Source: Alphaproteobacteria bacterium (lineage in GTDB: Bacteria; Pseudomonadota; Alphaproteobacteria; Caulobacterales; Aquidulcibacteraceae). From it: DNA of 64,000 bases. Below, in pieces: positions 1-64,000 of the stretch. Below the pieces are notes generated by a model. The model did not search any database and was not told the DNA's origin. It saw nothing but the letters and a program-made list of their open reading frames with translations. Where the stretch lies: positions 62,001-126,000 of the forward strand of contig JAGWZE010000006.1 of assembly GCA_018969015.1 (NCBI GenBank), in the 5' to 3' direction. The position numbers and the translations under genes are program-made. Numbering within the stretch: the first letter of the stretch is position 1; each line of letters begins with the position of its first letter.

Positions 1-226
1 CACGATCGGCCGCCATGTAGCGCACGACGTTTTCCGGCGTGGTCGTGTCGTACTTGAGGGCGTAGCCCTGGTCGCAGCCGGCGGCGACGAGCGCCGATTG
101 CCACTCGGCCGCGTCCGCGCTCAACGCCGACATGTGCTGCGCCGCTTCGAGAAGACGCGCGACGTTTTCCATGCGCTCCATGTAGCGCGCGAGCCAGAAC
201 ATCGAGTCCGCTGTGCGTGCGAGCAT
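1..226 (-). CDS. alpha-E domain protein (DUF403), 3' end outside window
   Basis: The first 75 residues of an alpha-E family protein are visible; the rest runs off the left edge. The N-terminus (MLARTADSMFWLARYMER) matches the family's typical opening, an amphipathic helix rich in Arg, Trp and Tyr. Its ATG overlaps the TGA of the upstream ATP-grasp gene by one base (TGATG), so the two are translationally coupled. Alpha-E proteins are helical proteins of unknown biochemistry that commonly travel with circularly permuted ATP-grasp proteins in predicted peptide-ligase or peptide-modification operons. Family assignment is firm from motif and context; the function is not known. Confidence 0.85.
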   Translation of the reverse strand, partial: MLARTADSMFWLARYMERMENVARLLEAAQHMSALSADAAEWQSALVAAGCDQGYALKYDTTTPENVVRYMAADR

Positions 227-1668
227 CACTTGCCTCCCGCAGCAGCATTGGTCGCGCGCAGCACCCACGTGTCCTTAGTGCCCCCGCCCTGGCTCGAGTT
301 CACGACGAGCGAGCCGTCCTTCAGCGCCACGCGCGTGAGGCCGCCCGGCGTGATGCGCACGCGATCCGCGCCGACGAGGACGAACGGCCGCAGATCGACG
401 TGCCGCGGCGCCACGCCCGACTCGACGAAGGTGGGGCAGGTGGAGAGCGCCAGCGTCGGTTGCGCGATATACACGCTCGACGCCGCCTTCAGCTTCTCCG
501 CGAACGCCGCGCGCTGCGCTTTCGTCGCATGCGGGCCGACGAGCATCCCATAGCCGCCCGAGCCGCGCGCCTCTTTCACGACGAGCTCGTGCAGGTTGTC
601 GAGCACGTATGCGAGCGAGTCCGGGTCGGCGCAGTCGTGTGTGGGCACGTTCTTCAGAATCGGCTCTTCGCCGAGATAGAAGCTGATCATGTCCGGCACG
701 TAGCGGTAGATCGCCTTGTCGTCGGCGATCCCGGCGCCCGGCGCGTTCGCCAGCGTCACGCCGCCTTCCCGGTAGGCCGCCATCAGGCCCGGCGCGCCGA
801 GAACGCTGTCCGGCCGGAACGCCAAGGGATCGAGGAACTCGTCGTCGATGCGGCGATAGATGACGTCGACGCGCTTGAGCCCCTGCGTGGTGCGCATGAA
901 GACGCGCCCGTCATCCACCACCAGGTCCGCGCCCTCGACGAGCTCGACGCCCATCTCGTCGGCGAGGAAGGTGTGCTCGTAGTACGCGCTGTTGAACTGG
1001 CCGGGCGTGAGCAGGACGACGGTCGGCTCGCCCTCGCAGGCCGGCGGCGCGAGCGACCGCAACGTCTCGAGCAGGTCTTCCGGGTAGCGCGAGATCGGCG
1101 CCACGGCGCAGCGCGAGAAGAGGTCCGGGAAGAGCCGCATCATCACTTCGCGGTCTTCGAGCATGTAGGAGACGCCGGACGGCGTGCGGCAGTTGTCCTC
1201 CAGCACGTAGAACTCGTCGGCGGAGACGCGCACCACGTCGATGCCGGCGATGTGGGTATAGACGCCGCCGGGCGGCGCCAGGTCCTGCATCTCGGCCCGG
1301 AAGGCCGGGTTGAGCAGGATGGAGCGCTCGGGGATCAGGCCGGCGCGGACGATCTCGCGCGTGCCGTAGACGTCCTTGAGGAAGAGGTTCAGCGCCCGCA
1401 CCCGCTGCGTCAGGCCCCGTTCGAGGAACGCCCATTCGTCGGCGTCGATCACGCGCGGAATGATGTCGAACGGGATCAGCCGCTCGGTGTCGGCCCCCTC
1501 GGTATAGACGGCGAAGGTGATCCCGATGCGCCGGAACAGCCGCTCTGCCTCCTCGCGCTTGGCGGCCAGCACCTCGGGCGGCGTCGCATTGAGCCATGCG
1601 GCGACGGCCTCATAGGCCCGCCGTGGCGATCCGTCCTTGCCCCGCATTTCGTCGAACGCGTTCGTCAT
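226..1668 (-). CDS. circularly permuted type 2 ATP-grasp protein (DUF404/DUF407)
   Basis: 480 residues, the usual family length. The order of conserved blocks (early FAVYTEG, central SGVSYMLEDR, late ANAPGAGIADDKAIYRYVPD and SGGYGMLVGP) fits circularly permuted ATP-grasp enzymes, predicted to form amide bonds with an acyl-phosphate intermediate. The substrate is unknown. I chose the ATG at 1668 because GGAG sits seven bases upstream; an in-frame TTG at 1704 would add 12 residues without a good ribosome site. It is translationally coupled to the alpha-E gene downstream. The usual third partner, a transglutaminase-like protease, would lie left of the window if present. Confidence 0.88.
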   Translation of the reverse strand: MTNAFDEMRGKDGSPRRAYEAVAAWLNATPPEVLAAKREEAERLFRRIGITFAVYTEGADTERLIPFDIIPRVIDADEWAFLERGLTQRVRALNLFLKDVYGTREIVRAGLIPERSILLNPAFRAEMQDLAPPGGVYTHIAGIDVVRVSADEFYVLEDNCRTPSGVSYMLEDREVMMRLFPDLFSRCAVAPISRYPEDLLETLRSLAPPACEGEPTVVLLTPGQFNSAYYEHTFLADEMGVELVEGADLVVDDGRVFMRTTQGLKRVDVIYRRIDDEFLDPLAFRPDSVLGAPGLMAAYREGGVTLANAPGAGIADDKAIYRYVPDMISFYLGEEPILKNVPTHDCADPDSLAYVLDNLHELVVKEARGSGGYGMLVGPHATKAQRAAFAEKLKAASSVYIAQPTLALSTCPTFVESGVAPRHVDLRPFVLVGADRVRITPGGLTRVALKDGSLVVNSSQGGGTKDTWVLRATNAAAGGK

Positions 1669-1817
1669 GTCCCACTCCGCAGGGGGCAGCGAAGCGGGGT
1701 TCAAGGGCCCCGTCGAGGCGCCGCGCCTGACCCCTGCCTGGCGATCGGCGGGCGCCTGCCGCGCAGGCGCCTTCGCCTAGGAAATATGCGCAGCCCCGAC
1801 CCGCCGGGCCGCCCTGT

Positions 1818-2615
1818 TCAGTCCGTGCGCCGGAAGCGCGCCGATTGCGCCCGCATGATCCCCAGCAGCACGCCCTCCGGCAGCACCTTCGCCAAACCGG
1901 TGATGGCGCGGTTCGCCCCGCCGGGTACGACGGTCGCCTGGCCGGCCTCGTTGGCGGCGATGGCGGCCTCCACCACCTCGTCCGCCTCCTGCCACATCCA
2001 GCGCGGCATCTGCGACACCTGCCCCCGCGTGCCGTTCACGTCGTGAAACTCGGAATAGGTGAAGCCGGGGCAGAGCGCCGTGACGTGCACGCCCGTACCC
2101 TCGCATTCCAGGTTCATGGACTGGGACATCTTGATCAGGAACGCCTTGGAGGCCGCATAAAGCGTGTGCCCGCGCGCGCCCGGCAGGATGCCGGCCACGG
2201 AGGCCACGTTGATGATCCGCCCGAACCGCCGCGCCGTCATGCCGGGCAGGGCCTTGTGCGCCAGCTCGGCGACGGACGTCACCATGACCTGGATGAACGT
2301 CGCCTGTTCGGCCCATTGCGTCGTCCCGAACGTGCCGCCAAGGCCGTAGCCCGCATTGTTCACGACCCCGTCAACGACGCGCCCCTGGGCGGCGACGCCC
2401 TCCAGGATGGCGTCCACGGCGCCGGACGCGGCGAGATCGGCCGGGATCACGAGGCTCGACGCGCCATGCGCCGTTTTCAGTTCCGCCGCGAGCGCTTCGA
2501 GCCGATCGGCCCGCCGGGCCGTCAGCGCCAGATCCCATCCCCGCGCGGCATAGGCCCGCGCGAACGCCGCGCCGATCCCCGCGGACGCCCCCGTGACCAG
2601 CATGAGCTTGCGCAT
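1818..2615 (-). CDS. SDR family NAD(P)-dependent oxidoreductase
   Basis: 265-residue classical short-chain dehydrogenase/reductase. The cofactor motif TGASAGIG is at residues 8-15 and NNAG at 86-89. The catalytic Ser is near 139, Tyr153 and Lys157 (YAASK). The Arg pair after the second beta strand (TARR) suggests NADP(H). A longer frame opens upstream at 2684, but the ATG at 2615 is preceded by GGGAGG at good spacing and places the glycine motif at the normal position. The substrate cannot be told from sequence. A perfect inverted repeat lies about 30 bp upstream and could be an operator. It points the same way as the ATP-grasp pair, with a gap of about 150 bp, so it may be a separate unit. 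Confidence 0.9.
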   Translation of the reverse strand: MRKLMLVTGASAGIGAAFARAYAARGWDLALTARRADRLEALAAELKTAHGASSLVIPADLAASGAVDAILEGVAAQGRVVDGVVNNAGYGLGGTFGTTQWAEQATFIQVMVTSVAELAHKALPGMTARRFGRIINVASVAGILPGARGHTLYAASKAFLIKMSQSMNLECEGTGVHVTALCPGFTYSEFHDVNGTRGQVSQMPRWMWQEADEVVEAAIAANEAGQATVVPGGANRAITGLAKVLPEGVLLGIMRAQSARFRRTD

Positions 2616-2646
2616 GATCTCGCCTCCCTGGGCCAGTTTGCCGCAC

Positions 2647-2666
2647 CAAGTGCATGAAGGCACTTG
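2647..2666. promoter_or_regulatory. perfect inverted repeat, candidate operator for the SDR gene
   Basis: CAAGTGC, six bases (ATGAAG), then GCACTTG: a perfect 7-bp inverted repeat with the half-site spacing typical of dimeric helix-turn-helix regulators. It lies between the SDR start (2615) and the divergent alpha-2-macroglobulin gene (2762), so it could serve either promoter. The regulator is unknown. Confidence 0.35.
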
Positions 2667-2761
2667 AACGATTGCCTTACTCAATGGTTAGCAAACGCCT
2701 ATCGTCCATTTTGGGCGAAGGGGGAAACGAGCGCGACAAGCGCCGGTGAGGGGTAGGGTTC

Positions 2762-5700
2762 ATGAACCGCAACGTCATTCTGGCCGCGGCCGTGGCGCTG
2801 ATCGCCGGCCTGTGGGGCGGGTTTGTGCTGGCGCGCGTGGGCGGCGCCGAAGGTCCGGCCATCCTCGGCGGCGTTCCGAACGCGGAGCGTGTCCGCGCGG
2901 CCGACGCCCCCCGCCTGGGCCCGAAGATCGTGGACGGCATGGCCTTCATGGCCCTGCGCATCGACACCGACGGCGAGGCCCCCAAGGCCTGCCTCGAGTT
3001 CAGCGAGCCCCTCTCGAAGGACCCCAACGTCAATTTCGCCGACTTCCTGGCCCTGGACCCGGCTGCGCCCGTCAATGTGGAGCCGAACGGCCAGCTGCTG
3101 TGCCTGGCCGGCCTGCCCTATGACGTCGATCGCCAGCTCACCATCAAGGCGGGCCTGCCCTCCGCCGGCGGCGACGTGACCGCCCGGGACGAGACGATCA
3201 CCCTCTCGTTCGGCGACCGCCCGGCCTTCGTCGGCTTCGCCGGTTCCGGCACGATCCTGCCGCGCGCCGAGGCCGACGGCCTGGGCATCGAAACGGTCAA
3301 CGTCTCCCAGCTCGACATCGAAGTGCTGCGCGTGGGCGATCGCGCGCTCAACCGCGAAGAGATCGAAGCCGGCCAAAGCACCGCCGAAGGCTCGTGGGAC
3401 TGGTGGAGCTTCGAGGACGCCGCCCAGGCCTCGGGCGTCTCCGTTTTCAAGGGCAAGCTCGACGTCGCGCTCGTCGATCCGAAATCCAAGCGCTCGCGCC
3501 GCAACGAGACGATCACCACCGTGTTCCCGCTCGGCGCCACGCTGAAGGAGCTGAAGCCCGGCGCCTATGTGGTGAAGGTCAAGGATTCTTCGCCCTCCGC
3601 CGGCGCGCGCGGCCAGGATTCCGATCGCCCCGCCACGGCCTATCGCTGGGTGATCTCCACCGACATGGCGCTGCAGACCTTCTCCGGCGCCACCGGCCTC
3701 GACGTCGTCGTTCGTTCGCTGAAGACCGCACGCCCGGTCTCCGGCGTCGCGCTCACGCTCGTCGCCGACAGCAACGAGGTCCTCGCCCGCGCCCGCACGG
3801 ACGGGGAGGGCCGCGCCCGCTTCGCCAAGCCGGTGATGGAGGGCACGGGCGCGCTGCGTCCGAAGCTCGTCATGGCCTATGGCGCCGGCGGCGATTTCAC
3901 CGTGCTCGACGTCGATCGCACCGCGCTCGACCTCTCCGACAAGGACGTGGACGGCCGCCGCACGCCCGGCGACGTCGACGCCTACATGTATACCGAGCGC
4001 GGCGTGTACCGCCCCGGCGAAACCGTTCGTCTCAACGGCATGATCCGCGACGCCGCCGGCCGCGCCATCACGAACCGCCAGAGCGTGCTCGTCGTCTATC
4101 GCCCGAACGGCACCGAAGCGCGCCGCCAGCGCTTGGAGCGCGCGGTCGAGGCCGGCGCGGTGCTCAAGAGCTTCGCGCTCGACAAGTCCGCCCCGCGCGG
4201 TCGCTGGCGCGCCACGCTCGAGGTCGACGGCCAGGAAGGCGCCGCCGGCGAAGTGAGCTTCGCGGTCGAAGACTTCGTGCCGCAACGCCTGAAGGTCGAC
4301 GTCACGGCCTCCGAAGCGCCGCTGCGCCCGGGCGAGACCCGCATGGTCGACGTCGCCGCGCGCTTCCTCTACGGCGCGCCGGGCGCCGGCCTTTCGGTGG
4401 AAGGCGAAGCGCGCCTCGCGGTCGACGGCAATCCGTTCCCCGCCGCGAAAGGCTTTGCCTTCGGCCGCGTCGACGAATCGTTCGACGAGAAGTTCATCCA
4501 GCTCACGCCCACCGCCACGGACGGCGACGGCAAGGCCCAACTGGCGTTCTCGCTGGCCGATCCGCCGCAGACGACGCTGCCGCTGCGCGCGCGGCTCGTC
4601 GCCACCGTGATGGAGCCGGGCGGACGCACCGTCCGTGAAGGCTTCCAGGTGCCGGTGCGCCTGCAGGACCGCTATATCGGCGTGAAGCCCGCCTTCGAGA
4701 ACGGCCGCGTGGCCGAAGGCGCGCGCGCCGCGTTCGACGTCATCGCCGTCGATCCGGCCGGCCGCCGCGTCGCCGCCAAGGGCGTCGCCTGGACGCTCGT
4801 GGCGGAAGAGTGGAGCTACGACTGGTACCTCGATGGCGGCCAATGGCGCTGGCGCCGCACCGGCCGCGACGTGCCGGTCGCGACGGGCGTCGTCGACATT
4901 CCCGCCGACAAGCCGGCCCAGGTCGCGCGTGACAAGATGCGCGACGGCCAGTTCCGCCTGATCCTTGCCGACGCCGCCTCCGGCGCGCAGACCTCCACGC
5001 GCTTCTATGCCGGCTGGGGTTCCAGCGGCGGCGACGACGACGCGCCCGATACGGTCGCCGTCGTGCCGCCGGTCGAAGCCGTGAAGGTCGGCTCGAACGT
5101 CCGCGTGCAGATCAAGCCGCCTTATGCTGGCGAAGCGCAGATCGCGATCGCGACGGACCGCGTGCTGTCGATGAAGACGATGCGCGTGCCCGCCGAAGGC
5201 GCCACGCTCAGCCTGCGGGCCGATCCCTCCTGGGGCTCGGGCGTCTACGTGCTCGTCACGGTGATGACGCCGCGCTCGCCCGCGACGCTGCCCGTGCCGC
5301 GCCGCGCCGTCGGCGTCGCCTACGTGCCGATCGACATGGGTCCCCGCACGCTGAAAGTCGCGCTGCCCGAGAAGCAGGTGCTGCGTCCGCGTCAGACGGT
5401 GCAGGTGCCGGTGACGATCGCCGGCGCGCCGAGCGGCGAAAAGGTCCGCATGACGCTCGCCGCCGTGGACGAGGGCATCCTGCAGCTCACCAAGTTCGAC
5501 AGCCCCGATCCGGCGAAGTTCTATTTCGGCCGCAAGGCGCTCGGCGTCGCGATCCGCGACGATTACGGCCGCCTTCTGAACCCGAACCTCGGCGCCCCGT
5601 CGACGCCGCGCCAGGGCGGTGACGGCCTCGGCGGCGAAGGCCTCACGGTCGTGCCGACGAAAACCGTCGCGCTGTGGTCCGGCCTCGTGCAGGTCGGCAA

Positions 5701-7708
5701 GGACGGCAAGGCGCAGATCCCGCTGGAGCTGCCCGACTTCAACGGCGAATTGCGCCTGATGGCGGTGGCCTGGAGCGAAAGCGCCGTCGGCGCGGACGCC
5801 GAAGCCGCCACCGTGCGCGATCCCGTCGTCGCCGAACTCACGCTGCCGCGCTTCATCGCGCCGGGCGACACCGCCTCCGCCACGCTCGAGCTCTCCAACA
5901 TCGAGGGCCCGGCCGGCGCCTACCGCGTCACCGTCAGCCCGAGCGGCGCGGTGACGGGGGCGGCGTTCACGCAAACCTTCAACCTCGCGCCGAAAGCGCA
6001 GACGCGCGTGCGTGTGCCGTTGAAGGGCGGCGCCGCAGGGATCGGCCAGGTGATCCTGGCGATGGATGGCCCCGGCGGGCTGAAGGTGTCGCGCAGCTAT
6101 CAGATCCAGTCGCGCACGCCGTTCATGCCGCTCACGCTCACGCAGACGCAGTCGCAGGCGGCGGGGACGAGCTACACGCTGTCGCCGCGCGCGCTCGACG
6201 CCTTCGCGGCGGGCGAGGGCAAGGTGCTGGTGTCCTACTCGCCGCTGCGCGGGATCGACGCCGCGCCGCTGCTCGACGTGCTCAATCGCTACCCGTACGG
6301 CTGCTCCGAACAGCTGACCTCGACAACGCTGCCGCTGCTCTACGCCAACGCGCTCGCGCAGACGGCGCAGAAGCCCTCCGATCCGCAACTGCGCCGCCGC
6401 GTGCAGGAGACGATCGACAAGCTGCTCGATCGTCAGGGGGCGGATGGCGCCTTCGGCCTCTGGCGTGCGGAAGACCGCGCGGCGTCGCCGTGGCTCGGCG
6501 CGTACGTGACCGACTTCCTCCGCCGCGCCAAGGCGGCGGGCTATGTCGTGCCGAACGCCCCGCTCGATGCGGCCTACAAGGCGCTGCGCAGCGTTGCGCG
6601 CCTCGAGGATTTCGGATCGGTCTCTTACGATTACGAAGTCTATGCGTGGCCGGGCAACACGGACTCGAAGGAGCGCCTGCGCTCGCGGTCCGCGGCGTAC
6701 GCGCTGTACGTTCTGGCGAAGGCGGGCAAGGCCGATCTCGGCCAGGTCCGCTACTTCCACGACGCCAAGCTGAAGGGCGAAGAGAGCCCACTGGCGCGCG
6801 CGCAGATCGGCGCCGCGCTGGCCCATCTCGGAGACCGGGCGCGCGCGAAGAACGCCTTCAAGCTCGCCGAACAGGCGCTCGGCTACCGCAACACCGGCGA
6901 CTACTACCAGACGCCGCTGCGCGATCTCGCCGGCGTGCTTTCGCTTGCCGCCGAGGCGGGTGAAACCGAACTCGTCGAGCGTCTCTCCGCGCGTCTGGAG
7001 CGCGACAACCGCGAAGCCGAAAGCCTGACGACGCAGGAGCAGGCCCAACTGCTCGTCGCCGTCGATGCGCTGCTGGCGCGCTCGAAAGGCCCGCTCTCGA
7101 TCACCGCCAACGGCGCCCCGATGATGGGCCCGGTCGCGGTCGATGCGGCGCGCATCGCGCAAGGCGTCGTGTTCGCGAATGCGGGCCAGGGCCCGGCCTT
7201 CCGCACGCTGACGATCTCCGGCACGCCGCGCACCGCGCCGGGGCCGACGAGCCAGGGCTTCAGCCTCGAAAAGCGGCTGTTCCGTCTCGACGGCTCGGCG
7301 GCCGACGCCGGCGCGCTGCGCCAGGGCGATCGCGTGATCGTGGTGCTCTCCGGCGCGACGCAGAGCGAGCGGCTGCACCCGGCGGTGCTGGTCGATCTCC
7401 TGCCTGCGGGCCTCGAGATCGAGTCGGTGCTGAAGCCGGAGGACGGCGCGGCCCAGGGCCCGGACACGTCCGCCGGTCCGTTCGCGTGGATCGGCCGCAT
7501 CACCGCGGCCCGCATCGCCGAAGCGCGTGACGATCGCTTCGTCGCCGCCGCCGATCTGCGCAGCGAAGGCTTCACCTTCGCGTACGTCGCGCGCGCCGTG
7601 ACGCCGGGCGCCTACACGCTGCCGGCGGCGCAGATCGAGGACATGTATCGCCCGGGCGTGATCGGCCGCACGGCCGTCGGTCGTCTCGGCGTGGCGCCGG
7701 GCGGCTGA
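2762..7708 (+). CDS. bacterial alpha-2-macroglobulin family protein
   Basis: 1648 residues, the length of enterobacterial YfhM-type alpha-2-macroglobulins, thought to trap proteases in the periplasm. The N-terminus has one hydrophobic segment (about residues 4-24) and then the mature protein. I see no lipobox cysteine there, unlike the E. coli homologue, so this copy may be anchored by its signal segment or released. The MG-domain region contains [10 protein letters not shown] near residue 417. The thioester motif CSEQ is intact (Cys1181, Gln1184) in YPYGCSEQ, followed by the alpha-helical thioester-domain repeats. The PBP1C gene follows after four bases, the classical pairing that suggests a joint role in envelope defence and peptidoglycan repair. 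Confidence 0.95.
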
Positions 7709-7712
7709 CCCC

Positions 7713-9794
7713 GTGCCGGTGCGCCGCGGACGACGCCTCGGGGCGCCGCTCGGCCCGCGCGCGCGCCGGATCGTCACGGGCGTCATCGCGCTCGCGCTGA
7801 CGCTGTTCGCGCTCGACGTGATCTTCCCGCCGCCGCTGCAGCGGGGCGGGGTGGTCTCGCCCGTCGTGCTCGATCGCGAGGGCGTCTGGCTGCGCGCGTT
7901 CGCAACGCCCACGGGGAAATGGCGTCTCGCCGCGCGTCTCGACGAGGTCGATCCGGAGTTCCTGCGCCGCGTCGTCGCGATCGAGGACGCCCGGTTCTGG
8001 AGCCACCCGGGCGTGGATCCCCTCGCGCTCGCGCGCGCGACCGCCTCCTATCTGCGCACGGGCGTCGTCACCTCCGGCGGGTCGACCATCACCATGCAGA
8101 CGGCGCGTCTCTTGGAGCCGCGCCCGCGCACCGTGCCCTCCAAGCTGATCGAAATCGTCCGCGCGCTGCAGATCGAGCGCCGCCTGACGAAGCGCGAAAT
8201 CCTCGCGCTCTATCTCACGCTCGCGCCGTATGGCGGCAATCTCGAAGGCGTCCGCGCGGCCAGCCGCGCCTACTTCGCGCGCGATCCCGTCGGATTGTCC
8301 GACGCGGAGATGGCGCTGCTGATCGCGCTGCCGCAGGCGCCGGAAGCGCGCCGCCCCGATCGCCGCCCCGAAGCTGCGCGCGCCGCCCGCGACGCCGTGC
8401 TCGCCAAGTTCCGCGACGAAGGCTTCATCGACGCCCACCTCGAAGCCGAAGCGAAGCTCGCCGCGATTCCGGCGCGCACGCCGTTCCCGATCCGCGCCGA
8501 TCTCGCCGCCGAAGGTCTCGTGCGCGCCCATCCCGGCGAACCGGTGGTGCGCTCGACGCTGGATGCGCGCCTGCAGGACGGGCTGCAGGAGATCGCGCGC
8601 GAAGCCGCCATCGCGGCGGGCCCGGATGTCAGCGTCGCGATCCTCGCCGTCGAGATCGAGGGGCGGCACGTCCGCGCGAGCGTCGGCGGCGTCGGCTTCG
8701 ACCGCGTCGGCGGCTGGATCGACATGACGCGGGCCGTGCGCTCGCCCGGCTCGACGCTCAAGCCCTTCATCTACGCGCTCGCCTTCGATGACGGCGTCGC
8801 CGCGCCGGGCACGATGGTCGATGACGCGCCGCAGCGCTTCTCCGGCTACATGCCCGAGAACTTCGATCGCCGCTTCCACGGCCAGGTGAAGATCTCCGAC
8901 GCGCTAATGCACTCGCTGAACCTGCCGGCGGTCGCGACGCTGGAGAAGGTCGGCGCCGGCCGCTTCGAAGCCGCGCTCACCGCGGCGGGCGCCAAGCCGC
9001 GTTTCCCCCGCCGCGAAACGGTGGAGCCGGGTCTCGCCCTCGCGCTCGGCGGCGTCGGCCTCACGCTCGAGGAGCTCGCGACGCTCTACGCCGCGCTCGG
9101 AGACGACGGGCAGGCCAAGCCGCTGCGGTTCGTCGAAGCGCCGACATGGGCGTCCTCGCGCCTGATGAAGCCGGAGACCTCGCGCCGCGTGCTCTCGATC
9201 CTGGCTGCGACGCCGACGCCGAAAGGCCGGCTGCCCGCGGCGCTGACGGTCGACGCGCCGCAGATCGCCTTCAAGACGGGCACGTCCTACGGCTTCCGCG
9301 ACGCCTGGGCGATGGGCGTCGGCGCCGGGCATGTCGTCGCCGTGTGGGTTGGCCGCCCCGATGGCGCGCCGCGGCCCGGCGCGACGGGGCGCAGTGATGC
9401 GCTGCCGATCCTGTTCGACGCGTTCGACCGCGTCCGCGCGGGCGGCGCGCCGGATCAACGCTTTGCGCCCCTGCAGGCGCGCGCGCCGGCCGGCCTCGCG
9501 CGCTTCGCCGACGCGCGCGACGACTCCGCGCCGCGCATCCTGTTCCCGCCGGACGGCGCCGAACTCGTCGTCGACCGCGCCGGCGAGGGCGGCCGCGGTC
9601 TGTCGCTCGCCGCCCGCGGCGGTCGCGCGCCGGTGACGTGGTACGCCGAGGGCGTGGAGGTGCCGCGCGAAGCCACCAGCGGCCGCGCCATCTGGAAACC
9701 CAGCGCGCCGGGCTTTCACGAAGTCATGGCGGTCGACGCAGACGGGCGGCGCACGTCCGTCCGTGTCCGGATCAGATCCGCCGCCGAGGGCTGA
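7713..9794 (+). CDS. pbpC: penicillin-binding protein 1C, bifunctional
   Basis: 693 residues starting at GTG, four bases after the alpha-2-macroglobulin stop, so cotranscribed. One N-terminal membrane anchor (about residues 20-40). The glycosyltransferase family 51 domain shows [13 protein letters not shown] and [15 protein letters not shown]. The transpeptidase domain has SxxK at Ser347 (GSTLKPF), SLN in MHSLNLPA, and KTGTS at Lys521. The C-terminal ~100 residues ([13 protein letters not shown] to the end) match the small beta domain found at the end of PBP1C proteins. It polymerises and may cross-link peptidoglycan on the periplasmic face. A second GTG lies two codons downstream. Confidence 0.95.
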
Positions 9795-10481
9795 TCACTC
9801 GCCGCGCGTGCGGCCGTCGCCTTCCTCGTCGGTCAGCACGATCTGCGGGTTTTCCGGCGCGAACCGCTCGAACAGGCCGACATAGGGATCAGCTTGCGGC
9901 GTCTGCCCGCGCAACGGCTGCATGAGCCGCGCGGCGATCTCCGCCCGCTCGGCCGGGAGAAGCCCGCCCCCCTTGGATCCCAGCGGTCGCCAGAACCGCA
10001 CCGCCAGCGCGAACCGGCCCTCGCGCTCGATCACGTCCGCGAGCCCAACCTCCGCCAGCGGCTTGGCGCGCGCGAGCGCCATGCCCCGCGTGCGGTAGAG
10101 GCGCGGCAGCGGCTCGACGGCCAGCTCGGCCGGCCCGCCCAGCACCGCCCGCGCTTCCTCCGGCGTCCGCGCCGCGCCGAGCGGGCGGCGCAAGGCCTGT
10201 TCGGGCGTGCGCGCCACCGGGGCGGGCGGCGCCGGCCGCCAGTAGCGCACCACGAGCCGCCACGCGCCGTCCTCGAACGCGGCCTCACAGCGGCCGGTCC
10301 CGTACACGCCGGGATAGGCCGCCTCGAGCGCGGCAAGGGTGGGGAAGCCTTCCGGCAGTGTTTCGACGGACAGAAAAACCGGCCCCTGCGCGACGGCGGC
10401 GGCTTCCTCGGCCGTGCGCGCGGCGGGAGCTTCGGCGGCCAGCGCGTCGCGCGCGGCGGCGGCGATGGGGTACGTCGTCAT
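9795..10481 (-). CDS. uncharacterised protein with two tandem ~65-residue repeats
   Basis: 228 residues, no family recognised. The protein consists mostly of two similar units: the first opens ARTAEEAAAVAQGP and closes RLVVRYWRP (about residues 18-85), the second opens ARTPEEARAVLGGP and closes ALAVRFWRP (about 100-165). A charged C-terminal tail follows. There is no signal peptide or membrane segment, so it is probably cytoplasmic. I chose the ATG at 10481 because AAGGAAGG lies upstream; a frame from 10550 is also open. Its stop codon abuts the PBP1C stop with no bases between them, so the two converge without an intergenic terminator. Confidence 0.75.
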   Translation of the reverse strand: MTTYPIAAAARDALAAEAPAARTAEEAAAVAQGPVFLSVETLPEGFPTLAALEAAYPGVYGTGRCEAAFEDGAWRLVVRYWRPAPPAPVARTPEQALRRPLGAARTPEEARAVLGGPAELAVEPLPRLYRTRGMALARAKPLAEVGLADVIEREGRFALAVRFWRPLGSKGGGLLPAERAEIAARLMQPLRGQTPQADPYVGLFERFAPENPQIVLTDEEGDGRTRGE

Positions 10482-10603
10482 GGCCTTCTGGCCTTCCTTT
10501 CCCGGCGACGGGCGCCTGTGGCCAACGCGCTTGTCACGGTCAGGGGGCAAGGTAAAGATCGCCGAAGCCGGGAGGCAGACTTCCCGGTCATGGGGATCCC
10601 GAC

Positions 10604-12628
<2,025 letters not shown>

Positions 12629-12639
12629 GGAGACCCGAC

Positions 12640-13092
12640 ATGGCGAAACGGCGCGCGACTTCGATCCTGAGCGGCGCCGTCGCGGCGGCGCTGTTTTTCG
12701 CGGGCGTCCCCGTCGCCGGCGCCGACGGACCGCCGTCGCGCGCGCCGATCGCCAGCACCGCCGCCGCGGACGACCGCGCGACCATCAAGCTGCTCGTCCG
12801 CTTCGCGCCGTCACACCCGCTCGGGCAGGCGGCCGCGCTGGCCGCGCGTGGCGACACCGGCGCCGCCGAGACGGCCGCGCGGCGCGCGCTGCGCACCCGC
12901 CCCGAGCTGGCCGGCCTGTGCTTCGATGATTTCACGCTCGGCGGCGCGGAGATCGTCCTCGCCCCGTGCGAAGCCGCGCCGGCGCGCCGGGCCGATGCGA
13001 TCGGGCGCCGCTGGGCGCGCTATCTGCGCGGCCTCGATGGCGTCACCTATGTCGATCAGAACGTGATCCTCAAACCCGTCGAGCGCCGCTGA
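12640..13092 (+). CDS. small exported protein resembling a free I9-type protease propeptide
   Basis: 150 residues with a cleavable signal peptide (hydrophobic stretch about residues 9-27, AGA cleavage region). Start set by GAGGAG ahead of the ATG. The mature part opens TIKLLVRFAP and ends VTYVDQNVILKP, resembling the first and last strands of inhibitor I9/subtilisin prodomains; the middle is helical and Ala/Arg-rich. Two cysteines (LCFDDF and APCEA) could form a disulfide. Eleven bases separate it from the subtilase gene, so the two are cotranscribed. I infer an intramolecular-chaperone or inhibitor role for that protease. No family is firmly recognised and the similarity is weak. Confidence 0.7.
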   Translation: MAKRRATSILSGAVAAALFFAGVPVAGADGPPSRAPIASTAAADDRATIKLLVRFAPSHPLGQAAALAARGDTGAAETAARRALRTRPELAGLCFDDFTLGGAEIVLAPCEAAPARRADAIGRRWARYLRGLDGVTYVDQNVILKPVERR

Positions 13093-13111
13093 GCGCGCGC
13101 GCCGCGCCGGA

Positions 13112-13846
13112 TCACCTGTCGCTCGCGCGGCCTCGCGCCGTCACGGCGACGAACGCCGCCGCCATCGCTTCGGGCAACCGCGTCGACACGGCGGGATAGT
13201 CCGAAGACGCGCATGCGCCGCCCGATAGCCTGTCGATCCGGCCGGTCTCTGCGAGCGTCAAGGTCAGCGCGCCCGAGAGGAAGTGGTAGCACCAGTACAA
13301 GTCGACATCGTGCGCATCCGGCAGGCAGCGCCGCATCAGCGCGATCACGCGATGCACGACCGGGTCGAAATAGCGCGTCATCGTCTCGCCGCCCCACTCG
13401 GGCGTGTTGTTCACCTGCGCGACCAGCGCGAGATAGGCCTTCCAGCCCGGCCCGCCATGCGCCCAGCGCTCGAGCGCCGGTTCGACGAACGCGGCGATGA
13501 CGTCGGCCGGGGTCACCTCGTCGGCCGGCCGGGCCTCCAACTCGTCCAGCAGCCGTTCGCGCTCGGCGTTGAGCGGCGGCGCGCGGCGCAGGAAGACCGC
13601 GTCGAACACCCCGCGTTTGGTCGCGAAATAATAGTGGGCCAGCGCCGGGTCGACGCCCGCCGCCTCGCCGATATGCCGGACGGTCACGCCATTGAAGCCG
13701 CGCGCGGCGAACAGCCGCTCGGCCGCGTCCAGGATGGCCTCGCGCGCGGCCTCGCCGCCCACCGCCTTGGGGCGGCGTCCCAGTTTCCGCGTCGAGGTCG
13801 TGGCGTCCATCCTGTGGGAATAGGGCGATTGTCCGCTTGCGTCCAT
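13112..13846 (-). CDS. TetR/AcrR family transcriptional regulator
   Basis: 244 residues. The DNA-binding domain lies at about residues 30-80: REAILDAAERLFAARG, then the helix-turn-helix GVTVRHIGEAAGVDPALAHYYFATK and RGVFDAVF. The rest is a helical ligand-binding domain typical of TetR proteins. The ligand is unknown. It is divergent from the TonB receptor/hydrolase pair and shares a 235-bp intergenic region with it, so it probably regulates that pair and itself. An alternative ATG at 13810 would shorten it by 12 residues. It converges with the propeptide-like gene. Confidence 0.92.
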   Translation of the reverse strand: MDASGQSPYSHRMDATTSTRKLGRRPKAVGGEAAREAILDAAERLFAARGFNGVTVRHIGEAAGVDPALAHYYFATKRGVFDAVFLRRAPPLNAERERLLDELEARPADEVTPADVIAAFVEPALERWAHGGPGWKAYLALVAQVNNTPEWGGETMTRYFDPVVHRVIALMRRCLPDAHDVDLYWCYHFLSGALTLTLAETGRIDRLSGGACASSDYPAVSTRLPEAMAAAFVAVTARGRASDR

Positions 13847-13919
13847 GTCTTGCTCGTGCGTCGCGCTCGCGTTTGCCGGTCCTTAACCAACGCACCGCCT
13901 AACGGTCTCACCAAACTGG

Positions 13920-13986
13920 GGCGTGATGCATGTTGGACACAGGGTTCCGTAAAGCGCCGCATCACGCCAGTGTTTTTTCAACATGC
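13920..13986 (+). promoter_or_regulatory. interleaved inverted repeats with T-run: attenuator-like leader or operator
   Basis: GGCGTGATGC (13920-13929) is exactly complementary to GCATCACGCC (13959-13968), which is followed by AGTGTTTTTT. GCATGTTG (13928-13935) is exactly complementary to CAACATGC (13979-13986). The arms are interleaved and share two bases, so the two stems compete or form a pseudoknot. The first stem plus T-run looks like a terminator (with a long 29-nt loop); the second would displace it. The element ends about 95 bp before the TonB receptor start. Either half could instead be a TetR operator. Confidence 0.45.
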
Positions 13987-14081
13987 GGTGAAATATGATT
14001 GCGGCGCCTGAGACGGTGCGTAAAGTTGCGCCCGATCTAAATGCGGCCCGCGTCACGCCGCACAACCACAAGGGGGAACAC

Positions 14082-16397
14082 ATGGCATCCTTCACTCGTC
14101 TCGGGCTGCTTTCGGCCGTCGCGCTGCCGCTGGCGCTGACGTCCGCGCCGGCGTTCGCCCAGACCCAGCCCGCCGCCCAGCCGGCGGAAGGCGACATCAT
14201 CGTCACGGCCCGCCGCACCGAAGAGCGGCTGCAGAACGTCCCGATCGCGGTGACGGCGCTGTCGGCCGCCGCCCTCGAAGCGAAGGGCGCGGAGAACATC
14301 GGCGCGCTGCAGGGCTCGGTCCCGAACCTGAACATCGTGCAGGGCCGCGGCACCAACTCGTCCGCCAACGTCTTCATCCGCGGCGTCGGCCAGCCCGATG
14401 CGCTGCAGACGTTCGATCCCGGCGTCGGCATCTATCTCGACGACGTCTACATCTCCCGCATCCGCGGCGCGCTGTTCGACGTGTACGACGTCGGCCGCAT
14501 CGAAGTGCTGCGCGGCCCGCAGGGCACGCTGTACGGCAAGAACACGATCGGTGGCGCGATCAAGATCGTCTCCAAGCGCCCCGGCGATCAGCTCGAAGGC
14601 TCTGCGTCCGTCACGGCGGGCGACTTCGAGACGCTGGACCTGCGCGCGCGTCTCGCCGGCCCGATCACCGACAGCCTCAAGGGCTCGGTCGCCCTGTATC
14701 AGGGCACGCGCGACGGCTACGTCACGAACCCGACGACGGGCGTGAAGTACAACGACAAGGACACGCAGGCCGCCCGCGGCAGCCTGTTCTGGACGCCCAG
14801 CGACAAGCTCGATGTCGTCCTGAACGTCGACTACACGAAGGAAAGCCCCGGCCTCACGCTCGGCAAGTTCGAGAACACGCTGTTCCGCACGAACATCCTG
14901 CCGGCGGTTCCGGGCGCCATCACCGTGCTCGCCACGCCCGCCGCCGGCGAATTCAGCTACAAGGCCGAACCGACCTCGACGCTGCCGAACGCCATCAAGC
15001 TCGAACACTCCGGGTTCGGCCTCACCGCGTCCTACAAGCTCAGCGACAACTGGACGCTGAAATCGATCACCGGCGCCCGCAAGCTCGACAGCGCCGATTA
15101 CATCGACATCGACGGCACGCGCTTCCAGCTCGGCGACGTGTTCGTCGGCGTCCGCCAGGACCAGATCAGCCAGGAAGTGCAGGCGCTGTATGACGGCGAG
15201 AACTTCCGCCTCGTCTCCGGCGTCTACGGCCTGCGCGAAACGATGGACTCCAAGCAGTTCGCGTTCGGCAACGACCTCTTCACGGTGTTCTCCACGCCGG
15301 TCACGTTCCGCCGCCCCGTGCAGGACAGCCAGCTGCTCAACTCCTACGCGGCCTTCGCGCAGGGCGAGTGGGATCTCACCGACACGCTGAAGCTCGCCGT
15401 CGGCGTCCGCTCGACGCGCGAGACGAAGACCTACTGGCGCTTTACCACGACGGAGTCCTTCTTCGCCTCGGGGCCGTTCGTGGGTCTGCCCGTCGCGGGC
15501 CTCAACGGCCTCACGGTGACGTTCCGCGACAAGGCCTCCTGGCAGGATGTGTCGCCGGCCGCGACGCTCACCTGGACCCCGAGCAAGGACGTCACGCTCT
15601 ACGGCAAGGTCTCGAAGGGCTTCAAATCGGGCGGCTTCAACGGCCGCACGAACGGCGCCACGGAGCCGCGCACGTTCAACCCGGAAACGCTGATCTCCAC
15701 GGAGGCCGGCGCGAAGACGACGTGGCTCGATGGCAAGCTCGTCGCCAACCTCGCCGTGTTCCACAACGAGTACGAGGACTTCCAGGCCCGCGTCTCGCGC
15801 GGCGACACCGCGACGGCGACCTTCGGCGTGCTCAACGCCGGCAAGCTCGAACAGAACGGCGCGGAGCTCGAAATCGCGTTCCGTCCGGTTCCGGCGTTCG
15901 GCGTCAATGCGCAGATCGGCTATCTCGACGCGTCCTATTCGCAGTTCAATGATCCGAACGGCCGCATCCTCGCCACCGCCGCGTCGCTCGCGAACCCCGC
16001 CAGCTACGAGGACCGCTCCTGGCAGGAGCCGGCCTTCTCGCCGGAATGGACCGCCCGCGTCGGCGCCGACTACAAGCTCGACCTCGGCGACGTCGGCTCT
16101 CTCACGTTCAACGCCGACGCGAACTACAAGGCCGAAACCGCGCTGACCGTCGACAACGCCAACCTGCTCACGCGGGCGCGCTTCGCCGGCATGTTCCAGG
16201 AAGCCTACTGGCTCTACAACGCGCGCATCGCCTACGCGACGCCGAACGACCGCTACTCTCTCGCGCTGATCGGGCGTAACCTCTCGGACGAGGCGTACCG
16301 CACCGACGCGCAGGAGTTCTCCGCCGTCGCCGGCACGCGCACGTCTTACTGGGGCGCGCCGCGCACGGTCTTGGTGCAGGCGGGCGTGAAGTTCTGA
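14082..16397 (+). CDS. TonB-dependent outer membrane receptor
   Basis: 771 residues. Signal peptide at residues 1-27 ending AFAQ. The TonB-box-like segment is EGDIIVTARR, followed by the plug with IEVLRGPQGTLYGKNTIGGAI, then a long beta-barrel ending in a C-terminal aromatic strand (VLVQAGVKF). A frame is open from 13995, but the ATG at 14082 follows AGGGGGA and begins the signal peptide. It is the outer-membrane half of an active uptake system for an unidentified ligand. An alpha/beta hydrolase follows after ten bases and a TetR regulator is divergent, suggesting uptake then hydrolysis of an ester-like compound. No siderophore or B12 genes are nearby. Confidence 0.95.
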   Translation: MASFTRLGLLSAVALPLALTSAPAFAQTQPAAQPAEGDIIVTARRTEERLQNVPIAVTALSAAALEAKGAENIGALQGSVPNLNIVQGRGTNSSANVFIRGVGQPDALQTFDPGVGIYLDDVYISRIRGALFDVYDVGRIEVLRGPQGTLYGKNTIGGAIKIVSKRPGDQLEGSASVTAGDFETLDLRARLAGPITDSLKGSVALYQGTRDGYVTNPTTGVKYNDKDTQAARGSLFWTPSDKLDVVLNVDYTKESPGLTLGKFENTLFRTNILPAVPGAITVLATPAAGEFSYKAEPTSTLPNAIKLEHSGFGLTASYKLSDNWTLKSITGARKLDSADYIDIDGTRFQLGDVFVGVRQDQISQEVQALYDGENFRLVSGVYGLRETMDSKQFAFGNDLFTVFSTPVTFRRPVQDSQLLNSYAAFAQGEWDLTDTLKLAVGVRSTRETKTYWRFTTTESFFASGPFVGLPVAGLNGLTVTFRDKASWQDVSPAATLTWTPSKDVTLYGKVSKGFKSGGFNGRTNGATEPRTFNPETLISTEAGAKTTWLDGKLVANLAVFHNEYEDFQARVSRGDTATATFGVLNAGKLEQNGAELEIAFRPVPAFGVNAQIGYLDASYSQFNDPNGRILATAASLANPASYEDRSWQEPAFSPEWTARVGADYKLDLGDVGSLTFNADANYKAETALTVDNANLLTRARFAGMFQEAYWLYNARIAYATPNDRYSLALIGRNLSDEAYRTDAQEFSAVAGTRTSYWGAPRTVLVQAGVKF

Positions 16398-16407
16398 GGA
16401 GACGCAC

Positions 16408-17268
16408 ATGGACCCGCACGGCCGCTTCGTCACCGTCTCCGATGGTCTGAAGCTGTACGTGCGGGACCTGCCCGCGGAAGGGCCGGAGGTCGGTCCGCCG
16501 GTTCTTCTGCTGCACGGTCTCACGCGCAACGGCCGCGATTTCGAAGCGATCCAGCCGCGCATCGCCGCGGGCGGTCGCCGCGCGCTGACGCTCGACGTCC
16601 GCGGGCGCGGCCTATCGGACCACGATCCGCAACCCGAGCGGTACCAGCCGCCCACCTATGTGGGGGACGTCGTGCGCGTGCTCGACACGCTGGAGATCCC
16701 GCAGGCCGCGTTCGTCGGCACGTCGATGGGCGGGCTCATGACGATGATCCTCGCCGCCACCGCGCCGCACCGCATCGAACGCGCCGTTCTGAACGACATC
16801 GGCCCCAAGCTCGAGCCCGAGGGCCTCGCCCGCATTGCTGGATATGTCGGCACGGGCGAGCCGGCGCGGACGTGGGACGAAGCCGCCGCGCGGATCAAGG
16901 CGATCAACGGCGCCGCGTTTCCCGATGCGGACGACGCGTTCTTCGCCGCGATGGCGCGCCGCACTTTCCGCGAGCGCGCGCCCGGCGTCATCGCGCTCGA
17001 CTACGATCCGAACATCTCCGTCCCGTTCCGCCAGCCCGGCGGCGCGGCGCCGGCGGATCTGTGGGGGCTCTACGAGGCGCTCAAGCCGATCCCCACGCTC
17101 GTCGTGCGTGGCGCCATCTCGGATCTCTTCTCCGCCGCCACCGTCGCCGAGATGAAAGCCCGCAAGCCCGATCTCGAAAGCGTGGAAGTCCCGCGCGTTG
17201 GTCATGCGCCCATGCTCGACGAGCCGGAAGCGTGGTCCGCGATCGCGCGGTTTCTGGGGCTGCGGTGA
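16408..17268 (+). CDS. alpha/beta hydrolase
   Basis: 286 residues. Oxyanion motif LLHGLTRNG near residue 36, nucleophile elbow GTSMGG (Ser106), acid near VVRGAISDLF (Asp about 239) and catalytic His about 266 in VGHAPMLDEP. No signal peptide, so cytoplasmic. GAGGAG precedes the ATG, ten bases after the TonB receptor stop, so the pair is an operon. Family members include esterases, lactonases and C-C bond hydrolases; the substrate is probably whatever the receptor imports, but this is inference. A 97-bp palindromic repeat lies just downstream. Confidence 0.92.
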   Translation: MDPHGRFVTVSDGLKLYVRDLPAEGPEVGPPVLLLHGLTRNGRDFEAIQPRIAAGGRRALTLDVRGRGLSDHDPQPERYQPPTYVGDVVRVLDTLEIPQAAFVGTSMGGLMTMILAATAPHRIERAVLNDIGPKLEPEGLARIAGYVGTGEPARTWDEAAARIKAINGAAFPDADDAFFAAMARRTFRERAPGVIALDYDPNISVPFRQPGGAAPADLWGLYEALKPIPTLVVRGAISDLFSAATVAEMKARKPDLESVEVPRVGHAPMLDEPEAWSAIARFLGLR

Positions 17269-17287
17269 TCAATCAGCTCCAACACGA

Positions 17288-17384
17288 CCGTCATCCTCGA
17301 CCGCGCGGAGCGTGGTCGGGGATCCAGGGACGGATCTGCTGGTGCTGGATCCCCGACGCGCCGTTGGCGCGCCGAGGATGACGG
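17288..17384. repeat. palindromic intergenic repeat, family A copy 1
   Basis: Perfect 12-bp terminal inverted repeats CCGTCATCCTCG/CGAGGATGACGG with inner inverted pair GGGGATCCAG/CTGGATCCCC. It sits between the converging hydrolase and alcohol dehydrogenase genes. Related copies occur at 22712, 25408 and (half) 32009. Confidence 0.9.
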
Positions 17385-17430
17385 ACACGTCAGGCTTTTC
17401 GGGCAGTGGCGCCAGGCGAAGTGGACGGAC

Positions 17431-18567
17431 TCACAGCGCCCGCCGGAACAACTCCTCGTATTTCCCCGCATCGAACGGGATCGCGTTCGTCGCGGTCGCG
17501 AGGTCCGTCAGCGCGTAGTCGAGGTTCGGCGCGAAATGCTCCTCGCGCACGCCGATCGCCGAGAGTGACGCCGGAATGCCGATCTTCGCGTTGAGGTCCG
17601 CAATCGCAGCCGCGAGATCCGCGCCTGCGGCCAACCCCATCGCGCGCCGCAGCCGCGCCAGCTTCTCCGGCACGGCGCCCGCTTCCTGCAGCATCGCGAG
17701 GCTGTGCGGCAGGATCACCGCATTGAGCGTGCCGTGGTGCAACTTCAGCGCCGAAAGGCGGCCGAGCGCGTGGGACAGTCCGTGCACGGCGCCAAGGCCC
17801 TTCACGAACGCCAGCGCGCCTTCATAGCTCGCCATCATCACGTTCCAGCGCGCGTCGCGATCGCCGCCGTCCGCGACGGCCCGCACGAGCATGCCGTTGG
17901 CGATCGCGCGCTCCACGCCGTCGAGTCCGATCGCTTCCGCCGGCGGATGCACCATCGGCGAGAGGAACGCCTCGATGCAGTGCGTCACCGCATCCATGCC
18001 CGTCGCGGCCGTCAGCCCCTTCGGCAGGCCCAGCGTCAGCTCCGGATCGCAGATCGCCACTTTCGGAATGAGGTGCGGACTGACGAACGTCTCCTTGCGG
18101 CCATTGTCGAGAATGACGACGAACCCGACGGAAACTTCGCTGCCCGTGCCGGCGGTGGTCGGGATCGCCACGAGCGGCGGGATCGGCTTGATGTGGCGGG
18201 TGCCGCGCTGCGTGCCGCCATAGCGGTCGTACGGGCCCTCGTGCGTCGCCATCAGGCCGATCGCCTTGCCCATGTCCATGGAAGAGCCGCCGCCGAGCGC
18301 GACGATGCCGTCCGCGCCGGACGCCTGGTAGGCGGCGACGCCGTCCCGCGCGGCCGTTTCGGTCGGGTTGGAGGGCGTGTCGGCATAGACGCCCGCCGCC
18401 GGAACGCCGAGCGCGGCGATCACCTGATCGAGCATGCCGGCCGCCTTCAAGCCCGGGTCGGTCACGACGAATGGCCGCGTCACGCCCTGCGCCTTCAACG
18501 CCCCCGCCAGCTGCTTGAGCGCGCCGAAATCGAAATGGCAGGTGGTGAGGTACTGCATGGTCGGCAT
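17431..18567 (-). CDS. iron-containing alcohol dehydrogenase
   Basis: 378 residues, the standard length of group III alcohol dehydrogenases. The NAD-binding loop GGGSSMDMGKAIG is near residue 95 and TTAGTGSEV near 140. Metal ligands are the Asp and His in GMDAVTHCIEAF, and His residues in GAVHGLSHALG and the following LHHG. The family reduces aldehydes or ketones or oxidises alcohols with NAD(P); the substrate cannot be named. GGGAGCG precedes the ATG at 18567; a second Met lies three codons on. The YqaA-like gene lies 56 bp upstream on the same strand, so they may share a transcript. Confidence 0.93.
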   Translation of the reverse strand: MPTMQYLTTCHFDFGALKQLAGALKAQGVTRPFVVTDPGLKAAGMLDQVIAALGVPAAGVYADTPSNPTETAARDGVAAYQASGADGIVALGGGSSMDMGKAIGLMATHEGPYDRYGGTQRGTRHIKPIPPLVAIPTTAGTGSEVSVGFVVILDNGRKETFVSPHLIPKVAICDPELTLGLPKGLTAATGMDAVTHCIEAFLSPMVHPPAEAIGLDGVERAIANGMLVRAVADGGDRDARWNVMMASYEGALAFVKGLGAVHGLSHALGRLSALKLHHGTLNAVILPHSLAMLQEAGAVPEKLARLRRAMGLAAGADLAAAIADLNAKIGIPASLSAIGVREEHFAPNLDYALTDLATATNAIPFDAGKYEELFRRAL

Positions 18568-18623
18568 GACGGCGGCGCTCCCTGATCGTGTCCCGCCGGT
18601 CTACCGCGCCATGGCCGGGCCCG

Positions 18624-19205
18624 CTAGCCGATCAGGATCACCGCGATCACGCCGAGCACGATCGCGAGCGCAACTCCGGCCATCACCAGCCCGATGCGCC
18701 GCTCGATCACCGGCGCGATCGTCGGCCCGAACTTGGCGAACAGCCACGCCACCAGCGTGAATCGCACGCCGCGCGTCACGATCGAGGCCAGCACGAACAC
18801 CGGCAGGCTGAACGCCGCCATGCCCGAGGCGATCGTCACGAGCTTGTAGGGGATCGGCGTCAGGCCCTTGATCAGGATGATCCAGACGCCCCACTTCGCA
18901 TACGCCTCGCGGAAGCTCTCGATGCCGTGGGTGAGGTGGTAGAGATCGACGATCCAGCGTCCGACGGACTCCGCCAGGAAATAGCCGATCGCGTAGCCCA
19001 GAAGGCCGCCCAGCACCGAAGCGACGGTGCAGGTGATCGCATAGCGCAGCCACATCTCGGGGCGCGCCGCCGCCATCGGCCCGAGCAGCAGGTCCGGCGG
19101 CAATGGGAAGAACGAGCTTTCCGCAAACGAGATCGCCGCAAGCGCCGGCTCGGCCTTGGGGCCGCCTGCCAGCGCCATGGTGCGGGAATACAGCGAACGC
19201 AGCAT
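18624..19205 (-). CDS. YqaA-like membrane protein (DedA/VTT superfamily)
   Basis: 193 residues, about five hydrophobic segments. The motifs SFAESSFFPLPPDLLL near residue 27 and LIKGLTPIPYKLVTIASG near 115 are the re-entrant-loop signatures of the YqaA branch of DedA/VTT proteins. Relatives act as inner-membrane lipid scramblases or transporters. The tRNA-Leu gene lies 25 bp upstream on the same strand, so the leader of this gene may be the tRNA 3' trailer. Confidence 0.9.
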   Translation of the reverse strand: MLRSLYSRTMALAGGPKAEPALAAISFAESSFFPLPPDLLLGPMAAARPEMWLRYAITCTVASVLGGLLGYAIGYFLAESVGRWIVDLYHLTHGIESFREAYAKWGVWIILIKGLTPIPYKLVTIASGMAAFSLPVFVLASIVTRGVRFTLVAWLFAKFGPTIAPVIERRIGLVMAGVALAIVLGVIAVILIG

Positions 19206-19230
19206 TGGCGGTCTCTCCGCGCGCGGCGCG

Positions 19231-19317
19231 TGGTGCCCCAGGCCCGAGTCGAACGGGCACGTCCTTGCGAACGGCAGATTTTGAGTCTGCTGCGTCTACC
19301 GATTCCGCCACTGGGGC
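19231..19317 (-). tRNA. tRNA-Leu (anticodon CAA)
   Basis: 87 nt on the minus strand. The acceptor stem GCCCCAG pairs with CTGGGGC, followed by A and an encoded CCA (19231-19233). The D-arm sequence GGCGGAATCGGTAGACGC is typical of tRNA-Leu. The anticodon stem GCAGA/TCTGC encloses loop CTCAAAA, giving anticodon CAA. A long variable arm (CGTTCGCAAGGACG) and the T-loop GTTCGACTC are present. Confidence 0.97.
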
Positions 19318-19770
19318 CCGCCGCGCGGACGTTTCCGTTAGGCGGGGGCGGCCGGCCTGTCAAATGCCCGTGAGGACGCATCGGTGCGGGCGAAGGTCGC
19401 CGCCGTGATCGGTTCGGGCAGATCGGGCGAGGGCGGGCTGAGCGGCGGCGACTCCGGCGGGACCTCCTCGGGCGGCGGCGGAACTTCCGGCGGGGCCGGT
19501 TGGGGCGGCGACGCGGGCGGTATCGCGGGGGGCGAGGTTGGGGCCGGCTCGGGATCGCGGGCGGTCAGGACAGAGAGGGGCATCCGGGCCCAATGCTGGC
19601 GTGGGCCGGCGGTTCCGCCCGTCGCGGGAGCCTGCCGCGGCGCAGGTCACGCTGGCGGCGGGCGCTGCGGCGCCGTAGACGGGCGCGGCGAGCGCATGGA
19701 GGATCGCTGCAACCCGGCGGATGCGCCGGGCCGCGCGGATTCGGCGCCCTGTTTGCATGCCGGAGCCGCC
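19318..19770. other. 453-bp gap between tRNA-Leu and galU with a proline-rich open frame
   Basis: No gene is clearly supported here. A minus-strand frame from 19583 to 19338 would encode 81 residues, very rich in Pro, Glu and Ser (a Pro-rich block of about 45 residues), with no signal peptide, no good ribosome site and no known family. It could be a genuine small protein, the remnant of a Pro-rich exported protein, or a compositional accident. The rest should contain the promoters of galU and of the tRNA; I see no convincing consensus boxes. Confidence 0.3.
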
Positions 19771-20673
19771 ATGACCCCGAACGTTCGCCCCATCCGCAAA
19801 GCGGTTCTCCCCGTCGCCGGCCTCGGCACGCGCGTCCTTCCGGCCACCAAGGCCATCCCGAAAGAGATGCTGCCGGTGTTCGATCGCCCGGCCATCCAGT
19901 ACGTGGTCGATGAGGCGCTCCAGGCCGGCATCGAGCACATCGTTTTCGTGACTGGCCGCAACAAAGGGGCGATCGAGGACTATTTCGACCGCGCCTACGA
20001 ACTCGAGGACACGTTGCGCGGCAAGGCCAAGGTCGAAATCCTGGCCGAGATCGACGCCGTGCTGCCGCCGGCCGGCACGATGAGCTTCGTGCGTCAGCAA
20101 TCGCCGCTGGGCCTAGGCCACGCGGTCTGGTGCGCGCGCGACGTGATCGGAAATGAGCCGTTCGCGTTGCTTCTGCCGGACATGATCATGGTCCCGCCGG
20201 CCGACGGCGTGAACTGTCTCGCCGCGATGCAGGCCGTGTATCACGCGCGCGGCGGCAACGTGATCGCGGTCAATGCCTGCGATCCGGACTTCGCCCACAA
20301 CTACGGCATCGTCTCGATGGGCGCCCGCGACGGCGCGGCCTTCGAACTGACCGGCATGGTCGAGAAGCCGCCGAAAGGCACGGCCCCCTCCAACCTCTAC
20401 ATCAACGGCCGCTACATCCTGCAGCCGGAGATCTTCGAGCTGCTCGCCACGCAGGAGCGCGGCGCCGGCGGCGAGATCCAGATCACCGACGCGATGAAGA
20501 AGCTTCTGGGCGTCCAGCCCTTCGCGGGGATGGAGTTCGCCGGCCGCGTCTACGACTGCGGCGACAAGGTCGGCTATCTCCGCGCCGCGGCGGCGCTGGC
20601 GCTCCGCAACGGCCAATGGGGCGCAGACGCGCGTGCGGCCTTGCTGGAAGAGCTTTCGATCGCTAACCGCTGA
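19771..20673 (+). CDS. galU: UTP-glucose-1-phosphate uridylyltransferase
   Basis: 300 residues, normal for GalU. The nucleotide-binding signature GLGTRVLPATKAIPKEMLPV begins near residue 18. Further family blocks are QYVVDEAL, EKPPKGTAPSNLYINGRYIL and KVGYLRA near the C-terminus. It makes UDP-glucose for surface polysaccharides. The frame is open well upstream, but the ATG at 19771 matches the family start. cysQ follows after three bases and argE soon after, so the three are probably one operon. Confidence 0.96.
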   Translation: MTPNVRPIRKAVLPVAGLGTRVLPATKAIPKEMLPVFDRPAIQYVVDEALQAGIEHIVFVTGRNKGAIEDYFDRAYELEDTLRGKAKVEILAEIDAVLPPAGTMSFVRQQSPLGLGHAVWCARDVIGNEPFALLLPDMIMVPPADGVNCLAAMQAVYHARGGNVIAVNACDPDFAHNYGIVSMGARDGAAFELTGMVEKPPKGTAPSNLYINGRYILQPEIFELLATQERGAGGEIQITDAMKKLLGVQPFAGMEFAGRVYDCGDKVGYLRAAAALALRNGQWGADARAALLEELSIANR

Positions 20674-20676
20674 GGG

Positions 20677-21501
20677 GTGACCCCCTCCGAACTCCTCGCC
20701 CGCATGGACGCGACCGCCCGCGAGGCCGGCCGCGCGATCTACGACATCTGGAAAGCCGGCTGCGCCGTCGACACCAAGTCCGATGGCAGCCCGGTCACCA
20801 TCGCCGATCAGAAGGCGGAGGCGATCATCTGCGCCGGTCTGGCTGTCACGGCCCCCGGCGTGCCGGTAATGGCCGAGGAGGCCCAGGCCGCCGGGATCGA
20901 GACGATCTGCGGCGATCGCTTCTTCCTCGTCGATCCGCTCGACGGCACCCGCGGCTTCACCGAGGGCGGCGACGAGTACACCGTCAACATCGCCCTGATC
21001 GAGCACGGCGTCCCGACACTCGGCGTGGTGTACGCCCCGGCCACCGGCGAGCTCTATCTCGGCGGCCCGGACGGCGCCTTCCACGGCCGTTGCGTTCCCG
21101 CCAGCGCGGCGCCGGATGAGCCCCTGACGCGCCTCGCCGTCGATCGCCGGACGTCCGCATTCCGTGGCGTGAAAAGCCGCTCGAGCGATGGCCTGGACGC
21201 CTTCCTCAAGCGCGCCGGCGTCACCGAACTGCGCGCCGCCAGCTCGTCGCTCAAATTCTGCCTCGTCGCCACGGGGGAGGCCGATCTCTATCCCCGCTTC
21301 GGCCCGATCAACGAATGGGACGCCGCCGCCGGTCATGCGGTCCTGCGCGCCGCCGGCGGGGACGTCATGACGCTCAAGGGCGCGCCGTTGCGCTATGGCG
21401 CGACGCCCGGCGACACGCTGATCCGCGGCTTCGTCGCCTATGGCGGTCCGGCCGCCGAAGCCGCAGCCCGCGCCGCGCTCGCGCCGGCGACGCTGGCCTA
21501 A
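20677..21501 (+). CDS. cysQ: 3'(2'),5'-bisphosphate nucleotidase CysQ
   Basis: 274 residues of the inositol-monophosphatase fold. The metal-binding motifs are DPLDGTRGF near residue 88 and EWDAAAGH near 214; VMAEEAQ near residue 66 supplies another ligand. It hydrolyses 3'-phosphoadenosine 5'-phosphate from sulfate assimilation. The start is taken as GTG at 20677, three bases after galU with GAGGGG just before it; an ATG nine codons downstream is possible. Assignment to CysQ rather than a general IMPase rests on sequence flavour and length. Confidence 0.88.
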   Translation: MTPSELLARMDATAREAGRAIYDIWKAGCAVDTKSDGSPVTIADQKAEAIICAGLAVTAPGVPVMAEEAQAAGIETICGDRFFLVDPLDGTRGFTEGGDEYTVNIALIEHGVPTLGVVYAPATGELYLGGPDGAFHGRCVPASAAPDEPLTRLAVDRRTSAFRGVKSRSSDGLDAFLKRAGVTELRAASSSLKFCLVATGEADLYPRFGPINEWDAAAGHAVLRAAGGDVMTLKGAPLRYGATPGDTLIRGFVAYGGPAAEAAARAALAPATLA

Positions 21502-21528
21502 ACCGCGCGCCCGGCGCAGGATGCCGGC

Positions 21529-22701
21529 ATGTCCGCCGCATCCCAAAGCCTCCTCGCCGAGACGCGCGCCCTTCTCGATACGCTCGTCGCGTTCGACACC
21601 ACCTCCCGCAACTCCAATCTCGAGCTGATCGCCTGGGTCGAGGCGTTCCTGGCCGCGCGGGACGTGCCGTCATGGCGCGTGACGAGCGCGGATGGCGCGA
21701 AGGCCAATCTCGTTGCCCGCGTCGGCCCGGAGGTAGAGGGCGGCGTGGTGCTGTCCGGCCATACCGACGTCGTGCCCGTCGACGGCCAACCCTGGACGAG
21801 CGATCCCTGGGTCGTCACCTCGCGCGACGGTCGCCTCTATGGCCGTGGCGTCGCCGACATGAAGGCCTTCCTCGCGCTGGCGCTCGCGCACGTGGACGCC
21901 GCCCGCGCGGCGCGGCTGACGCGCCCGCTGATCCTCGCCTTCTCGTATGACGAAGAGGTCGGCTGCCTCGGCGCGCCGCACATGATCGCGCGCCTGCCGG
22001 AGTTCGTGCCGCAGCCGGCGTTATGCGTCGTCGGCGAGCCGACGGACATGCGCGTGCTGTCCGGCCACAAGGGCATCCGCACCTTCATCGTCGAGGTCAT
22101 CGGCCGGGAGGCGCATTCCAGTCAGATCCACCAGGGCGTCTCGGCGATCGCCGAGGCCGTGAGGCTGATGGATTTCGTGCTGAAGATGGGCGAGGAGGCC
22201 GCCGCATCGGCAGATCCCGCAACCCCATTCACGCCGCCCGGCGCCACGATGACCATCGGCCTCGTCGAGGGCGGCACCGCGGTGAACATTCTCGCGCGCC
22301 GCTGCAGCTTCATCTGGGATCTGCGCTGCCCCACCGCCGGCGAGCCCGATCTCTACGAGGCCAAGTTCCGCACGTTCGCCGCCGAGATCGACGCCGCGAT
22401 CAAGGCCCGCGCGCCCGAAGGCGGCGTCACCATCACCCGCCGCTCCGACACGCCGCCCTTCGCCCCAGCGCTCGACAGCACCGCCGAAACTTTCGTCCGC
22501 GCGCTCACGGGCGACAACGCCGTTCAGGTCGCGAGCTACGCCGCCGAAGCGGGCCTCTTTCAGCGCGCCGGCATCCCCACCGTTCTCTGCGGCCCCGGCT
22601 CCATCCTGCAAGCCCACCAGCCCGACGAATGGATCGAGGAAAGCCAGATCGCCGAAGGCGCGGCGTTCATGCGCAAGCTGATCGGGCGGCTGGGGAGCTG
22701 A
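21529..22701 (+). CDS. argE: acetylornithine deacetylase
   Basis: 390 residues, M20 metallopeptidase family. Zinc ligands and catalytic residues are visible: His78 and Asp80 (SGHTDVVPVDGQPW), Asp110 (GRGVADMKAF), Glu142-Glu143 (YDEEVGC), Glu in CVVGEPTD and a C-terminal His in LQAHQPDE. The GQPW context and CVVGEPTDM block fit ArgE rather than DapE. It removes acetate from N-acetylornithine in arginine synthesis. argJ, which recycles that acetyl group, is also in the window (62019-63254); having both is somewhat redundant. It converges with the FKBP gene across a family A repeat. Confidence 0.9.
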   Translation: MSAASQSLLAETRALLDTLVAFDTTSRNSNLELIAWVEAFLAARDVPSWRVTSADGAKANLVARVGPEVEGGVVLSGHTDVVPVDGQPWTSDPWVVTSRDGRLYGRGVADMKAFLALALAHVDAARAARLTRPLILAFSYDEEVGCLGAPHMIARLPEFVPQPALCVVGEPTDMRVLSGHKGIRTFIVEVIGREAHSSQIHQGVSAIAEAVRLMDFVLKMGEEAAASADPATPFTPPGATMTIGLVEGGTAVNILARRCSFIWDLRCPTAGEPDLYEAKFRTFAAEIDAAIKARAPEGGVTITRRSDTPPFAPALDSTAETFVRALTGDNAVQVASYAAEAGLFQRAGIPTVLCGPGSILQAHQPDEWIEESQIAEGAAFMRKLIGRLGS

Positions 22702-22711
22702 ACGCGCTCTG

Positions 22712-22805
22712 CGTCATCCTCGGCGCGCCGCAGGCGCGTCGGGGATCCAGTGCCATGCGGCAACGGCTGGATCCCCGCCCTCGCTGTGCTCGGGCGAGGA
22801 TGACG
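22712..22805. repeat. palindromic intergenic repeat, family A copy 2
   Basis: Termini CGTCATCCTCG/CGAGGATGACG with inner pair GGGGATCCAG/CTGGATCCCC. It fills the space between converging argE and the FKBP gene, starting ten bases after the argE stop. Confidence 0.9.
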
Positions 22806-22815
22806 GAAACGGCTG

Positions 22816-23358
22816 CTACTTCACCACCGTCCCATCCGCCTTCTTGAAGCTCAGCAGCTCCACCTTGAACACCAGCACCTGGTTCGGGCCGATGTCCGGC
22901 CCTGCGCCTTGCGGGCCGTAGGCGAGATCGGAGGGGATCACGAAGCGGAATTCCTCGCCCGGCCGCATCAGCTGCAGCCCTTCCGTCCAGCCGGGGATGA
23001 CGGCGTTGAGCGGGAAGGACGTCGGTTCGTTGCGCTGGTAGGAACTGTCGAACACCGTGCCGTCCGGCAGGGTGCCTTCGTAGTGCACTGTCACTTCGTC
23101 CGTCGGGCCCGGATGCGGCTTGCTCGCCGGCGCTGCGCGCACGACCTCGTATTGCAGGCCGCTTTCGGTGGTTTTCACGCCGGGCTTGGCCTTGTTCTGG
23201 TCGAGGAAGGCTTGGCTGGCCGCGGCGGCCGACTCGGCGGCTTTCGCGCTTTCGGCTTCGGCCTTCTCGATTTCTTTCATCACGCTGGAGTTCGGCTGCT
23301 GCTGGCAGGCGGACAGCAGCGACGCGCCGATCAGCGCGGCGGCGAACAGGTACTTCAT
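22816..23358 (-). CDS. FKBP-type peptidyl-prolyl isomerase, lipoprotein
   Basis: 180 residues. The signal ends in lipobox LSAC (Cys about 18), so it is lipid-anchored. An Ala/Glu/Lys-rich helical region (about residues 25-60) precedes one FKBP domain: VTVHYEGTLPDGTVFDSSY, PLNAVIPGWTEGLQLM and PSDLAYG with the tail VLVFKVELL. It is probably a periplasmic folding catalyst of the Mip/FkpA type. The frame is open upstream to 23514, but AGGAGC precedes the ATG at 23358, which starts the signal. The GST gene is 22 bp upstream on the same strand. Confidence 0.93.
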   Translation of the reverse strand: MKYLFAAALIGASLLSACQQQPNSSVMKEIEKAEAESAKAAESAAAASQAFLDQNKAKPGVKTTESGLQYEVVRAAPASKPHPGPTDEVTVHYEGTLPDGTVFDSSYQRNEPTSFPLNAVIPGWTEGLQLMRPGEEFRFVIPSDLAYGPQGAGPDIGPNQVLVFKVELLSFKKADGTVVK

Positions 23359-23380
23359 CGGCAGGGCTCCTTCGGACGCG

Positions 23381-24061
23381 TCAAGCGTACAGCGCGTCAG
23401 TGACGGGAATGGTCCAGGGTTCGGCGATCGCGGCCTTCTCCCACGCGCCAAACGCGGCGTCGGCGAACACGGCTTCGCAATAGGCCTGGGCCGTGGCGTC
23501 GAGGGCGACGCCATAGGTGCGGAACCGCGTGCAGACGGGGGCGAACATCGCGTCCGCGATCGAGCGGCGTCCGAACAGGAACGGCCCGCCGGCGCCGAAG
23601 CGGCGCCGCAGATCGCCCCACAGGTCCTGCACGCGCGTGATGTCGGCCTTCGTGTCCTCCGGCAATGGCGGCGGACTCGGCATGCGGCGGCGAATGTTCA
23701 TCGAAAGGTCGCGCCGCAGGGCGGCGAAGCCGGAATGCATCTCCGCCGCCGCAGACCGCGCGACCGCGCGGGCGATCGGGTCGCTCGGCCAGAGGTCGAC
23801 GGCCGGGCGCTGCTCGGCCGCCCATTCGCAGATCGCGAGCGAATCCCAGATCACCACGCCGTTCACGTGCAGCGCCGGCACGCGCCCGCTCGGGCTTGAT
23901 GCGAGGACCTCCGGGATCTTCGATTTGCCGTAGCCCGGGCCGCCCAGCGGCAGCACCCGCTCCTCGAAATCGAGCCCCGCCCAGGTCAAGGCGAGCCAGG
24001 GCCGCATCGACCAGGACGAGTAATTCTTGTTGCCGATGTAAAGGACGGGCGCTGCGGCCAT
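23381..24061 (-). CDS. glutathione S-transferase family protein
   Basis: 226 residues. The thioredoxin-like N-terminal domain starts LYIGNKNYSSWSMRPWL, with VPALHVNG and IWDSLAICEW marking the cis-Pro and glutathione-binding helix. The C-terminal helical domain contains SIADAMFAPVCTRF, the conserved Asp hinge region. It is cytoplasmic with unknown substrate. It lies 11 bases downstream of the threonine ammonia-lyase gene, on the same strand, and is probably cotranscribed with it and the FKBP gene. Confidence 0.92.
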   Translation of the reverse strand: MAAAPVLYIGNKNYSSWSMRPWLALTWAGLDFEERVLPLGGPGYGKSKIPEVLASSPSGRVPALHVNGVVIWDSLAICEWAAEQRPAVDLWPSDPIARAVARSAAAEMHSGFAALRRDLSMNIRRRMPSPPPLPEDTKADITRVQDLWGDLRRRFGAGGPFLFGRRSIADAMFAPVCTRFRTYGVALDATAQAYCEAVFADAAFGAWEKAAIAEPWTIPVTDALYA

Positions 24062-24072
24062 TGCCGATGTTC

Positions 24073-25320
24073 CTACAGTCCGCGAGGGGGATAACCGGAA
24101 GCCGTCAGCGCGTCCACGATCTCCTGCGTGTGCTGGGCGTCGCGCGTTTCGACCATGATGTCGAACTCCGCGCCTTTCGCCGGCACGTCGAGGGCGAGGC
24201 GGTTGTGCGCCACCTCGATGATGTTGCCGCCCATGTCGCCGATGATCATCGACACCTTCGCCAGCAGGCCCGGCCGATCGTCGCCGATCAGCCGCAGGCG
24301 CGAGATGCGGCCTTCGCGCACCAGCGCGCGCGTGAGCACCGAAGCCAGGAGGCGCGAGTCGATGTTGCCGCCGCAGAGAATGAGCCCGACCTTCTGGCCC
24401 GCGAATTTCTGCGGATGCGCCAGAAGCGCCGCAAGGCCCGCTGCGCCGGCGCCTTCCGCGATCGTCTTTTCGACGTTGCAGTAGAGCGTGATCGCCGCTT
24501 CCAGATGCGGTTCGTCCACGAGCACGACGTCGTCCACCAGCCGCCGCGCGATCTCCATCGGCAGGCGGCCCGCCTGCTTCACGGCGATGCCTTCTGCGAT
24601 CGTGTGCCCGCCGCAGACCGGCGTCTCGCCCCGCAGCTCGGCGTACATCGAGGGGTACATCCGCGCCTCGACGCCGACGACGCGGATCTCCGGCCGCAGA
24701 TGCTTGGCCGCGATCGCACAGCCGGAAATCAGGCCGCCGCCGCCCACCGGCACGATCAGCGTCTCGAGATCGGGCGCATCCTCCAGCATCTCGATGGCGA
24801 TCGTGCCTTGCCCGGCGAGCACGGCGGGATCGTCGTAGGGATGCACGAAGGTCAGGCCTTCGCGCTCCTTCACCTGATAGGCGTAGGTCGTCGCCTCGGC
24901 GAAGCTCTCTCCATGCAGCAGCACGCGCGCGCCGTGCTTGCGGGTGTGCTCCACCTTCACGAACGGCGTGCCGATCGGCATCACGATGGTGGAGGGGATC
25001 CCGAGCCGCGCGGCGTTGTAGGCCACGCCCTGCGCATGGTTACCGGCCGAGACCGCGATCACGCCGGCCCGGCGCTCCGCGTCCGAAAGCAGCAGCAGCT
25101 TGTTGAGCGCGCCGCGCTCCTTGAACGAGGCCGTGAACTGCTGGTTCTCGAACTTCACCCAGACGTCCGCGCCCGTAATCTCCGACAGCGTGCGCGAGCG
25201 GCGCAGCGGCGTGCGCTCGATCGCCCCGCCGATCCGGCCGGCGGCGGCCTTCACGTCTTCGAACGAAACCACGGGCGCTTGGTGGCCCACTTGGGCGGGG
25301 GCAGAGCTATCGGCTGGCAT
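24073..25320 (-). CDS. threonine ammonia-lyase with C-terminal ACT domain
   Basis: 415 residues, fold-type II PLP enzyme. The PLP lysine is in TASFKERGALNKL near residue 66, the phosphate loop is VPVGGGGLISG near residue 185, and SAGNHAQGVAY near 90 is diagnostic. Residues about 330-415 form one ACT domain (RLRLIGDDRPGLLAKVSMI). The single short ACT domain is like the TdcB/degradative-type long forms rather than E. coli IlvA with two ACT-like repeats. It deaminates threonine to 2-oxobutanoate for isoleucine synthesis or catabolism. ilvA is a fair symbol but the branch is not certain. Confidence 0.93.
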   Translation of the reverse strand: MPADSSAPAQVGHQAPVVSFEDVKAAAGRIGGAIERTPLRRSRTLSEITGADVWVKFENQQFTASFKERGALNKLLLLSDAERRAGVIAVSAGNHAQGVAYNAARLGIPSTIVMPIGTPFVKVEHTRKHGARVLLHGESFAEATTYAYQVKEREGLTFVHPYDDPAVLAGQGTIAIEMLEDAPDLETLIVPVGGGGLISGCAIAAKHLRPEIRVVGVEARMYPSMYAELRGETPVCGGHTIAEGIAVKQAGRLPMEIARRLVDDVVLVDEPHLEAAITLYCNVEKTIAEGAGAAGLAALLAHPQKFAGQKVGLILCGGNIDSRLLASVLTRALVREGRISRLRLIGDDRPGLLAKVSMIIGDMGGNIIEVAHNRLALDVPAKGAEFDIMVETRDAQHTQEIVDALTASGYPPRGL

Positions 25321-25407
25321 GACAGGGCCGGACCGTACAGCGGTTTTCCCCCAAAGTCACAAGGGGAGAGGGTGACGCAGGGGCGGGCTCCCCCACCCCT
25401 GCGCGTC

Positions 25408-25499
25408 CGTCATCCTGGGATCGCCGAAGGCGAGACCGGGATCCAGGTGGTGTGCGGCGGCCCCTGGATCCCGGGCGGCTGACGCCGCCCAGGATGACG
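25408..25499. repeat. palindromic intergenic repeat, family A copy 3
   Basis: Termini CGTCATCCTGGG/CCCAGGATGACG with inner GGGATCCAGG/CCTGGATCCC. It lies between the S9 peptidase stop and the threonine ammonia-lyase start, both on the minus strand. A shorter palindrome, GCAGGGG/CCCCTGC, sits just left at about 25378-25403. Confidence 0.85.
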
Positions 25500-25519
25500 C
25501 CAACAGGGGGAGCTTTCGC

Positions 25520-27481
25520 TCACTTCACCCCCAGCACCTTCGTGAAGAACAGCGTCTCCGCTTCGCGTTGGGCTTCCTGGTTGCCCTTCTTCTGGAAGCC
25601 GTGGCCTTCGTCCTTGGCGATCATCACCCAGGTCTCGACGCCGTTCTTGCGGAACGCCTCGACCATCTGCTTGGCCTCGGAAACCGGCACGCGCGGATCG
25701 TTCTGGCCGTGGATGACGAACATCGGCTTCTTGATCTTCGCGGCGTTGTTCAGCGGCGCCATCTCCTCGAAGAACTTCGCGATCTTGGGATCACGCTCGT
25801 CGCCGTACTCGACGCGACGCAGGTCGCGGCGGTAGCCGCTGGTGTTTTCGAGGAACGTGCGGAAGTGGCTGATGCCGACGATGTCGACGCCCGCCGCGAA
25901 GCGCTCCGGGTACATGATCATCGTGGCGTAGACCATGTAGCCGCCATAGCTGCCGCCGTAGGAGACGACGCGGTTCATGTCGAACTGCTTGGAGGCCGCC
26001 ATCCAGTCGAGCGTCGCGCCGATGTCCTTCACGCTGTCGAGGCGCTTCAGGCCGTTGTCGAGGCCCACGAAGGTTTTGCCGTAGCCCGTCGAACCCCGCA
26101 CGTTCGGCAGGATCACCGCCACGCCCAACTCGTTCACCCAGTACTGGATCGTGGACGAGAAGGTCGGCCGCGACTGGCCTTCCGGGCCGCCATGGATGTT
26201 GATGATCGCCGGATGCGGGCCGGGCTTGTTCGGCGTGTAGACCCAAGCCGAAATCTCTTTCGGCGCGCCCTTCTTGCCGCTGTCGAACGTCTTGAACGTC
26301 ACGAGCTTGGGGGCCACGAACGTCGACGGATCAAGCCCGCCCACTTCCGATTCCGTCCAGCGGACGAGACCGCCGTCCTTCAGCGAATAGACGTAGACGT
26401 CCGAAGGGGCGGTCGCCGAGTTCAGCGTGAAGCCGAGACGCGCGGAGGCGTCGTCGAACTCGATGCCGCCGATCACACCCACGGGCAGCTTCGGCGCCGG
26501 CAGCTCCGCGCCGGTTTCGGCGTTCATCAGGCGCAGCTCGCCCGCGCCGGCGACGTTGACGACATAGGCGAGTGTCTTGCCGTCCTTGGCGAGCGTGTAG
26601 CCCTCCACGTCCCAGCCGAGGTTCGGCGTCAGCACGGTGCGCTTGCCGCTCGCGAGATCGATCTTCACGAGGCGCGCGAAATCCGAGCCCTCGTCCGAGG
26701 TCGTCACGATCGCCTTGCCGCCGGCGAGGAAAGCGCCGCCGTCATAGGCGACGTTCAGCTCCGGCGTGAGTTCGGTGAGCTTTTGCGTCGCAACGTCGAG
26801 TGTGAACAGCCGCGACTTGGTGACGGAGATGCTCTCTTGCAGCAGCAGCGTCTTGCCGTCCGGCGAGAAGTCCGCCGGGCCGATCGCGCCCTTGCCCTTG
26901 AACAGCACGCGGCGGCTCTCGGGCTTGGACGGATCGGCGACGAGGATGTCGTAGTCGCCGCTGTCCTTCGTGGCTTTCGCCCACGCCACGAGCTTGCCGT
27001 CATCCGTCCAGCTCAGGCCCTGGTTGCGCGTGCCCGGCTCGGTGAACGAGACGGCCTTGCCGCTCTTCAAATCGAACAGGTAGCCCTGGAAGAATTCGTC
27101 GCCGCCGGTGTCCTTGCTGAACACGAACTGTCCCGAGCCGTCCGGGCGCAGCGAGGCGCCGCCCACGGGCTCCGAATAGAAGGTGACCTGGCGGCGCATG
27201 CCGAGCGGGCGATCGACGCTGTGCAGCTGCGGGGCGTCGCCGAAGCGCGTGCCGATCAGGATGCCGCCATTGGGCAGGAAGCCCTGGAACGAGGCGCCCC
27301 GCGTGTTGACGTACTGGCGCAGGCGCTCGCGCACCTCCGGCGGCGTCGCCGGGACGTTTTCGAGGATCAGCTGCCCGCGCTCCGTCTTGACGACGGGGGC
27401 GGCGGTCTGAGCGGTGGCCGTTGTCGCGAGCGCGACGGCGGCGAGGGTCATGCCCGTCAGTGCGACGGCGAGACGACGCAT
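25520..27481 (-). CDS. S9 family peptidase (prolyl oligopeptidase/DPP-type), exported
   Basis: 653 residues. Signal peptide about residues 1-24 (ATAQ). The N-terminal half is a beta-propeller of TolB-like strands (FSPDGKTLLL, TDDGKLVAWA). The C-terminal catalytic domain has the Ser elbow GGSYGGYM, Asp in HGQNDPRVPVSEA, and His in KDEGHGFQKKG. It probably removes dipeptides or cleaves short peptides in the periplasm. The frame is open to 27964, but AAGGAG and the signal peptide set the ATG at 27481. A fused peptide-ABC ATPase lies 26 bp upstream in the same direction, suggesting a peptide-use operon. Confidence 0.94.
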   Translation of the reverse strand: MRRLAVALTGMTLAAVALATTATAQTAAPVVKTERGQLILENVPATPPEVRERLRQYVNTRGASFQGFLPNGGILIGTRFGDAPQLHSVDRPLGMRRQVTFYSEPVGGASLRPDGSGQFVFSKDTGGDEFFQGYLFDLKSGKAVSFTEPGTRNQGLSWTDDGKLVAWAKATKDSGDYDILVADPSKPESRRVLFKGKGAIGPADFSPDGKTLLLQESISVTKSRLFTLDVATQKLTELTPELNVAYDGGAFLAGGKAIVTTSDEGSDFARLVKIDLASGKRTVLTPNLGWDVEGYTLAKDGKTLAYVVNVAGAGELRLMNAETGAELPAPKLPVGVIGGIEFDDASARLGFTLNSATAPSDVYVYSLKDGGLVRWTESEVGGLDPSTFVAPKLVTFKTFDSGKKGAPKEISAWVYTPNKPGPHPAIINIHGGPEGQSRPTFSSTIQYWVNELGVAVILPNVRGSTGYGKTFVGLDNGLKRLDSVKDIGATLDWMAASKQFDMNRVVSYGGSYGGYMVYATMIMYPERFAAGVDIVGISHFRTFLENTSGYRRDLRRVEYGDERDPKIAKFFEEMAPLNNAAKIKKPMFVIHGQNDPRVPVSEAKQMVEAFRKNGVETWVMIAKDEGHGFQKKGNQEAQREAETLFFTKVLGVK

Positions 27482-27507
27482 CTTCTTCTCCTTCTGGCGA
27501 TGAAAAC

Positions 27508-29343
27508 TCAGGCCGCGGCGGCGGCGGGCGGATCGAACTCCGCCACGAAATGCCCCGGCGCAACCTCGATCAGCTGCGGCCGGTACTGCCGCACATCGGG
27601 ATCGTCGATCAGCTTGGACTTCAGGAACCGCAGGCTCGCGCGCGTATCGAGCGGCGAGGGCAGATCCCCGCTCAGCCGCACGCGCGGGCGGTTCTTGGCG
27701 AGGCGCGGATCCGGCAGCGGCGCCGCGGCGAGCAGCGCCTTCGTGTAGGGATGGCGCGGATCGGCGAACAGAAGCTCCGTCGCCGCCGTCTCCACGACGC
27801 GTCCGAGATAAAGCACCATCACGCGGTGGCTGATCTCGCGCACGACCGCGAGATCGTGGCTGATGAACAGCATGGCGAGGCCGAAGCGCTTCTGCAGATC
27901 GATCAGCAGCTGCACGATCTGCGCCTGGATCGAAACGTCGAGCGCGGACACCGCCTCGTCGCACACGATCAGCTTCGGTTTCAGGATCATCGCCCGCGCG
28001 ATGCCCACGCGCTGGTTCTGCCCGCCGGAAAGCTCGTGCGGGTAGCGGTTGATCAGCGAAGGATCGAGCCCGACCTGCGCCATCATCTCGCGCACGCGGT
28101 CCTCGCGGGCCTGGTGGTTGAGATGCGGCTCGAACGTGGAAAGCGGCTCGGCGATCGAGGAGCCCACCGTCATGCGCGGATCGAGGCTCGCGAGCGGATC
28201 CTGGAACACGATCTGCAGGTCCTTGCGCGCTGCGCGCACGGCCTTCGCGTCCTGCTCCAGAAGCCCGCGGCCGAGGAAACTCACCGCGCCGGATTTCGCC
28301 GCCGTCAGGCGCAGCACGGCGCGCGCGAGCGTGGATTTCCCGCAGCCGGATTCGCCGACGATCCCCAGCGTCTCGCCCGGGCGCAGCGCGAGGCTCACGC
28401 CATCCACCGCGCGCAGCGGCTTCGTCTTCGGCAGCAGCCCGCCACCGACCTCGATCGGGAACTGCACCTCGAGATCCTGCACCGTCAGCAGCGGCTCGAT
28501 GTCGGCCTTGGGCGCCGGCGCGCGCGGCGCATGGCCGGGGCGCAGCACGCCGTCCACGCGCGGCACCGCATCCAGGAGCATCTTCGTGTAGGGCTGCTGC
28601 GGCTGCGCGAACAACGCTTCCGTCGTGCCGGTCTCGACGACTTCGCCCCGCCGCATCACCGCGAGCCGCGCCGCCATGCGCGCCACCACGCCCATGTCAT
28701 GCGTGATGAGCGCCACCGCCGCGCCGCTGTCGCGCTGCAGATCCTCCATCAGGTCGAGCACCTGCGCCTGGACCGTGGCGTCGAGCGCGGTCGTCGGTTC
28801 GTCCGCGATGAGAAGATCCGGGCCCGTCATCATCGCCATGGCCAGCATCACGCGCTGGCGCATCCCGCCGGAAAGCTCGTGCGGAAACTGCTTGAGCCGC
28901 CGCTGCGCTTCGGGGATGCGCACGCGCTCCAGCCAGTCGTGGCACTTCTTGAGCGCCGCCTCGCCGCGCTCGCCATAATGATGCGCAAGCACCTCGCCCA
29001 TCTGCGCGGCGATCGTCATGTGCGGCGTGAGCGCGGTCAGAGGGTCCTGGAACACCATCGCCACCTTGCGCCCGCGCACGGCGTCGAGCGTGGCGCGCGA
29101 CGCGCCCAGCAGCTCCTGGCCCACAAGCTTCACCGAGCCGGTGGCGCGGCCGTTCCGCGGCAGCAACCCGAACGCCGCCATGAACGTCTGGCTTTTGCCC
29201 GATCCTGACTCGCCCACGATGCCGACGCACTCGCCCGCATGAATCTGCAGCGAAACGCCTTTGACGGCTTCGACGGCCCCATCGGGCGTGTCGAACGTCA
29301 CGCGGAGGTCACGGATGTCGAGGATCGGCGCGGGTGCGGTCAT
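27508..29343 (-). CDS. fused two-domain oligopeptide/dipeptide ABC transporter ATP-binding protein
   Basis: 611 residues with two complete ATPase domains, as in YejF/GsiA. Domain 1 has Walker A GESGSGKS near residue 44, signature LSGGMRQR and Walker B DLLIADEPT. Domain 2 has GESGCGKS, LSGGQNQRVGIARA and KLIVCDEAVSALD. Each is followed by the oligopeptide-ABC C-terminal extension (PYTKMLL and PYTKALL). It would energise peptide uptake, but no permease or binding-protein gene is in the window. The S9 peptidase follows after 26 bp. Domain 2 has Glu-Ala in Walker B where Glu-Pro is usual; catalytic Glu is kept. Confidence 0.95.
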   Translation of the reverse strand: MTAPAPILDIRDLRVTFDTPDGAVEAVKGVSLQIHAGECVGIVGESGSGKSQTFMAAFGLLPRNGRATGSVKLVGQELLGASRATLDAVRGRKVAMVFQDPLTALTPHMTIAAQMGEVLAHHYGERGEAALKKCHDWLERVRIPEAQRRLKQFPHELSGGMRQRVMLAMAMMTGPDLLIADEPTTALDATVQAQVLDLMEDLQRDSGAAVALITHDMGVVARMAARLAVMRRGEVVETGTTEALFAQPQQPYTKMLLDAVPRVDGVLRPGHAPRAPAPKADIEPLLTVQDLEVQFPIEVGGGLLPKTKPLRAVDGVSLALRPGETLGIVGESGCGKSTLARAVLRLTAAKSGAVSFLGRGLLEQDAKAVRAARKDLQIVFQDPLASLDPRMTVGSSIAEPLSTFEPHLNHQAREDRVREMMAQVGLDPSLINRYPHELSGGQNQRVGIARAMILKPKLIVCDEAVSALDVSIQAQIVQLLIDLQKRFGLAMLFISHDLAVVREISHRVMVLYLGRVVETAATELLFADPRHPYTKALLAAAPLPDPRLAKNRPRVRLSGDLPSPLDTRASLRFLKSKLIDDPDVRQYRPQLIEVAPGHFVAEFDPPAAAAA

Positions 29344-29477
29344 GGCGCGGGACCTTAGCGCGGCGCGCTCGCGTGTCTACGGACCCTCGGTCAAGCCCAT
29401 GCCCCCGTGACCATGATGCGGCGATCACGTCCCCGCGATCGCCATTGCGATGGCGCCGGCGCCGGCTAAGAGGGCGC

Positions 29478-30149
29478 ATGAGCGCCCCCGAAGACGCCTA
29501 TCGCGACGATCCCACCGCCGGCTTCATCGCCGTGACCCGCCGCCTGGCGGACGACGCCGGCCCGGACGGCCTCACCGTCGGCGAGCTTCTGGACCGCCTC
29601 GACGAGCGCGCGTTCGGCCTCGCGATCCTCATCATGTCGATCCCGTGCCTGGTGCCGGGCCTCTACGGGCCGCCGCAGATCCTCGGCCTGCCGATCATCC
29701 TGTTCGCCGGCCAGATGCTGCTCGGCCGGTCCGAGCCCTGGCTGCCGGCGGGCATGCTGGCGCGCCGCGTGCCGAAAAGCTGGCTGACGGGGATGGCCAC
29801 CTTCGCCGAGAAGCGCATGCGCTGGCTCGAGCGCATCGCCCGCCCGCGCCTCACGGCCTTCGCCTCCGGCGCCGGCGAACGCCTCGCCGCGCTGATGATG
29901 ATCGTCGCCACGCTCTGCATCGTGATCCCGTTCACCAACACCGTGCCGTCGGTGGCGCTCGCCCTCCTGTCGGCCGGCGTGCTCCAGCGCGACGGGCTGT
30001 TCGTGCTCGGCGGGTCGCTCGTCGCCCTGGCCTGGGCCGCGCTGGTGCTGGCCATTCCGCTCGGCATCCTGTTCGGCGTCGGCGCGATCGTGACCTTCGC
30101 CGAACAGCACATGCCCTGGGCCGTCGATCTTTTCTCCCGCACGCAGTAG
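29478..30149 (+). CDS. exopolysaccharide biosynthesis protein ExoD family
   Basis: 223 residues. The N-terminal soluble part includes GLTVGELLDRLDERAFGLAILI, then several hydrophobic helices (about residues 45-75, 130-165, 175-205) with SIPCLVPGLYGPPQILGLPI, the family signature. ExoD proteins are inner-membrane proteins first tied to exopolysaccharide production and alkali tolerance in rhizobia; the mechanism is unknown. The ATG at 29478 matches the family start; the frame is open further upstream. It is divergent from the ABC ATPase gene. Confidence 0.9.
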   Translation: MSAPEDAYRDDPTAGFIAVTRRLADDAGPDGLTVGELLDRLDERAFGLAILIMSIPCLVPGLYGPPQILGLPIILFAGQMLLGRSEPWLPAGMLARRVPKSWLTGMATFAEKRMRWLERIARPRLTAFASGAGERLAALMMIVATLCIVIPFTNTVPSVALALLSAGVLQRDGLFVLGGSLVALAWAALVLAIPLGILFGVGAIVTFAEQHMPWAVDLFSRTQ

Positions 30150-30256
30150 GACTTAGGGCGGCGCCGCTCGAGCCCAGGCCGGGCGGCCCCCCGCGACGCG
30201 CCGCCGCACGCCGGCCCGCGCGGCGCGGACTAGGTTCGGGCGGGAGAGGCAAGCGC

Positions 30257-30769
30257 ATGCAGGTCGCAGCAGCAGTGCGGTGGTGGCCCTGGGCGGCGGC
30301 GGCGGTGTCGGGCGCCCTGCTGGCGGGCGCACATGCGTTCGAGCGCTTCGGCAACCTCGCCCCGTGCATTCTCTGCCTGCGCCAGCGCGAGGCCCATTGG
30401 GCCGTGCTGGGCGTCGCCGCCGCGGTGCTGGCGTTCGCCGCTTTGCGCCGCCAGCCGCCGTCCCGGCTCGCCGCGGCCGCGCTCGGCGTCGCCTTCCTCG
30501 TCGCCGCCGGCTGGGCGGGCTACCATGTCGGCGTCGAGTTCAAATGGTGGCCGGGCCCCGCGGCCTGCGCCGGCAATGGGCTCGGCGACATCTCCGGCGC
30601 CAGCATCGCCGCCGCCCTCGACGGCCCCGTGAAGGTGGTCCGGTGCGAGGACATCGCCTGGAGCCTGTTCGGCGTCTCGATGGCGGGCTGGAACGGCCTC
30701 GTTTCGCTCGCCATGGCGCTCGCGAGTTTCACCGTCGCCGCCGTCGCGACGCAGACGCAAAAGCCGTAG
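30257..30769 (+). CDS. disulfide bond formation protein B family
   Basis: 170 residues, four predicted membrane helices. The first redox pair is Cys37-Cys40 (APCILCLRQREAHW). The second is Cys104 and Cys130 in the periplasmic loop (PAACAGNG, VVRCED). This is the DsbB pattern: reoxidise a DsbA-type thiol oxidase and pass electrons to ubiquinone. GGGAGAGG precedes the ATG. coq7, for ubiquinone synthesis, begins 22 bp downstream, a functionally sensible neighbour. No DsbA gene is in the window. Confidence 0.9.
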   Translation: MQVAAAVRWWPWAAAAVSGALLAGAHAFERFGNLAPCILCLRQREAHWAVLGVAAAVLAFAALRRQPPSRLAAAALGVAFLVAAGWAGYHVGVEFKWWPGPAACAGNGLGDISGASIAAALDGPVKVVRCEDIAWSLFGVSMAGWNGLVSLAMALASFTVAAVATQTQKP

Positions 30770-30791
30770 TCCTCAGCAAGGAGAGTCCCCC

Positions 30792-31355
30792 GTGGCCGAA
30801 GCTGCATCGCCGCCGTTCCCCGCCGATGGCGCCCGTGACCGGCGCCTCGCCGAGATGCTGCGCGTCGATCACGCCGGCGAATTTGGCGCCGTGCAGATCT
30901 ATCGCGGCCAGCGCGCCGTGTTCGACATGGCGCCCGGCAAGGCGCGCATGTCCGAACTCCTCTCCGAGATGGAGGCGGGCGAGCAGTCCCATCTCGAAAC
31001 CTTCGATCGCCTGCTGATCGAGCGCGGCGTGCGGCCCACGGTCTTCGCGCCCGTCTGGCGCATCGCCGGTTTCACCCTCGGCGCGGCGACGGCCCTGCTC
31101 GGCGAAAAGGCCGCGCACGCCTGCACCGCCGCGGTGGAGGAGGTGATCGAGGAACACTACGCCGAGCAGGCCCGCGCGCTCGCCGAGATCGATCCCGAAC
31201 TCAAGGCCACCGTGGAAAAGTTCCGCGACGACGAACTGCACCACAAGGACACCGCGATCGCGGAAGGCGCACGCGAGGCGCCCGCCTACGGTCTGATGTC
31301 CGCCGTCATCAAGGCCGGCTGCCGCATCGCCATCAAGGTCAGCGAGAAACTGTGA
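30792..31355 (+). CDS. coq7: demethoxyubiquinone hydroxylase (COQ7 family)
   Basis: 187 residues starting at GTG after AAGGAGAG. The diiron ligand pattern of the Coq7 four-helix bundle is complete: Glu in DHAGEFGAVQIYRGQ, ExxH in EAGEQSHLETF, Glu in EEVIEEHYAEQ, and ExxH in DDELHHKD. It hydroxylates demethoxyubiquinone in late ubiquinone synthesis, the alphaproteobacterial alternative to UbiF. ubiG for the same pathway is at 36821-37567. The stop overlaps the next start by four bases. Confidence 0.95.
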   Translation: MAEAASPPFPADGARDRRLAEMLRVDHAGEFGAVQIYRGQRAVFDMAPGKARMSELLSEMEAGEQSHLETFDRLLIERGVRPTVFAPVWRIAGFTLGAATALLGEKAAHACTAAVEEVIEEHYAEQARALAEIDPELKATVEKFRDDELHHKDTAIAEGAREAPAYGLMSAVIKAGCRIAIKVSEKL

Positions 31356-31960
31356 GCCCGCCGCCGGACGTGCGCCGCGCCGGTCGCGCCGAAAGCGCGC
31401 TTCTGGTGGACGTGCTCACCGCCGCCTTCGGCGACGAACCCTTGTTGAACTGGTGGCTCAAGCAGGGCGAAGCGAAAGAGCGCGCCCGCCGCGGCTTCTT
31501 TCAGCACGCGGTGAACGGCGGCGTTCATCCGAAAGCGGAGTTCTGGCGCGTGGACGACGCCGCCGCCGCGATCTGGACACCGCCGGGGGCCACCGCGTTC
31601 GATCTTTCGCCCTGGCGCACGCTGATGGTGCTGCCCCGCCTGATGTCGATCGCCGGGCGCCGCGGCCTCGACCGCGCGCTCGAGCTCGGCGCGCTGCTCA
31701 CCTCCCATCACCCGCCGGTCCCGCACGCGCATCTCGTGTTTCTCGGCGTGCGGCCACAGAACCAGGGCCAGGGCCTCGGCTCGGCGATCCTCAAGCGCAC
31801 GCTGGCCGACGTCGACGCCCAGCACCTGCCCGCCTATCTCGAAACCGCAACCGAGGCGAACGTGCGCCTCTACCAGCGCTACGGCTTCGAGGTCTCCGCG
31901 GAGCTCCGCTGCCCGCCCGACGGCCCGGTCTTCTGGACGATGCTGCGCCCGGCGGGCTGA
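31352..31960 (+). CDS. GNAT family N-acetyltransferase
   Basis: 202 residues starting at a GTG that overlaps the coq7 stop (GTGA), so translationally coupled. The acetyl-CoA loop is FLGVRPQNQGQGLGSAIL near residue 130, and NVRLYQRYGFEV near 170 completes the fold. The substrate is unknown. The N-terminal region (LLVDVLTAAFGDEPLLNWWL) matches the GNAT subgroup with a conserved AF-DP-P-WW start. Confidence 0.9.
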   Translation: MSPPPDVRRAGRAESALLVDVLTAAFGDEPLLNWWLKQGEAKERARRGFFQHAVNGGVHPKAEFWRVDDAAAAIWTPPGATAFDLSPWRTLMVLPRLMSIAGRRGLDRALELGALLTSHHPPVPHAHLVFLGVRPQNQGQGLGSAILKRTLADVDAQHLPAYLETATEANVRLYQRYGFEVSAELRCPPDGPVFWTMLRPAG

Positions 31961-32008
31961 GACGTCGCGTGCAGCGAGGCGTGGACGAAGGGGCCACATC
32001 TCCGCCGT

Positions 32009-32048
32009 CTGGATCCCCGGCGCGCCTGCGGCGCGCCGAGGATGACGG
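32009..32048. repeat. palindromic intergenic repeat, family A, half copy
   Basis: Only the right half of the element is present: CTGGATCCCC, a short GC hairpin, then CGAGGATGACGG. The left half is missing. It again lies between converging genes (acetyltransferase and methyltransferase). Confidence 0.8.
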
Positions 32049-32064
32049 CGCCTTCGGCGCCGTC
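32044..32064. terminator. 9-bp GC hairpin, possible bidirectional terminator
   Basis: GACGGCGCC, loop TTC, GGCGCCGTC: a perfect stem just past the acetyltransferase and reaching into the methyltransferase stop codon. There is no T-run, so intrinsic termination is uncertain. Confidence 0.35.
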
Positions 32065-32992
32065 ACTCCTTCAGCTTCCGCTCCTCGACGCCGAGCGCGT
32101 CCGCCAGCCGCATTTTCGCCGATCCCGGCCGCAGCGGCTTCTGCTGGCTCTCGTGCGGTGACCAGCCTGTCAGCGTGAGCAGCTCGAACGTGGCGCGCAC
32201 GCGGCCGTCGCCCGCATCGAAGCGCTGCGCGTAAAGCGCCATCGCGTGCGCCCAGAGCGTGCGTGTGAGCGGCCGCGGCCGTTCGGAGAGCGCGCCCGTC
32301 TCGCCCATCTCGCGCAGGTCGGAAATCAGCCCCATCGGGCTTCGATACCGGACCGTCACGACATCGGCGTCGGTCACCGGCAACGCGAAGCCGGCGCGCT
32401 GCAACAGCCCGCCCAGATCCCGCGCATCGGCGAACGGCGCCACGCGTGCGCTCGCGCCGCCGGTCTCGGCCAGCTCCGCATCGAGCAGAACCGCGCGCAG
32501 CTCCGACAACGTCGCGCCGCCGAACACCACGCCGAGAAAGAGGCCGTCCGGCGTCAACGCGCGCCGGATCTGGATCAGCGCGCCGGGAAGATCATTGACC
32601 GCGTGCAACGCCAGAAGGCTGACGACGAGATCGAACGCGCCGTCGTCGAGCGGCAGAAACTCCGGATCCGCCGCAACGCCGCCCGCCGCCCAGGCCGGCT
32701 CCATGTCGAGCGTGACGATCTCGCCGATCTTGGCCGCCGCATCGGGCGTGTCGGCCAAGGCGGCCCGAAACGCCGCTCCGCCACCCAGAACGAGCGCGCG
32801 GGCGAAGTGTCGATTGACGCCGGCGAGCCGCTCGCAAACATCATCCGCGGCGCGCATCGCCAGGAAGTGCGCGCCGTCGCCGCGCCGCGCGGCCCGCGCA
32901 CGGCGCAGCCGCACGAGGCGCGGGTCGAACGGGGCGCGCGCGGGCGCGCCGGGAGGCGGGGGCGATGGCATCGGGTCCGGTCCATCCGGCAT
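32063..32992 (-). CDS. SAM-dependent methyltransferase domain protein (BioC/NDUFAF5-like)
   Basis: 309 residues. The class I methyltransferase core spans about residues 45-220: LVLGGGAAF in place of the usual GxGxG, LDMEPAW, LPLDDGAFDLVVSLLALH and the post-core region. An N-terminal FDPRLVRLRRARAARRG helix and late YRSPMGLISDLREMGE match the alphaproteobacterial relatives of human NDUFAF5, a complex I assembly factor. That subfamily call is inference. An internal ATG at 32971 is an alternative start. Either way the 5' end overlaps the divergent comF start, leaving no free promoter space. Confidence 0.85.
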   Translation of the reverse strand: MPDGPDPMPSPPPPGAPARAPFDPRLVRLRRARAARRGDGAHFLAMRAADDVCERLAGVNRHFARALVLGGGAAFRAALADTPDAAAKIGEIVTLDMEPAWAAGGVAADPEFLPLDDGAFDLVVSLLALHAVNDLPGALIQIRRALTPDGLFLGVVFGGATLSELRAVLLDAELAETGGASARVAPFADARDLGGLLQRAGFALPVTDADVVTVRYRSPMGLISDLREMGETGALSERPRPLTRTLWAHAMALYAQRFDAGDGRVRATFELLTLTGWSPHESQQKPLRPGSAKMRLADALGVEERKLKE

Positions 32993-33759
32993 ATGGCGCG
33001 GTTTCCGCGCTGCGCAAACTGGCGAGCGCCGCGATCGATCTCGTCTGGCCGCCCCGCTCCCTGCTTTCGGACGTCCTGGTCGACGCCCCCGGCCGCATCG
33101 AACCCGCCTTGTGGGCCGAGCTCCGCTTCCTCGGCCCGCCTTGGTGCGCCCGCTGCGGCTTCCCGTTCGAGACGCCGCTTGCCCCCGGCGCGTGGTGCGC
33201 CGCCTGCCTTGCCGCCCCGCCGCCCTTCGACTGGGCCTGCGCCGCGCTCGCCTATGACGACCACGCCCGCCGTCTCGTGCTGGAGATGAAACGCCAGGGT
33301 CGGCGCGATGGCCTGCCCACCTTCGCCGCCTGGATGCGCGCCGCCGCGGGCCCCGCGCTCGCCGCGGCAGACGTGCTCGTGCCCGTCCCCCTGCACTGGA
33401 CCCGTCTCGCCCGGCGGGGCTTCAACCAGGCGGCCTGGCTCGCCCAGGCGCTTGCCAAGGCGCCCGGCTCGGCGGCGCAACGGCCGGTGCTGCTCGAAGG
33501 TCTCGTCCGCCATCGCATGCGCCGCAGCCAGGCCGGGCTCAGCGCCACCGGGCGTCGCCGCAACGCTGCCGGCGCCTATGCAGCGCCCGAACGGGCCCGC
33601 GCCGCCCTCGAAGGCCGGCGCGTCGTGCTGATCGACGATGTCTACACCACCGGCGCCACGCTCGCCGCCTGCGCCCGCGCCCTGCGCCGCGCCGGGGCGG
33701 CGGAAATCGGCGCGCTCACGCTCGCGCGCGTTGTGCGCCCGGTCGCGGTCGCTATATGA
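32965..33759 (+). CDS. ComF family protein (phosphoribosyltransferase-like)
   Basis: 264 residues. An N-terminal cysteine cluster (WCARCGFPF and WCAACLAAP) forms a zinc-finger-like site. The C-terminal phosphoribosyltransferase-type domain has VPVPLHWTRLARRGFNQA and the PRPP loop VVLIDDVYTTGATL near residue 215. Homologues include competence protein ComFC and E. coli GntX; the true role here is unknown. GGGAGG lies ahead of the ATG. It leads a run of closely spaced genes: glutaredoxin, nitrilase, DUF1178 and a lipoprotein. Confidence 0.92.
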   Translation: MASGPVHPAYGAVSALRKLASAAIDLVWPPRSLLSDVLVDAPGRIEPALWAELRFLGPPWCARCGFPFETPLAPGAWCAACLAAPPPFDWACAALAYDDHARRLVLEMKRQGRRDGLPTFAAWMRAAAGPALAAADVLVPVPLHWTRLARRGFNQAAWLAQALAKAPGSAAQRPVLLEGLVRHRMRRSQAGLSATGRRRNAAGAYAAPERARAALEGRRVVLIDDVYTTGATLAACARALRRAGAAEIGALTLARVVRPVAVAI

Positions 33760-33781
33760 CCGAGGGAAGGAGCGCACCCCC

Positions 33782-34039
33782 ATGGCCGATGTCACCATCT
33801 ACACCAAGCCGTTCTGCCCCTATTGCGAGCGGGCCTTGGCGTTGCTGGAGCGCAAGGGCGCGAAGGTCACGGAGTTCGTCGCCGCCATGGATCCGGACAA
33901 GAAGGCCGAAATGATCCAGCGCTCCGGCCGCACGACCTATCCGCAGATCTTCATCGGCGACCGCCACGTGGGCGGCTGCGACGATCTCCACGCGCTCGAC
34001 GCCAAGGGGCAGCTCGATCCGCTCCTGAAGGCCGTCTGA
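33782..34039 (+). CDS. grxC: glutaredoxin 3
   Basis: 85 residues, dithiol glutaredoxin. Active site CPYC at residues 12-15, cis-Pro in TTYPQIFIG and glutathione-binding GGCDDLHAL. AAGGAG precedes the ATG. The stop overlaps the ATG of the nitrilase gene (TGATG), coupling the two. It uses glutathione to reduce protein disulfides in the cytoplasm. Confidence 0.96.
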   Translation: MADVTIYTKPFCPYCERALALLERKGAKVTEFVAAMDPDKKAEMIQRSGRTTYPQIFIGDRHVGGCDDLHALDAKGQLDPLLKAV

Positions 34040-34887
34040 TGGCCCGGCCGCTGCGCGTCGCCCTCGTTCAGATGCGCTCCGGCGTCGACGCCGCCGCCAA
34101 CCGCGCGGCGGCAACGCCATTCGTGCGCGAGGCGGCCGCTGCGGGCGCACGCCTCGTGTGCACGCCGGAAAACACCACGCGCATGGACCGCGACCGCGCG
34201 CGGCTGCGCCGGTCCGTCGGCGCCGAGGCCGGTGATCCGGAGCTGAAAGCCTGGGCGGCGCTGGCGCGCGAGAACGGCGTGTTCCTGCTGCTCGGCTCCA
34301 CGCCCATCGCGGCCGACGAGACGCGCGTCTTTAACCGCTCGCTGCTGATCGATCCGAACGGCCGCACCGTCGCGCGCTACGACAAGATCAACCTGTTCGA
34401 CGTCACGCTCGGCGGAAGTGAGAATTATCGCGAAAGCGACACCGTCGCCGCCGGCGCCGAAGCCGTGGTCGTCGAAGGGCCGATGGGCGCGAAGATCGGC
34501 ATGACGATCTGCTACGACGTGCGCTTCGCCGAGCTCTACCGCGCGCTCGCGGGCGCCGGCGCCGAGATCATCACCGTGCCCGCGGCCTTCACCCGTCCCA
34601 CCGGCGAAGCCCATTGGGAAATCCTGCTCCGCGCCCGCGCGATCGAAACCGGCGCCTACGTTCTCGCGCCGGCGCAGGGCGGCAAGCACGAGGACGGCCG
34701 CGGCACCTGGGGGCATTCGATCATCGTCGATCCCTGGGGCGCCGTCGTCGCCGCCCTGGAGGACGACGAACCCGGCCTCCTCGTCGCCGATCTCGATCTC
34801 GATCGCGTCATCGAGGCGCGCGCCAAGATCCCGGCCTGGCAGGGCGGTCGCCCGTTCACGCCGCCGGCCGCCGGCGCGCGCGCATGA
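34039..34887 (+). CDS. carbon-nitrogen hydrolase, Nit1/Nit2-like
   Basis: 282 residues. The nitrilase triad is complete: Glu44 (CTPENTT), Lys116 (YDKINLFDV) and Cys158 (TICYDVRFAELYR). The region ENYRESDTV and IPAWQGGRP match the branch with omega-amidase and deaminated-glutathione amidase. Translational coupling to glutaredoxin makes a deaminated-glutathione repair role attractive, but this is inference. Its stop overlaps the DUF1178 start (ATGA). Confidence 0.92.
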   Translation: MARPLRVALVQMRSGVDAAANRAAATPFVREAAAAGARLVCTPENTTRMDRDRARLRRSVGAEAGDPELKAWAALARENGVFLLLGSTPIAADETRVFNRSLLIDPNGRTVARYDKINLFDVTLGGSENYRESDTVAAGAEAVVVEGPMGAKIGMTICYDVRFAELYRALAGAGAEIITVPAAFTRPTGEAHWEILLRARAIETGAYVLAPAQGGKHEDGRGTWGHSIIVDPWGAVVAALEDDEPGLLVADLDLDRVIEARAKIPAWQGGRPFTPPAAGARA

Positions 34888-35306
34888 TCCGCTACGCCCT
34901 GATCTGCGACGCCGAGGACGAGTTCGAAGCCTGGTTCTCCTCGAGCGCCGATTTCGACGCGCAGGCCGAAAAGGGCCTCGTCGAATGCCCCGTGTGCGGA
35001 TCGAAGGCCGTGCGCAAGGCGCCGATGGCCCCCGCCATCGCCAAATCGCGCGAGGCGCCGAGCCCCGAGCAGATCCGCCGCTTCGTCGCCCAGGCCGTGA
35101 AGGCCCATATCCGCGACTCGTTCGACTATGTCGGCGAGCGCTTCGCCGAAGAGGCGCGCCGCCTGCACGAAAACGAAACCCCGGCCGACAAACCGATCTG
35201 GGGCGAAGCCACGCCCGAACAGGCGCGCGAACTGATAGAGGAGGGCGTCGCCGTCGCGCCGCTGCCGCCCGAGTTCGCGCCCGAGCCGCCGCGCAAGCTC
35301 AACTGA
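34884..35306 (+). CDS. DUF1178 family protein
   Basis: 140 residues. The family signature is seen: MIRYALICDAEDEFEAWF, then VECPVCGSKAVRKAPMAP, a probable zinc or metal site, and a charged C-terminal half. The function is unknown. DUF1178 genes usually follow a nitrilase and glutaredoxin in alphaproteobacteria, as here. Start and stop overlap both neighbours. Confidence 0.93.
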   Translation: MIRYALICDAEDEFEAWFSSSADFDAQAEKGLVECPVCGSKAVRKAPMAPAIAKSREAPSPEQIRRFVAQAVKAHIRDSFDYVGERFAEEARRLHENETPADKPIWGEATPEQARELIEEGVAVAPLPPEFAPEPPRKLN

Positions 35307-35692
35307 TGCGCCGCCGTCGCGCGCTCCTGGCGCTCGTCGGCGCCGCGGTCGGCGCCGCCGCTGCGATCACGGCGTGCGCGGGCGCCGGCCGTGACGCCGC
35401 AACCTACCAGGGCGTCTACCGCGCCGGCTTCGAGACCCAGGCCTTCTGGCCGGCCGACGGCGCCGGCCCCTATTGGGTCGAGGGCGACGCCAAGGCCCTC
35501 GACGCGCTCGACGCCGCCGTGAAGCGCGCGAATGGCGGTTCGCCCTGGGGCGGCGTGCGCGTCGAACTGGAAGGCGCGCTCAGCCCGCCCGGCAAGTACG
35601 GCCACCTCAACGCCTACCAACACAAGCTGCGCGTCCTCAAAGTGAAGGCCGTTCTCGGCCCGCCGGACGACGCCGCGGGCGCGCGCGGCTGA
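35306..35692 (+). CDS. small predicted lipoprotein, uncharacterised
   Basis: 128 residues. The N-terminus is Arg-rich, then a hydrophobic segment ending ITAC (lipobox, Cys about 24). The mature part (YWVEGDAKALDALDAAVKR, KYGHLNAYQHKLRVLKV) resembles small OB-like lipoproteins in alphaproteobacteria but I cannot name a family. Its ATG overlaps the DUF1178 stop (TGATG), so it is the last gene of the run from comF. Confidence 0.82.
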   Translation: MRRRRALLALVGAAVGAAAAITACAGAGRDAATYQGVYRAGFETQAFWPADGAGPYWVEGDAKALDALDAAVKRANGGSPWGGVRVELEGALSPPGKYGHLNAYQHKLRVLKVKAVLGPPDDAAGARG

Positions 35693-35790
35693 GCGTCACG
35701 CCTGAAGTCGCTGGGCTGACGAAACGGCAGGGCTGACGGGCGCGCGATCGGCGCGCAGGATGCTCCCCAAAGACACAGGGGAGAGACGCC

Positions 35791-36645
35791 ATGGCCTACA
35801 GCGACATCGTCTACGAAACCGACGGCCCGATCGCCACGATCACCCTCAACCGCCCCGACAAGCTCAACGCCTACACCGCCACCATGGGCGAGGAACTCGC
35901 CGACGCCTTCTGGACGGCCGACGCCGACGACGCGATCCGCGCCGTCATCGTCACGGGCGCCGGCCGGGGCTTCTGCGCCGGCGCGGACGTCTCCGCCGGC
36001 GCCGGCGCGTTCGACACCAGCGACCCCAACTCCAAGGCGTTCGGAACCGATCGGCAAAGCGGACGCGGCAGAGGCGGCGGTTTCGTCGGCGCCATCATGA
36101 ATTGCCGCAAGCCGTCCATCGCCGCCTTCAACGGCGCGGCCGTCGGCGTCGGCGTCACGCTCGCGCTGCCGATGGACATCAAGATCGCGTCCGCCACGGC
36201 GAAGTTCGGCTTCGTGTTCGCGCGCCGCGGCCTCGTGCCGGAAGCGGGGTCGGCGTGGTTCCTGCCGCGCCTCGTCGGCATGAACCAGGCGCTGCGCTGG
36301 TGCCTGTCGGGCCGGGTGTTCGAGGCGGAGGAGGCGCTGCGCGGCGGGCTCGTCAGCGAAGTCCTCGCGCCCGACGCGCTGTTGCCCCGCGCGCGCGAGA
36401 TCGCGCTCGAGATCGCCCGCGAAACCGCGCCGGTCTCCATCGCCCTCACGCGCCAGATGCTCTGGCGCTTCGGCGGCGAACCGACGCCCGATGGCGCGCT
36501 CGCCGTGGACGGCCGCTTCGCCATGGCGCTGGGCGCCGGCCCTGACGTGCGCGAAGGCGTCGCCGCGTTCCTGGAAAAGCGCGCGCCGAACTTCCCCGGC
36601 ACGGTGAGCGCGAACATGCCGGCGGGTTATCCGTGGTGGGAGTAG
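35791..36645 (+). CDS. enoyl-CoA hydratase/isomerase (crotonase) family protein
   Basis: 284 residues. The oxyanion-hole segments are GAGRGFCAGADVS (about residue 60) and AAFNGAAVGVGVTLALPMD (about 110), and a Glu lies at the hydratase position in RRGLVPEAGSAWFLPRLVG. A Gly/Arg-rich insertion (about residues 85-95) is unusual but occurs in relatives. It likely acts on a CoA ester in fatty acid or related catabolism. GGGGAG precedes the ATG. Confidence 0.92.
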   Translation: MAYSDIVYETDGPIATITLNRPDKLNAYTATMGEELADAFWTADADDAIRAVIVTGAGRGFCAGADVSAGAGAFDTSDPNSKAFGTDRQSGRGRGGGFVGAIMNCRKPSIAAFNGAAVGVGVTLALPMDIKIASATAKFGFVFARRGLVPEAGSAWFLPRLVGMNQALRWCLSGRVFEAEEALRGGLVSEVLAPDALLPRAREIALEIARETAPVSIALTRQMLWRFGGEPTPDGALAVDGRFAMALGAGPDVREGVAAFLEKRAPNFPGTVSANMPAGYPWWE

Positions 36646-36663
36646 GCGGTCGGCGCCGCGGTT

Positions 36664-36788
36664 CACCCCTCATCCGGCGGCTTCGCCGCCACCTTCTCCC
36701 ACAAGGGGAGAAGGACCACTGCGGAGACCTTCTCCCCTTGTGGGAGAAGGTGGATCGCGCGCGCAGCGCGCGAGACGGATGAGGGGTG
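36664..36788. repeat. palindromic intergenic repeat, family B
   Basis: 125 bp. Termini CACCCCTCATCCG/CGGATGAGGGGTG are perfect inverted repeats. Inside, a 24-bp arm (36691-36714, containing CTTCTCCCACAAGGGGAG) has its inverted match at about 36728-36751. It lies between converging crotonase and ubiG genes. The motif resembles repeats widely scattered in rhizobial and related genomes. Confidence 0.88.
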
Positions 36789-36820
36789 TCAGCGCGACGT
36801 TCGCGACCTATTCGCCCCCG

Positions 36821-37567
36821 CTACCCCGGCTTCCGCGCAACCATGATGTAGTTCACGTCCACGTCGTCCCCGGCCGACCAGCGCCGCCCCAGCGGGTCGA
36901 ACGCCAGACCGATCGCCGGATCGGGCCGCAGCCCCGCGCCCTCCAATGCGGCGCTGAGCTCCGGCGGGGTGACCAGCTTGTCGTAGTGGTGCGAGCCTTC
37001 CGGCAGCCAGCGCAGGATCTTCTCGGCGGCGACGATCGCCAGCGCGCGCGCCTTCGGCGTGCGATTGATCGTCGACATCACCACCAGCCCGCCGGGTTTC
37101 GCCAGCGCGGCCGCCGCGGCCACGAACGCCGCCACGTCGGCCACGTGCTCGATGATCTCCAGCGCCAGCACCACGTCGAACCCGCCCGGTCGCACTGCGG
37201 CCAGGTCCTCCGCGAAGCCCTGGCGATAATCGATGGCGAGACCCATGCCGGCGGCGTGCGCCATGGCGGCCTTGATGGTCTCCTCCGCGGCGTCGAGGCC
37301 GATCACCGAGGCCCCCATCCGGGCGATCGGCTCCGTCACAAGCCCGCCGCCGCAGCCGACATCGACGATCTCCAGCCCGGCCAGGGGCCGCCGCCCGCCC
37401 GCGGTCCGGCCGGTGTGGCGCAGGATCGCGTCCCGGATGACCTCGATCCGCTTGGGGTTCATCCGGTGCAGCGGCGCGAACGGCCCGTGCGGCGCCCACC
37501 ATTGGTCGGCGATGCGGGCGAACTTTTCGACTTCGGCAGGATCGAGGGTCGGAGCGGCGAGGGTCAT
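36821..37567 (-). CDS. ubiG: ubiquinone biosynthesis O-methyltransferase
   Basis: 248 residues. The N-terminal KFARIADQWWAPHGPFAPLHRMNP is diagnostic for UbiG/Coq3. The SAM-binding motif IVDVGCGGGLVTEP follows near residue 67 and LEIIEHV near 132. It carries out both O-methylation steps in ubiquinone synthesis. The frame is open far upstream, but the ATG at 37567 gives the family length. It is divergent from lysC across 183 bp. Confidence 0.96.
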   Translation of the reverse strand: MTLAAPTLDPAEVEKFARIADQWWAPHGPFAPLHRMNPKRIEVIRDAILRHTGRTAGGRRPLAGLEIVDVGCGGGLVTEPIARMGASVIGLDAAEETIKAAMAHAAGMGLAIDYRQGFAEDLAAVRPGGFDVVLALEIIEHVADVAAFVAAAAALAKPGGLVVMSTINRTPKARALAIVAAEKILRWLPEGSHHYDKLVTPPELSAALEGAGLRPDPAIGLAFDPLGRRWSAGDDVDVNYIMVARKPG

Positions 37568-37652
37568 GCCCGCGACATTGGCTGCGACTGATCGTCGGTC
37601 AAGTTGGGAGTGGCAAGCCGGTGGCGGGAGCGGGGCGGCGCATGTTAGAGCC

Positions 37653-37716
37653 GCAGGGAGGTCGGCGACCGTCCCTGCGACGGCCGCCCCGATCTCTTGC
37701 CCGGCGCGCGCCGGGC
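37653..37716 (+). other. two strong hairpins in the lysC leader region
   Basis: GCAGGGA-GGTCG at 37653 pairs with CGACC and TCCCTGC ending 37678, a stem of about 12 bp with one unpaired base. GCCCGGCGCGCGCCGGGC (37699-37716) is a perfect 18-bp palindrome. Both lie within 100 bp upstream of lysC. No peptide leader or known riboswitch is seen. Confidence 0.5.
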
Positions 37717-37750
37717 CGAAACGACGCAACGGAAGGCGAACGGTCGAAGC

Positions 37751-39001
37751 ATGTCGCGGTTGGTGATGAAGTTCGGCGGCACGTCGGTTGGGGATGTCGA
37801 CCGCATCCGCCGCGTGGCGCGCATCGTGGCGGCCGAGCGCAAGCCTGGGCGAGGCTTGGCGGTCGTCGTCTCGGCGATGTCGGGCGAGACGGACAAGCTC
37901 GTGAAGCTTGCCCGCGACGCCGGCGGCGCCCTCGCCGACCAGGGCGCCCAGTTCGACGACGAATATGATGTGGTGGTCTCCACCGGCGAGCAGGTGACGA
38001 CGGGGCTTCTCGCCCTCGCGCTGCGGGCCCAGGGCATCCCGGCGCGCTCCTGGCAGAACTGGCAGGTGCCGATCGTTTCCGACGCCGCCCACGCCAAGGC
38101 GCGGGTGGATTCCATCGATGAGGCCAAGCTCGGCGCGGCGATCGACTCCGGCGAAGTGGCTGTCCTGCCGGGCTTCCAGGGCGTCACCGCCGGCCAGCGC
38201 ATCACGACCCTCGGCCGTGGCGGCTCGGACACGTCCGCCGTCGCCGTCGCCGCCGCCCTCGGCGCAGAGCGCTGCGACATCTACACCGACGTCGACGGCG
38301 TCTACACGACGGACCCGCGGATCGTCGCCAAGGCGCGCCGCCTGGAGAAGATCAGCTACGAGGAAATGCTGGAGATGGCCTCGCTCGGGGCCAAGGTGCT
38401 GCAGACGCGCTCGGTCGAGCTCGCGATGGCCCAACGGGTGCCGGTGCGCGTGCTGTCGAGCTTCGTCGAACCGGGCGTCGACAATCCTGGTACACTGGTG
38501 TGCGGTGAGGAAGAGATCGTGGAAAAGCAGATCGTTTCGGGCGTGGCCTATTCGCGGGACGAGGCCAAGGTGAGCCTCCTCGGCATCGCCGACAGCCCGG
38601 GCGTCGCCGCCCAGATCTTCGGCCGCCTGGCCGACGCCAACATCAATGTCGACATGATCGTGCAGAGCGTGGCCCGCACCGAGGGCCGCCAGAACATCGT
38701 CTTCACCTGCCCGGACCGCGACGCCCCCCGCGCCAAGGATGCGCTGCTCGCGCTCGGCGAGGCGATCCAGCTCGAAGACATCGCGATCCGCCGGGACGTG
38801 GCCAAGGTGTCGGTGATCGGCATCGGCATGCGCAGCCAGGTCGGCGTCGCGCGTACGATGTTCTCGGCGCTCGCCGGCAAGGGCATCAATATCGAGGCGA
38901 TTTCGACGTCGGAGATCAAGATCTCCGTGCTGATCGACGCCCAGTACACCGAACTCGCCGTCCGCGCGTTGCATAGCGCGTACGGCCTCGACGCGGCATG
39001 A
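37751..39001 (+). CDS. lysC: aspartate kinase
   Basis: 416 residues, monofunctional. The kinase signature is KFGGTSVG at residues 7-14. GRGGSDTSAVAVAAAL and YTDVDGVYTTDPR lie in the catalytic domain. Two ACT domains fill the C-terminal third, with KVSLLGIADSPGVAAQIF and KVSVIGIGMRSQVGVARTMF. It makes aspartyl phosphate for Lys, Thr and Met; the ACT pair implies feedback control. The ATG at 37751 follows GGAAGG at some distance; an upstream frame is open but does not match the family. ptsP follows after 13 bases. Confidence 0.96.
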   Translation: MSRLVMKFGGTSVGDVDRIRRVARIVAAERKPGRGLAVVVSAMSGETDKLVKLARDAGGALADQGAQFDDEYDVVVSTGEQVTTGLLALALRAQGIPARSWQNWQVPIVSDAAHAKARVDSIDEAKLGAAIDSGEVAVLPGFQGVTAGQRITTLGRGGSDTSAVAVAAALGAERCDIYTDVDGVYTTDPRIVAKARRLEKISYEEMLEMASLGAKVLQTRSVELAMAQRVPVRVLSSFVEPGVDNPGTLVCGEEEIVEKQIVSGVAYSRDEAKVSLLGIADSPGVAAQIFGRLADANINVDMIVQSVARTEGRQNIVFTCPDRDAPRAKDALLALGEAIQLEDIAIRRDVAKVSVIGIGMRSQVGVARTMFSALAGKGINIEAISTSEIKISVLIDAQYTELAVRALHSAYGLDAA

Positions 39002-39014
39002 GGAGAACGGGCGG

Positions 39015-41285
39015 GTGAGTCCGGCGGGTGCTCCGGCAGGCGGCGGGTCGCGGCTGATCTTGCGCAAACTGCGCGAGATCATGGCTGCCGGCGGCGCTGC
39101 GCAGGCGCGCCTGGATGCGCTCGTCCGCATGATCGCCGCGGCGATGGTGGCCGACGTCTGCTCGATCTACCTCAAGCGCGGCGACGTCCATGAACTTTTC
39201 GCCACCGAGGGCCTGAAGCCCGAAGCCGTCCACCGCACCCGCCTGAAAGCGGGCGAGGGCCTCGTCGGTCTCGTCGGCGAAACGGCCCGGCCGCTGAACC
39301 TCGCCGACGCGCCCGTCCACCCGCGCTTCAGCTACCGCCCCGAAACCGGCGAAGACCCCTACAACGCGTTCCTCGGCGTGCCGATCGTGCGCTCCGAGCG
39401 CGTGTTCGGCGTCCTCGTCGTGCAGAACCGCGTCGCCAAACTCTATGGCGACGACGAGGTCGAGGCGCTGCAGACCGTCGCCATGGTGCTGGCCGAGATG
39501 GTGGCCGCCGGCGGCTTCGGCGATCTGTCCGGCCTCGCCGACGTGGAAATCCGGCCGAGCCGGCCGGAGCGCCTGCAAGGCCGCGCCTTCAGCGACGGCC
39601 TCGCCATCGGCACGGTCGTTCTGCACGAGCCGCACGCGCCGCTCGGCCGCATGATCGCCGATGACCCGGTGCGGGAAGAAAAGCGCCTCGAGGAGGCGCT
39701 GCAGCACATCCGCGCCGATCTCCAGGCGATGATCGACGGCGATCCCGGCCGCCTCTCCGGCGTTTCGCGCGACGTGCTCGAAACCTTCGCGCTGCTGGCG
39801 CAGGACCGCTCCTGGGAAGGCCGCCTGCGCGACGGCGTGCGCGCCGGTCTGTCCGCCGAAGCCGCCGTCGAGCGCGCCCGCCAGGAACACCGCGCGAAGA
39901 TGCAGGGCGCCCGCGATCCCTATCTGCGCGAGCGCCTGCACGATCTCGAAGACCTCGACAACCGCCTCCTGCGCGCGCTCGGCAAGGCCGAGAAGCTCGG
40001 CGCCCAGCCGATGCCGGACGATGCGATCCTCGTCGCCCGCGATCTCGGCCCGGCCGAACTCCTGGAATACGCCCCAGGCCGCCTCCGCGGCCTGGCTCTC
40101 GAGGAGGGCGGGCAGTCGTCCCACGCCGCGATCGTCGCCCGCGCGCTCGGCATCCCGATGGTGGGGCGCATCCAGTCGCTCGTGTCGCGCGTCGAGCCGG
40201 GAGACCGCATCGTCGTCGACGCCGAGCGCGCCGAAGTGCAGCTGCGGCCCGGCGTCGACATCGTCCGCGCCTACGACCAGCGCATCGCGTTGCGCTCCGC
40301 CCGTGCGCAGGAATTCGCCCGCCTGCGCGATCAGCCCGCCGAAACGAGGGACGGCCGCCCGGTCTCGCTCCTTCTCAACGCCGGCCTCACGCTCGACGTG
40401 CAGCATCTCGGCGAAACCGGCGCCGCCGGCGTCGGCCTGTTCCGCACCGAGTTCCAATTCATGGTCTCGGAAACGCTGCCGCGACTGGAGGCGCAGACGC
40501 GCCTCTACCGCGACGTGCTCGAACAGGCCGGCGACAAGCCCGTCACCTTCCGCACGCTCGATCTCGGCGGCGACAAGGTGCTCCCCTACATGGTGGCCGA
40601 GCGCGAGGAGAACCCGGCGCTGGGCTGGCGCGCGCTGCGCATCGGCCTCGATCGCCCGGCGCTCCTCCGCTACCAGCTGCGCGCGCTGATCGCCGCCGCC
40701 GAGGGGCGGGGCCTGCGGGTGATGTTCCCGCTCGTCACGACGGTCGAGGAATTCGACGCCGCCGCCGCCCTCGTGCAGCGCGAGATGGCCTGGGCGCGCA
40801 AGCAGGGCGCCCAGGGCCCGGCGCGTCTCGAGATCGGCGTCATGCTGGAGGCGCCGGCGCTCGCCTTCGCGATCGACGCCCTCAAGGGCAAAGCCGCGTT
40901 CGTCTCGATCGGCACGAACGACCTCATGCAGTATTTCTTCGCCGCCGATCGCAACAATCCGCGGGTGGGCGACCGCTACGATCTGCTCAGCGTCCCGGCG
41001 CTGCGGTTCCTGCGCGAAGTGCGCACGGCGTGCGCCGCCGCGGGCCTGCCGCTGTCGATCTGCGGTGAGGCCGCGGGGCGGCCATTGGAGGCCATGACGC
41101 TGGTCGCGCTCGGCTTCGACCGGCTGTCCATGCCGGCGTCCGGCATCGGTCCGGTCAAGCGGATGATTCGCTCGCTCGACGCCGCCCACTGCGCGCGCGC
41201 CTTGGAGCCGCTCCTCCAATCGACGAAAAATTCCCTCAGAACAGAGCTTTCCGCCTACGCGACGGCGAATGGCGTGGCGTTGTGA
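39015..41285 (+). CDS. ptsP: phosphoenolpyruvate-protein phosphotransferase, EI-Ntr
   Basis: 756 residues starting at GTG after TGAGGAGAA. An N-terminal GAF domain (about residues 20-165) distinguishes the nitrogen-PTS enzyme from EI of sugar PTS. The phospho-histidine is His370 in GGQSSHAAIVAR. The PEP-binding C-terminal domain has GLFRTEFQFM, GTNDLMQYFFAADR and the cysteine motif SICGEAAG. It phosphorylates NPr using PEP and senses glutamine through GAF. The gap to lysC is 13 bp, so they are likely cotranscribed. Confidence 0.96.
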   Translation: MSPAGAPAGGGSRLILRKLREIMAAGGAAQARLDALVRMIAAAMVADVCSIYLKRGDVHELFATEGLKPEAVHRTRLKAGEGLVGLVGETARPLNLADAPVHPRFSYRPETGEDPYNAFLGVPIVRSERVFGVLVVQNRVAKLYGDDEVEALQTVAMVLAEMVAAGGFGDLSGLADVEIRPSRPERLQGRAFSDGLAIGTVVLHEPHAPLGRMIADDPVREEKRLEEALQHIRADLQAMIDGDPGRLSGVSRDVLETFALLAQDRSWEGRLRDGVRAGLSAEAAVERARQEHRAKMQGARDPYLRERLHDLEDLDNRLLRALGKAEKLGAQPMPDDAILVARDLGPAELLEYAPGRLRGLALEEGGQSSHAAIVARALGIPMVGRIQSLVSRVEPGDRIVVDAERAEVQLRPGVDIVRAYDQRIALRSARAQEFARLRDQPAETRDGRPVSLLLNAGLTLDVQHLGETGAAGVGLFRTEFQFMVSETLPRLEAQTRLYRDVLEQAGDKPVTFRTLDLGGDKVLPYMVAEREENPALGWRALRIGLDRPALLRYQLRALIAAAEGRGLRVMFPLVTTVEEFDAAAALVQREMAWARKQGAQGPARLEIGVMLEAPALAFAIDALKGKAAFVSIGTNDLMQYFFAADRNNPRVGDRYDLLSVPALRFLREVRTACAAAGLPLSICGEAAGRPLEAMTLVALGFDRLSMPASGIGPVKRMIRSLDAAHCARALEPLLQSTKNSLRTELSAYATANGVAL

Positions 41286-41289
41286 GCCG

Positions 41290-41319
41290 TTGCTGAACAG
41301 GCCCCGAACGCGCTATCTT
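41290..41319 (+). promoter_or_regulatory. possible sigma-70-type promoter for the RodZ-like gene
   Basis: TTGCTG (41290-41295), an 18-bp spacer and TATCTT (41314-41319), just after the ptsP stop. The start codon is about 47 bp downstream of the expected transcription start. It is a reasonable but unproven match. Confidence 0.35.
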
Positions 41320-41372
41320 CACGCGACTGCAAACGTCTTCATTCTTTCAGAATCGCACGCGCCCGCTCGAAC

Positions 41373-42374
41373 ATGCTGCAAACGCCGTCCTCTCCGGACT
41401 CTGCCGAACCGGGCCGCGCCAGCGAGCCGGCGGCGCAGACGCGCGCGGCCGTCGCCGAGGCGCAGCTGGGCCTCGATCCGGATCTGCGCGCCGGGGAAAA
41501 GCTGGCCCGGGCGCGCGTCCATCTCGGCCTGAGCATCGACCAGGTGTCCGATCGTCTGCGCGTCCGGCGGGACTATCTGGAAGCGCTCGAGCAGATGAAC
41601 ATCAAGCTGCTGCCCGGCCGCGCCTACACGCTGGCCTATCTGCGCAGCTACGCCGCCCATTTGGGGCTCGATCCGGCGGCCGTGGTCGCCCAGTTCCAGC
41701 GCGAGTCCGCCCTCACCCGTGAGGACGTGAACCCGCAGCTCCGCAATCCTGAATCCAAGCCCCGGCGCGAACGGCCCTGGCTCGCTGCGCTGGCGATCGC
41801 CGCGGCCATTGCCGGCTTCATGGCCTGGCGCGCCTACGAGGACATGTCGCGCGCCACGCGCCCCGTGCGCGACACGCAGACGGCCGAAGCCCCTGCCGCC
41901 GCGGAGCCGAACGCCCCCGCCGCCGAAACGCCGCTCGCACCGCCGGCCCCGACGCTCGCGCGCGTCGTCGTCGAACTGCGCGCGCTCCAGCCCGCTTGGC
42001 TCGAAGTGCGCGGGCCCGACGGCACGATCTTCTTCGCCCGCGCCATGCAGGCGGGCGAGGGCTACCGGCCCGACGTCGGCGCCGGCTGGACGATCCACAC
42101 CAAGGATGGCGGCGCCTTCGAACTCCTGGTCGACGGCGTCTCCCGTGGTCCCTTGGGCGATGTCGGCTCCCCGGTTCTCGGCCGCCGCGTTGACGCGATC
42201 GCCGCCAGCGCGCCGCCGCCGGTCCTTCCGCCGCCGCCCGCCAAGCCGAAGCCGACCGCGTCGGCCGCGCCAAGCATCCCCGCGACCGCCGCCGCCAGCG
42301 CGCCGCCCGTCTCGGTAGAGCCGCCGCCCGCCGCTCCCGATCCCGCCGCATCGCCGCGCCCCGCAGGGCGGTAG
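41373..42374 (+). CDS. RodZ-like helix-turn-helix membrane protein (DUF4115)
   Basis: 333 residues. A helix-turn-helix domain of the RodZ type spans about residues 40-110 (GLSIDQVSDRLRVRRDYLEALE, YTLAYLRSYA). One membrane helix lies at about 135-152. The periplasmic DUF4115 domain follows (VVVELRALQPAWLEVRGPDG, GWTIHTKDGGAFELLVDG). The C-terminus is Pro/Ala-rich. RodZ links MreB to the membrane in cell-shape control; whether this one does is inference. In related genomes a gene of this kind commonly precedes ispG; here an S9 peptidase on the other strand intervenes. Confidence 0.88.
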   Translation: MLQTPSSPDSAEPGRASEPAAQTRAAVAEAQLGLDPDLRAGEKLARARVHLGLSIDQVSDRLRVRRDYLEALEQMNIKLLPGRAYTLAYLRSYAAHLGLDPAAVVAQFQRESALTREDVNPQLRNPESKPRRERPWLAALAIAAAIAGFMAWRAYEDMSRATRPVRDTQTAEAPAAAEPNAPAAETPLAPPAPTLARVVVELRALQPAWLEVRGPDGTIFFARAMQAGEGYRPDVGAGWTIHTKDGGAFELLVDGVSRGPLGDVGSPVLGRRVDAIAASAPPPVLPPPPAKPKPTASAAPSIPATAAASAPPVSVEPPPAAPDPAASPRPAGR

Positions 42375-42401
42375 GCCGCGCGGCGCGCGGCCTCTGCGCC
42401 T

Positions 42402-44453
42402 TCAGGCGAGATGGCGCGCCAGGAACGTGCCGAGCTCCGTCAGCATCTGCGTGCGCGTCGCGCCGTCCGAAAGCCAATGGTCGTCGCCCTTGAGCGCGAC
42501 AAAGGAGGGCGGCTTTCCCGCCGCGGTCAGCGCGTTGCGCAGACCGTTCGTCTGGCTGATGTCCACGACGCTGTCCTCCGTGCCGTGCATCAGCAGCACC
42601 GGAGCCGTGATGCGCGCGGCGTTGAGCGTCGGCGAGGCGGCGATCAGCGCGGGCTTGTCGGTCTTCAAGGCGCCGATCGTGGTCGTGAAGAAGTCGGCGG
42701 CGACGCCGTTTCGCTCCGCGCCGCCCATCATCGCCGCGACAAGCCGCGGCAGGTCATAGACCCCGCCTACGCCCGCCGCGCAACACACGAGGTCGGGCGT
42801 CTGCATCGCGGCGGTCAAGGCCGCATAGGCGCCATAGCTCGCGCCGACGAACGCGATCCGCTTCGGATCGATGCGGCCCGAGCGGATCAACACGCGCGCG
42901 CCGTCCTCCACGTCGCGCGACATCAATCCACCCCACTGGCCATAGCCCGCCGAGCGCCACGTGTGGCCATATCCCGTCGAGCCGCGGAAGTTCGGTTGCA
43001 GAACCGTGTAGCCGCGCGCAGCAAGGAAGTGCGCCCACCAATCGAATTCGCCGCTGTCGCGCGCGCCCGGGCCGCCATGGATCAGAACCACGAGCGGCGA
43101 GGGCGTGCGGGCCGGCCGATCCGGCGTCGTCAGGATCGCCGGAACGCGCACCCCGTCACGCGCCGCATACGTGATCGACGCGACCGATGCGATGTGGCGC
43201 AGTCCCGGATAGCGGCGGCCGATGAGGTCGAGCGCCTTCGTTGCGGGCGTGAATCGGAAGTACGAACCGCCGGCATCGCCGGCCTCGGCGTAGACGACGA
43301 ACTGGCTGCGGTCGCGCGTCCAATCGACGATCGTCGCCATCGTGTCCGGCACGGTTTCCCGCAGAGAGTCGTAGACGCCCTGGAGCGCGGGATCGAAGAA
43401 CTTCTGTTGCGGCTCGAGATCGTCGGTCCACGACGCGCCGACGACGCGGCGTGTCCAGGGATCGCGGATCGCCCTGGACGTGTCGTAGCGGTCGTCTGCG
43501 AACAAGGTCGTCTGCGCGCCGGTGGCGAGATCGACGGCGATGAGCCGCCACGTCTCGTTCGGTCCGCCGCGTTGGCCGAGCACGACGCGCCCGTCCGGCA
43601 TTTGCCCCAACAGGCCCGGTGGGGCGCCGAACTCGCTCGATCCGCCGAACAGCACACGCTCCTCGCGGCCGCTCACCACGCGCACGTCCCATGTGTTTTT
43701 CTTGGCGTCGATGATCCCGGTCCGGACGATCGGTGCGCCGGCATTGTTCAAAAGCACGTCGTCCGTTTCGTTAGGAAAACGCCGCACGATCACGCCGCGG
43801 CCTGTCTTCAGGTCCACCCGGAACACGGCCATTTCCGCATCCTGCAGCGGCGATGCGCGCGCCACGATGCGTCCGTATCCGGGGTCGCCCTCGATCGGCG
43901 TTTCGAGCATGCCGAACGAGGACATCGCCTCGCTGTCTTCGGTTTTGTCGAGCAGCAGCACGGAGCGTTTCGTCGCCATGTCCATCGCGACGTAGCGCAC
44001 ATATTCGAGCAGCCGCACGGACCCTCTGAATCGCCAGCCGAAGGCCTCGATCTGCGCCGCCGTGAAGGTCTGGCTGATCGTGCCGAGCGCGATGTCGTCG
44101 TCCGCCCATCTGACGCTGCGGAGCGTCTGGCCTTTGCTCGTGCGGAACACGGCGAGCGGCGTGCGAATGGCGATATCGATCACGCGGATCTCGCCGCCGC
44201 CGGTCCCCGCATTGGCGGCGACAGAGACCCGCTTGCCGTCAGGCGAGATCGAGACCTCCGAAACTGCCGGCAGGCGTCCATAGGCCGCCGCATCGCTGGC
44301 GATGTCCGCCGCCGCCGGATCGACCGCCTGCGCCTCGGCCTGCGCCGCCGACGTGACCGCCGCACCCAGCGCGCCCAGCAGGGTGTCGCGACGCGATGGC
44401 CCCTGTCGCGGCGCGCCCGAGGCAGACCCGCCCTGATCGTAACCTGTATCCAT
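42402..44453 (-). CDS. S9 family peptidase with Tat-type signal
   Basis: 683 residues. The N-terminus has SRRDTLLGALGAA, a twin-arginine motif and hydrophobic stretch, so export in folded form is predicted. A beta-propeller region follows (SISPDGKRVSVAA). The catalytic domain has the Ser elbow GASYGAYAAL, Asp in HGTEDSVVDIS and His in KGDDHWLS. It is a second S9 peptidase, distinct from the one at 25520. The ATG at 44453 has GGGAGA upstream; an open frame continues to 44516. It faces the RodZ-like gene with only 28 bp between stops. Confidence 0.93.
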   Translation of the reverse strand: MDTGYDQGGSASGAPRQGPSRRDTLLGALGAAVTSAAQAEAQAVDPAAADIASDAAAYGRLPAVSEVSISPDGKRVSVAANAGTGGGEIRVIDIAIRTPLAVFRTSKGQTLRSVRWADDDIALGTISQTFTAAQIEAFGWRFRGSVRLLEYVRYVAMDMATKRSVLLLDKTEDSEAMSSFGMLETPIEGDPGYGRIVARASPLQDAEMAVFRVDLKTGRGVIVRRFPNETDDVLLNNAGAPIVRTGIIDAKKNTWDVRVVSGREERVLFGGSSEFGAPPGLLGQMPDGRVVLGQRGGPNETWRLIAVDLATGAQTTLFADDRYDTSRAIRDPWTRRVVGASWTDDLEPQQKFFDPALQGVYDSLRETVPDTMATIVDWTRDRSQFVVYAEAGDAGGSYFRFTPATKALDLIGRRYPGLRHIASVASITYAARDGVRVPAILTTPDRPARTPSPLVVLIHGGPGARDSGEFDWWAHFLAARGYTVLQPNFRGSTGYGHTWRSAGYGQWGGLMSRDVEDGARVLIRSGRIDPKRIAFVGASYGAYAALTAAMQTPDLVCCAAGVGGVYDLPRLVAAMMGGAERNGVAADFFTTTIGALKTDKPALIAASPTLNAARITAPVLLMHGTEDSVVDISQTNGLRNALTAAGKPPSFVALKGDDHWLSDGATRTQMLTELGTFLARHLA

Positions 44454-44626
44454 GTGCGTCTCCCATCCGGGCGGGAGCCTAACCGACGTATGCGCGGCGT
44501 CCAGAGGTGTGGCCACAGGGTGGGCGGCGACGCGCCACGGGGCCCGACTTGCCTTTGCCCGCTACCGTCCTGACCGCGGACGGCCTAAATGAAGGCCACC
44601 GAACGGGCGTGAGGCGCGAGGCGCAA

Positions 44627-45745
44627 ATGTCGGAATTGCATGCGGTAAGGCCCTGGCGGCGGATCGAGCGGCGCAAGAGCCGTCAGATCAAGGTCGGCGC
44701 GGTGGCGGTCGGCGGCGACGCGCCGATCAGCGTCCAGACCATGACCAACACGCCGACGCCGGACGTCGGCGCCACGGTCGACCAGATCCGCCGCTGCGAG
44801 GAGGCCGGGGTCGACATCATCCGCGTCTCGTGCCCCGACGAGGACAGCACCAAGGCGCTGAAAGACATCGTGAAAGCCGCCAAGGTCCCGATCGTCGCGG
44901 ACATCCATTTCCACTACCGCCGGGCGATCGAAGCCGCCCAGGCCGGCGCCGCGTGCCTGCGCATCAATCCTGGCAATATCGGATCGGCGGACCGCGTGCG
45001 GGACGTCGTCCAGGCCGCCAAGGATCACGGCTGCGCCATCCGCATCGGCGTCAATGCCGGCTCGCTCGAGGCCGATCTTCTGGAAAAATACGGCGAGCCT
45101 TGCCCGGAGGCGATGGTCGAAAGCGCGCTCGACCACGTCAACATCCTGCGGGACCACGACTTCCACGAGTTCAAGATCTCGGTCAAAGCGTCGGACGCGT
45201 TCCTCACGGTCGCGGCCTACACCGCGCTCGCTGAGGCCGTGGATTGCCCCCTCCATCTGGGCGTCACGGAGGCCGGCCCGGCCCGTATCGGCACGGTCAA
45301 GTCTTCGATTGCGCTGGGGAATTTGCTCTGGGCGGGGATCGGCGACACGATCCGCGTCTCCCTGGCCGCCGCCCCCGAGGAAGAGGTGCGCGTCGGCCAC
45401 GACATCCTCAAGTCGCTCGGCCTGCGCACCCGCGGCGTCAACATCATCGCGTGCCCGTCCTGCGCCCGGCAGGGGTTCGACGTGATCAAGACCGTCGAGA
45501 CCCTCGAGGCCCGTTTGGCCCACGTGTCCGAGCCGATCTCCCTGTCGATCATCGGCTGCGTGGTGAACGGCCCGGGCGAGGCGCTGTTCACGGACCTCGG
45601 CTTTACCGGCGGCGGCAAAGGGGCGGGGATGGTCTATCGGGCCGGCCGGCCCGACCACAAAATGGACAACGACCGCATGGTCGACCACATCGTAGAGCTG
45701 GTCGAAGCCCGCGCGGCCGAACTGCGGGCGGCTCGCCCGGAGTGA
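44627..45745 (+). CDS. ispG: 4-hydroxy-3-methylbut-2-enyl diphosphate synthase (flavodoxin/ferredoxin)
   Basis: 372 residues. The N-terminal TIM-barrel region starts [14 protein letters not shown]. The [4Fe-4S] cluster ligands are Cys276 and Cys279 (CPSCARQG) and Cys311 ([11 protein letters not shown]), with the conserved Glu in NGPGE as fourth ligand. It makes HMBPP in the MEP isoprenoid pathway. The ATG at 44627 follows GAGGCGCGAGG; an upstream in-frame extension does not match the family. A terminator-like hairpin follows the stop. Confidence 0.96.
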
Positions 45746-45750
45746 GCGGC

Positions 45751-45778
45751 AAAAACACTCCCTTTAGGAAGTTTTTTT
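45751..45778 (+). terminator. rho-independent-type terminator after ispG
   Basis: ACTCCC, loop TTTA, GGAAGT with one mismatch, preceded by five A and followed by a run of seven T. The stem is short, but the position six bases past the ispG stop and the T-run support a terminator. Confidence 0.5.
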
Positions 45779-45834
45779 ACCCTGCATTTCTTCCTCCGAG
45801 ATACTATGGTACACCCGCGCGTCCGGAGACCTTT

Positions 45835-46707
45835 ATGCGTAACGTGATCCTCCTCCATGCGCGTTCTGACGCCGCGCTGGCCGAAGAGTTGGTGTCGCGA
45901 AACCCACGCGTGGCCCTCGTTTGCGGGATCGACCGTTCGGCGCCCCCCGGCCATTTCGGCGAGCAGTTCCACATGGCGGCCCTCTGGTCGCGTGAAGCGG
46001 CGCTTGACGGTCTGGAATGGGTCATGGCGGAAGCGCTGGCCCATCGTGAACAGCCCTCGATCATCATCGTCGTCGATGGCGTGCCCGTGCCGGCCTGCCT
46101 TGCGCGGGCTGGTCAGCAGGTGCGCGTCTCGCCGATGACGGATCTCGCGGCCCTGTTCGAGCTGCTGTCTCCGCACGTCTCGGCCATCGTCGAAGACGAG
46201 TCGGATGAAGATCTTCTGGCCACGCGCCGTCGGTCGGTCGCGACGGCGGCCAGCGCGGCGTTCAGCATCGGGTGCGGCGCGCTGCTCGCCCATGCCGCCT
46301 CGCCCTACGGCCTGATTCCCACGGCGGCGACGCCCACGTTCACGCCCACGGCGCGCACCGTCGTAGCCCAGCCGGTCGTCCAGGCCGAGGAGACGCTGCC
46401 GGTCATCGAAGCCGTCGAAACGCGGTTCGAGTCGGTTCGGGCCCCCGCGGCCAGCGTCGCATCCTCGCCGAGCATTCGGGCCCGGTTCGAGCGCGTGAAG
46501 TCGATCGCCATCTCGGACATGCTGCTGGCGCAGCTGGCCCAGCGCGCTGATGAGCAGGCCCAAACGCTCTTCTCCGCGCCGCCGGTCGCTGTCGCGGCCG
46601 TCGCAGCCGCGGACGTGTCGACCGTGCGCCTCGCGTCCGTGACGGACACAACCCCGGTGAAGATGGCGCAATCGGACCTCGCCACGTTCGAGAACTCGAC
46701 GTTCTGA
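45835..46707 (+). CDS. membrane protein with possible degenerate TIR-like domain
   Basis: 290 residues, no family firmly recognised. Residues 3-20 ([18 protein letters not shown]) resemble the first strand and helix of TIR domains. [20 protein letters not shown] (49-68) resembles the WxxxE helix with the catalytic-position Glu (W62, E66), and SIIIVVDGV gives the following strand. The segment between is shorter than in canonical TIR domains. One membrane helix lies at about 137-157, then a Pro/Ala/Val-rich region and a low-complexity tail. A TACTAT box (45802-45807) may be its -10, after the ispG terminator. It stands alone between ispG and glmM. The TIR call is a hypothesis. Confidence 0.6.
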
Positions 46708-46723
46708 CGCGCCGCAGGCGCGT
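46707..46723. terminator. GC hairpin after the TIR-like gene
   Basis: ACGCGCC, loop GCA, GGCGCGT: a perfect 7-bp stem that overlaps the last base of the stop codon. No T-run follows, so it may be a transcript-end stabiliser rather than an intrinsic terminator. Confidence 0.3.
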
Positions 46724-46864
46724 TCAGCGCCGCGCCCCGCACGGCTCAACCGGCGACGGCAGGCGGATGCCGCGCTCTCCCCGCCGAACTCTCGCCGCCC
46801 GCATGATCATTTCGTCCGCGCCGACCGCCATCGCGCTGGATCGGGGCGCAGTCCAGAGGCTCGC

Positions 46865-48208
<1,344 letters not shown>

Positions 48209-48217
<9 letters not shown>

Positions 48218-48252
48218 CGCTACGCCGCGCTGATCCTCGCTTGGGGAGGATC
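48209..48252. terminator. two hairpins between converging genes
   Basis: GCGGCGTA/TACGCCGC (48209-48228, spanning the glmM stop) and GATCCTC/GAGGATC (48232-48252). They fill the short gap between converging glmM and the metallo-hydrolase gene. Neither has a T-run. Confidence 0.4.
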
Positions 48253-49111
48253 AAGACACCTGCGTCACCGGAACCTTGAAATAGATCCGTCCATCGGCGT
48301 CCGCCGGCGGCAATGCGCCTGCGCGGATGTTCACCTGCAGGGACGGCAGCAGCAGCCGGGGCGGCATCAGCGTTCGGTCGCGCGTCTGCCGCATCGCGAC
48401 GAAGTCCGCCTCGGACACGCCGTCATGGATGTGCACGTTCGTCGCGCGCTGCTCCGCAACGGTGCTTTCCCACGCCGGCGTCGGACGGTTGGCGGGCGGA
48501 TAGTCGTGCCCGGTGAAGATGCGCGTCTGCGGCGGCAGATCGAGAATGCGCCGGATCGAGCGGTACAGCATCGTCGCATCGCCGCCGGGGAAGTCCGTCC
48601 GCGCCGTGCCATAGTCCGGCATGAACAACGTGTCTCCGACGAACGCCGCATCGTCGATCACGAACGTGACGCACGAGAGCGTATGTCCCGGCGTCGCCAT
48701 CACGTGCATCGTCGATGCGCCGAGCTCGATTACGTCCCCGTCCTCGAGCAGACGATCGAACGCCGCGCCGTCCGTCGAAACGTCGCTGGCTCCGAAAATC
48801 GGCTTGAACGTCCGCTGCACGTGCGTGATGCCGGCGCCGATGCCGATCCGCGCTCCCGTCTTTCGCCGAATGTGATCCGCCGCCGAAAGGTGATCGGCGT
48901 GCACGTGCGTCTCCAGCGCCCAGGCGATCGTGATCCCCTGCGCCGCCGCCCCGTCGAGGATCGCATCCACGGTCGCGCTGCGAAGGCGTGCGCCATTCGG
49001 CTCGTAATCCAGCACCGGATCGATCAGAGCCGCGGTCCGCGTCGTCGGGTCGATGACCAGATAGGTCACTGTGCCAGTGGGCGGATCGAAAAAGGCCTGA
49101 ATGTCCGGCAT
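48251..49111 (-). CDS. MBL-fold metallo-hydrolase, persulfide dioxygenase/Blh-like
   Basis: 286 residues. The metal motif is HVHADH at residues 69-74, with other ligands in TPGHTLSCV, VGDTLF and FTGHDY. The N-terminal AFFDPPTGTVTYLVID and the motif FPGGDATMLYRSI match the ETHE1/Blh group of persulfide dioxygenases that use one iron. I infer glutathione-persulfide oxidation; no rhodanese domain is fused. Nothing nearby belongs to sulfide oxidation. Confidence 0.88.
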   Translation of the reverse strand: MPDIQAFFDPPTGTVTYLVIDPTTRTAALIDPVLDYEPNGARLRSATVDAILDGAAAQGITIAWALETHVHADHLSAADHIRRKTGARIGIGAGITHVQRTFKPIFGASDVSTDGAAFDRLLEDGDVIELGASTMHVMATPGHTLSCVTFVIDDAAFVGDTLFMPDYGTARTDFPGGDATMLYRSIRRILDLPPQTRIFTGHDYPPANRPTPAWESTVAEQRATNVHIHDGVSEADFVAMRQTRDRTLMPPRLLLPSLQVNIRAGALPPADADGRIYFKVPVTQVS

Positions 49112-49220
49112 AGGCGGCTCCTGCGCGAGCTCCCTGTTTAGCCGATCTTCCCGCCTTGGCGACTGGCTACGCCTGTCTGGCGCATCGCCTTGAGAGGCGA
49201 ACGAGGGCGACCCGCACAGG

Positions 49221-50834
49221 CTACTCCTTCAACCGCGCGATCCACGCCGCCGTGCTCGGATCGTGCTGGCGCGCCGCGGGCTTGCCTTCCAGCGCGCGCG
49301 CCACGCCCTGCGCCAGCACCTTGCCGAGTTCCACACCCCACTGGTCGAAGGCGTTCACGCCCATCATCACCGCCTGCGCGAACGTGCGGTGTTCGTAGAA
49401 GGCGAGCAGCGCGCCGAGCGCCGCCGGCGTCACGCCGTCGATCCCCATGATCGTCGACGGGCGATCGCCAGGGAACGCCTTGTGCGGGGCAAGCTTCGTC
49501 GCCGCGCCGGCGTCGAGCCCGGACGCGAACAGCTCGGCCCGCACCGTGTTGACGCTCTTGCCCAAGAGCAGCGCTTCGGCCTGCGCCAGCACGTTCGCGC
49601 GCAACAGCTTGCGATGCTCGGCGGGCCCTTCGCCGCGGCCCATGTCGACGAGGAACTCGACGGGGATCGGCTCGGCGCCCTGGTGGAGCAGTTGGAAGAA
49701 GCTGTGCTGCGCATTGGTGCCGACATCGCCCCACGTCACCGCCGCCGCGAGATGGCGCACCGGCTTGCCGTCGCGGTCGATGCTCTTGCCGTTCGATTCC
49801 ATCTCCAGCTGCTGCAGGAAGGGCGCGAGCAGAGAGAGCCGCCGCGCATACGGCGCCACCACGTAGGAATGCGCGCCGAGATGCGTGCGGTTGAGCATCT
49901 GCACGCACGCCGAAACGAACGGCGCATTGCGCGGCAAGGGCAGCGCGCGGAAATGCGCGTCCATGTCGTTCGCGCCGGCCAGCAGCGCATCGAAGGCGCC
50001 GTCCTGCAGCGCGCAATCGGCCGAAAGCCCGACGGCCGACCACAGCGAATACCGCCCGCCGACCCAGTCGCGGAACGGGAACAGCATCTCTGGCGCCGCG
50101 CCCCAGGCCGTCGCCCGCTCCGGCGCGGCGGTGACGGCGGCGACATGCTGCGCCGCGCCCTCGGGCCCGAGCGCCTGGCGCAGCCACGCCCGCGCCGCCT
50201 CGGCGTTCGCCATCGTCTCCTGCGTCGTGAACGTCTTCGACACGACGACGATCAGCGTGCGCGCCGGATCGAGGCCCTCCAGCGCATCGACGATCTCCGC
50301 GCCGTCCACGTTCGCCGCGAAGCGCAGCGTCACGTTCGGCGCGCGGAAGCGGCGCAGCGCATCAACGACGAGCCGCGGCCCGAGATCGGAGCCGCCGATG
50401 CCGATATGCACGATGGAGTCGAGCGGCGCGCCCGTGGCGCCGCGGATCTGCCCGCCGCGAAACCGTTTCGCGAACTCGCGCACCCGCGTCCGCACCTGCG
50501 CCGATTCCGCGCCGTGCGGCCCCGGTCCGCGCAGGTTCGTGTGCAGCACCTCGCGCTGTTCCGTGGCGTTCAGAACGCCGCCTTCGAACAGCGCCCGTCG
50601 CGCCTCGGAAAAGTTCATCGCTTCGGCATGCGCGGCGAGCGCGGCGATCGCCGCCCCGTCGATCCGCTGTTTGGAGACGTCGAGGACCAGATGCGGCGCC
50701 GTGAAGGTGAGGGCGTCGACGCGCTGCGGATCGGCCGCGAACAGATCCAGAATCCGCGTCCGCTTGAGGCGATCCGCCTCTGCGTCGATCCGGGCCCAGG
50801 TCTCGCCCTCGTGCGCGTTTCCGCTCTGGCTCAT
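49221..50834 (-). CDS. pgi: glucose-6-phosphate isomerase
   Basis: 537 residues, a typical long bacterial PGI. Signature segments include HIGIGGSDLGPRLVVDAL, SKTFTTQETM, FRDWVGGRYSLWSAVGL (PGI signature 1) and SFFQLLHQGAEPIPVEF. GVELGKVLAQGVA near the C-terminus is PGI signature 2. It interconverts glucose- and fructose-6-phosphate. The frame is open upstream to 51059, but the ATG at 50834 fits the family. Confidence 0.96.
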   Translation of the reverse strand: MSQSGNAHEGETWARIDAEADRLKRTRILDLFAADPQRVDALTFTAPHLVLDVSKQRIDGAAIAALAAHAEAMNFSEARRALFEGGVLNATEQREVLHTNLRGPGPHGAESAQVRTRVREFAKRFRGGQIRGATGAPLDSIVHIGIGGSDLGPRLVVDALRRFRAPNVTLRFAANVDGAEIVDALEGLDPARTLIVVVSKTFTTQETMANAEAARAWLRQALGPEGAAQHVAAVTAAPERATAWGAAPEMLFPFRDWVGGRYSLWSAVGLSADCALQDGAFDALLAGANDMDAHFRALPLPRNAPFVSACVQMLNRTHLGAHSYVVAPYARRLSLLAPFLQQLEMESNGKSIDRDGKPVRHLAAAVTWGDVGTNAQHSFFQLLHQGAEPIPVEFLVDMGRGEGPAEHRKLLRANVLAQAEALLLGKSVNTVRAELFASGLDAGAATKLAPHKAFPGDRPSTIMGIDGVTPAALGALLAFYEHRTFAQAVMMGVNAFDQWGVELGKVLAQGVARALEGKPAARQHDPSTAAWIARLKE

Positions 50835-50896
50835 GCGTCGGCTCCACCCGCCCGGCCACCCAGGCGGCGGCCGACCCAGCCGCACTAAACATGTCC

Positions 50897-51499
50897 TCAG
50901 CGCGTCGCCAACAGGAACACGGCGTCTTCCGCGAACAGGTTGGCCCGCCACAGCGATTTGGCGAATGGCGCCCCGGCGGCGTCGCCGGTGATCGGCACGG
51001 CCCGCTCCAGATGGATGCCGAGGCTCGCGGCGAGGTCGGCGAAATCCCGCACCGTGCACAGATGGATGTTCTCGCTCTCGTGCCAGCTCGCCGGCAGCGT
51101 CTCCGTCACCGGCATGCGCCCGGTCGTCAAAAGCCCGACGCGCACCCGCCAGTGCCCAAAGTTCGGCATCGAGACGATCGCCCGGTCCGCCACGCGCATG
51201 AGCTCGCGCAGCACCGCCTTGGGATTGCGCACCGCCTGGATCGTCTTGGAGAGGATCACCACGTCGAACGCACGATCCGGATAGAAGGCGAGGTCCTTGT
51301 CCGCGTCGCCCTGGACGACCGAAAGCCCCTTGGCCACGCAGGCGTTCACGCCGTCCTGGCTGATCTCCAGCCCGCGCGCCTTGGCGTTCCGCTCGCGCTG
51401 CAACAGCTGCAGGAGCGCGCCGTCGCCGCAGCCGACGTCGAGCACCTTCGCCCCGTGCGGCACCATGTCGGCAATCACCAGATGGTCTATGCGCGCCAT
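50897..51499 (-). CDS. metW: methionine biosynthesis protein MetW
   Basis: 200 residues, methyltransferase-like fold. VLDVGCGDGALLQLL near residue 20 and the MetW-specific SMPNFGHWRVRVGLL and LPASWHESENIHLCTVRDF are clear. It assists MetX in homoserine acetylation. Its ATG overlaps the metX stop (TGATG), so the two are coupled. Confidence 0.95.
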   Translation of the reverse strand: MARIDHLVIADMVPHGAKVLDVGCGDGALLQLLQRERNAKARGLEISQDGVNACVAKGLSVVQGDADKDLAFYPDRAFDVVILSKTIQAVRNPKAVLRELMRVADRAIVSMPNFGHWRVRVGLLTTGRMPVTETLPASWHESENIHLCTVRDFADLAASLGIHLERAVPITGDAAGAPFAKSLWRANLFAEDAVFLLATR

Positions 51500-52677
51500 C
51501 AGGCCGCCTCCGCCTTCAGCGGCAGCCCGCGCGAGGCGGCCGCGGCGTCGATGAAGCCCGTCAGCGCGCTTTCGAAGTGCGGCTCTTCGAGCAGGAAGGC
51601 GTCGTGGCCCTTGTCGGTGTCGATCTCGACATAGCTGGCGTCGCAGTTCGCCGCGATGAGCCCGCGCACGATCGCCTTGTTCTCTTCCGGCGGGTAGTGC
51701 CAGTCGGAGGAGAAGCCGAACACGCAGAAGCGCGCCGGGCAGTCGCGGAACGCATGCGCCAGCACGCCGCCATAGTCGGCGGCGAGATCGAAGTAGTCGA
51801 TCGCCCGCGTGATGTAGAGGTACGAGTTGGCGTCGAACCGGTCGACGAACCGTTGCCCCTGGTGGCGCAGATACGACTCCACCTGGAAATCCGCGTCGAA
51901 GCCGAACGACACGGCGTCGCGCGCCTGGAGCGAGCGGTCGAACTTCGTGCGCAGCGCTGGTTCCGAGAGATAAGTGATGTGCGCGGCCATGCGCGCCACC
52001 GCGAGGCCCTTGGCGGGCCGCGTCTCGTGCCGGGCGTAGTCGCCGTCGCGCCATTCGGGATCGGCCATGATGGCCTGCCGCCCCACCTCGTAGAACGCGA
52101 TGTTCTGCGCCGAGTGGCGCGCCGCCGTCGCGATCGCCACGCAGGAATGCACGCGCTTGGGATAGGAGCTCGCCCACTGCAGCGCCTGCATGCCGCCCAT
52201 CGAGCCGCCGATGACGCAGAACAGCGTCGGGATCTGCAGCGCCTCGATCAGCATCGCCTGCGCGCGCACCATGTCGGCGATCGTGATCACGGGGAACCGC
52301 AGGCCGTAGGGCTGGCCGTCCGGCGCGATGCTCGAGGGCCCCGTAGACCCCATGCAGCCGCCCAGCGCATTGGTGCAGATGACGAAGAAGCGGTTGGTGT
52401 CGATCGGCTTTCCGGGGCCCACGACGCGCGGCCACCAGGCCGGGCGCTCCGTCAGCGGGTTCACCGACCCCACGAACTGGTCCCCCGTCAGCGCGTGGCA
52501 GACGAGCACGGCGTTGGAACGGTCCGCGTTGAGCGTCCCGTAGGTTTCATAGGCGATCGTCAGCGGCGACAACACCTGCCCGCTCGAGAGCAGGAGGGGA
52601 TGGTCCGGTCCGAACGTGATGGTTTTCAAGCCGCCGCCGGCGGCCATGCGCCCGACGGGCGAAAGCACCTGATTCAT
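51499..52677 (-). CDS. metX: homoserine O-acetyltransferase
   Basis: 392 residues. Nucleophile Ser159 in [10 protein letters not shown], and the acid and His lie in the C-terminal region (Asp in SDWHYP, His in DKGHDAFL). [10 protein letters not shown] and [14 protein letters not shown] are family hallmarks. It acetylates homoserine, or succinylates it in some alphaproteobacteria; sequence alone does not decide. It is divergent from the chorismate mutase gene by 88 bp. I checked the leader for a SAM-II type riboswitch and saw none. Confidence 0.95.
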
Positions 52678-52765
52678 TTCTTCAGAATAGCGTCTGCGCT
52701 GGGCGGCGCACCCCCCAACGGAGCGGCGCCTTGCTGTGGCCTCGCGAGCGCGTCAACATCGAAAC

Positions 52766-53614
52766 ATGACCGACCCGCAATCCGGCGCGCCCCTCACGGG
52801 CCCATCCTCGGACGACCCGGGCGCGAGCGAGGCCGCCTTGGCCGCGCTGCGCACGGAGATCGACGCGATCGACGATCAGATTCTCGCGCTGGTTCAACAG
52901 CGCGCCGGCGTCGCCGACCGCATGGCGAGCCTCAAGCCGGGCGTCGCTGCGCCGGTTCGTCCCGCCCGCGAGGTCTCGCTGCTACGCCGCCTGATCGCCA
53001 AGGCCGGCGCGGTTGATTCCGACCTTGTGGTCGATGTGTGGCGCGGCCTGATCGCGGCCAACATCCGCCGCCAGCGCCCGATCGATGTCCTCGTCGCCGG
53101 CGCCGGTCCGGATACGCTGCGCCTGTTCGACCTCGCGCGCCGCCATTTCGGCGCCAGCGCCCGCATCACCCGCGCCGACGACGCCCGCGCCGCGCTGGCC
53201 CGCGTGCTCGAAAACCCGGCGACGCTCGCCGTCACGCCTTATCCCGGCCTCTCCGGCTCGGGGGCCTGGTGGCCGATCTTCAACGAGACGCGCTTTCGCC
53301 CGCTCGCCGTCATCGCCGCTCTGCCGCTGATGGCCGAAGCGGGGCAGGAGCCCGAAGCCGCGATCATCGCCCAGGGTGTCGCGGCGGAGCCCGCCGGCGG
53401 CGACGTCACCTTCGCCGTCGCCTTCGATCCGCACCATCGCGCCGTGCGCGCCTTCAACGAGGCCGGCATCCTCGGCCGCGAACTCGCGCGCTCCCGCGAG
53501 ACCATCCTGGTGCGTATGGACGGCTTCATGGCGCCGGGCGACGCGCGAATCCCCACGCTGATCCAGGCCGGACTTGACGGCTTCCGCGTGGTGGGGTCCT
53601 ACGCCCGCATCTGA
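52766..53614 (+). CDS. chorismate mutase, AroQ type, with C-terminal extension
   Basis: 282 residues. The AroQ helical domain is at about residues 30-115: LRTEIDAIDDQILALVQQRAG, RPAREVSLLRRL and VVDVWRGLIAANI. The last ~165 residues do not match a known catalytic domain to my eye, though AAIIAQG and the alpha/beta pattern faintly recall the prephenate dehydratase fold. It starts the aromatic pathway to Phe and Tyr. hisC and prephenate dehydrogenase follow, a common alphaproteobacterial operon. Confidence 0.9.
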   Translation: MTDPQSGAPLTGPSSDDPGASEAALAALRTEIDAIDDQILALVQQRAGVADRMASLKPGVAAPVRPAREVSLLRRLIAKAGAVDSDLVVDVWRGLIAANIRRQRPIDVLVAGAGPDTLRLFDLARRHFGASARITRADDARAALARVLENPATLAVTPYPGLSGSGAWWPIFNETRFRPLAVIAALPLMAEAGQEPEAAIIAQGVAAEPAGGDVTFAVAFDPHHRAVRAFNEAGILGRELARSRETILVRMDGFMAPGDARIPTLIQAGLDGFRVVGSYARI

Positions 53615-53651
53615 CACGCGCCGCCCGCGAAGGGCGCGCGCGCTTTCGACA

Positions 53652-53677
53652 GCCCCCCAAGAGAGCCCCCCAAGAGA
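53652..53677 (+). repeat. 13-bp tandem duplication before hisC
   Basis: GCCCCCCAAGAGA occurs twice in a row, ending six bases before the hisC ATG. The second AAGAGA is at ribosome-binding distance, so the first may be a duplicated ribosome site. Confidence 0.75.
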
Positions 53678-53682
53678 TCCCC

Positions 53683-54765
53683 ATGCCGCCGCGTCCGTTG
53701 CCCGCCATCGCCGAGATCGAGCCCTACAAGGCCGGCGAGTCCAAGCTTCCCGGCTTCGACAAGCCGATCAAGCTCGCCTCGAACGAGAATCCGCTCGGCG
53801 CCTCGCCGAAGGCGCAGGCCGCCTATGCCGCCTCGGCCGCCTCCCTGCATCTCTATCCCGATCCCTCCTGCAGCGGCCTGCGCCGGGCGATCGCGGATCG
53901 CTACGGCCTGGATCCCGAGCGCATCATCTGCGGCGCCGGCTCCGACGAGATCTTCCAGCTTCTCGGCCGCGCCTATCTCGCGCCGGGCGACGAGATCGTG
54001 CAGAGCGAGTTCGCGTTCCTCGTCTATCGGCTCGTCGCGCAGCAGTCCGGCGCGGTCACGCGCACCGCCAAGGACACCGCCTTCCACGCCGACGTCGATG
54101 CGATGCTCGCGCTCGTCACGCCGAAGACGAAGATCGTCTTCCTTGCCAACCCGAACAATCCGACCGGCACCTATCTGCCGCTCGAGGCCGTGCGCCGCCT
54201 CCACGCCGGCCTGCCGGAGAATGTTCTTCTCGTGCTCGATGCGGCCTACGCCGAATATGTCCGCCGCAACGACTATGCCGCCGGCGTCGAACTGGTCTCC
54301 GAGTTCGACAACGTGGTGATGACTCGCACCTTCTCGAAGATCCACGGCCTCGCCGCCGCGCGCGTCGGCTGGGCCTACGGCCCTGCGCACGTGATCGACG
54401 CGCTGCACAAGGTGCGCGGCCCCTTCAACGTCGCCGCCGCCGCCCAGGCCGCCGCCACCGCTGCGATCGCCGACGGCGAATTCATGGCTCGCGCCGCCGA
54501 GGAGAACGCCGCCGAGCTTGCCCGCGTCGACGCCGCCTTGCGCGCGCTTGGCCTCACCACCACGCCCAGCGTCTGCAATTTCCTGCTCGCGCACTTCACG
54601 GGGCCCGATCAGGCGAAGGCCGCCGATGCGCATCTGCGGTCGCGCGGCGTCATCATCCGCCCGGTCGCCGGCTACGGCCTGCCTGGCGCGCTGCGCATCT
54701 CGATCGGCCTGCCCGCCGAGAACGATGCGCTTCTCGCGGCCCTGAAGGAGTTCATGGCGCGGTGA
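53683..54765 (+). CDS. hisC: histidinol-phosphate aminotransferase
   Basis: 360 residues, fold-type I aminotransferase. LASNENPLGASPKA near residue 28, PNNPTGTYLP near 153, and the PLP lysine in TRTFSKIHGLAAARVGW near 212. In this gene context (chorismate mutase, prephenate dehydrogenase) it may also act as an aromatic aminotransferase. Its stop overlaps the next GTG start by four bases. Confidence 0.95.
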   Translation: MPPRPLPAIAEIEPYKAGESKLPGFDKPIKLASNENPLGASPKAQAAYAASAASLHLYPDPSCSGLRRAIADRYGLDPERIICGAGSDEIFQLLGRAYLAPGDEIVQSEFAFLVYRLVAQQSGAVTRTAKDTAFHADVDAMLALVTPKTKIVFLANPNNPTGTYLPLEAVRRLHAGLPENVLLVLDAAYAEYVRRNDYAAGVELVSEFDNVVMTRTFSKIHGLAAARVGWAYGPAHVIDALHKVRGPFNVAAAAQAAATAAIADGEFMARAAEENAAELARVDAALRALGLTTTPSVCNFLLAHFTGPDQAKAADAHLRSRGVIIRPVAGYGLPGALRISIGLPAENDALLAALKEFMAR

Positions 54766-55673
54766 GCGTGTTTCCCACTCTCGCGATCCTCGGCGTCGGG
54801 CTGATCGGCTCGTCGATCGCCCGCGCCGCGCGCGAGGCTGGCGCCGTCGATCGCGTCACCCTCTACGATCCGAATCCGGACGTTCGCGCCCGCGCCCGTG
54901 CGCTCGGCCTCGGCGACGTCGCCGACACCGCGGCTGATGCCGTGCGCGACGCCGACTGCGTGATCCTCGCCATGCCGGTCGGCGCCATGGGCGCGGCGGC
55001 GCAGGAGATCGCACCGCATCTGAAGCCGGGCGCCATCCTCAGCGACGTCGGCTCCGTCAAGCGCGCGGTGGCCGACGCGGTGTCGCCCCACGTTCCCGCG
55101 GGCGTCCACTTCATTCCCGCGCACCCGATCGCCGGCACCGAGCAGTCCGGCCCCGATGCGGGCTTTTCGAGCCTGTTCCGCAACCGCTGGATGCTGATCA
55201 CCCCGCTCGGCCCCGCCACGCCCGCGCAAAGCGCACTCGCCGACTTCTGGACGAAGCTCGGCGCGCTCGTGGACGTGATGGACATCGACCGCCACGATCT
55301 CGTGCTCGCCATCACGAGCCACGTGCCGCATCTCATCGCCTTCAACATCGTCGCCACGGCCGAAGACCTCGAGGCCGTCACCGAAAGCGAAGTGGTGAAG
55401 TACTCCGCCGGCGGCTTCCGCGATTTCACGCGCCTCGCCGCGTCCGATCCGATCATGTGGCGCGACGTCTTCCTCGCCAACCGCGACGCCGTGCTCGAAA
55501 TCCTGGGCCGCTTCACGGAAGACCTCGCCGCCCTGCAGCGCGCCATCCGCTGGGGCGACGGCGAGGCGCTGCACGCGATCTTTACCCGCGCGCGCCGCGT
55601 GCGCCGCGAGGTCATCGAGGCCGGCCAGGACATCGCCGCCCCGAACTTCGGCCGCAACGCCGGCGCGGAGTAG
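54762..55673 (+). CDS. prephenate/arogenate dehydrogenase family protein
   Basis: 303 residues. The Rossmann motif GVGLIGSSIA is at about residues 10-19. HPIAGTEQSGPDAGF near 125 and the later SHVPHLIAF match TyrA/TyrC. It oxidises prephenate or arogenate to 4-hydroxyphenylpyruvate or tyrosine. The GTG start overlaps the hisC stop (GTGA), coupling the two; GTG two codons later is an alternative. It converges with the kinase gene. Confidence 0.94.
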   Translation: MSVFPTLAILGVGLIGSSIARAAREAGAVDRVTLYDPNPDVRARARALGLGDVADTAADAVRDADCVILAMPVGAMGAAAQEIAPHLKPGAILSDVGSVKRAVADAVSPHVPAGVHFIPAHPIAGTEQSGPDAGFSSLFRNRWMLITPLGPATPAQSALADFWTKLGALVDVMDIDRHDLVLAITSHVPHLIAFNIVATAEDLEAVTESEVVKYSAGGFRDFTRLAASDPIMWRDVFLANRDAVLEILGRFTEDLAALQRAIRWGDGEALHAIFTRARRVRREVIEAGQDIAAPNFGRNAGAE

Positions 55674-55682
55674 GCGAGCGCC

Positions 55683-58600
55683 TTACCGCCGCGCGGAAGC
55701 GAGAAGCGCGCGCAACTGCGCCGGGTCCACGGGCTTACGCACCAGGCTCGCGCCCAGCGTCCGCGCCTGCCGCGCCACGTCGGCGGAGGGATCGGCGGTG
55801 ATGATCGCCGCCTTGATCCCGCGCTTGGCGGGCGTCAGCGCCGTCAGAATGTCGATCCCCGTTTCCGGCCCGTCCAGATGCAGATCGACGAGCGCGGCAT
55901 CGATCTCCGCGCCCGCGCCTGCAGCAACGGCCTCTTCGTAGCTCGGCGCCAGCCGCGGCTCGCAGCCCCAGCCGCGCAGCAGCGCGCCAAGCCCCTCGAG
56001 GATCGCGCTCTCGTTGTCGACGCACAGCACGCGCAGGCCCTTGAGATCGGCCTCCGTCGCCTTGGCCGCCACCCGCTGCGGCGCCGGCGCGGCGGCCGCG
56101 TCGATCTCCACCGCGAACATGGAGCCTTTGCTCACCTCCGAGCGCAGATCGAGCTTCGCACCCATCACCCGCGCGGCGCGCTCGACGATGGCGAGGCCGA
56201 GCCCCGCGCCTTTCTCCGTCCCCGGATGATCGATGCGGCGGAACTCCTGGAAGATCGCCGCGCGCATATCGTCGGGAATGCCGGGGCCAGTGTCCCACAC
56301 CTCGATCCGCACTCGCCCGCCGCGCCGCCGCACGCCAATCAGCGCGCCGCCGCTGCGCGTGTAGCGCAGCGCATTCGTCAGAAAGTTCTGCAGGATCGAG
56401 CGCAGCAGTGTGCGATCCGCGCGCACGTGCGCATCGCAGGTGAATGTCTTGAGCCGCAACCCGCGCAGCGCCGCCGCAGGCTCAAGCTCCGCTGCGAGCT
56501 CGTCGATCAGCGCCGAGACCTTGAACGTCGTCGGATTGTTGCGGATGCCGCCGGCCTCGAGGCGCGAGATGTCGAGCAGGGCGCGCAGAAGCTGGTCCGC
56601 CGCGGCGATCGAGCGATCCACCTTGCTCGAGAGCGCCTTCGCCTCCGGCGCGCTCGCCAGCATGTCGGAGAGCGCTTGCGAGAACAGCCGCGCCGCATGC
56701 AGCGGCTGCAGCAGGTCGTGGCTGGCCGCCGCGAGGAACTTCGTCTTGCCCATCGCCGCTTCTTCGGCGGCCTTCTTCGCGACCATCAGCTCCTCAGCGA
56801 GCTTCTGATTTCGCGCCGCCTCGATGCGCAGCTCTTCCGTCCGCTCCGCCACGCGGTCCTCGAGCCGCTCGTTCGCCGCCTCGAGCTGCGCCTGCGCCGC
56901 CTTTTCGGCGGTGATGTCGGTGAAGGTCGTCACATAGCCGCCGCCCGGCATCGGGTTGCCCATCGTCTTGAGCACCATGCCGTTCGGCCGTGTGCGCTCG
57001 TAGGTGTGCGGTTCATTCCGCCGCATCGCCGCGAGGCGCTTCTCCACGTGCGCGTCCACTTCTCCCGGCCCGCATTCGCCGCGCTCGGCATTGTGGCGGA
57101 TGACGTCCGCAATCGGCCGGCCGACGGCGACGAGCCCCGGCGGGAAGTCGAACATCTCCAGATACCGCGCGTTCCACGCCACCAGCCGCAACTCGGCATC
57201 CACTACGCTCACGCCCTGCGAGATCGTGTTCATCGTCGCCGTCAGGATTTCGCGCGAGAAGCTGAGTTCGTGGCTCGTCTCGTCGAGCAGGTGCACGACG
57301 TCGCCCACATGCAGCGCCGCGCCGGACAGCGCCGAGCCCATGATCACCCGCGCCGACGGCGCGCCGATGACGCCGGCGATCAGCCGCTCCGCCAGCCGCG
57401 CCGCATCAGGCGTGAGCGGCTCGGAAGGCTTGAACGTCCGCCCGCGGACGGCCGCGAACGCATCGAACTCCGCGCGCGTGGCGTCCGCGCCCGCGAAACG
57501 CTCGGCGAACGCGCGCAGATCGCCCGCGGTCGCGATGCGGCCAAACCGCGGCGTCAACCGCGGCGCCTCCACCGCCGTCGGCTTGGCGAACAGCGAAAGC
57601 CCCAGATACAAGGCGATGTTGACGCCGAGGCTCCACATGACGCCGTGCGTCAAGGGATCGAGCCCGCTCACATGGGCCAGCGCCTGCGGATGCAGCCAGC
57701 CGTCGAAGGCCAGCGCGAACGGCGAGTTCTCCACGTCCCCCAACAGGGACGGGAGGAACAGCGTGTACATCCACAGCCCGACGCCCGCTGTCATGCTGAT
57801 GCGCGCCGCCAAAGCGGTGCCGCGCCGCCACATCACGCCGCCGATCATCGCCGGCGCCACCTGCGCCATGCCGGCGAATGCGATCAGCCCGAACGTCGCG
57901 AGAGCCCCGCTCTGTTCGGTGACGCGGTGATAGCCCCACGCCAGCGCCAGCATCACCAGGATCGAGGCGCGCCGCACCTGCAGCAGCAGACGCCCGATAT
58001 CGGCCCCGCGCGCCACCGCGGCGCTGCGCAGCAGCAGCGGGGCGATGAGGTCGTTCGACACCATCACCGAAAGCGAGACGGTCGTGCTCACGGCCATGGC
58101 GAGCGCCGCCGAGAGCCCGCCGATGAAGGCGAGCAGCGCAAGCCACGTCGCCCCGGCCGAGAGCGGCGTCAGAAGCACGTACAGATCCGCCGGCCCCCGC
58201 GGCCCGATGACGCCGAGCCCCAGCGCCGCGATCGGCAGCGCGATCGCCGCCATCGCCGTCATGTACAGGCTGAACGGCCAGCGCGCCGTGCGCACATGGT
58301 TCGGATCGCGGCACTCGACGACGCCGACATAGAACATCCGCGTCAGCGCGATCGTCGCCGCCATCGACAACACGGTGATCGTCACGAAGTCGATCTTCAG
58401 GTTGCGCGCGGAAAACATCTCGCCCAGCTGCGCCAGGCCGGCGCGTCCGGCCGGCGCCATCGCGCCATTGATCGCCGCCAGCGCGAACACGCCCACGGCG
58501 GCCAGCGCCACGAACTTCACCACGGAATCCACCGCCAGCGCCGCAACGAGCCCGCCATTGCGCCCCGTCGCGTCGTAGCGCCGCGCCCCGACCATGATGG

Positions 58601-59117
58601 TGAACAGCGCGATCGACACCGCGATGATGCCGGTGACGTCGTGCGGCGCCGCCACCGCCGTAAGCGTCACGTCCGGCGCCGTGAGCGCCGTCGCGCTCAT
58701 CGCGATCGCCTTGAGCTGCAGCGCCACGTAGGGGATCGCGCCGAGCATGGCGGTTATCGTCACCAGGGCCGCCACGCGCCGGCTCTTGCCGTACCGCGCG
58801 GAGATGAAGTCGGCGATCGAGGTGGTGTTCTCCTCGCGCGCGATGCGCACGATCCGCTGCAGCAGCGGCTGGCAGAACAGGAACACAAGCGCCGGCCCGA
58901 GATAGATGCCGAGATATGTCCAGCCCTGCGTGGCGGCGGTGCCGACGCCGCCATAGAACGTCCAGGACGTGCAGAAGACGCCGAGCGACAGCGCATAGAC
59001 GAGCGGCCAGCGCTGCGTGAGCGCAGGGGTCTCGCCGCCGCGATCGACACGCCATGCCACGGCGAACAGCACCGCGATGTAGGCCAGCGCCAGCACGGTG
59101 ACGAGCCAGAGGCTCAT
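55683..59117 (-). CDS. SSS-transporter/PAS hybrid histidine kinase with receiver domain
   Basis: 1144 residues. The first ~500 are a sodium/solute symporter-like domain with about 12-13 membrane helices (TSWTFYGGVGTAATQGW is conserved in this kinase family). A PAS domain follows at about 625-735 (DAELRLVAWNARYLEMFD), then a coiled coil, then the kinase: phospho-acceptor His800 in AASHDLLQPLHAARL and the ATP lid with GAGLGLAIVERAARVMG. A receiver domain ends the protein with Asp1078 (ALVDLHLDG). Relatives include CrbS of the acetate switch. No partner regulator is adjacent. A GAGGAG ribosome site precedes the ATG. Confidence 0.94.
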   Translation of the reverse strand: MSLWLVTVLALAYIAVLFAVAWRVDRGGETPALTQRWPLVYALSLGVFCTSWTFYGGVGTAATQGWTYLGIYLGPALVFLFCQPLLQRIVRIAREENTTSIADFISARYGKSRRVAALVTITAMLGAIPYVALQLKAIAMSATALTAPDVTLTAVAAPHDVTGIIAVSIALFTIMVGARRYDATGRNGGLVAALAVDSVVKFVALAAVGVFALAAINGAMAPAGRAGLAQLGEMFSARNLKIDFVTITVLSMAATIALTRMFYVGVVECRDPNHVRTARWPFSLYMTAMAAIALPIAALGLGVIGPRGPADLYVLLTPLSAGATWLALLAFIGGLSAALAMAVSTTVSLSVMVSNDLIAPLLLRSAAVARGADIGRLLLQVRRASILVMLALAWGYHRVTEQSGALATFGLIAFAGMAQVAPAMIGGVMWRRGTALAARISMTAGVGLWMYTLFLPSLLGDVENSPFALAFDGWLHPQALAHVSGLDPLTHGVMWSLGVNIALYLGLSLFAKPTAVEAPRLTPRFGRIATAGDLRAFAERFAGADATRAEFDAFAAVRGRTFKPSEPLTPDAARLAERLIAGVIGAPSARVIMGSALSGAALHVGDVVHLLDETSHELSFSREILTATMNTISQGVSVVDAELRLVAWNARYLEMFDFPPGLVAVGRPIADVIRHNAERGECGPGEVDAHVEKRLAAMRRNEPHTYERTRPNGMVLKTMGNPMPGGGYVTTFTDITAEKAAQAQLEAANERLEDRVAERTEELRIEAARNQKLAEELMVAKKAAEEAAMGKTKFLAAASHDLLQPLHAARLFSQALSDMLASAPEAKALSSKVDRSIAAADQLLRALLDISRLEAGGIRNNPTTFKVSALIDELAAELEPAAALRGLRLKTFTCDAHVRADRTLLRSILQNFLTNALRYTRSGGALIGVRRRGGRVRIEVWDTGPGIPDDMRAAIFQEFRRIDHPGTEKGAGLGLAIVERAARVMGAKLDLRSEVSKGSMFAVEIDAAAAPAPQRVAAKATEADLKGLRVLCVDNESAILEGLGALLRGWGCEPRLAPSYEEAVAAGAGAEIDAALVDLHLDGPETGIDILTALTPAKRGIKAAIITADPSADVARQARTLGASLVRKPVDPAQLRALLASARR

Positions 59118-59290
59118 GGGGCGGCTCCTCTCCGCAGAATCGCGCCGCTGCGGGCGGCGTCGTTCATGCGCGTGCGCGCTCATGCCGGAGGCGGGCGCGC
59201 TTTGCGTCATCAGGCGGCGCCATGCGACGGCCGGGCAAGGCTGCGCATCGTCGCAGGCCGGCGCCCGGCCGGCCGGCGGGGCGCCCCGAT

Positions 59291-59319
59291 TTGACCCCGC
59301 CCGCCCAGAGGGTTAAGCC
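59291..59319 (+). promoter_or_regulatory. probable promoter of the riboswitch-controlled receptor
   Basis: TTGACC (59291-59296), a 17-bp spacer and TAAGCC (59314-59319). The predicted start of transcription, near 59326, is just before the riboswitch. The -35 is good; the -10 is weak. Confidence 0.4.
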
Positions 59320-59325
59320 CGCGTC

Positions 59326-59455
59326 ATTCCGGGGAGCCCGACCTGCCGCAGCCGCGGCGTCCGGGCTGAGAGGCCGCAGGCGGCGCGTCGTTCATGGCGC
59401 ACCAGGCGCGGCGATCCGTCGAACCTGATCCGGGTCATGCCGGCGAAGGGAGGAG
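59326..59455 (+). ncRNA. TPP (THI-box) riboswitch
   Basis: The conserved blocks of the thiamine pyrophosphate aptamer appear in order: GGGGAGCCC (59331-59339), GGGCTGAGA (59363-59371), a variable P3 arm of about 50 nt, ACCTGATC (59423-59430) and CGGGTCATGCCGG with GCGAAGGGAGG ending near 59452. The last block carries the ribosome-binding GGGAGGAG of the TonB receptor, whose ATG is at 59460, so TPP binding should block translation initiation. This points to control of thiamine or precursor uptake. Confidence 0.93.
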
Positions 59456-59459
59456 CGCC

Positions 59460-61601
59460 ATGTCACTCGATTTGCGCCGCACGGGCGCGGTGTCCCTGTT
59501 GGCCCTGAGCGTCGTCCAGGCCGCCGCCGTCCTCGGGGGTGGGGCCAACGCCTCGGATGCGCCGCCGCAACCGTTCGAGATCGTCGTCCTCGGGCGGCCA
59601 TCCTCCGCGTTCGACGCGCCCGGCGCCGTCGTGCGCCTCTCCGGCGATGCGCTGTCCGGGCAGGGCGTCACCACGCTCGACGATCTGGCCCCTGTCGTCG
59701 CCGGCCTGCACCTCATCAACGACCAGGACCCCGGCACCAACATCCTCTCTCTGCGCGGCGCCACCACCGACCGCCTCCAGGCCGCCGCCGTCGCCTTCCT
59801 CGTCGATGGCGCCGCCTTGCCGGATACGGAGCTTTTCACCGCGCCGCTGTTCGACCTCGCCGACGTCACCGTCCTCAAGGGCCCGCAGGGCGCTCTGTTC
59901 GGCAAGAACGCGGCCGGCGGCGCGATCGCCGTCTCCACCGCGCGCGGGCCGGGCGGATCGGCGCGCGCCACGCTGGGCGATGGCGGCCGCCGGGAGGCCG
60001 AGATCGCCTATGGCGGTGCGGAAGGCTGGCGGGTCGCAGGCCTTTGGACCGCCGCAGATGGCTGGCTGCGCAACACCACGCTCGGGCGCGTCGTCGACGC
60101 CGAGGAGCGCAAGGCCGTGCGGGTCTCCGCCGCGCGCACGCTGGGCGCCTGGTCGCTCGACGCCGCGGTGCAGGCGCTGGAAGAGGACGGCGGCGCCGCC
60201 TGGGCCTCCAGCGGCGACGTCACCGGCGATTTCGGCGGCGTGCTCGAGGGCCGCGCGCTCACCGATCCGCAGGGCGATTTCGAGGGCCGCGCCTATCGCC
60301 GCTGGCTGCGCGCCACCGTGCGCGCCGAAGGCGAACTCGGCCGCGGCAAGCTCGGCCTCGTTCTCGCCCGCGACGTCTACGCCAAGCGCTGGGTCGAAGA
60401 GCTCGATTACCGCGCCGGCCCGCTCACCTTTTTCGGCGCGCCGATCTTCCCGAACGGCCTGCAGCCGATCCGCCAGCCGATCGACATCCACGCCTGGACG
60501 GCGCAACTCACCTACGACGCGCCGCTTGCGCCGCGCCTCGAAGGCCGCGTCGGCGCCTTCCTGCAGGACATGGACAAGGGGCGTACGGACGATTTCGGCC
60601 CGCTGCTGTTCGGCGCCGCGCCGCCGCGCTACGACACCAGCACCACGCAAACCGCCGTCTTCGGCGCCCTCGATTGGCGCGCCCTCGACACCGTCACCCT
60701 CTCGGGCGCCCTGCGCTGGGACGGCGACGACCGCACCCAGATCGTGAGGAACACCGCAACGGGCGCCGTGCTCGATCGCCGCAGCGCGACGTTCGCCCGC
60801 GTGCAACCCCAGATCGCCGCGCGCTGGCGCGTGCGCGACGATCTCGTCGCCTACGCCACCTACGGCGAAGCCTTCCGCACCGGCGGCTTCAATCCGATCC
60901 CGGCGCCCACCTCGATCTGGCGCGCGCGCTTCGAGCCGGAGACAACCAAGAGTCTCGAAGCCGGCGTGAAGCTGCGCAATCTGCCGCTCGACGGCGCGAT
61001 CGAACTCGCGGCGTTCCGTGGCCGCATCGCGCAGTATCAGAACTACACCTTCCTCGACGGCCAGTCGGTGACGCTCAATGTCGACAGCGTCACGCTCGAC
61101 GGGCTCGACCTCACCGCGCGCGTTTCCCCCGCGGCGTGGCTCACCGCCGAAACCGCGCTCGCCATGGCGGACGCGCGCATCGATCGGTTCGTCGCGCCCG
61201 ATCCGCTCGGCTCCGGCGGCGTGCGCACCTATGGCGGCAAGCGCGTGCCCAACGCGCCGAAATGGACCGCGACGACGAGCCTCACCGCCACGCGCCCGCT
61301 CGGCGCCCACACGCTCGACTTGCGCCTCGACGTGCACACCCGCGGCCCCACCGTCTACGAGATCGACAACGCGCTGCGCTCGCCCGCGGTGACGTGGGTC
61401 GATTTGCGCGCCTCGGTGCGTCGCGGGTCCTGGCGCGCGAGCGCCTGGGCGAAAAACCTGACCGACGAACGCTGGGCGATCTCCGCCTTCGGCCAGGGCA
61501 TGCTGCCGCTGCTCCAGGGCCTCGGTCCCGGCGGTCCGTTCGATACGTTCACGGTCAATCGCGGACGCTCGATCGGCGTCGATCTCACGCGCCAGTTTTG
61601 A
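59460..61601 (+). CDS. TonB-dependent receptor, predicted thiamine or thiamine-precursor uptake
   Basis: 713 residues. Signal peptide about residues 1-31 (ANAS). Plug domain with VTVLKGPQGALFGKNAAGGAI. A beta-barrel follows, ending in GRSIGVDLTRQF with the C-terminal Phe. The start is fixed by GGGAGGAG and the riboswitch. Ligand specificity is inferred only from the TPP riboswitch; in other lineages TonB receptors under THI elements have been predicted to import thiamine. Its 3' end overlaps the converging mutT gene by 17 bp. Confidence 0.93.
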   Translation: MSLDLRRTGAVSLLALSVVQAAAVLGGGANASDAPPQPFEIVVLGRPSSAFDAPGAVVRLSGDALSGQGVTTLDDLAPVVAGLHLINDQDPGTNILSLRGATTDRLQAAAVAFLVDGAALPDTELFTAPLFDLADVTVLKGPQGALFGKNAAGGAIAVSTARGPGGSARATLGDGGRREAEIAYGGAEGWRVAGLWTAADGWLRNTTLGRVVDAEERKAVRVSAARTLGAWSLDAAVQALEEDGGAAWASSGDVTGDFGGVLEGRALTDPQGDFEGRAYRRWLRATVRAEGELGRGKLGLVLARDVYAKRWVEELDYRAGPLTFFGAPIFPNGLQPIRQPIDIHAWTAQLTYDAPLAPRLEGRVGAFLQDMDKGRTDDFGPLLFGAAPPRYDTSTTQTAVFGALDWRALDTVTLSGALRWDGDDRTQIVRNTATGAVLDRRSATFARVQPQIAARWRVRDDLVAYATYGEAFRTGGFNPIPAPTSIWRARFEPETTKSLEAGVKLRNLPLDGAIELAAFRGRIAQYQNYTFLDGQSVTLNVDSVTLDGLDLTARVSPAAWLTAETALAMADARIDRFVAPDPLGSGGVRTYGGKRVPNAPKWTATTSLTATRPLGAHTLDLRLDVHTRGPTVYEIDNALRSPAVTWVDLRASVRRGSWRASAWAKNLTDERWAISAFGQGMLPLLQGLGPGGPFDTFTVNRGRSIGVDLTRQF

Positions 61602-62022
61602 GCGCAGCGCGCAGCGCGGCGAGCAGCGGCGCATCCGCCGGCGGCATCGCATAGGTGTGCAGTTCGTCCGGCCGCGCCCAGGCCAGCGCCGGCGCCTCCA
61701 ACGCCCGCGGCTCGCCCGTCCAGCGCCGCACGAGATAGAGCGGCATCAAAAGATGAAACATCTCGTAGCCGTGGCTGGCGAACGTCAGCGGCTCGAGCGC
61801 GGCGGGATCGACGGTGACGCCAAGCTCTTCAGCCAATTCGCGAACCAGCGCCGCCTCCGGCCGCTCGCCCGGCTCGACCTTGCCGCCGGGAAACTCCCAC
61901 AAGCCGCCGAGCTGCTTGTCGTGGGGGCGCTGCGCGATCAGCACGCGCCCGTCGGCATCGACGAGCGCAGCCGCCACCACGAGCACAAGCCGCGTCGAAG
62001 TGGCAGTCACCGGCGCCGTCAC
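61585..62022 (-). CDS. mutT: NUDIX hydrolase, MutT-type 8-oxo-dGTP diphosphatase
   Basis: 145 residues starting at a GTG that overlaps the argJ stop (GTGA). The Nudix box GGKVEPGERPEAALVRELAEE is complete, preceded by GLWEFP typical of MutT. It removes oxidised dGTP from the pool. The C-terminus overlaps the TonB receptor end by 17 bp. The symbol is probable; other Nudix functions are possible. Confidence 0.92.
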   Translation of the reverse strand: MTAPVTATSTRLVLVVAAALVDADGRVLIAQRPHDKQLGGLWEFPGGKVEPGERPEAALVRELAEELGVTVDPAALEPLTFASHGYEMFHLLMPLYLVRRWTGEPRALEAPALAWARPDELHTYAMPPADAPLLAALRAALKTGA

Positions 62023-63254
62023 GAGCGATAGTCGCCGTTGATCTCGATGTAGCGCTTCGTCAGGTCGCACGTCCAAACGACGGCGCGCCCGCCGGCGAGC
62101 CCCACATCCACGAGAATGTCGATCGCGCGCCCGGCGAAATGCGCGTCCACCGCGGCGGTGTCGTAGGCGATGGCGCCGCCCTCGCGCGCGGTCCACACGC
62201 CGCCCATGCGGATCGCCAGCTTCTCCAGCGCGATCGGCTCGCCCGATTTGCCCACCGCCATCACGACGCGGCCCCAGTTGGCGTCGCCGCCGGCCACCGC
62301 CGTCTTCAACAGCGGCGAGTTCGCGATCGAAAGCCCGATCCGCCGCGCCGAGGCGTCGCTGTGCGCGCCCTGCACCTCGATGCGGATGAGCTTCTCGGCG
62401 CCTTCGCCGTCCTTCACCACCTGCAGCGCGAGATCGAGCATCACCTCGTGCAAGGCCGTCTCGAACGGGGCCAGCCGGGGATCGGCCACGTCCGTGATCA
62501 ACGGCGCGCCCGAGGCGCCCGTCGCGAACAGCAGCAGCGTGTCGCTGGTCGAGGTGTCGCCATCCACCGTGATGGTGTTGAACGTCAGATCGACGTGCTT
62601 TGAGATCAGCGCCTGCGTCACCGCGGGCGAAAGCGCGGCGTCCGTGAACAGGAAGACGAGCATCGTCGCCATGTTCGGCGCGATCATGCCCGAGCCCTTG
62701 GCGATGCCGGCGAGATGCACGGTCACGCCGTCGATCTCGACGCTGCGGCCTGCGCCCTTCGGGTAGGTGTCGGTGGTGGCGATCGCCGCGGCGAGCGACG
62801 GCCAATCCGGCGCCGTCATCGTCTCCCACAAACCGGGCAGATGCTCCGCGACCGTATGCGCCGGCAGCGGCTGGCCGATCACGCCCGTCGCGGCGATGAA
62901 CACGTCGTCGGGCCCGCAGCCGGCAAGCGCACACGCCGCCGCCGCCGAGGCCGCATTCTTGGCTGCGCCCGCCGCGCCGGTGAAGGCGTTCGAGTTACCG
63001 GCATTGACGACCAGCGCCCGCGCCTTGCCGCCCCCGGCCGCCAGCGCGCGCCGGCACCAGTCTACGTCCGGCGACCGCGTCGAAGACGTCGTGAACGCGC
63101 CGCCGACGCTCGCGCCATCGGGGAAATGCGCGAACAGCAGGTCGTTGCGTACGTGTTTGTAGAGGCCGATCCGGCCCACCCCGGCGCGCACGCCGCGCAC
63201 GGGGGGGAGGTCCGGGAAACGTTCGGGCGCGAGCGGCGCGCGGGTATGGCTCAC
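62019..63254 (-). CDS. argJ: glutamate N-acetyltransferase/amino-acid acetyltransferase
   Basis: 411 residues, GTG start overlapping the parvulin stop (GTGA). Self-cleavage should occur at Ala196-Thr197 in APNMATMLV, with Thr as nucleophile. GGDANWGRVVMAVGKSG and the terminal RYIEINGDYRS are typical. It transfers the acetyl group from N-acetylornithine to glutamate, the cyclic arginine pathway. With argE in the same genome, the cell has both recycling and hydrolytic routes, or one protein has another substrate. Confidence 0.96.
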   Translation of the reverse strand: MSHTRAPLAPERFPDLPPVRGVRAGVGRIGLYKHVRNDLLFAHFPDGASVGGAFTTSSTRSPDVDWCRRALAAGGGKARALVVNAGNSNAFTGAAGAAKNAASAAAACALAGCGPDDVFIAATGVIGQPLPAHTVAEHLPGLWETMTAPDWPSLAAAIATTDTYPKGAGRSVEIDGVTVHLAGIAKGSGMIAPNMATMLVFLFTDAALSPAVTQALISKHVDLTFNTITVDGDTSTSDTLLLFATGASGAPLITDVADPRLAPFETALHEVMLDLALQVVKDGEGAEKLIRIEVQGAHSDASARRIGLSIANSPLLKTAVAGGDANWGRVVMAVGKSGEPIALEKLAIRMGGVWTAREGGAIAYDTAAVDAHFAGRAIDILVDVGLAGGRAVVWTCDLTKRYIEINGDYRS

Positions 63255-64000
63255 GTCTCGCGCTCTCCGGGCTTGGCCGGAACGGCGGACGGCGCGACCT
63301 CGTCCGGCGCGGGACGCAGCGGCAGCGGCGAAGGCTTCGTCCCGCCGGGCGCGGTTCCGGGCTTGGCCGGGGCCGGCGCGAGCGGGCGGGGCAGGGGCAA
63401 GGGCAAGGGCAAGGTCTGCGGGGTCGCGGGGGCCGGCTCGGCCGCCGAGACGTCGGGTGCGGGATCGACGGGGGCCGAGGGGGCCGGCGCTGCGCCTGCA
63501 TCGCCGCCGCCGCCGTCCGCCGCCGGGGCCTCCATTCCGGGCCGGGCGGCGACGCCCGGGCGCCGCTGCTCGTCCACGAACAGCTCCACCCGCGCCGCGC
63601 TGCGCAAGCGCTCCACCACGCGCCGCTGCTCGGGGAACCACAGATTGGCCTCGAGCTGGCTGCGCATGCTTTCCAGCGTCGGCGGCTCCTGCTGGCGCCG
63701 CTCCTCGACACGCACGAGGTGCCAGCCGATGTCCGACTGCACCGGGCCGACGACCTGGCCGATCGGCGCGGTCTTCATGATGTCCTGCAGCGCCTCGGGA
63801 TAGTTGTCGGGCACCTTGAAGCCGAGATCGCCGCCTTCGCCGCCGGTCGTGCGGTCGATGCTCACTTCGTAAGCAACGGTTTCGAACGGCTCGCCGCGAT
63901 CGAGCCGTAGTTTCGCCTGGATCGCAGCCTCCTTGGTGGGAAGCAGGATGTGGCGGGCGTGAACGAGCTGGCCGCGGCCAAGAAGCTTGAGGTTTTCCCG
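63251..64000 (-). CDS. parvulin-type peptidyl-prolyl isomerase, 5' end outside window
   Basis: 249 C-terminal residues are visible; the start is beyond the right edge. The rotamase domain shows VHARHILLPTKEAA, GGEGGDLGF, ALQDIMKTAPIGQVVGPVQ and GWHLVRVEERR. A helical segment follows, then a Pro/Ala-rich tail of about 100 residues with a hexanucleotide repeat giving PLPLPLP. Relatives (PpiC/SurA group) are periplasmic chaperones. The tail is unusual. It leads the unit parvulin, argJ, mutT, with GTGA overlaps at each junction. Confidence 0.88.
   Translation of the reverse strand, partial: RENLKLLGRGQLVHARHILLPTKEAAIQAKLRLDRGEPFETVAYEVSIDRTTGGEGGDLGFKVPDNYPEALQDIMKTAPIGQVVGPVQSDIGWHLVRVEERRQQEPPTLESMRSQLEANLWFPEQRRVVERLRSAARVELFVDEQRRPGVAARPGMEAPAADGGGGDAGAAPAPSAPVDPAPDVSAAEPAPATPQTLPLPLPLPRPLAPAPAKPGTAPGGTKPSPLPLRPAPDEVAPSAVPAKPGERET

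Follow-up and report, generated by a model that had tools for sequence, protein, structure and literature searches.

The gene at positions 45835-46707 of the window, the whole stretch of 64,000 nucleotides that was analysed, encodes a 290-aa protein whose N-terminal domain derives from TIR domains, a remote homology supported by sequence profiles and a predicted structure. We propose, with a probability of about 0.55, that this TIR-derived domain is probably anchored in the inner membrane, probably lacks enzymatic activity, and helps, in an accessory role, to regulate or organise envelope-sugar synthesis. In the family to which it belongs, TIR ancestry is accompanied by loss of the helix alphaB and, in most members, by loss of the catalytic Glu. 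The features of the region are given below.

44507-45745, plus strand: ispG (gcpE), the upstream neighbour, over the NCBIfam cut-offs of TIGR00612 and NF001540.
45757-45772, no strand assigned: imperfect hairpin in the ispG gap, with a T run after it when the plus strand is read by eye; the scan scored the minus strand alone.
45835-46707, plus strand: TIR-derived probable membrane protein, whole gene, 290 aa, from the ORF call and translation.
45835-46170, plus strand: TIR-derived domain, residues 1-112, predicted cytoplasmic, from hhalign to local TIR domains, AlphaFold and VIA.
45868-45870, plus strand: D12, invariant in 24 of 24 family members.
45931-45969, plus strand: short loop, residues 33-45, at the site of the canonical TIR helix alphaB; hhalign gap, and no helix in the model between strands 26-32 and 46-51.
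45985-45990, plus strand: W51-S52; W in 24 of 24 members, S in 21 and T in the other three.
46018-46032, plus strand: W62xxxE66, which falls on the TIR catalytic-Glu helix in the alignment; 4 of 24 members have the E, and the window copy alone has the W.
46075-46077, plus strand: D81, just past strand 4; 22 of 24 members have D here.
46234-46290, plus strand: possible membrane helix, residues 134-152, after RRR; hydropathy 1.59, borderline, clearer in nine relatives.
46300-46704, plus strand: low-complexity tail by composition, residues 156-290, periplasmic if the helix is real.
46865-48217, plus strand: glmM, the downstream neighbour; TIGR01455 glmM at 609 bits, cut-off 448.

The 290-aa ORF is real, and its GC content was 0.71, 0.52, and 0.84 at codon positions 1, 2, and 3, respectively. 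An earlier note on this DNA had placed the gene between housekeeping genes, which proved correct, both flanking genes being over their NCBIfam cut-offs. The stop codon is 157 bases from glmM, and ispG possibly starts at 44627, as most relatives align from about residue 40. The note had also described a terminator ahead of the gene and a possible promoter of its own, and neither was recovered. No plus-strand terminator was scored in the ispG gap, the sole terminator-like match there was on the minus strand, and the promoter scan gave no sigma-70-like promoter for the gene. Read from the sequence, the inverted repeat has one C/A mismatch on the plus strand and is followed by seven T. The protein had 0 matches in Pfam (E up to 10, hence below the Pfam TIR cut-off), NCBIfam, PADLOC, and PHROGs.

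Single-protein matches of the 24 family members to Pfam and NCBIfam were likewise not convincing. In Pfam, Nitro_FeMo-Co (two members, best E 0.01) came ahead of TIR_2 (two members, best E 0.05), and in NCBIfam nine families matched one member each, with a best E of 0.0074. Searching PDB sequences with the profile returned a designed protein at E 0.0034 and the TICAM-1 TIR at E 0.049 over 23 residues. The TIR-like N-terminus claimed in the earlier note was nevertheless borne out by profile-profile comparison with hhalign, in which the E-values refer to a single-pair comparison and not to a database search. Against 31 TIR_2 domains from related genomes, the window domain alone reached 82% (E 1.1e-5), the family profile 94.3% (E 1.1e-7, 91 columns, with a gap at alphaB), and the profile of 18 strict members 95.1% (E 3.4e-8, score 49.5); without the window copy, the strict family gave 95.2%. 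The family profile also reached the strong TIR_2 proteins G021:C78, G011:C16, and G002:C4 at E 2.5e-4 to 5.3e-4. An intermediate TIR-like group linked the two sides, with 98.1% to the family and 99.6% to TIR versus 13.8% to receivers, and most of this group apparently still has alphaB, as read from the sequence.

A coincidental resemblance was ruled out, because decoys and column shuffles scored low. The best of 60 column-shuffled profiles scored 16.4 versus 49.5 for the 18 strict members. In hhalign against 30 receivers, the family profile reached 0.2%, the strict family 0.3%, and the window copy 0.7%; against 28 SIS domains (28 of the 30 loci of this decoy set were used), the strict family reached 0.2%. 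Thus, the sequence profiles ruled out a receiver domain, though a receiver came within about 1 Z of the TIRs in VIA, as well as an SIS sugar-isomerase domain, though Foldseek ranked SIS chains high.

The AlphaFold model of the domain was built from three alignment rows, namely the window protein and two proteins of L052 (JACAEE010000071.1), and had a pLDDT of 83.3 and a pTM of 0.79; with two rows, the pLDDT was 51, and that model was kept out of the structure searches. The three-row model is a five-stranded beta-alpha fold with strands at 4-9, 26-32, 46-51, 75-79, and 96-100 and helices at 10-22, 53-57, 61-69, 87-90, and 101-109. Structure prediction, which had been suggested as a check, therefore returned a TIR topology without alphaB, in agreement with the strand-helix order that the note had read at the N-terminus. 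The short middle remarked on there corresponds to the missing helix alphaB, seen in both the alignment gap and the model. Foldseek against the PDB gave no match at E 0.001 or better, and its top matches mixed Roco, TIR-STING, SIS, and receiver chains. In VIA, which is a second look at Foldseek's list, the best match was the Bacillus cereus TIR 8fz9 (Z 10.9, 2.5 A, 106 residues), followed by a succinyl-CoA synthetase chain (Z 10.1), BtTir 7uxr (Z 10.0, 110 residues), and then TIRAP and a receiver (Z 9.7 each). Although 8fz9 and 7uxr, as first and third matches, are alike to the window domain in fold, the identity is 12%. No paper on the Bacillus TIR structure was found in the open-licence literature. 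Considering that unrelated folds at Z 9.7-10.1 lie within about 1 Z of the best TIR, the fold alone is undecisive and the sequence profiles decide; the predicted fold agrees with TIR and is by itself no proof.

The WxxxE that had been pointed out at the catalytic-Glu helix is present in the window protein as W62xxxE66. However, conservation of E66, whose absence the note had counted as refuting, was not found: of the 24 members, 4 have E in this column, 3 have D, and 17 have other residues, among them the glmS-linked sister paralog with A, and only the window copy has W at position 62. The low-complexity tail stood as described, residues 156-290 being rich in A, V, T, S, and P. As for the one membrane helix of the note, a hydrophobic 19-mer (Kyte-Doolittle 1.7-2.1) starting at residue 128-154, mostly with basic residues before it, was clear in all nine relatives checked, whereas residues 134-152 of the window copy scored only 1.59, slightly below a tail stretch at 251-269 (1.65). 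The proteins of L063 (133 aa) and L215 (120 aa) terminate behind the domain, without a helix, so membrane anchoring is not universal; it is likely for most family members.

The three-row profile had matches in 15 of 60 genomes of the taxonomic family at E 0.01, and the profile of 24 N-terminal domains in 41 of the 60 at E 0.001, a wider count that takes in intermediate TIR-like proteins as well as some canonical ones. Above 50 bits, the latter profile gave 27 matches in 12 of the 60 genomes, 24 of which were its own rows. Two more genomes, G195 and G174, both outside the taxonomic family, exceeded 50 bits among 299 genomes of the order, while among 385 genomes of the class only the window genome (G000) matched at E 1e-9 in a scan that scored no more than about 11 candidates in each genome. 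Profile scans of named genomes gave no relative in the first and one (L052) in the second, and two scans of viral contigs gave none. Within the sampled genomes, the TIR-derived family looks confined to this order. The window genome carries two paralogs, a clear one on contig C9 and a weaker one on C44. It also encodes 12 TIR_2 proteins above the Pfam cut-off, and in several relatives the TIR_2 matches at E 0.001 number 16 to 21, which amounts to a large TIR expansion.

In a tree of 66 domains, from which L039, L076, and L078 of the TIR set and L159 of the intermediate set were left out, the 24 members fell on one side of a branch with support of 92/83, not starred, and the bootstrap was unsettled. 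A single origin of the family is thus likely but not firm. The window copy and the glmS-linked paralog were sisters (98/95). For three members compared between G025 and G021, the whole-gene dN/dS was 0.28, 0.12, and 0.19 and that of the domain 0.19, 0.04, and 0.08, respectively, with a very high dS for the value of 0.08. The hldE-linked pair gave 0.27 for both the whole gene and the domain, and the control genes tkt and galU gave 0.12 and 0.18. The part after residue 115 had a ratio clearly above that of the domain in three of the four pairs. These ratios indicate purifying selection on the family in four relative pairs; the window copy has no close relative for such a comparison.

Because the 22 sugar seeds had been chosen by reading the family loci, gene neighbourhoods were counted by leaving one locus out, with seeds taken from the other loci only and the ABC-ATPase, glmS, and glmM seeds excluded. 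Within three genes on either side, 10 of 16 family loci had a sugar seed, whereas none of the 18 TIR_2 loci and none of the 15 intermediate loci did (Fisher p 6e-5 for family versus TIR loci and 1e-6 versus TIR plus intermediate loci). The family loci that failed were L061, L065, L066, L069, L147, and the window locus, the last because glmM was excluded as a seed. With all 22 seeds, the counts were 13 of 16, 3 of 18, and 0 of 15, respectively, and the three matches at TIR loci as well as that of L061 were generic ABC ATPases. Pfam counts over the 92 neighbours of the 16 family loci were 7 for RmlD_sub_bind, 7 for Epimerase, and 4 for Polysacc_synt_2 (overlapping sets), and 3 each for NTP_transferase and Glycos_transf_2. 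For the 108 neighbours of the 18 canonical TIR loci, none of these sugar families is listed, and since the list holds every family with at least two members, each occurred there at most once. These results show an enrichment of surface-polysaccharide and nucleotide-sugar genes around the family.

In these counts, L053, L056, L058, L059, L149, and L160 were dropped from the family set as syntenic with kept loci, L064 was dropped for a gene at the stretch edge and poor gene calls, and L171 and L173 were dropped from the controls. Genes were called by a simple GC-based script, and one antisense ORF in the window is in the seed-count gene list (93 genes) and absent from the Pfam neighbour set (92). 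Neighbour names were read from the sequence except where NCBIfam or Pfam counts confirm them. The tkt, hldE domain I, and rmlB neighbours were over cut-off, and galU scored 323.8 bits versus a cut-off of 326.8. The capD-like gene and the epimerase beside the C9 paralog matched sugar dehydratase/epimerase models below cut-off, and the wzy-like gene in the G021 cluster had no match.

The G021 cluster begins with galU, a small membrane protein, a transaldolase-type gene, two family genes, and tkt; farther on come the wzy-like gene, a capD-like epimerase, another two family genes, and then genes for a glycosyltransferase and a flippase. This arrangement recurs in G025 as far as its contig runs, and G016 and G009 have the galU-to-tkt part in common, G016 without a called transaldolase. 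Tandem family genes occurred at L053, L054, L056, L059, and L060. Elsewhere, hldE adjoins family genes in G015, G020, and G000:C44, rmlB lies directly downstream in G082 and, by reading, in G022, and capD-like genes are found in G020. By reading as well, the family gene of G016:C13 adjoins a mannose-1-phosphate guanylyltransferase-like gene and that of G007:C3 adjoins Wzm/Wzt-like genes. Six later loci were fetched, L213-L215 being family by sequence and L216-L218 intermediate TIR-like. Under the same rule, two of the three later family loci, which come from other families of the order, had a sugar seed: L213 has epimerases and Wzt, and L215 (only 41 bits) has a UDP-sugar dehydrogenase as well as DegT. 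The Wzm/Wzt-like genes of L214 fall outside the strict seed rule, and L216, L217, and L218 had no sugar seed nearby.

A similar small membrane protein lies beside galU at L053:5968-6288, L054:16370-16690, L056:9180-9530, and L059:5981-6319. The third family gene of the window genome (L063:1061-3575) is beside an NAD-synthase-like gene, as read from the sequence, and an hldE-like gene. The intermediate TIR-like genes of L216 and L217 are beside a gene read as polyprenyl-synthase-like, and the window copy adjoins the isoprenoid gene ispG.

Both glm genes have a family gene next to them in the window genome. The C9 paralog (L062) is flanked by a sugar epimerase gene and, directly downstream, by glmS, with all three genes on the same strand, and the window copy lies directly upstream of glmM, after ispG. 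Of 14 stretches fetched from relatives, 11 have glmS and glmM side by side in divergent orientation, with about 115-247 bases between them; in the other three stretches, glmS was not found. ispG was near glmM in none of the 32 relatives that yielded both genes: the closest pair sharing a contig is about 28 kb apart, and many pairs are split between contigs of draft genomes. At one time, two divergent family genes may have stood between glmS and glmM, and a split of the locus would have left each glm gene with one copy. We infer this ancestral glmS-family-family-glmM order and the later split, of which the intergenic DNA gives no trace: around the two glm-linked copies, no intergenic similarity was found beyond short matches. 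Such a history would tie both copies to the same pathway.

How the domain may act is suggested by its conserved residues. H8 is kept in 21 of 24 members, and by the strand order of the model H8, D12, W51-S52, and D81 would lie at the C-terminal ends of strands 1, 3, and 4. The C-terminal strand edge is the usual ligand-binding edge in proteins of this fold. We therefore propose that the domain would bind a cytoplasmic metabolite or a sugar-synthesis enzyme at this conserved edge. With a single membrane pass, the domain would face the cytoplasm and the tail the periplasm, and the helix and tail would couple binding to envelope assembly. For the window copy, the partner pathway would most likely be GlmS-GlmM, which supplies the UDP-GlcNAc precursor. 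As a counter-point, the window copy is beside central amino-sugar genes, outside any polysaccharide cluster; moreover, neighbourhood is not function, and the company of sugar genes alone does not establish a role. More tentatively, as a less likely possibility, the TIR fold may have been turned within one bacterial order into non-catalytic membrane sensors of sugar-nucleotide supply that set envelope polysaccharide synthesis, with separate copies for GlmS and GlmM.

Catalysis is a quite unlikely alternative for this protein. As an active TIR NADase or defence protein, it would cleave NAD with residues 1-125 through E66 and use the tail as an envelope sensor. The window protein retains W62 and E66 at the right helix, so it might itself cleave NAD, and its TIR ancestry and the 12 TIR_2 proteins of its genome fit such an activity. 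However, most of the family has lost the Glu, as has the glmS-linked sister, and alphaB is missing, while an excerpt of PMC8635717 links the Glu and the BB-loop interface to activity: mutating the catalytic Glu of SARM1 abolishes NAD cleavage there, and the BB-loop interface is important both to the activity of plant TIRs and to TIR assembly. PADLOC returned nothing for the window protein, for the 24 members, or among the 10 neighbours scanned around the two glm-linked copies. Together with the surface-sugar genes enriched around the family, this speaks against the defence protein considered in the earlier note, and we infer from the residue pattern that family members would not cleave NAD. 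Signalling, the other role considered there, may hold in a broad sense. Divergent TIR-like NADases do exist. The DUF4062 proteins, in the portion of PMC13174449 available, resemble the family in being divergent and found by remote homology; unlike the family, in which the Glu is unconserved and the context is sugar synthesis, they are reported to have a conserved Glu, to cleave NAD, and to act in phage defence.

Rather doubtful is a purely structural role, in which TIR-derived domains at the membrane would stack with one another or with canonical TIR proteins and so gather sugar enzymes, no small molecule being bound. TIR domains do assemble by self-association according to the same excerpt of PMC8635717, family genes occur in tandem, and relatives carry as many as 21 TIR_2 matches at E 0.001. 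If the family were scaffolds, the scaffold TIR domains of MAL and MyD88 would be its likeness; however, that excerpt has them assembling via surfaces including the BB-loop and alphaB, and the window domain lacks alphaB and a normal BB-loop. That the gene is instead a decayed TIR gene drifting near housekeeping genes and doing little is hardly probable. The unconserved catalytic residue, variable tails, and borderline membrane helix would suit decay, whereas the purifying selection in four relative pairs (the window copy not among them), the invariant D12 and W51, and the non-random neighbourhoods argue against it.

Set beside TIR_2 (PF13676), the family is alike in strand and helix order, in the positions of D12 and WS, in the profile-profile match, and in the linking intermediates. 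It is unlike TIR_2 in lacking alphaB, in having mostly lost the Glu, in usually carrying a membrane helix and a low-complexity tail, in falling below Pfam detection (no match for the window protein and, for 2 of 24 members, a best E of 0.05), and in its sugar-gene context. In the parts of PMC8635717 and PMC13174449 available, the TIR domain is mainly an NAD-cleaving or scaffolding part of immunity. If the regulator or organiser role proposed here is true, the TIR fold would be at work outside immunity, an immune-type fold reused for envelope building. A lineage that lacks the catalytic Glu and the assembly helix, and yet is selected and near envelope-sugar genes, would offer a straightforward genetic test of what is left of a TIR domain after catalysis. 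We recognised no description of a TIR-derived family at sugar loci in the open-licence literature.

The intermediate TIR-like proteins differ in architecture, as read from the sequence. At L142, L145, L146, L148, L150, L155, L156, and L158, the intermediate TIR-like domain belongs to a longer protein that also carries a hydrophobic segment and, at the C-terminus, Sel1-like, TonB-C-like, or other parts. At L152, L159, and L218, one chain combines a degenerate TIR-like domain, hydrophobic segments, and a canonical-looking TIR domain.
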